Positions 1 to 20,579 of a stretch of DNA of 20,579 bases are shown piece by piece (position 1 is the first letter of the stretch; each line of letters opens with the position of its first letter). The DNA comes from Candidatus Omnitrophota bacterium. Lineage in GTDB: Bacteria; Omnitrophota; Koll11; VGKN01. The position numbers and the translations under genes are program-made. The notes below the pieces were generated by a model, which saw only the letters and a program-made list of their open reading frames with translations, searched no databases and was not told the DNA's origin. Location of the stretch: NCBI GenBank assembly GCA_016867055.1, contig VGKN01000002.1, forward strand, positions 1 through 20,579. The letters are read 5' to 3'.

Positions 1-137
1 AAAGATTAGAAAAATGGAGCGAAGCAAAAAAACTCTATGAAAAATTAGCCTCTTCAAATATAGACGAATCGAAATATGCAAGAGAACGTCTTGAATGGAT
101 CGCTACTAAAATAATAAATGATAAAAATCCAATCTAA
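1..137 (+). CDS. C-terminal end of a TPR-like repeat protein (partial)
   Basis: An open frame enters from the left edge (first full codon at 3) and stops with TAA at 135-137. The 44 visible residues are helical and charged, with a TPR-like pattern (WSEAKKLYEKLA, then a second helix ending in ERLEWIATKI). Proteins with tetratricopeptide repeats often precede ExbB/ExbD or TolQ/TolR genes, and here the stop lies 18 bp before exbB, so the two are probably co-transcribed. Its N-terminus, any signal peptide and its full length lie outside the window. The TPR call rests on helix pattern only and is moderate. Confidence 0.6.
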   Translation, partial: RLEKWSEAKKLYEKLASSNIDESKYARERLEWIATKIINDKNPI

Positions 138-155
138 CCAACAGGAGGTCTTTTT

Positions 156-788
156 ATGTTTGATATGATACAAAAGGGTGGACCAGTAATGTATCCCATA
201 ATCCTATGCTCAATCCTTTCGTTGGCAATAATTATTGAGAGATTCTATCACCTTTACACAGCTAAAATTGATACAAAGAAATTTATGTCAAATATTATTA
301 ATACGTTAAAACGAAATAGAATAATGGAGGCAATTGATATCTGCGATAAAACACCAGGACCTATTGCCCACATTCTTAAGGCAGGTATACTTAAACACGA
401 CCGCTCAAGGCAGGAAATACGTGAGGCCATTGAAGATGCGGGTTTGCATGAGGTACCGAGACTTGAGAGAAACTTGGGTGCCCTTGCTACTATAGCTCAT
501 ATATCTCCTCTGCTTGGACTTTTAGGAACAGTCACTGGGATGGTGCGATGTTTTCAGATAATTCAACAGAAGGCAACTACCCTAAACCCTGTAAGTCCGG
601 GTGATTTAGCCGGTGGCATATGGGAGGCTCTTATAACCACCGTAGCAGGGCTCATTGTTGCTATCCCAACCTATGTAGCCTATAATTATTTAATTAATCA
701 AGTTGATAATCTTGTTTTGGATATGGAAACCTCTGCAACCGAACTTATCAATATACTTTCACAAAAAAGGGAAACACATGAGATTTAA
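156..788 (+). CDS. exbB: ExbB/TolQ/MotA-family proton channel protein
   Basis: Inner-membrane component of a proton-motive-force motor that energises TonB or Tol. The 210 residues show the expected three membrane segments: about 10-27, then about 108-130 (GALATIAHISPLLGLLGTVTG, typical of the family), then about 155-180 (ITTVAGLIVAIPTYVAYN). The cytoplasmic loop lies between segments 1 and 2. The length matches the family. A strong Shine-Dalgarno AGGAGGT (143-149) sits 6 nt before the ATG. The last 11 bp overlap the exbD start, so translation is probably coupled. ExbB is preferred to TolQ because a TonB-like gene follows ExbD directly, but the TPR-like gene upstream leaves a Tol-type reading possible. 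Confidence 0.9.
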   Translation: MFDMIQKGGPVMYPIILCSILSLAIIIERFYHLYTAKIDTKKFMSNIINTLKRNRIMEAIDICDKTPGPIAHILKAGILKHDRSRQEIREAIEDAGLHEVPRLERNLGALATIAHISPLLGLLGTVTGMVRCFQIIQQKATTLNPVSPGDLAGGIWEALITTVAGLIVAIPTYVAYNYLINQVDNLVLDMETSATELINILSQKRETHEI

Positions 789-1191
789 AAGACATCTGGA
801 GATAGAAAAAGGTCTTAAACAGCTTGATATCGCACCATTAATCGATGTAGTCTTTCAACTTTTGATATTTTTTATGCTAACATCCAGTTTTATCTTCCAG
901 CCAGGCATAAAGATAAATCTTCCAAAAGCGGTAACATCTGAAATAGTAAAGGAGAAAAATCTCCTAATAACAGTAACTGCTGAAAATCTCATATATCTTA
1001 ATAATAAACCTATAACTACACGGGAACTGGTAAATGAGTTAAGAATTGCCTCCAAAGAAAATAGACCGCTTTTAATAAATGCTGACAGAAAGGCTTCTCT
1101 TGGAAGGGTTGTTGAAATTTGGGATTTATGTCGCGCTCAAGGTATCTCTCAAGTAAACATTGCAACAAACCAAGAGGTACCAGCAAGATAA
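778..1191 (+). CDS. exbD: ExbD/TolR-family biopolymer transport protein
   Basis: Partner of ExbB: a single-span protein with a periplasmic domain. The frame is open from 703, but the ATG at 778 is chosen because AAAGGGA lies just before it and the product then has the normal ExbD layout of 137 aa: a short cytoplasmic N-terminus, a membrane helix at about 20-37 (IAPLIDVVFQLLIFFMLTSS) and a periplasmic domain. Asp23 at the start of the helix corresponds to the conserved proton-translocating Asp of the family (Asp25 in E. coli ExbD). The gene overlaps exbB by 11 bp and its stop abuts the next ATG at 1192. Confidence 0.9.
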   Translation: MRFKRHLEIEKGLKQLDIAPLIDVVFQLLIFFMLTSSFIFQPGIKINLPKAVTSEIVKEKNLLITVTAENLIYLNNKPITTRELVNELRIASKENRPLLINADRKASLGRVVEIWDLCRAQGISQVNIATNQEVPAR

Positions 1192-1875
1192 ATGGTTATA
1201 AACAGACCGTTTTTCATCGCTTTAAGTTTTTCTATCTTTTGGCATCTTGTCTGGATGATTTCTATAAATGTAGTTATATTACCGAGTAATTTTCTCTTTA
1301 TGAAAAATACCGACATATCATTTCTTGGTACTTTCTTAAGTGAGGTTTTTGTGGAAAGGACCGAGGAGGGAAAGACAAATCCCCTTCTCAATATAAAACC
1401 CGTCACAGACAATTTGCTTGATTTTCCTAAAATTGAGGAGGAAATTATTCCAACCCTCAGTTTACCCCAACATAAAAATTTTATTGATGAGAAGTATTTT
1501 TTTACAGATTCAAACCCTTTTATAAAAAAGAGTAATCCCGAATATGTGTTTGCCGAAGACAAGCTCCCGCAGTCAGAAAATAGACTAATAAAGGGTGAGG
1601 CAAGCACAAGAACGCTTTTAACAAAACTATCCTTTCCTATCTATTTTAGGGACCTAAAAGACTTGGAAGGTATTTTTGAGATTGAGGTTGAATTTTTAGT
1701 AACACCCGGCGGCGAGGTTTACTTACCTAAAATCTTGCATTCCTCAGGTAGTTTTGAAATAGACCGATTGGCTACTAATTATATAAGACATTTAAAATTT
1801 AACCCGTTGTCGCTAAACCAAAAACAGAAAGACCAAAGGGGAACTATAAAGATTACAATTTCTTCAAATAAATGA
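1192..1875 (+). CDS. tonB: TonB-family energy transducer
   Basis: TonB carries energy from ExbBD to outer-membrane receptors. The 227-aa protein has an N-terminal membrane anchor (about 6-30) with a Ser-x3-His arrangement (S14...H18) like the S16/H20 pair of E. coli TonB. A long polar spacer of about 115 residues follows, without the Pro-Glu/Pro-Lys repeats of enteric TonB, then a C-terminal domain (about 150-227) with the TonB pattern: strand EIEVEFLVTPGGEVYLPKIL, helix, then FNPL. It starts directly after exbD and its stop overlaps the next ATG (ATGA). This is a complete ExbBD-TonB cassette. No receptor lies beside it; one is at the far right of the window with a different TonB. Confidence 0.85.
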   Translation: MVINRPFFIALSFSIFWHLVWMISINVVILPSNFLFMKNTDISFLGTFLSEVFVERTEEGKTNPLLNIKPVTDNLLDFPKIEEEIIPTLSLPQHKNFIDEKYFFTDSNPFIKKSNPEYVFAEDKLPQSENRLIKGEASTRTLLTKLSFPIYFRDLKDLEGIFEIEVEFLVTPGGEVYLPKILHSSGSFEIDRLATNYIRHLKFNPLSLNQKQKDQRGTIKITISSNK

Positions 1876-2096
1876 TAAAATTAGATATCTCCACTTTTGT
1901 ATCCTTGCATATTTTTATTTCAGTTATCACTATCCTTGTTTTCTGGATATTCTTTGAAATAAGGACTTACATTAATGGAATAAATACAGATGATAAACAT
2001 ATTTGGCGATGTAATATTTGTTCTAATATTTATATAGATAGTTTAAGTGACGATATATCAAGATGCCCCAATTGTGGAAGTTATATAAAAAAATAA
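1872..2096 (+). CDS. Membrane-anchored zinc-ribbon miniprotein
   Basis: A 74-aa protein with one strongly hydrophobic segment (about 8-29) followed by a small domain with two CxxC knuckles: C47-x2-C50 and C65-x2-C68. This is a rubredoxin-like or zinc-ribbon metal site, predicted on the cytoplasmic side if the N-terminus is outside. The start overlaps the tonB stop as ATGA, which implies translational coupling and a role tied to the ExbBD-TonB cassette. The function is unknown; redox/metal sensing or a protein-interaction anchor are possible. Gene reality is well supported by the overlap and the intact CxxC pairs. Confidence 0.8.
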   Translation: MIKLDISTFVSLHIFISVITILVFWIFFEIRTYINGINTDDKHIWRCNICSNIYIDSLSDDISRCPNCGSYIKK

Positions 2097-2131
2097 TACA
2101 AGAAGAATAAACCAACAAGGAGGTATTTTAA

Positions 2132-2401
2132 ATGTCTCAACATCCTAGTCTTACTATAAGCGGAAAGGGCAAAAGACACAGAAGCGTATTTAAAAGATTT
2201 GAAAGGATAAAGATCCTTAAGAAAGAGGGAAAATGGAAGGAGAAGAATTCAATATTTGGTCTGCCAAAGGTTAAATCCATAAAAATTAGGGTTAAAAAAG
2301 AAAAGGTGCAGGAGGAAAAGACTGCTCAAGCCCAACCGTCTGCTCAGACTGTGACTACACAACCCGAAATCCAGAAAAAAGAGGAAAAACCAAAAAAATG
2401 A
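2132..2401 (+). CDS. Small basic protein of the Chlamydiae/Verrucomicrobia/Omnitrophota type
   Basis: An 89-aa, very Lys/Arg-rich protein. The first about 55 residues match my memory of a small basic protein family confined to the PVC group (modelled as TIGR04137): MSQHPSL, then SVFKRFERIKILKKEGKW, then SIFGLPKVK. A role near rRNA or the ribosome has been suggested for such proteins but is not shown here. The C-terminal 30 residues are a low-complexity Lys/Glu/Gln/Ala tail that looks lineage-specific. A strong AAGGAGGT lies 7-8 nt before the ATG, so translation is probably high and independent of the upstream gene. The stop overlaps the next ATG (ATGA). This is one of two taxonomic markers in the window. 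Confidence 0.85.
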   Translation: MSQHPSLTISGKGKRHRSVFKRFERIKILKKEGKWKEKNSIFGLPKVKSIKIRVKKEKVQEEKTAQAQPSAQTVTTQPEIQKKEEKPKK

Positions 2402-3435
2402 GGAGATTTTTTTTGTCATTTATGACATTGCTTTCTTTTTTAGGCACCATAAATGCCAATGAAGATAAATCCTTTATTGGTGAAATAACCGCCGACAGAG
2501 TAAATGTCAGGGCAGGACCTGACTTAAATTTTGAGGTAATCCATAGTTTAAACAGGGGAGACAAAATAACCATAACTGATAAACAATACGATTGGTACAA
2601 GATAAAACTTCCAGAAAGTTGCATTTTGTATATAAATAAGGAATATATATCAAAGGAAGTAGATAACTTTATAGTTAAGGTTAATAATGTAAATGTAAGA
2701 GCTGGGGCTAGCTTTGAATTCAATGTAGTAGGTAAACTTTCTAAAGAAGATAAAATTGAGATAGTAAGTGAACACGGCCAGTGGTATGGGATTAAAGCAC
2801 CCTTAAGTTGCTTTGGATGGATTAATTCAAGGTATGTAAGATTTTATGCAACTGTTGAACAACATCAACAAGAAATAAATAAAGTAAATGCTGCAAGAAA
2901 AACCTATTCAAAAATATTAGCAGATTATGCTGAAGAACTGAAGAAGGATATCTTTGATATGAAAACTGATTTAATACGCTCTGATCTTGAAAAATTCATT
3001 CTTGATTATCCGGATGTTCCGGAGGCAAAACTTGCCCAAGAAAAGATAAATGAAATAAACTTGAAGCTGGCCGAAATAGAACATCTAAAGGCAAAGGAAC
3101 GTCTCAAACAGGCAGAGCAGGAGTTCAAATTTGCGGAAAAGATAATAGATGAGAAAATATCCGTTATAAATAAAATTGAAGCAGTAAAAAATAGCATAAG
3201 AAAAGAGTCTCCTGTTGCTATGGGTGTTATAGAAGATGTGGGTGTTGTGTTGCATAGACCTGCTAAATATAAATTATGTGATAACAATAAAATCTTGTAT
3301 TACCTTGAATCAGCAGGAAGAATTAATCTAAATAATTTTATTCACAAAAAGGTAAATATTTGGGGAGATATAAAATCCATATCCGATGCTAACAAAAAAC
3401 TATTGTTAGTCACCTATTTGGAAGAGATAGACTGA
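2398..3435 (+). CDS. Secreted protein with two bacterial SH3 domains and a coiled coil
   Basis: A 345-aa protein with an N-terminal signal peptide (about 1-20, hydrophobic, ending INA-NE). Two tandem SH3b domains follow at about 27-85 and 92-150, each with the family signature VNVRAGP/VNVRAGA followed by WYKIKLP/WYGIKAP. A long charged helical region (about 155-285) is probably coiled coil. A small C-terminal beta-rich domain (about 272-345) is not recognised. SH3b domains commonly bind peptidoglycan, so a periplasmic cell-wall role is likely. The gene overlaps the small basic protein (ATGA) and the next protease gene (TGATG), so it lies inside a coupled operon. Confidence 0.8.
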   Translation: MRRFFLSFMTLLSFLGTINANEDKSFIGEITADRVNVRAGPDLNFEVIHSLNRGDKITITDKQYDWYKIKLPESCILYINKEYISKEVDNFIVKVNNVNVRAGASFEFNVVGKLSKEDKIEIVSEHGQWYGIKAPLSCFGWINSRYVRFYATVEQHQQEINKVNAARKTYSKILADYAEELKKDIFDMKTDLIRSDLEKFILDYPDVPEAKLAQEKINEINLKLAEIEHLKAKERLKQAEQEFKFAEKIIDEKISVINKIEAVKNSIRKESPVAMGVIEDVGVVLHRPAKYKLCDNNKILYYLESAGRINLNNFIHKKVNIWGDIKSISDANKKLLLVTYLEEID

Positions 3436-4067
3436 TGTTGAATATCCTTTTTGCATCATTGCCAATATTTTTGTTTGCCATAATCATACATGAATATTCG
3501 CATGGTTTGGTGGCTTATCTTTTAGGTGATCCTACTCCTAAACTCTACGGTAGATTAACCTTAAATCCACTTTATCATATTGATATTTTTGGTACATTGA
3601 TATTGCCTTTTATTCTAATCATCAGTCATTCCCCAGTTGTATTTGGCTGGGCAAAACCTGTCCCCATAAATTCCTTGAATTTTAAACATCCTAAAAGAGA
3701 TATTATCTGGGTAGGGCTCTCTGGACCATTGGCAAACCTGTTTATAGCCATATTTTTTACATTACTGCTAAAATTAAATTTAGCATTTCTTAATAACGCA
3801 ATCATATTTATTATAAATCTTACTATCTTTATAAATCTTGTTCTTGCCATTTTTAATTTATTTCCAATTCCACCCCTTGATGGCTCAAAGATTATTTTTG
3901 GAATTTTGCCAGAGAGATTTTCTAAATTTTTGTTGGCTATTGAACCTTATGGATTTATAATTCTCATTGTCTTGCTGTGGATGGGTTTGATAAACAAAAT
4001 CATCTGGCCAATTGTGCTATATTCCGCAAAAATTTTATCTGTTTTACCTCTCCCTGAGATAATATAA
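3435..4067 (+). CDS. Site-2 protease (M50 family) integral membrane metalloprotease
   Basis: A 210-aa protein, almost wholly hydrophobic, with 5-6 predicted membrane helices. The zinc motif HEYSH (H19-E20...H23) lies in the first helix, and the third ligand is in the PPLDG motif near D149 of NLFPIPPLDGSK. This is the small soluble-domain-free M50 type seen next to many housekeeping genes, distinct from RseP because it lacks PDZ domains. It cleaves substrates within the membrane; the substrate is unknown. The start overlaps the upstream stop as TGATG. The M48 protease gene begins 4 bp after its stop, so two membrane-associated metalloproteases are co-transcribed. Confidence 0.9.
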   Translation: MLNILFASLPIFLFAIIIHEYSHGLVAYLLGDPTPKLYGRLTLNPLYHIDIFGTLILPFILIISHSPVVFGWAKPVPINSLNFKHPKRDIIWVGLSGPLANLFIAIFFTLLLKLNLAFLNNAIIFIINLTIFINLVLAIFNLFPIPPLDGSKIIFGILPERFSKFLLAIEPYGFIILIVLLWMGLINKIIWPIVLYSAKILSVLPLPEII

Positions 4068-4071
4068 GACT

Positions 4072-4977
4072 ATGAATATCGTTAAGGTTTACCCCATACC
4101 TCGTAGGACCCCCCTTCTTGCTTTCGCAAGAAAGCAGGGTGGGATGAAGGCTGTAGCCGATAAATTTTTCCCCAAAGCCTCGTCCTTTAGGATGAGGTGT
4201 GGGGTTTACTATCCATTTTTCTTAGTCCTTATAAGTCTTTTTAATGTTACAGGATGTTCCACTTTATATAGCGTTAAGGGTCATAAGGAAGAGATAATTT
4301 TTATTGACTCTGACAAAGAAACAAGGATTGGCGAAAACATTTCTGAACAAGTAAAAAGAAATTTTAAATTTATTGAGGACAAACAAACTAATGAAAAAGT
4401 TTGTACCATCGGTAAAAAAATTGCAGATACCTGCCAAAGAAAGGAAATATATTTTCAATTTTTTGTTTTGGATGGGGATGAGGTTAATGCCTTTTCTCTA
4501 CCCGGGGGATTCGTCTATATAAATAATGGACTTATCAAAAAGGTTAAAAGTGATGATGAATTGGCATCTGTTATTGCACATGAAGTGGCACATATAGCGC
4601 AGCGCCATGCAATTAAAAGACTTGAAAACTCCATAGGCTATTCAGCGTTAAAAATATTAACCTTAAATATCCCTCAAGACCCACTTACAATAAGAAATTC
4701 AAATTTCGCTTTTACCCAGCTTTTGCTTTCCTATTCAAGAGAAGATGAGATAGAGGCAGATATTCTATCCGTTGAATATTTAAGGACAGCGGGTTTTGAC
4801 CCCTCTGCAATATTGAGTTTTCTTATAACTCTAAGGGATATTCAAATGAAAGAATCTATTAAACCAAAGATCCGTTTTAGAACACACCCTTACATTTCTG
4901 AAAGAATAGCAGCAGTTAAAAGAGAGATTTATGGAAAAAGAGATTTTAATGATTATATAAATACTATAGAAAAATAG
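4072..4977 (+). CDS. M48-family metalloprotease lipoprotein, N-terminus interrupted in frame by a palindromic element
   Basis: Periplasmic zinc protease, like BepA or Loi-type M48 proteins. The catalytic HEVAH is at residues 170-174 and the downstream EIEAD ligand motif (E228, D230) is present, counting from the ATG at 4072. A lipobox (VTGC, Cys62) follows a hydrophobic segment, so the mature protein should be lipidated. The 61 residues before this Cys are far longer than a signal peptide. Removing the 117-bp repeat element (4087-4209) gives a 22-residue signal peptide before the Cys, beginning MNIVKVYYPFF. Other in-frame starts are ATG 4144, after AGGGTGGG, and ATG 4192, which would give a 21-residue signal peptide before the Cys. 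The frame has no stop through the element. The start actually used is uncertain; the protease domain call is firm. Confidence 0.85.
   Translation: MNIVKVYPIPRRTPLLAFARKQGGMKAVADKFFPKASSFRMRCGVYYPFFLVLISLFNVTGCSTLYSVKGHKEEIIFIDSDKETRIGENISEQVKRNFKFIEDKQTNEKVCTIGKKIADTCQRKEIYFQFFVLDGDEVNAFSLPGGFVYINNGLIKKVKSDDELASVIAHEVAHIAQRHAIKRLENSIGYSALKILTLNIPQDPLTIRNSNFAFTQLLLSYSREDEIEADILSVEYLRTAGFDPSAILSFLITLRDIQMKESIKPKIRFRTHPYISERIAAVKREIYGKRDFNDYINTIEK
4087..4209 (+). mobile_element. Palindromic non-autonomous element, IS200/IS605-end-like, inserted in frame in the M48 gene
   Basis: A 6-bp direct repeat GTTTAC (4087-4092 and 4204-4209) bounds a segment with imperfect terminal inverted repeats: CCCCATACCTCGT on the left (4092-4104) against CCCCACACCTCAT on the complement of the right end (4204-4192). 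Inside are two hairpins. One is TTCTTGC-TTTC-GCAAGAA (4115-4132), flanked by C6 opposite GGGTGGG. The other is CCTCGTCC-TTTA-GGATGAGG (4178-4197), flanked by CCCC/GGGG. Subterminal hairpins and a TTTAC-type sequence at both boundaries resemble IS200/IS605 ends, which insert 3' of a short target, rather than a DDE element. No transposase is present. Net insertion is 117 bp, or 39 codons, which keeps the host frame. Confidence 0.7.
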
Positions 4978-4988
4978 GAGGTTTTGGG

Positions 4989-5390
4989 ATGTTTTTCAAA
5001 CTCTTTAAAAAATCTTTCAAAAATAAGCCGTTACAATCCAAGAAAACCAAAAAAACAAAATCTAAACTTTCTGAAACAAAGAAAAAAGTTACCGAAAAAA
5101 AGATAGGTGTTGTTACTCATTATTTCCCTAAAGTAAAAGCAGGCGTAGTAAAGGTTATGGGCGAACCTATCAAGATAGGAGACCGGATACATATAAAAGG
5201 GCATACAACCGATTTCAAACAAAAAGTTACCTCAATTCAGATTAATAATAAATCTGTTCTAAAGGCACAAAAGTCAGAAGAAATTGGAATATTAGTAAAA
5301 TCTAGGGTCAGAATAAAGGACATAGTTTATAAAATTGATACAGACAAAAATAAAGGAGATAACTATGAACAGAAAAAATCTAAAAAATGA
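4989..5390 (+). CDS. Small translation-factor-domain-II-like (EF-Tu-like beta-barrel) protein
   Basis: A 133-aa protein. The first about 37 residues are a Lys/Ser/Thr-rich tail. Residues 38-117 form a small beta-barrel pattern seen in EF-Tu domain II and in the C-terminus of U32 peptidases: KIGVVTHYFPKVKAGVVKV, then IKIGDRIHIKGHTTDF, then VRIKDIVYKI. Stand-alone proteins of this kind are usually annotated elongation-factor-like, without known function. The Shine-Dalgarno AGGAGGT (4976-4982) overlaps the stop codon of the M48 gene, 6 nt before the ATG. Its last 26 bp overlap the next gene, so the three genes are co-expressed. Confidence 0.75.
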   Translation: MFFKLFKKSFKNKPLQSKKTKKTKSKLSETKKKVTEKKIGVVTHYFPKVKAGVVKVMGEPIKIGDRIHIKGHTTDFKQKVTSIQINNKSVLKAQKSEEIGILVKSRVRIKDIVYKIDTDKNKGDNYEQKKSKK

Positions 5391-6024
5391 CTTCACTACC
5401 GAGGACCCATGGAGAATTTTTAGAATAATGTCAGAATTTGTTGAGGGTTTTGATGTTCTTTCTAAAATTGGCCCTGCGGTTTCTATATTTGGTTCAGCGC
5501 GGACCAAAGATAATGATAAATATTATAAACTAACCCAGGAAATTTCTGCAAATCTAGCCAGGGAAGGATTTGCTATTATCACTGGCGCAGGACCTGGGAT
5601 TATGGAGGCTGCTAATAAAGGTGCGATAAGAATGAAGGGAAAATCCATAGGTCTCAATATCCAGGTTCCTATCATTCAGAAACCTAATAAATATGTGGAG
5701 ATCCTATTAGATTTTAGATATTTCTTCTGTAGAAAGGTAATGTTTGTTAAATATAGTTATGCCTTTGTCATATTGCCAGGTGGATTTGGAACAATGGATG
5801 AGTTCTTTGAGGCAATAACCCTTATACAGACAGAAAGAATAAAACTTTTTCCAGTCATATTAGTAGGTAAGGAGTATTGGGTAGGACTTATTGATTGGAT
5901 TAAAAATTTTATGTTGCAGGAAGGTAATATCTCAAGGGAAGACCTAAGTCTGTTCAAAATTTCTAACAGCCCAAAGGAGATAGTTTCTATAATAAAGGAT
6001 TTTTATAAGAACAAAACTGGATAG
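5365..6024 (+). CDS. LOG-family (TIGR00730-type) nucleotide-processing protein
   Basis: LOG proteins act on cytokinin-type or other nucleoside 5'-monophosphates, removing ribose 5-phosphate from the base; bacterial members may serve nucleotide turnover (PpnN-like). The 219-aa protein has the family motifs GAGPGIMEAANKGA (from G74) and PGGFGTMDEFFE (P138-E149), which make the substrate pocket. The open frame extends to 5335, but the ATG at 5365 is chosen for the AAAGGAGAT placed 4-5 nt before it. It is the last gene of the left operon: 106 bp without a gene follow. The biochemical substrate cannot be told from sequence. Confidence 0.88.
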   Translation: MNRKNLKNDFTTEDPWRIFRIMSEFVEGFDVLSKIGPAVSIFGSARTKDNDKYYKLTQEISANLAREGFAIITGAGPGIMEAANKGAIRMKGKSIGLNIQVPIIQKPNKYVEILLDFRYFFCRKVMFVKYSYAFVILPGGFGTMDEFFEAITLIQTERIKLFPVILVGKEYWVGLIDWIKNFMLQEGNISREDLSLFKISNSPKEIVSIIKDFYKNKTG

Positions 6025-6068
6025 CTATTCATAATTAAAAAATTTAACCTTAATTAAAAATTGGAAGC

Positions 6069-6096
6069 AAAGATTAATGGCGAAGTTATAATCTTT
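6069..6096 (+). repeat. 8-bp inverted repeat with an embedded TATAAT, ahead of the HEAT gene
   Basis: AAAGATTA (6069-6076) and TAATCTTT (6089-6096) form a perfect inverted repeat with a 12-nt loop. The right arm overlaps a perfect -10-like TATAAT at 6087-6092. A possible -35 is TTGGAA (6061-6066), but the 20-bp spacing is poor. Placed 34 bp before the HEAT-repeat gene, it may mark its promoter. There is no T-tract, so a terminator for the LOG gene is unlikely. Weak evidence in AT-rich DNA. Confidence 0.3.
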
Positions 6097-6130
6097 GAGG
6101 CTTAAGACTTCAACGCTTAGAATATAGAAT

Positions 6131-6673
6131 ATGCTCAAAAAAGTTATCATATTTATATTTTGTTATTTGAATTTGGTATCAAATGTTTTTGCGGAGGCAG
6201 GCAGAGAAAAAGAAATAAATGATTCCATAAAAAAACTTGAAAATAGAGAAGAACAAATCAGAATTGATGCAGCAAATTCCCTAGGTTTCCTTGAGGATAA
6301 AAGAGCTGTTAGCTATCTAATAAATGTTTTAGAGGATAACAATTTGGAGGTTAAAAAGGCGGCAATCCTTGCTTTAGGTAATCTTGGTGATAAAACTGCC
6401 ATACCACATCTTAAGAAATTTCTACAAGACCCATCCCTTTCTTGGAGCGCCGCATATTCTCTCGGCATGCTTGGTGATGAAGGAGCCCTTGATGCGCTGA
6501 CAAGTTATTTAAAAGATAAAAATATAACTAAGAGAAAATTTACCGTTTATGCTATCTCAGGAATAACAAGTGTATCTGCTATAAAAATTTTGAATTCTAC
6601 TATGCTTATAGAAAACTCAAGGGAAGTTAAAGAGGAAATAGAAAAAATTTTGAATAAATCAAATATTAAATGA
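6131..6673 (+). CDS. Secreted HEAT-repeat (PBS-lyase-like) protein
   Basis: A 180-aa protein with a signal peptide of about 22 residues (hydrophobic core IIFIFCYLNLVSNVFA, then EAG), followed by 4 HEAT/PBS-lyase repeats. The repeats are visible as R-x3-A-x2-LGFLEDKRAV, K-x2-AILALGNLGDKTAI, AYSLGMLGDEGAL and a weaker fourth (VYAISGITSVSAI). HEAT repeats make a helical scaffold for protein binding; no catalytic site is expected. The stop overlaps the ATG of the glycosyltransferase gene (ATGA), which suggests a periplasmic or surface partner for that enzyme. Ribosome-binding sequence before the ATG is weak. Confidence 0.8.
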   Translation: MLKKVIIFIFCYLNLVSNVFAEAGREKEINDSIKKLENREEQIRIDAANSLGFLEDKRAVSYLINVLEDNNLEVKKAAILALGNLGDKTAIPHLKKFLQDPSLSWSAAYSLGMLGDEGALDALTSYLKDKNITKRKFTVYAISGITSVSAIKILNSTMLIENSREVKEEIEKILNKSNIK

Positions 6674-8508
6674 CCGATACAAAAAATCCTATATCTGTGC
6701 CTTCTTATAAGTTGTTTATCTACAGATTCCTTAGGGTTTTTCTGATAATGATATGCGCCTTCTTGTATACCATCTCTTTTAATTGGAAGAATATGGCCTT
6801 TTATGTGTTCATGATAATTTGTTTTTCATACTCATTTTCTGCAGTTGCAAGTTTGTTTGTCCATTTTATAATTTATATTTTTTCAAAACCAGCATTACTT
6901 AGCGAGGATGAGAATATAACAAGGTTAGGAATTCCTTTTTTTGTAAATATTGCATTATTCCGACCGGTCTTTGCAAAGACCTCGCAAGAAATGGATATCT
7001 TATTAAGAAATATGGAAAGAGACATAATAAATAATCAAGAACCTTATAAGAATTTAAAATTTATTGTGATAGATAATACCAGGGATGAATTTGTTAAGGA
7101 ATATACAAGAAAAGAAATAAAGAAATTGGAAATAAAATTTGGCGAGGATATGGTATTTTATTTCCACAGAAATCCTAAATGCGACTTCTTCAAAAAACTC
7201 GGTATTTTAGAAGATACTATTATGCTTCTTAGCTATGGATGGACGAGACCTAAGGTTTATACCTCAAAAAGGTGGCAACGATGGACGAAAGGCACAAGAA
7301 ATCCGGATGAACCTATCTTTGATGAAATCTTGGGAAATGTCAGCGCATTAGGCATTGAGGGAACTATAGAAGATATAATAAAGGGAAATGATATTGCTAT
7401 AGATGAAACAAAAAAGATGAAGATTGCTTTTGTTTGCGATGCAGATAATTATTGGTCAAGTGGTCAGATTAGAAAAATCGTTGCAAAGATTCTGCATTCT
7501 GCCAATCGAGATATTGTAATTTTTCAACCTTCTATAGAGATTTCTAATCCAGAAGATAATGGATATATAAAACTTACAGTTTTGGCAAGGCAGATGTATG
7601 GTTTTGATTCTGTTATAAAATGGAGATTGTTTCGATTTTCCCCATTCTATGGAAAGGGAGCAATTAGAGTTGAGCCATATATTGATAGGATTATTCTTGT
7701 AGAATGGCTTCATCCAGCAAAGGCGGCGAGTCATGATTTTCAAGAGGCTTTAAATGCCTGGACGGTTTTGGTTGAAGACATCTACATAATGGAAAAAACC
7801 TTTTCAAATAAAATATCAGAACTTGTTAGAAATGCACAATGGAGTTGGGGAGATTTGGAGACAGTTAAACAATTCTTGTTCAGAAAGTTTGAGGCTGGCA
7901 GAAAATCTCATCTATTTGTGTTGTTAAGGAATGTTATTGGGCCATTGATATTTGGTTTATGGTTGATAGGTACTGCGGTTTCTTTTCTTGTTAGCGGACT
8001 TTCAGAAATTAAAAATCCAAAATTACTTTTTTGGCTCTTTGGAACCATAATCTTTATATCAGCAGTAATCCCGAAATTCATCGTTCCTTTTATTTCAAAA
8101 TATAGGTCTAAAACTATTGAATTATCCACTGTAATGCGCAGAGATTTTCCCAGCCTTATTAAAAATGGCCTTATAGAGTTTTTCTTTTCAGTAGGCATAC
8201 ATGGGCTTGATTTGGTGTATAAACCTATCGCTTCTATTCGGAATCTTATGAAACAATTTCTGGGGGTATCCTTTGTATGGAAAACAGGGGCAATGGGTGA
8301 GATAGAGACAGCGAATTTATCTCTTTTAAAAACATATAAAACCTTATTTCTTTCTACATTGATTGGTTTGGTTCTGTTTCTTCTATGTATATTTAGAACT
8401 TTTCCAATAATCTTAGTAGTGATATTGGCGCCGTATATCTTTTCATTTTTATTTGGACCATATTTAATTTGGTTCACTTCAAAACCTGTAAAATATATTA
8501 ATAAATAA
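6670..8508 (+). CDS. Membrane glycosyltransferase of the OpgH/NdvB (GT84/GT2) type
   Basis: A 612-aa inner-membrane protein. Two hydrophobic helices (about 15-75) precede a cytoplasmic GT-A domain, and four or more helices follow (about 414-475 and 548-605). Catalytic elements in order: D135 (VIDNTRDE), CDADN (D257/D259, metal binding), FYGKGA, SHD (D356, likely catalytic base) and WSWGD (391-395) at the place of the Q/RxxRW motif. The FYGKG...SHD...W-x-W-G order recalls OpgH and the GT84 domain of cyclic beta-glucan synthases, which make osmoregulated beta-glucans. The loop at about 195-245 is unusual and the sugar is unknown. The gene is coupled to the HEAT gene (ATGA) and followed 6 bp later by a PilZ gene, which suggests c-di-GMP control. 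Confidence 0.75.
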   Translation: MTDTKNPISVPSYKLFIYRFLRVFLIMICAFLYTISFNWKNMAFYVFMIICFSYSFSAVASLFVHFIIYIFSKPALLSEDENITRLGIPFFVNIALFRPVFAKTSQEMDILLRNMERDIINNQEPYKNLKFIVIDNTRDEFVKEYTRKEIKKLEIKFGEDMVFYFHRNPKCDFFKKLGILEDTIMLLSYGWTRPKVYTSKRWQRWTKGTRNPDEPIFDEILGNVSALGIEGTIEDIIKGNDIAIDETKKMKIAFVCDADNYWSSGQIRKIVAKILHSANRDIVIFQPSIEISNPEDNGYIKLTVLARQMYGFDSVIKWRLFRFSPFYGKGAIRVEPYIDRIILVEWLHPAKAASHDFQEALNAWTVLVEDIYIMEKTFSNKISELVRNAQWSWGDLETVKQFLFRKFEAGRKSHLFVLLRNVIGPLIFGLWLIGTAVSFLVSGLSEIKNPKLLFWLFGTIIFISAVIPKFIVPFISKYRSKTIELSTVMRRDFPSLIKNGLIEFFFSVGIHGLDLVYKPIASIRNLMKQFLGVSFVWKTGAMGEIETANLSLLKTYKTLFLSTLIGLVLFLLCIFRTFPIILVVILAPYIFSFLFGPYLIWFTSKPVKYINK

Positions 8509-8514
8509 AAAGAA

Positions 8515-8934
8515 ATGAAGGAAAGACGCAGATACACAAGGGTTGGAATTTCCCTTCCTGTTAAATATAAAATCTCCAACAGTAACGTTTGGTATGATAC
8601 GGTTACATTAAATATTAGCGCAGGAGGAGTACTTATTCCTACTATTAAAAATCTGGAAGTGGGAACCAATATTAATTTACAAATACACCTTCCTGACCTA
8701 AAGAAGCCTATAATGGCTAACGGCAGGGTTGCGTGGAAAAAGATGATAAGCGAATTTGAGGGTTTTGATTTAAGACAGATAGAGGGTAAATTTTTTACTG
8801 GCATAGAATTTGCTAAATTTACAAAAATCAATGAAGACAACATAGTTAAGATTATGGAATTTGTCTATAAATACCTACATATAAATGTTAAAAAAAAGAA
8901 AATTCTCCCTAAAATTTTCCTTTCTTTAAAATAA
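8515..8934 (+). CDS. PilZ-domain protein, probable c-di-GMP receptor
   Basis: PilZ domains bind cyclic di-GMP. Both parts of the binding signature are intact: R5-x3-R9 (RRYTR) and N33-x-S35-x2-G38 (NISAGG) on the barrel. The domain covers about 1-115. The rest (to residue 139) is a basic, partly hydrophobic tail (KKKKILPKIFLSLK) that could sit against a membrane. The gene lies 6 bp after the glycosyltransferase and its stop abuts the next ATG, so it is most likely the c-di-GMP sensor for the glycosyltransferase as a separate subunit. PilZ domains are fused in BcsA and separate in many other systems. Confidence 0.88.
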   Translation: MKERRRYTRVGISLPVKYKISNSNVWYDTVTLNISAGGVLIPTIKNLEVGTNINLQIHLPDLKKPIMANGRVAWKKMISEFEGFDLRQIEGKFFTGIEFAKFTKINEDNIVKIMEFVYKYLHINVKKKKILPKIFLSLK

Positions 8935-9750
8935 ATGGAACCCGCCCTTCAAAAAATTCTGTTAAGAAAAGTCTTGGATATATCTTTGGAGGTAGGTGGA
9001 TTCATTGTGGAGCATTTAGGAAAATTTAAGAACCTATTTTATAAAGGGCGTATAAACTTGGTTACAGACATTGACAAGGGTTCTCAAGAATTAATAATCA
9101 AAAAATTAAAAAAGGTTCTACCGGAAGCAGATTTTTTTGCCGAAGAAAAAAATAATATTGTAAAAAAGACTAACAAATTCAGATGGATAATAGATCCTTT
9201 GGATGGCACGACAAATTTTGTTCATGGATTTCCATTTTTTTGTGTTTCCATAGCACTACAGGAAAATTCTGAAATTATCTTAGCCTCAGTTTATGACCCC
9301 ATAAGGAAGGAACGATTTTCTGCGCTTAAGGGTATGAGTTCCTTCTTGAATAATCAACACATTCATGTTTCAAAAACAAAACTTTTAAAACAAAGTCTTA
9401 TTGCCACAGGTTTTTCCTATAAATTTAAAGAATTAAAAGATAATAATATAGGCAATTTTATAAAGTTATTGGTGGCATCCCAGGCTATAAGGAGAGCGGG
9501 TTCAGCTGCCCTAGATCTCTGTTATGTGGCTTGTGGTAGATTTGATGGTTTCTGGGAATTAGACCTTAGACCTTGGGACACAGCAGCAGGAATACTCATT
9601 GTGAAAGAAGCAGGCGGAAGAGTAACAAATTTCAAAAATATTGAATATTCCTTTGAGGATAAAGAGATTCTTGCCACAAATAAACTTATACATCCTCAGA
9701 TGTTGAAACAGCTTAATGCAAATAAAAAGGAATTTTTAAGATTTGTTTAA
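8935..9750 (+). CDS. Inositol-monophosphatase-family sugar phosphatase
   Basis: Mg-dependent phosphatase, 271 aa, of normal length for the SuhB/IMPase family. Metal-binding motifs are complete: E70/E71 (FFAEEKN), D87-P-L-D90-G-T-T-N (DPLDGTTNFVHG) and W214-D215-T-A-A-G. Likely substrates are inositol phosphates or other sugar phosphates; the exact one cannot be told from sequence. It starts in direct contact with the PilZ stop, so it belongs to the same transcript, where it may supply or recycle a sugar for the glycosyltransferase, although housekeeping SuhB is also possible. Confidence 0.9.
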   Translation: MEPALQKILLRKVLDISLEVGGFIVEHLGKFKNLFYKGRINLVTDIDKGSQELIIKKLKKVLPEADFFAEEKNNIVKKTNKFRWIIDPLDGTTNFVHGFPFFCVSIALQENSEIILASVYDPIRKERFSALKGMSSFLNNQHIHVSKTKLLKQSLIATGFSYKFKELKDNNIGNFIKLLVASQAIRRAGSAALDLCYVACGRFDGFWELDLRPWDTAAGILIVKEAGGRVTNFKNIEYSFEDKEILATNKLIHPQMLKQLNANKKEFLRFV

Positions 9751-9759
9751 GGGAATAAT

Positions 9760-9918
9760 TTGGCGGACAGAAGATCACGCAAAGATTTCGACTTAGAAAC
9801 AAAGCTTAATATACTACGAAATAAATTTGTTAATCAACTTGACCAGAAGACGGGAGATGAAAAACGAATCTTAAAAAAATACATAAAAATTATTGATAAT
9901 CTATTAAATATCAAGTAG
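9760..9918 (+). CDS. Small 52-aa ORF with TTG start
   Basis: The frame begins with TTG at 9760 and ends with TAG at 9916-9918. A purine-rich TAAGGGA (9748-9754) lies 5-6 nt before the start and overlaps the stop of the phosphatase gene. The product is a charged, wholly helical miniprotein (LETKLNILRNKFVNQLDQ, then KKYIKIIDNLLNIK) with no recognised family. A hairpin (9919-9939) follows the stop directly, as expected at the end of a transcription unit. The support is context and spacing only, with no homology. Confidence 0.45.
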   Translation: MADRRSRKDFDLETKLNILRNKFVNQLDQKTGDEKRILKKYIKIIDNLLNIK

Positions 9919-9939
9919 TTGTAATCTAAGGGATTACAA
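9919..9939 (+). terminator. Hairpin at the end of the phosphatase/small-ORF unit
   Basis: TTGTAATC (9919-9926), loop TAAGG, GATTACAA (9932-9939): a perfect 8-bp stem directly after the TAG of the small ORF and before the promoter of the second PilZ gene. No T-run follows, so it is not a textbook intrinsic terminator; it may instead protect a 3' end. Confidence 0.35.
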
Positions 9940-9957
9940 AAATATAAAGAGAATTAC

Positions 9958-9986
9958 TTGACATTATTATAAACAGGTATTAAAAT
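9958..9986 (+). promoter_or_regulatory. Near-consensus sigma-70 promoter for the second PilZ gene
   Basis: TTGACA (9958-9963), 17-bp spacer, TAAAAT (9981-9986). The -35 is perfect, the -10 has one mismatch and the spacing is optimal. The expected start of transcription is near 9993, about 50 nt before the ATG at 10045. It follows the hairpin at 9919-9939. Such a match stands out even in AT-rich DNA because of the exact TTGACA and spacing. Confidence 0.7.
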
Positions 9987-10011
9987 TTATAACGAATAAT
10001 GTGTATTAACA

Positions 10012-10027
10012 AAAGGTCTAGACCTTT
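10012..10027 (+). promoter_or_regulatory. Perfect 16-bp palindrome in the leader of the second PilZ gene
   Basis: AAAGGTCTAGACCTTT is its own reverse complement, without a spacer. It sits about 20-35 nt after the predicted start of transcription and just before the Shine-Dalgarno (CAGGGGGT, 10032-10039). The place and symmetry fit an operator for a dimeric repressor. The binding protein is not known. Confidence 0.5.
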
Positions 10028-10044
10028 AAAAACAGGGGGTAAAA

Positions 10045-10428
10045 ATGAACAATCCTTATGCAGGAGAGGAGAGAAGAGAATTTTACAGAATTAACTATGA
10101 AAAACCATTAAAATTCAACGAATTTGTCGGAACCGAAATTTCAGAACCTACCGCCGCAGTTAGTAAGAATGTAAGTCAATCGGGGGTGTTATTCCAAACA
10201 AAAAATCCTCCCTCAATTTCAAACCTCCTCTGGATAAGTCTTGACTTAAGAACTTTAAATATTTGCCAAGAAATAGAACAAAATGCGCTAATAATTAAAA
10301 ATGGCATGGTTGGGAAGGTGATAAGACTTGAGGAGTCTAAAACCGAAGAAAACACGTATGATGTAGGGGTCTGTTTTTTAAAAAAAGATTCTAAGTTAGA
10401 AAAGAAATTAGGAGGTTTGATAGATTAG
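10045..10428 (+). CDS. Second PilZ-domain protein
   Basis: A 127-aa single-domain PilZ protein. The c-di-GMP signature is present: RREFYR (R11-x3-R15) and N42-x-S44-x2-G47 (NVSQSG). The rest fits the beta-barrel, ending with DVGVCFL, a typical last strand. Start at ATG 10045 is set by AGGGGGT 5 nt upstream. It has its own strong promoter (9958-9986), unlike the first PilZ gene, so its expression is separately controlled. It may be a general or motility/surface effector. No other gene lies downstream on the same strand within 300 bp. Confidence 0.87.
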   Translation: MNNPYAGEERREFYRINYEKPLKFNEFVGTEISEPTAAVSKNVSQSGVLFQTKNPPSISNLLWISLDLRTLNICQEIEQNALIIKNGMVGKVIRLEESKTEENTYDVGVCFLKKDSKLEKKLGGLID

Positions 10429-10767
10429 CGAAAGGTATTATTTATTGAATTTTATTAAATCAATTATGCTCACTAATCATTATTTTTCTAATCAAACTTT
10501 TAGAATACTAATCCTCTTTAAAGAATGACAGTGGATTAATCACAATTTTATATAAAAGTCATTCTTAATCTTAGGAATTCTATAAGTACTATAATTAATC
10601 TATAATTTAAAAAAGTTAAGTTATTTTTAATAACGTCCTATAATATATCTTATGTTAACTATAATAAAAATAAAAAATTACCCATCTATATACAATTAAA
10701 AGGGTTATAAAAAATTGTTTCTAAGGTGTTAATAAAACTCAAAACAAAATTAGTGGCAAATTTAAAT
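10429..10767. other. Gene-free convergent spacer
   Basis: About 339 bp of very AT-rich DNA between the + strand PilZ gene and the - strand small membrane gene. No frame with coding character is seen on either strand. The only clear structure is the inverted repeat at 10521-10566. It probably holds the two transcript ends, but no hairpin followed by a T-run is found. Confidence 0.6.
10521..10566. repeat. 9-bp inverted repeat in the convergent spacer
   Basis: AAGAATGAC (10521-10529) and GTCATTCTT (10558-10566) are exact complements with a 28-nt loop. The loop contains the palindrome GATTAATC (10534-10541). A bidirectional transcript end is possible from the position, but there is no T-tract beside either arm. 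Confidence 0.35.
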
Positions 10768-10974
10768 CTACTTCTTTATTTCAACTGGCAGGAAACCATT
10801 CTTAAGTTCAGGAAGTTTTATTCCACTTATGGAAACCAAATTTACATCAGAAGCCATAATTGCGCCTGCATTTTCAGGGCGTAAAAAATCCTTTAAAAAA
10901 TTAAGAAAAAGCCCTATAGCAATCAGGGTTAAGATCATCTTTGTATAAGCATCTAATTCAACTTTCCTTTTCAT
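10768..10974 (-). CDS. Small membrane-anchored hypothetical protein
   Basis: A 68-aa protein with one membrane helix (about 12-28, MILTLIAIGLFLNFL) and a short tail that is probably extracytoplasmic (VNLVSISGIKLPELKNGFLPVEIKK in two halves: VNLVSISGIKLPEL and FLPVEIKK). Its start follows AAAGGAGGAGAT on the - strand, a strong ribosome site. The first 17 bp overlap the end of the upstream gene, so it is coupled to it. The helix-plus-short-beta-tail layout is common among small periplasmic proteins, but no function is known. Confidence 0.65.
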   Translation of the reverse strand: MKRKVELDAYTKMILTLIAIGLFLNFLKDFLRPENAGAIMASDVNLVSISGIKLPELKNGFLPVEIKK

Positions 10975-11440
10975 ATAAATATCTCCTCCTTTTCTTGGTT
11001 GTTTTTCTTATACCAATAATATTAAATATTTTATTGACTTTAAAATTGTTAAATATTCTAAACAATAAGAAATAAGAAAAAGGTGAAATTGCCTTGTTAC
11101 TCGCGAAATCTAAAAGCAAATGCTGAGAATAGCCTATAGCTATTCCAAATAGCGCCATATTTCTTTTGTCAAAAAACAATAACCATAGCCATAAAAAAGA
11201 GGCTAATTCAAAGGAGTGTAAGAATAGATAAATTTTATCAAAATCTGCCTCAAAGAATACCTGTAGAACCTTTTTAAATTTTAATCTATAACACTGGAAT
11301 TTAAAATATTCAAACAAATGGTCAATATCCACTAATGCACCAAAAAGCAGATTACCTAAGGACATAGGTAATGAATTAGAGTAATTTAAAATCAAAATAC
11401 TTATTCCGCAGGTTGCGGTAAGATGTTGTAAGGGGCTTAT
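10958..11440 (-). CDS. Divergent YdjM/DUF457-like membrane metal-dependent hydrolase, probable AUA start
   Basis: A membrane protein with a spread set of putative metal ligands: D-I-D-H, LHSFE, and GYSQHLLLD, in the order of YdjM/DUF457 membrane-bound hydrolases. The first TTG in frame (11395) would omit the upstream SPLQHLTATCG, which looks like the family N-terminus with a further His. A perfect GGAGGT on the - strand (11452-11447) lies 6 nt before an in-frame ATA (11440-11438), which is therefore the likely start and gives 160 aa. The stop of the gene upstream is 20 bp away. Fold assignment is moderate. The alternative is a TTG start at 11395 with a weak site. Confidence 0.5.
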   Translation of the reverse strand: MSPLQHLTATCGISILILNYSNSLPMSLGNLLFGALVDIDHLFEYFKFQCYRLKFKKVLQVFFEADFDKIYLFLHSFELASFLWLWLLFFDKRNMALFGIAIGYSQHLLLDFASNKAISPFSYFLLFRIFNNFKVNKIFNIIGIRKTTKKRRRYLYEKES

Positions 11441-11460
11441 GAAAAAACCTCCGTCAGATT

Positions 11461-11763
11461 TTATTTTTCGGTAGGAATTTCGATATGCCTTTCTTTAAAC
11501 TGTTCAGATATAGGACAGGACTTTGTAAATTCACAATATTTTAATTCAAAACAAATTTTTTTGACTCCAATATATAAAAGTCCCACAAGGCTAAAAATTA
11601 TTATAACCATTGATATAAAAACCCCAACTTTTTTAGAGGCACCCTTCTCTTTTATGGCAAGGGTAAATACTTTATAGCCCAGTGCAAGTGTAGCAAGATA
11701 CAGTGCCCAGTTTATCCCCGTAAAGATACTATAATGCGAAAATGGATGTTTTAAGCCTACCAT
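11461..11763 (-). CDS. Hypothetical protein with two membrane helices
   Basis: A 100-aa protein with two hydrophobic segments (about 17-36 and 46-67) and a soluble C-terminal tail with three cysteines (KKICFELKYCEFTKSC). A GGAGG lies about 5 nt before the ATG on the - strand. It is the first of three small membrane genes (with the hydrolase-like gene and the 68-aa gene) read as one unit. The inverted-repeat element at 11779-11906 ends 15 bp upstream of its start. No family recognised. Confidence 0.65.
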   Translation of the reverse strand: MVGLKHPFSHYSIFTGINWALYLATLALGYKVFTLAIKEKGASKKVGVFISMVIIIFSLVGLLYIGVKKICFELKYCEFTKSCPISEQFKERHIEIPTEK

Positions 11764-11778
11764 AACTCCTCCTATGTT

Positions 11779-11906
11779 TTTGGTATTGAATGTAAAAAGG
11801 GCTGTGAAACCTTGGGTTCGCTCAAATCCGTGACAGCCGGGTCACCTTTTTAAATTTCCTTAGCGCCCAAATCGTTTCACAGCCAAGTAAAATTTACCAT
11901 ACCAAA
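11779..11906 (-). repeat. 128-bp nested inverted repeat, probable structured RNA or terminator/MITE
   Basis: Outer arms TTTGGTAT (11779-11786) and ATACCAAA (11899-11906) enclose GGCTGTGAAAC (11800-11810) and GTTTCACAGCC (11874-11884), an 11-bp perfect pair. Further in are TTGGG/CCCAA (11812-11816/11866-11870), CGCT/AGCG and a hairpin GTGAC...GTCAC in the centre. Read on the - strand, the 3' arm GTTTCACAGCC is followed by CTTTTT, so it could end the DUF362 transcript (stop 43 bp before). It also lies in the 5' leader of the 100-aa membrane gene, as a riboswitch would. It does not match a riboswitch class that I know. The strand of action is inferred from the flanking genes. Confidence 0.6.
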
Positions 11907-11949
11907 GATATTTTGTCAAGGTGCTCTATCAATATTATTAAAAAATTTT

Positions 11950-13020
11950 TTAGACCTCTATAAGATCGTATTTTGTACTCCCTACGCCAATTTCTTCTGC
12001 ATATTTTAATTGCACAGAATAGTCAATATTCGGAAAAAACTCTTTAAAAATATCTTTTCCTACAGTATTATTGATAACATCAACCGAAGCTTTATCAATT
12101 GCAACCGGATCAAAAGAAGCAAGAATTCCTATATCGTTAATAATAGAGGTGGTATCTGTTGACATACAATCACATTCCTTTGTAAAGTGGATTATAAAAT
12201 TTATACATCCAAATCTACCCTGTTTGTTTCTTAATACACCCGATGCATATTCTACCATCTTTTCTTGCATCTCTTGCGAGGTGCTGGACCAAGATATCTC
12301 AATAGCATCAAACCTACATAAAACTGTGCAGTCTCCACATCCTATACATAAATCCTTTAGAATAAAAGCCTTGTTTTCACTATTTATTACGATGGCATTA
12401 ACAGGACATTTTTTTACACATATTGTACATCCATTACACTTTTTAGGCTTTACAACTGGTAAGACATTTGAGTGCTGATTTAACTTGCCAGCTCTTGATG
12501 CCAATCCCATCCCTATATTCTTCAAAACCCCAGCAAAACCTGTTAAGATATGCCCTGTTACATGCGAAAGGGCTATAACACAATCGGCATCTTTCAAGAC
12601 AGAGGCAAGTTTTAGTTTTTTAAAATACTTTAAATTTACCTCTAATTCAAACTGGTCATATCCCAAAAGTCCATCTCCTATTATAAGTGGCGCACCTAAA
12701 TCCTGCGGGTTAAAACCATGCCTTATTGCCAAATTAAGGTGGTCTACCGCATTTGATCTATTCCCCCTATATAATGTATTTGTTTCTACAATAAAAGGTT
12801 TCCCCTTCACCTTTTTTACAAGATCTATAACTTCTTTGACAATTACGGGGTTTATATAGCCTTTATTTTGCTCTTCACCAAAGGTGAGTTTTATCCCGAC
12901 AAAACCATCTTTCTGTATAATCTTGTTTATGCCGGAGGCTATAAAAATTCTTCTTAAGTCAATGTTTAACTCTTTAGAATTTTTATTGGCAATTCTTTTT
13001 AAATATACTTTATTTTTCAT
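11950..13020 (-). CDS. DUF362 protein with 2x[4Fe-4S] ferredoxin domain
   Basis: A 356-aa protein. The N-terminal and central DUF362 domain precedes a ferredoxin domain with two full clusters: C195-x2-C198-x2-C201-x3-C205-P and C225-x2-C228-x2-C231-x3-C235. A C-terminal part of DUF362 type follows (about 236-356). The ORF extends upstream to a TTG at 13086, but ATG 13020 is chosen because it gives the usual MKNKVYLKR-type start of the family. Redox or electron transfer is likely; the substrate is unknown. It follows the SPL gene on the same strand with a gap of about 100 bp, so common transcription is possible. Confidence 0.85.
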   Translation of the reverse strand: MKNKVYLKRIANKNSKELNIDLRRIFIASGINKIIQKDGFVGIKLTFGEEQNKGYINPVIVKEVIDLVKKVKGKPFIVETNTLYRGNRSNAVDHLNLAIRHGFNPQDLGAPLIIGDGLLGYDQFELEVNLKYFKKLKLASVLKDADCVIALSHVTGHILTGFAGVLKNIGMGLASRAGKLNQHSNVLPVVKPKKCNGCTICVKKCPVNAIVINSENKAFILKDLCIGCGDCTVLCRFDAIEISWSSTSQEMQEKMVEYASGVLRNKQGRFGCINFIIHFTKECDCMSTDTTSIINDIGILASFDPVAIDKASVDVINNTVGKDIFKEFFPNIDYSVQLKYAEEIGVGSTKYDLIEV

Positions 13021-13122
13021 ATCTATCAAAAATATCCCAGACCCAATAGGGTTCCATACAAAACCCGATCTTAGATTTTTTATCAAAAGACCTTATATAA
13101 GAACTAATTCTCCTATACATCT

Positions 13123-14058
13123 TTAATCGTAGTCTCTGAAATATCTAAACTTACCATCCTCGCATTTGATAAATTCATCATCCAAAATTTTTATATTTTT
13201 AAATCTCATCTGTATAATTTTTTTAAGCTCTTTTGTATATCTAAAACAACCCAAAGAATAGTCTATACTACATTCTTGTCCAATAGAATTATATATATAA
13301 TTTATTAGAGTCCTGTACTTTTCCTCCCAATCCTTTATATGAAAAATTGGGTCCAATCTAATACCTGTTTTAAAACCCATCTCTTGCGCCTTTCTGAAAG
13401 CAGAAAGCCTCTCCCTAAGCGTAGGAGTTCTATATTCAATATATTTTATGAGATAATCAGGATTAACTGTCCAGTGTACAACAAGATTTTTCTTATTGAA
13501 AGCGTTTTTAGAAAACAGTTCTGTTTCCGAACTCTTTGTTCTTAATTCTAATTTTAAATCCTCTTCCGAAAAAATTTCCGCCAAAAATTTGGTATATCCA
13601 CTTAACCATTCTAAAGCAAGGCTATCACTGAGTTCTCCCGTAGTAAAGAGGGATTTTTTTAAATTAACTTGTCTTTTTAGTCTTAAGAATTCATTTTTAA
13701 AATTATTTAGATTAACATAAATACTTATGATATGATTTTCAAGATAAGATTGAAGATAACAATAAGCACAGTCAAATATACAGCCGCTTATCAAATCAAT
13801 TCTATATTCACTACAATTTATTAAATTCTTATTTTCAAAAAATTTTTTAATAAAATTTCCACGCTGTTTTGCCAAAAATAACACTTTTTTTGATAACCCT
13901 ATCGTTGTATTCAGATTATTACCTTTCAAACGTATATCTCTTATATCCCTAATCAAATTTACAGATTTTGGCTTTAGTCGTTTGAGGATTGAATCTGTCT
14001 GCCTTAGATTTTTAATGTCCCTTTCTATATAAACTTCTTTAAAGTATAGATGTTTCAT
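13123..14058 (-). CDS. Spore-photoproduct-lyase-family (SPL-like) radical SAM protein
   Basis: A 311-aa protein. The radical SAM cluster motif is C93-x3-C97-x2-C100, followed directly by YLQS, as in SP lyase (CxxxCxxCYLQ). True SP lyase repairs a UV-made thymine dimer in spores and uses a further catalytic Cys, about 44 residues downstream, as hydrogen donor. In this protein that stretch reads TTGELSDSLALE, with no Cys, so the reaction may differ. The host is not expected to make spores. The gene starts 1 bp after the stop of a ParB-like gene, so the two form a pair. Family call is firm; function is unknown. Confidence 0.85.
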   Translation of the reverse strand: MKHLYFKEVYIERDIKNLRQTDSILKRLKPKSVNLIRDIRDIRLKGNNLNTTIGLSKKVLFLAKQRGNFIKKFFENKNLINCSEYRIDLISGCIFDCAYCYLQSYLENHIISIYVNLNNFKNEFLRLKRQVNLKKSLFTTGELSDSLALEWLSGYTKFLAEIFSEEDLKLELRTKSSETELFSKNAFNKKNLVVHWTVNPDYLIKYIEYRTPTLRERLSAFRKAQEMGFKTGIRLDPIFHIKDWEEKYRTLINYIYNSIGQECSIDYSLGCFRYTKELKKIIQMRFKNIKILDDEFIKCEDGKFRYFRDYD

Positions 14059-14059
14059 A

Positions 14060-15052
14060 TTATTTTAAAAGTCTAAACAAAGCCATAAAATGCCTTTTTT
14101 TGGTTTTGATTATACCTATTAGCTTAACTAACTCTTTATAAGAAGTTGGTTTAAGTAACACGTTTACAAAATCTCCCTCAAAGTTTTCTGGAAATGATAT
14201 ACGCAATTTATCGCCTATGTTTATACACTTTGAAATTTTAAAAAATCTTCTACTTTTTTTTGTAAGATTTGGATACCTATAATCTCTTAGAGTATTTAGT
14301 AGAATTATTGTCTTTTGCCTTGGGTTAAAATTTCCGGATAAAAGTTTATTTTTTACTATTTTTTTATCCAAAATCTCATCAAATGTTTTATTAAATTTCC
14401 TATTTAGAAATGTCAAATATTCTATTATCTCTTTCAACTCATTTGTGTTTATCCTGCAACTTAGTATTATATATTTATAGATAGGAATTCTTTCAGAGGC
14501 ATTTAACCTGGATAAAATGAATAGTTGACCAAGATTTAATTTATCATTGAGAAAACCCTCTTTTATCTCGTCTTCAACCTCGGATATTGCTAAATAATTC
14601 TTAATAACCTCTTTTGATTTAGGCATTTTTAAAAGGGTGGTAAAAATGTTTATCAATTCACTCTCTCCTACCAAAAAATTTCTTTTTAATTTTCTTAAGG
14701 TCATTGCCTTATCAATATCATTAAGATTTCCAGTAAAATAGTTATCATTCAAGGCAAATAAGACACAATCTATATCTTGAGTCTCTTTGTCAAGTACAAA
14801 GGCACGTATTAATTTCTTATTTATAAATTTATAGGAAAACACCCTTCTAAAACCACATACAATTTGATATTTTTCTTTTTGGCGTAGAACAACCGGATTT
14901 ATCAAGCCGGCTTGTTTTATTGAATCGGATAAGTCTTCTATCTCAAATTTATACCTGAACAAAAAAGTCAAATCCTTAAGGTTTATATCTCTTAATGGGA
15001 TTTCTACAGGTTTACCTAATTCTATATGTCTTCCAAATTTTGTTTCTAACAT
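14060..15052 (-). CDS. ParB-like N-terminal-domain protein
   Basis: A 330-aa protein. The ParB N-terminal core is seen at about 15-110: GLINPVVL (49-56), YQIVCGFRRVFSY (62-74, where CGFRR replaces the GERR box). A ParB/KorB-like helix-turn-helix region lies at about 141-180 (KSKEVIKNYLAISEVEDEI). The usual EN(x)qR box is altered to NDNYFTGNLNDID, so CTP binding or partition function is doubtful. ATG 15052 is chosen over TTG 15082 because GGA lies before it and the TTG lacks a ribosome site. There is no ParA next to it; it is coupled to an SPL gene instead. A chromosome-partition role is unlikely; DNA-linked regulation or repair is an inference. Confidence 0.7.
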   Translation of the reverse strand: MLETKFGRHIELGKPVEIPLRDINLKDLTFLFRYKFEIEDLSDSIKQAGLINPVVLRQKEKYQIVCGFRRVFSYKFINKKLIRAFVLDKETQDIDCVLFALNDNYFTGNLNDIDKAMTLRKLKRNFLVGESELINIFTTLLKMPKSKEVIKNYLAISEVEDEIKEGFLNDKLNLGQLFILSRLNASERIPIYKYIILSCRINTNELKEIIEYLTFLNRKFNKTFDEILDKKIVKNKLLSGNFNPRQKTIILLNTLRDYRYPNLTKKSRRFFKISKCINIGDKLRISFPENFEGDFVNVLLKPTSYKELVKLIGIIKTKKRHFMALFRLLK

Positions 15053-15123
15053 GCTACAATCCGTTGTCAGAGATAAAGGCAATATTTAAAACACGAAAGG
15101 GAAATCAAAGCGAAAGATTTAAC

Positions 15124-15152
15124 ATGATATATTATTTAAATCTAATTATCAA
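15124..15152 (-). promoter_or_regulatory. Probable promoter of the ParB-like/SPL unit
   Basis: On the - strand TTGATA (15152-15147), 17-bp spacer, TATCAT (15129-15124). Each hexamer has one mismatch to the sigma-70 consensus. The start of transcription would be near 15117, 65 nt before the ATG at 15052. Upstream lies a 193-bp gap to the previous - strand gene. Confidence 0.55.
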
Positions 15153-15275
15153 CTGGCGAGATATATTAATTCTAGGTGGTTGATTCAATTGGTAAGACAA
15201 GTGAACCTTTAAATATTTCATTAGACAAACCTTTTGGATTATTCTCAGAATGCGTTTATCTAGGGGGATAAAAAA

Positions 15276-15749
15276 CTATTTCACTTCTGATTTTTCTTTT
15301 ATATTGGTGAGTATCTCCTGAATCTCTCTAAAAATAGGTTTATTCTTAAAATTAGTAATTCTTATAAGTCTACCATGTTTTTTATATTGAAAAGAAGGTA
15401 TTAAGGTAAGAATTATCATTTTATTTATTTCTTTAATCTCAATATCTAAAACTATTCCATGGTCAATTGTACCTACAATCCTATACCATAATTCCTTTAA
15501 AACAAAGGCATCAAGTTCTCTTCTGGCGGTTATATGCATCTCTTTTTCTTTGGAATCGGTTATTAAAAAATAATACTCTTTTAGAACCGCGGATGAATTA
15601 TTGAACACTGTTTTCCTAACCGATTTTATTTCAATACAGAAAGATTGTATTTTAGTTTCTTTTGTGCCTTTGGTTGTTCCAAGTATAGAGATTATGAAAA
15701 TAATACCGGCAATAACCTTTATTAAATTATAAGAGAATTTTAACAGCAT
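15276..15749 (-). CDS. Hypothetical protein with N-terminal membrane anchor
   Basis: A 157-aa protein with a hydrophobic segment at about 8-25 (signal anchor or signal peptide; no lipobox) and an alpha/beta domain of unknown family (SVRKTVFNNSSAVLKEYYFL, and a strand pair IVLDIEIKEI/MIILTLI). It starts 6 bp after the Minf_1886 gene and closes the aroB operon. The stop is followed by the gap before the ParB unit. Not recognised; a periplasmic location is likely from the N-terminus. Confidence 0.65.
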   Translation of the reverse strand: MLLKFSYNLIKVIAGIIFIISILGTTKGTKETKIQSFCIEIKSVRKTVFNNSSAVLKEYYFLITDSKEKEMHITARRELDAFVLKELWYRIVGTIDHGIVLDIEIKEINKMIILTLIPSFQYKKHGRLIRITNFKNKPIFREIQEILTNIKEKSEVK

Positions 15750-15755
15750 CTTTAA

Positions 15756-16127
15756 TTATAGAATAAACTTAAATTCTTTTTTGAAGGTATCCTTAAGATC
15801 AAAAACATCCTTAAAATCATCCTTTGAATCAGTTTCAGTCTTTGATAAAAGACCCTGCTCAATAAGGTTAAAAACTATCTCACCAAAATCATCCGTTGTT
15901 TCTATGCCCCAGTGCTCAAAAACTTCAAAAACCATAGGTCCAAATTGTGAAATTCCAAAATCTTTTATTCCTTCAAGCAATTCCCTTCCGGTAATGTGCC
16001 TTGGTTTTGGCAATTTAGAAATGGTATGATTTAGAGCATTTAAGACAAAATTATATGCTTCCTTTCTATATCTTTTGTCTTTTAGTAGTATATTATCAAT
16101 TTTTTTTGAATAATCTAAATACGCCAT
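15756..16127 (-). CDS. Minf_1886-family conserved protein (PVC-restricted)
   Basis: A 123-aa protein of the family I remember as Minf_1886 (TIGR04138-type), found in Verrucomicrobia, Planctomycetes and relatives. Matching parts: KDKRYRKEAYNFVLNAL, HITGRELLEGIKDFGISQFG, HWGIETTDDFGEIVFNLIE, GLLSKTE. Its function is unknown. The length fits the family. It starts 5 bp after the SPOR gene and is read as part of the aroB operon. It supports the assignment of the organism to the PVC group. Confidence 0.85.
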   Translation of the reverse strand: MAYLDYSKKIDNILLKDKRYRKEAYNFVLNALNHTISKLPKPRHITGRELLEGIKDFGISQFGPMVFEVFEHWGIETTDDFGEIVFNLIEQGLLSKTETDSKDDFKDVFDLKDTFKKEFKFIL

Positions 16128-16132
16128 AATAA

Positions 16133-16843
16133 CTATCTTTGACGAATAAATGCATCGGAGAATTTCTCTTCCTTCCTTAATCTCTCCAATAATCCATAGG
16201 CACTTGTATTGTCCTGATAAAGCCCAACATATATGCGATATCTTGGTTTCCCTTGCTTAGATTCAGCTGTAAAAATATTTGCTTGAAAACCTCTTTTTTT
16301 CAGATAGGTTATAAGTTGATTTGCCTCGGGGAATCTTTCGTACTCGGCAACTTGAATTGTAAACCCTTTTTGAAGATTTATCCTACTGGATTTACTACTG
16401 GCTTTCAAATTTGATAAAAAATGTTTTGAAATCATAGAAATTGTAAAAAACAAGATAGGCACAGTTATAAACACAATAGCAAACTTCATCATTCCTTTAA
16501 AAATCACCAAAAAACTATTAAATAATTTTGAAAAATTGTTCAAAGATATAAGTCTCTTTTCATTTAAAAGGGACACATCCAACGCAACAATTTTTTTCCC
16601 AAGATTTCTTTTCTCTTTATCCATTTTTATAAAGGTTTTTTTGGTATCCTCTATTTCGTTTCTAATTAATCCCAATTCTTGTTTAAGCGTTTCCTTTTTC
16701 TGTCTTTCTTCTTTAGTGTCTGAGGTTGTTATTTTTTTCCTTGCTTCTTCTGATTTATAAAAATCTATCATAGAATATTCACCATAAAGCCTATTCTGAA
16801 TTTCTTTTTCGCTTAATTTTTTAAAAGCTTTTTTTTGCATCAT
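16133..16843 (-). CDS. SPOR-domain membrane protein
   Basis: A 236-aa protein with a coiled-coil cytoplasmic part (about 30-100, rich in Lys/Glu), one membrane helix (about 119-139) and a C-terminal SPOR domain (about 160-235: GFTIQVAEYERFPEA, LKKRGFQANI, RYRIYVGLY). SPOR domains bind glycan-stripped peptidoglycan at the division septum, so this is probably a cell-division or cell-wall protein with periplasmic SPOR. Two ATGs in tandem (16843, 16840) leave the exact start open by one residue. It starts 2 bp after the GNAT stop. Confidence 0.85.
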   Translation of the reverse strand: MMQKKAFKKLSEKEIQNRLYGEYSMIDFYKSEEARKKITTSDTKEERQKKETLKQELGLIRNEIEDTKKTFIKMDKEKRNLGKKIVALDVSLLNEKRLISLNNFSKLFNSFLVIFKGMMKFAIVFITVPILFFTISMISKHFLSNLKASSKSSRINLQKGFTIQVAEYERFPEANQLITYLKKRGFQANIFTAESKQGKPRYRIYVGLYQDNTSAYGLLERLRKEEKFSDAFIRQR

Positions 16844-16845
16844 AT

Positions 16846-17334
16846 CTATTTTAAAGTTAAAACAAATTTTATAATCTGAAAATTCTCAAAGGGAATTTTT
16901 TCTCTTTCAATAAAACCATTCTTCTTGCAAAGTTTAATTGCAGAACCCATTCTATCAGTAGTGCGAAATACTACTTCATGAAATCCCTTTTCCCTGCAAA
17001 ATTTTATTGCCTCTTTAAGTAATAAAGTACCTAAGCCCTGCTTACGGAATTTAGGTAAAACAAAAAATCTCCTAAGAAGAGCTATAAACTTGCTATCCTC
17101 CTTTATGGCAACAGTACCTATAGGCTTCTCTTCTGATACCAGCACCAAAAAGGTATCTCTCTTGCCACCATATGAACTATTAATATGTTCCATGTCAGTC
17201 TCTGGATAGGCGCTTTTTTCAATCGCAAACTCTTTTGATAATATTGTAATAATAAGATCTTTAACTTTTTTTGAATCTTGTTCTTTGAATTTTCTTATAA
17301 ATATATTATTATGATTCAAAACAACCTGCTTCAT
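16846..17334 (-). CDS. GNAT-family N-acetyltransferase
   Basis: A 162-aa acetyl-CoA-dependent acetyltransferase. The acetyl-CoA-binding motif A reads R97-K-Q-G100-L-G102 after the strand FFVLP, with the following helix TLLLKEAIKFC; motif B is KLCKKNGF. Such GNATs acetylate an amine of a small molecule, peptide or protein; the substrate is not clear. The start overlaps the aroB stop (TAATG on the - strand), so it is translated in a coupled manner with aroB and may be housekeeping. Confidence 0.88.
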   Translation of the reverse strand: MKQVVLNHNNIFIRKFKEQDSKKVKDLIITILSKEFAIEKSAYPETDMEHINSSYGGKRDTFLVLVSEEKPIGTVAIKEDSKFIALLRRFFVLPKFRKQGLGTLLLKEAIKFCREKGFHEVVFRTTDRMGSAIKLCKKNGFIEREKIPFENFQIIKFVLTLK

Positions 17335-18428
17335 TAATAACTCCTATTTTTAATAGCCTCTTCAATAAGTTTTAAAGGGACGCCTTCTACTATCTCTACC
17401 TTTCCAATTTTAACAGGTAAAACAAGCCTCGTCTTTCCATGTATAAATTTTTTATCCATACATATAGATTTTATCATTTTATCTATTCTTATATTCTTAA
17501 TAAAAGTAGGAAGATTATATTTCTTTAACAATAATTCAAGCCTTTCCTTTAATATCCCCTTGCAAATCCCAAGCCTCTCTGATATATCTGTGGCGCATAT
17601 CATACCAAATGATATTGCCTCTCCATGGGAGTAGATACCACTATACTCTGTTGCTGCTTCTAAGGCGTGACCAACAGTATGGCCGAAATTCAATATCGTT
17701 CTAAATCCTCTCTCTTCTCTTTCATCCTTTTCAACAACTCTTGATTTAATTCTGACGCTTTCATAAACTATCTTTTCTATATGCACTGGTTTCAATTTCA
17801 ATATCTCCTTAAAGTTCTCCTCAAGATATCCAAAGAGACCATAATCACAAATTACTCCGTATTTAATAATTTCGGCTATGCCACTTTTTATGTGTCTGGA
17901 AGAAAGGGTCTCTAATAAAGAGATATCAATTAATACAAGTTTGGGTTGATAAAAAGAACCTATCAGGTTTTTTCCTGCTTTTAGGTCTACGCCTACTTTT
18001 CCTCCAATTGAGGAGTCTACCTGTGAAAGAAGTGTAGTTGGTATATTTACATAAGGTATTCCTCTCTTATATATTGAGGCTACAAACCCTGCCAAGTCTC
18101 CCACCACACCTCCACCTAATGCTATTATAAATGGATTATTAAATTTTTCTAATTTTGTCAAAAAATTTATAGCTTTTACTGTAACTTCTAATGACTTACT
18201 CCTTTCGGAGTCGGCCATTATAAAAGAACCTATCTCTTTATAACCAGAATTTAAGAGGGTTTTTTTAAGGTTTTTACCTATAACAATATTGATTTTGGGA
18301 TTAGTTATGATTATAGGCGGATTTCCTAATTCTAAGTTTTTCAAAAAATTATGAATTTTATTGATTAAATTTCTGCCTATTAAAATATTATATGAATTTT
18401 CCAATAGACTAACTCTGATTTTCTTCAT
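17334..18428 (-). CDS. aroB: 3-dehydroquinate synthase
   Basis: Second step of the shikimate pathway: DAHP to 3-dehydroquinate, NAD- and metal-dependent, in the cytosol. The 364-aa protein is of full family length. NAD-binding GGGVVGDLAGF (105-115), PTTLLSQVDSSIGGK (from P130), KNLIGSFYQP (153-162). Metal ligands are E186 (GIAEIIKYG), H250 (FGHTVGHALE) and H268 (SHGEA). It is the first gene of a five-gene - strand operon (aroB, GNAT, SPOR, Minf_1886, hypothetical). The start is fixed by the family N-terminus, yet the promoter lies so near that little or no leader exists. Confidence 0.97.
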   Translation of the reverse strand: MKKIRVSLLENSYNILIGRNLINKIHNFLKNLELGNPPIIITNPKINIVIGKNLKKTLLNSGYKEIGSFIMADSERSKSLEVTVKAINFLTKLEKFNNPFIIALGGGVVGDLAGFVASIYKRGIPYVNIPTTLLSQVDSSIGGKVGVDLKAGKNLIGSFYQPKLVLIDISLLETLSSRHIKSGIAEIIKYGVICDYGLFGYLEENFKEILKLKPVHIEKIVYESVRIKSRVVEKDEREERGFRTILNFGHTVGHALEAATEYSGIYSHGEAISFGMICATDISERLGICKGILKERLELLLKKYNLPTFIKNIRIDKMIKSICMDKKFIHGKTRLVLPVKIGKVEIVEGVPLKLIEEAIKNRSY

Positions 18429-18436
18429 TTGATTTT

Positions 18437-18465
18437 AGTATAACAATCAAAGTTAGATTAGTCAA
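18437..18465 (-). promoter_or_regulatory. aroB promoter, giving a probably leaderless mRNA
   Basis: On the - strand TTGACT (18465-18460), 17-bp spacer, TATACT (18442-18437); one mismatch in each hexamer. Only 8 nt separate the -10 from the aroB ATG at 18428, so the transcript should start at about 18430-18428, at or 1-2 nt before the start codon. There is no Shine-Dalgarno, which fits a leaderless mRNA. Confidence 0.6.
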
Positions 18466-18546
18466 GAAGGAAAGATTCAGAAAGGCTTTTTGTTGATGGG
18501 TTAGTGAGATTTGACTATTATCACTGAATACAAAAATTTTATATTT

Positions 18547-18642
18547 CTAATGCGGTTTACCTTGTAACATCGCAGGACCATGGGGTAAACTAAAAAGTAT
18601 AGCCCTTAGAGATATCAACAATCTTGGAATAACCCCTTTCAT
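18547..18642 (-). repeat. Possible repeat fragment with GTTTACC inverted arms and a 31-codon micro-ORF
   Basis: GTTTACC (18555-18561) and GGTAAAC (18584-18590) form a 7-bp inverted pair around 22 nt. On the - strand the right arm reads GTTTACCCCAT (18590-18580), identical for 11 nt to the left end of the element at 4087. A 31-codon open frame (ATG 18642 to TAG 18549-18547) crosses it, without a ribosome site. It may be a relic of a mobile repeat; coding is unlikely. Confidence 0.35.
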
Positions 18643-18696
18643 CAAATAAGTTATTTTTTATAACCATTCAAAATATATTAAATTGTACACAGAATT

Positions 18697-19410
18697 TTAT
18701 TCATTCATCCTGAATGAAATTATAACACTTAAATTAAGACTTTTCTTTTGAACACTATCTGGAAAGGGAGGAAAAGGAGTTGCCTCTTTTATTCCTCTTA
18801 GGGCAGCCTCTTTTAATATAGAACTATTTGTTGACTCCTCATCCAGCACTAAAACATCCATAAGTTGACCATTTTTTAAAAGTATAAAATTTACGTATAT
18901 ATCTCCCTCTATCTGCCTTTTCGGATATTTAACTGAACGCCTTATCAATTCCCTGATTGATTTATAATAATTTTGATATGCAATATCCTCTTTAATGTCT
19001 TGTGATTTATTCTCTTTGAATTTCTCTTGGGCATTTTCGGTTTCTTCTTTTTTTAACCGCTCCTGAATTTTAACAAAACTATCTTCTGTTTTTAACATAT
19101 GGCTTTCATCTTGCCCGGCTGGTTTTTTCTTCTGTTGAACACTTTGACTGACTTTATCCTGTTTAGACTGAAGAATCTGCTGATTAACATTTGTATCTTC
19201 AGATAAAAGCAATTCTTTTTTTTGTATCAACTGTTGCTTTAAAAAATCTGTGTGCAGATTTACAAATTCTATATAGCTAATCTGCGGCTGAATAGAAAAT
19301 AACTCTTTCGGAAAAAATCTTATTTTAAAGAATGGCAAAAAAAATATGGAATGTATTGAAATTGAAATTAAAAGTGAAATTTTAAAAGAATTGCTGGGCC
19401 GGATCAACAT
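18697..19410 (-). CDS. tonB: Second TonB-family protein
   Basis: A 237-aa protein: membrane anchor about 9-30 with S16-x3-H20, the arrangement of E. coli TonB; a long Gln/Lys/Glu-rich spacer (about 60-140) without Pro repeats; a C-terminal TonB domain (about 150-235: SVKYPKRQIEGDIYVNFIL, LKNGQLMDVLVLDEES, FPPFP). It lies 54 bp after a TonB-dependent receptor and is probably the dedicated transducer for it. It differs strongly from the first TonB. The shared ExbBD may be the pair at the left of the window. Confidence 0.87.
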   Translation of the reverse strand: MLIRPSNSFKISLLISISIHSIFFLPFFKIRFFPKELFSIQPQISYIEFVNLHTDFLKQQLIQKKELLLSEDTNVNQQILQSKQDKVSQSVQQKKKPAGQDESHMLKTEDSFVKIQERLKKEETENAQEKFKENKSQDIKEDIAYQNYYKSIRELIRRSVKYPKRQIEGDIYVNFILLKNGQLMDVLVLDEESTNSSILKEAALRGIKEATPFPPFPDSVQKKSLNLSVIISFRMNE

Positions 19411-19464
19411 AGTATTGTTTATAAAAATTTTATTCAGGTATTATCCCATTTTTCAAAAATTCTG

Positions 19465-20579
19465 TCAAAATGTTTTCTTTACACCTGCGAAAAAAGAAAA
19501 TCCTGCGGTTGCATAACCTCTTACCTCTTCATATTTTTTATTTAGAAGATTTTCTATTGTGCAAAAAATATCAAAATTTTCGGTCACTTTATATCCCGCG
19601 GATAAATCAATTCTTGCGTATGGCTTCATCTTCTCCGTATTTGACGTGTTATCCCAACGATGACCAAAATAATTAAGTGAAGAGGTTATTTTTAAATTTT
19701 TAAATAAATCCCAATCTATATTCAGGCTGAATCTATCCTTGGGTCTTCTTGCTAATTCCTTACCGGTGGAATTATTGCGAGTATTTGTTCTGGTGTATGC
19801 ACAATCTATCTTATTTTTTTTAAAAGGTGTTATTGAAAAATTCAACTCAGAACCTGCGGTTTTCGCCTTGCCAATATTTCTGTATCTGTTAGTATCGAAA
19901 TCATAGTCAACCATATTTTTAAATAAATTATGGAAATAACCTGCCCCTACGAGTACATTCTCTGTAAAGTTCTTTTCTAAGGCGAGGTCATAACTAAGAC
20001 TCTCATCAGGTGTTAGGCAAGAATTACCATATGTTGGATCATAGAGTTGAAAAAGGGAAGGTGCTTTAAAACCTGTTCCAAAATTAGATTTTAGTCTTGT
20101 ATTGATCCTTTCAAAAAGATAGGAGGATGATAATTTGTAATTTATATCTGAGCCAAAACTCTGATTGTCATCTACCCTTATTCCAAGGGTTGTGAAAGAT
20201 TTTTCCCAAAGAGTAAGCTGATTCTGAATATAAAGTGCCTTGTTATTAACGGTTCTTCGATTAACATTTCTATGCGCTCCCCTCTCCTCTTCATATTCAA
20301 AACCACCTGTTATAGTATCCATATCAGAAATAAAAAAGTTGTTCTGCCAGTCAATTTTTTTATTATTTCCATAATACCAGTCATCATAGGCATCTAATGG
20401 GTCCTTTGAATCTGGATCATCTCTGTATCGTCTTTTAACATTAAGCCAGACTAGGTTTAACCTCTGCTCCCAAAAGTCTTTCAATCTATTAGAAAGCTGG
20501 GTCTTAAAAGCAAACGAATTGCTCTTAGCGATATAATTTGGGTCGTCATCATAGGCTGCATCATCAATATCTGCAATAG
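19465..20579 (-). CDS. TonB-dependent outer-membrane receptor, C-terminal part (BtuB-like, partial)
   Basis: The frame is open to the right edge (reading IADIDDAAYDD at the edge), so about 370 residues of the C-terminal barrel are present and the plug and TonB box are missing. Alternating strands cover the whole length. Family features: FGTGFKAPSLFQLYDPTYGN, LTPDESLSYDLALEKNF, GSELNFSI, and the end NLLNKKYEEVRGY...GVKKTF with a terminal Phe, the signal for barrel assembly. The PSLFQLY...G pattern resembles BtuB-type receptors for cobalamin, but siderophore uptake is not excluded. A TTG within the frame (20484) is an internal Leu, not a start. Confidence 0.88.
   Translation of the reverse strand, partial: IADIDDAAYDDDPNYIAKSNSFAFKTQLSNRLKDFWEQRLNLVWLNVKRRYRDDPDSKDPLDAYDDWYYGNNKKIDWQNNFFISDMDTITGGFEYEEERGAHRNVNRRTVNNKALYIQNQLTLWEKSFTTLGIRVDDNQSFGSDINYKLSSSYLFERINTRLKSNFGTGFKAPSLFQLYDPTYGNSCLTPDESLSYDLALEKNFTENVLVGAGYFHNLFKNMVDYDFDTNRYRNIGKAKTAGSELNFSITPFKKNKIDCAYTRTNTRNNSTGKELARRPKDRFSLNIDWDLFKNLKITSSLNYFGHRWDNTSNTEKMKPYARIDLSAGYKVTENFDIFCTIENLLNKKYEEVRGYATAGFSFFAGVKKTF

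Follow-up and report, generated by a model that had tools for sequence, protein, structure and literature searches.

The DNA stretch analysed here (20,579 nt of a Candidatus Omnitrophota contig, hereafter the window) carries an M48 lipoprotein metalloprotease gene at 4072–4977, whose 301-aa product contains the M48 peptidase domain at residues 105–285 (PF01435, E = 3.2e-32, Pfam on the window ORF). All features of this gene are given on the forward strand. The frame opens at the ATG at 4072 with MNIVKVY, passes through a palindromic segment between codons 7 and 46, and continues as YPFFLVLISLFNVTGC with no stop throughout. The 39 extra codons near the start are made up of a 113-bp element (4092–4204) and one copy of a 4-bp TTTA target-site duplication (113 + 4 = 117 bp = 39 codons), which stands at 4088–4091 on the left and at 4205–4208 on the right. 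The element begins with CCCC (4092–4095), ends with GGGG (4201–4204), and shows the inverted ends that had been claimed for it, namely CCCCATACCTCGT at 4092–4104 and ATGAGGTGTGGGG at 4192–4204 (13 bp, two G-T pairs); the lengths of both the ends and the duplication were derived from related copies. The original prediction had placed the segment between direct repeats of GTTTAC. That string is present at 4087–4092 and 4204–4209, but the duplication is best taken as the 4-bp TTTA rather than 6 bp, and the longer repeat is only apparent because the element ends supply a matching G and C beside TTTA. A constant GTTTAC repeat among copies was likewise discarded, as it was constant only when used as the query and a flank-free search showed the 4-bp duplication.

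Two hairpins are predicted within the element, an inner left one (CCCCCCTTCTTGCTTTCGCAAGAAAGCAGGGTGGG, 4109–4143) and a right one of the form CCCC..TTTA..GGGG (4170–4204). The fold of the 137-nt stretch 4080–4216 had a z-score of -3.25, with 1 of 200 shuffles as good, and GC content reached 51% in the 123-bp interval over the segment vs. 24–38% in non-overlapping intervals. No Rfam family matched the window at gathering thresholds, and window-wide searches revealed no second copy of the element (the palindrome finder reported 4092–4204 only).

The insertion lies in the n-region of the signal peptide, upstream of a hydrophobic stretch and of a lipobox that we read as VTGC. Counted from the ORF start, the lipobox Cys falls at residue 62, and taking out the 39 codons would bring it to residue 23, in agreement with the predicted signal peptide of 22 residues before the Cys. 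Because the insert sits in the n-region, the mature lipoprotein should be unchanged. The first three bases of the right inverted end form an in-frame ATG (4192, codon 41), which could act as an alternative start of the M48 protein; it would give 261 aa with the Cys at residue 22, like two of the closest orthologues (P0002 and P0003). Inspection by eye found no convincing ribosome-binding site for this ATG.

The four closest M48 orthologues (P0002–P0005; 260–261 aa, 68–75% identical in alignment) were all without the segment. In the locus of MAG DeMMO3_15 (Omnitrophota; L001), M48 occurs in the 260-aa form and the gene order, judged by eye, is that of the window (ExbB-, ExbD-, TonB-, SH3-, M48-, and LOG-like ORFs) except for the M50 gene that precedes M48 in the window; Pfam assignments cover the window's ORFs alone. 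The same locus has a 148-aa ORF (317–763) that precedes a gene judged by eye to be UvrA-like, and this ORF resembles a stack of repeat peptides rather than a protein. The window itself encodes two TonB-like C-terminal proteins (156–1875 and 18697–20484; Pfam), one behind ExbB/ExbD and the other adjoining a TonB-dependent receptor barrel. A search around the DeMMO3_15 genome found an M48 match in 97 of 117 genomes, itself included. Among 42 aligned M48 loci (some genomes twice), 10 alignments started before residue 46. The longest extensions opposite the segment had 8/34 identities (L011) and 10/36 identities (L352, containing a stop), and two further loci (L009 and L010) had 6 and 7 identities over the 13 residues opposite positions 33–45, all of which we take for chance similarity in the alignments. 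The M48 sites of relatives are too diverged for a single TTTA to be read at the DNA level, and the empty site was instead read for a copy in HemB (see below).

These comparisons bear on whether this protease lineage might long have possessed the 39 residues as a functional N-terminal extension. An intact ORF and the presence of the same M48 protein on three contigs speak for such an extension, yet the four closest orthologues do without the residues, no convincing counterpart appears in the 42 loci, and DNA-level relatives of the segment occur in unrelated places; we therefore regard an old extension as extremely improbable. The original prediction of a 117-bp palindromic, in-frame insertion in the signal-peptide region holds, given a stop-free segment that is absent from the four closest orthologues. 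It had also named two outcomes that would speak against it, conservation of the residues in diverse orthologues or a lack of both other copies and an empty site; we found close M48 relatives without the 39 residues, and copies and an empty site elsewhere. We consider the segment 4092–4204 with its TTTA confirmed as a genuine insertion.

Related Omnitrophota genomes carry further copies. The segment matched DNA in 8 of 22 Omnitrophota genomes (E up to 0.1) and in 15 of 117 relatives (E 0.001), and most of these matches were to the inner left hairpin, which elsewhere in the phylum occurs by itself or within different palindromes. The best match was a whole element of the same architecture (99 bp) in genome G006 (L073), to which positions 4168–4209 were 93% identical over 42 nt (E = 1.5e-11). 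At five loci (L074, L075, L081, L086, and L090), a hairpin CCCCCCTTCTTGCTTTCGCAAGAAAGCAGGGGGG and close variants of it lie inside other nested palindromes with no TTTA duplication, and this hairpin may be a repeat system of its own that became part of the window's element. Another palindromic repeat, roughly ATGAGCGCA..TTATGGAG..GACATAAG..TGCGCGAATTA, was seen in several Omnitrophota genomes (L073, L077, L082, and L132).

The class as a whole was searched with the pattern TTTACCCC(21–81 nt)GGGGTTTAC in 384 Omnitrophota genomes, a draw from the larger phylum. The pattern was detected in 62 of the 384 (5 hits for the reversed control pattern, counted from the table), and a longer-gap version in 45 (1 control hit). 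With 322 genomes lacking the short pattern, the class is patchy. Outside the phylum, 1 of 40 genomes contained the pattern, and that match is absent from the palindrome finder's list; the finder reported no element in loci from outside the Omnitrophota (629,431 bases), and the first 22 Omnitrophota loci (273,418 bases) yielded 2, both in L002. Element lengths range from about 30 to 150 bp across the class.

The target duplication was best seen in the commonest family (GTTAG; CCCCGTTAGARA..), which the flank-free search detected in 23 of 30 genomes. Among the 83 collected copies whose flanks were analysed, a subset of the matches of that search with loci L218–L223 included, an exact 4-bp repeat flanked 67 and a 5-bp repeat none, and a swapped-flank control gave a mean of 22.9 matches in 83. 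The duplicated letters were TTTA/TAAA in 56 of the 67, and the 11 others were TTCA/TGAA (6), CAAG, TGAG, TTAG, TTCG, and TTTG. A 4-bp duplication of this kind suggests staggered cleavage of the target by a trans-acting transposase. In two loci of genome G308 (L264, 1501–1610; L267, 1444–1553), two side-by-side elements share one 4-bp target copy, and the L264 pair lies inside a 606-aa PD-(D/E)XK nuclease ORF. Tandem copies sharing one TAAA (L264/L421) suggest insertion into the duplicated target beside an earlier copy.

The inverted ends were delimited by pairing. In 56 copies, found without requiring pairing beyond CCCC/GGGG, positions 5–13 of an arm paired with its own partner at 0.79–0.95 vs. 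0.26–0.75 with the partner of another copy, and at position 14 pairing fell to 0.21–0.22 with own and other partners alike. The 31 automatically fetched copies (L140–L169) behaved in the same way (0.81–0.97 at positions 5–13 and 0.16 at position 14). Pairing is thus sharp up to base 13 and lost at base 14, which sets the ends at 13 bp.

These properties bear directly on the mode of movement. The original prediction had assigned the element to the IS200/IS605 (PATE-like) group, that is, to IS200/IS605 or REP-type elements that a Y1 (HUH) transposase moves as single-stranded DNA, TTTAC serving as the fixed target and end. Some features are in line with this assignment: hairpins are present, the right hairpin with its TTTA loop resembles IS200/IS605 ends, TTTA is strongly preferred, and Y1_Tnp genes occur in 30 of 40 Omnitrophota genomes. 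IS200/IS605 elements, however, are not expected to have a target duplication or terminal inverted repeats, and here the duplications vary (11 of the 67 matching ones are not TTTA/TAAA) and the elements carry 13-bp terminal inverted repeats. Moreover, when Y1 loci were inspected for matching ends, as had been proposed, 0 of 30 loci examined (of 107 places) carried both TTTACCCC and GGGGTTTAC, and three genomes with copies (G006, G165, and G002) had no Y1 match, although their assemblies may be incomplete. The IS200/IS605 assignment is accordingly unlikely, and it was not upheld.

The sequence of the arms is the main puzzle of the class, as it varies between copies yet matches within each copy. 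There were 35 different nine-base arms in 52 well-paired copies, a count raised by hand-picked copies (L279–L303), many of which had been chosen for rarer families; the automatically fetched loci alone gave 17 in 27. Within the single genome G308, the matched variants include AAAT/ATTT, AAAC/GTTT, and GAGAC/GTCTC. Such variable but matched arms are hard to square with a single sequence-specific transposase, and either many families have their own enzymes or the stem itself is recognised. In the latter case the class would be the same, but its enzyme would bind the folded 13-bp stem (a CCCC/GGGG base and any matched arms), for example in single-stranded or cruciform DNA, and make the 4-bp staggered cut. 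The diversity of arms that match their own partner better, the sharp end at base 13, and the matched variants within one genome are consistent with stem recognition. Several families with their own transposases and ends would, nonetheless, look alike, the hand-picked rarer families inflate the arm count in the 56-copy set, and we know of no enzyme of this kind, so that we hold stem recognition as a tentative minority view.

Insert lengths (element plus 4 bp) tended to preserve the reading frame. They were multiples of three at 97 of 150 places for the short pattern (p = 5e-15) and at 87 of 134 for the longer-gap pattern (p = 1e-13); these places are those among the matches listed, part of all matches, and they are not independent, as families share lengths. 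The commonest long size, in 19 of the 134, was 117 bp, the size found in the window. Of 135 unique copies from the palindrome finder, 78 lay fully within an ORF, 33 were intergenic, and 24 fell at ORF ends, with ORFs called by a simple longest-first rule and no gene finder. Frame-neutral lengths accounted for 77 of the 78 copies in ORFs (47/47 internal, 27/28 near the start, and 3/3 near the end). The 78 coding copies include one in a 483-aa ORF that is not a multiple of three and may be a chance hit (L121), and three nested readings of the two tandem copies in L264. Remainders of 0, 1, and 2 numbered 12, 12, and 9 among the 33 intergenic copies and 9, 9, and 6 among the 24 at ORF ends. The counts within ORFs are biased towards multiples of three, because a frame-breaking copy splits its ORF and is scored as lying at an ORF end; the 97/150 and 87/134 counts are free of this bias. 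Of 605 random places in the same loci, 516 fell inside ORFs, vs. 78 of 135 for the copies, and this shortage of copies in genes is as expected under selection.

Part of the bias appears to be inherited. In the 652,855 bases of G308, the finder gave 41 raw hits vs. 2 in the reversed string, and these reduced to 36 non-overlapping copies. All 21 GTTAG-type copies, non-coding ones included, had lengths that are multiples of three (17 are 53 bp, and 17 have TTTA/TAAA), so that part of the frame bias reflects an inherited family length and not selection at each site; a frame-keeping length thus seems to be a family trait. The remaining copies comprised 13 of the GCACCTTC type, with mixed lengths and TTCA/TGAA in 10, and 2 of other types. 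A GCACCTTCT-type family in the same genome prefers TTCA/TGAA and has mixed lengths (L387, 8455–8532; L401, 3704–3750; L441, 8815–8887), unlike the GTTAG type, so that families differ both in length and in the duplication they prefer.

The same length data speak to whether the inserted codons are read at all. In phage T4 gene 60, ribosomes hop over part of the message, and the codons inserted here might similarly go untranslated, with the ribosome hopping the hairpin (byp-like) or the RNA being spliced. Direct repeats do flank the hairpin, as they would at take-off and landing sites, and byp elements are also described as palindromes inside genes in PMC6649704. Skipping, on the other hand, requires neither an open frame nor a length divisible by three, and the excess of such lengths is seen in the two counts made without conditioning on ORFs, making bypass or splicing very improbable in our view. 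Judging from the open frames, the inserts would be translated.

Internal copies were found in genes for HemB, PurH, a Mur ligase, MurJ, PriA, a tyrosine/tryptophan-type tRNA synthetase, DNA polymerase III delta', biotin ligase, an M20 peptidase, RACo, and others (Pfam). All 20 host proteins submitted had a Pfam match somewhere, not always across the insert. The HemB of genome G089 has 23 extra codons, and a search of 79 genomes, G089 among them, gave a HemB match in 38. All 19 relatives that were aligned, out of the 29 other loci fetched, lack exactly the insert columns, and in L307 the empty site reads AAAATAAAAATTATG at the DNA level, with TAAA once. In a structural model built on this alignment (354 residues, mean pLDDT 86.3), pLDDT drops below 50 at residues 193–213 and nowhere else, and this stretch lies between a helix and a strand. 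Solved HemB structures are matched by the model, and the sequence matches to those structures break at the same place. Orthologues with and without an insert are therefore available for HemB, for M48, and for a prepilin family (P0121/P0122 vs. P0123–P0153).

Copies in genes were concentrated near the start. In 33 of the 78 coding copies the element starts no more than 20 codons into the ORF, where uniform placing would put 7.9, and the excess persists without 15 strict prepilins (18 of 63; 5.9 expected). In 20 of the 33 leader copies the left end reads F/Y-T and the right end G-F/Y, and in 18 of these 20 the protein then continues T-x-x-E-hydrophobic as in prepilins, G[FTPLE..LTGF]TLxEL (the E was not required in this search, whereas the strict definition requires G-F and a downstream E, which are present in those 15 by construction). 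The prepilin cleavage motif accordingly hosts 18 of the 78 coding copies. The motif is a target because its G-F-T codons contain TTTA, and the right end of the element encodes T-G-F, by which G|F with Glu at +5 (G|FTxxE) is rebuilt. A cut at the rebuilt site would take the whole insert off with the leader. Of ten such prepilin-type proteins examined in Pfam, 6 matched N_methyl and/or type II secretion pilin families, and the remaining 4 had no such match. In one prepilin family with 35 hits, P0121 and P0122 are filled, P0123–P0153 are empty, and P0154 and P0155, which are less similar, are filled; all hits with an organism name are empty and all are Omnitrophota. P0155 carries two successive inserts, FTPLE..LTGF FTPLK..LTGF SLIE, and so has a doubled leader. 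In the 18 filled prepilins the upstream residue is Gly nine times, Ala six times, and S, P, and N once each; loss of the upstream Gly was considered as a sign that the rebuilt site is used and was set aside as non-discriminating, since A also occurs in 14 of 31 empty relatives. The copy in the window fits the leader rule, lying in a cleaved leader upstream of the hydrophobic core and lipobox.

Prepilins also hint at a wider distribution of the class. An insert of the same kind (FTPLE..TGF) is present in P0154, P0156, P0159, P0160, P0161, and P0234, the bodies of which we take to resemble Patescibacteria pilins; together with P0121, P0122, and P0155, at least 9 filled proteins occur among the 154 proteins listed (one search being the best 120 of 4570). 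Among the matches listed for that prepilin search, the best hit with an organism name was P0164 (Saccharimonadales). The class may thus extend to Patescibacteria, as far as can be read from these protein sequences. With regard to viral spread, which was considered and set aside, one exact window pattern gave 0 viral hits, and the GTTAG pattern matched two viral contigs. One match (L354) was rejected, as it looks like a terminator hairpin and has no duplication; in the other, a 5.1-kb contig filed as viral (L355), a GTTAG-type element at 555–610 has TCTG on both flanks.

Taken together, our preferred reading (probability roughly 0.92) is that the window's segment is a copy of an Omnitrophota class of short, non-autonomous palindromic mobile elements, found in and between genes and likely inserted by a transposase-type 4-bp cut. 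An element of this class would start with CCCC, end with GGGG, carry 13-bp inverted ends, and insert with a 4-bp duplication, preferably of TTTA/TAAA. As element plus duplication would usually be stop-free and a multiple of three, the host gene would stay open and ~16–41 extra residues would be read. Movement would be MITE-like, of the cut-and-paste or copy-and-paste type, with an enzyme encoded elsewhere cutting the target in a 4-bp stagger. Copies would persist where the extra residues are harmless, in flexible loops and often in cleaved leader peptides. Searches for an autonomous partner gave six long candidates, none convincing, among end pairs 0.2–6 kb apart in the 652,855 bases of G308, and none among the first 40 of the 58 unpaired ends in fetched loci. 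A more far-reaching version, in which coding palindromes across the phylum are moved via a folded 13-bp stem of free sequence with 4-bp staggered insertion at TTTA, and in which the main family brings its own prepilin-peptidase site, is removable with the leader, and may reach Patescibacteria, is conceivable but speculative.

The preferred reading of the class gives several predictions: families would inherit a frame-neutral length, cleaved leaders would offer safe havens, and essential enzymes would accept 15–25 foreign residues in their loops. There is also a caution for annotation, in that extra peptides such as FTPLE..LTGF and NPVRN..SNGV in Omnitrophota proteins would be mobile-element code and not domains. 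Our search of open-licence papers for Omnitrophota or Patescibacteria palindromes or MITEs, and for in-frame prepilin insertions, found none on this class among the titles and abstract openings listed.

Compared with known systems, the Omnitrophota elements share hairpins and a strong target preference with IS200/IS605 PATEs and with REP/RAYT, but have a duplication and terminal inverted repeats, which are not expected in those groups. Like the byp elements of Magnusiomyces mitochondria, described in PMC6649704, they are palindromes that interrupt genes; unlike byp elements, which are bypassed in translation, their lengths tend to keep the frame. Bacterial MITEs (Correia/NEMIS, ERIC, YPAL, and others) are portrayed in PMC2229807 as mainly intergenic with occasional in-frame fusions, one of which, of YPAL, forms part of a signal peptide. 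The Omnitrophota elements resemble MITEs in being short and non-autonomous, with terminal inverted repeats and a target duplication, but their end sequence varies among copies, and frame-keeping lengths were found in 21/21 GTTAG copies of G308. The closest known kind is the Rickettsia palindromic elements (RPEs), a clear precedent that we liken by kind and not by sequence kinship. RPEs and Wolbachia palindromic elements are short palindromes in several families, found in frame in unrelated conserved genes, where they give rise to additional peptide segments, as well as in intergenic regions (PMC10969869, PMC2229807, and PMC3767692). RPEs are 105–146 bp with 12-bp ends and a target duplication given as unknown, and the RPE insert of Rickettsia gmk is translated and the protein active (PMC2229807); the review PMC10969869 also singles out Rickettsia as having in-frame palindromes in its protein genes unusually often. 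Both groups place in-frame palindromes in conserved genes and have orthologues with and without the insert, whereas the Omnitrophota class differs in its length (~30–150 bp), its 4-bp TTTA duplication, its 13-bp variable but matched ends, and its prepilin hotspot. The Omnitrophota class shows an RPE-like habit in a phylum far from Rickettsia, and its numerous copies, together with clear duplications and empty sites that can be read exactly, allow a test of how such DNA survives in proteins.
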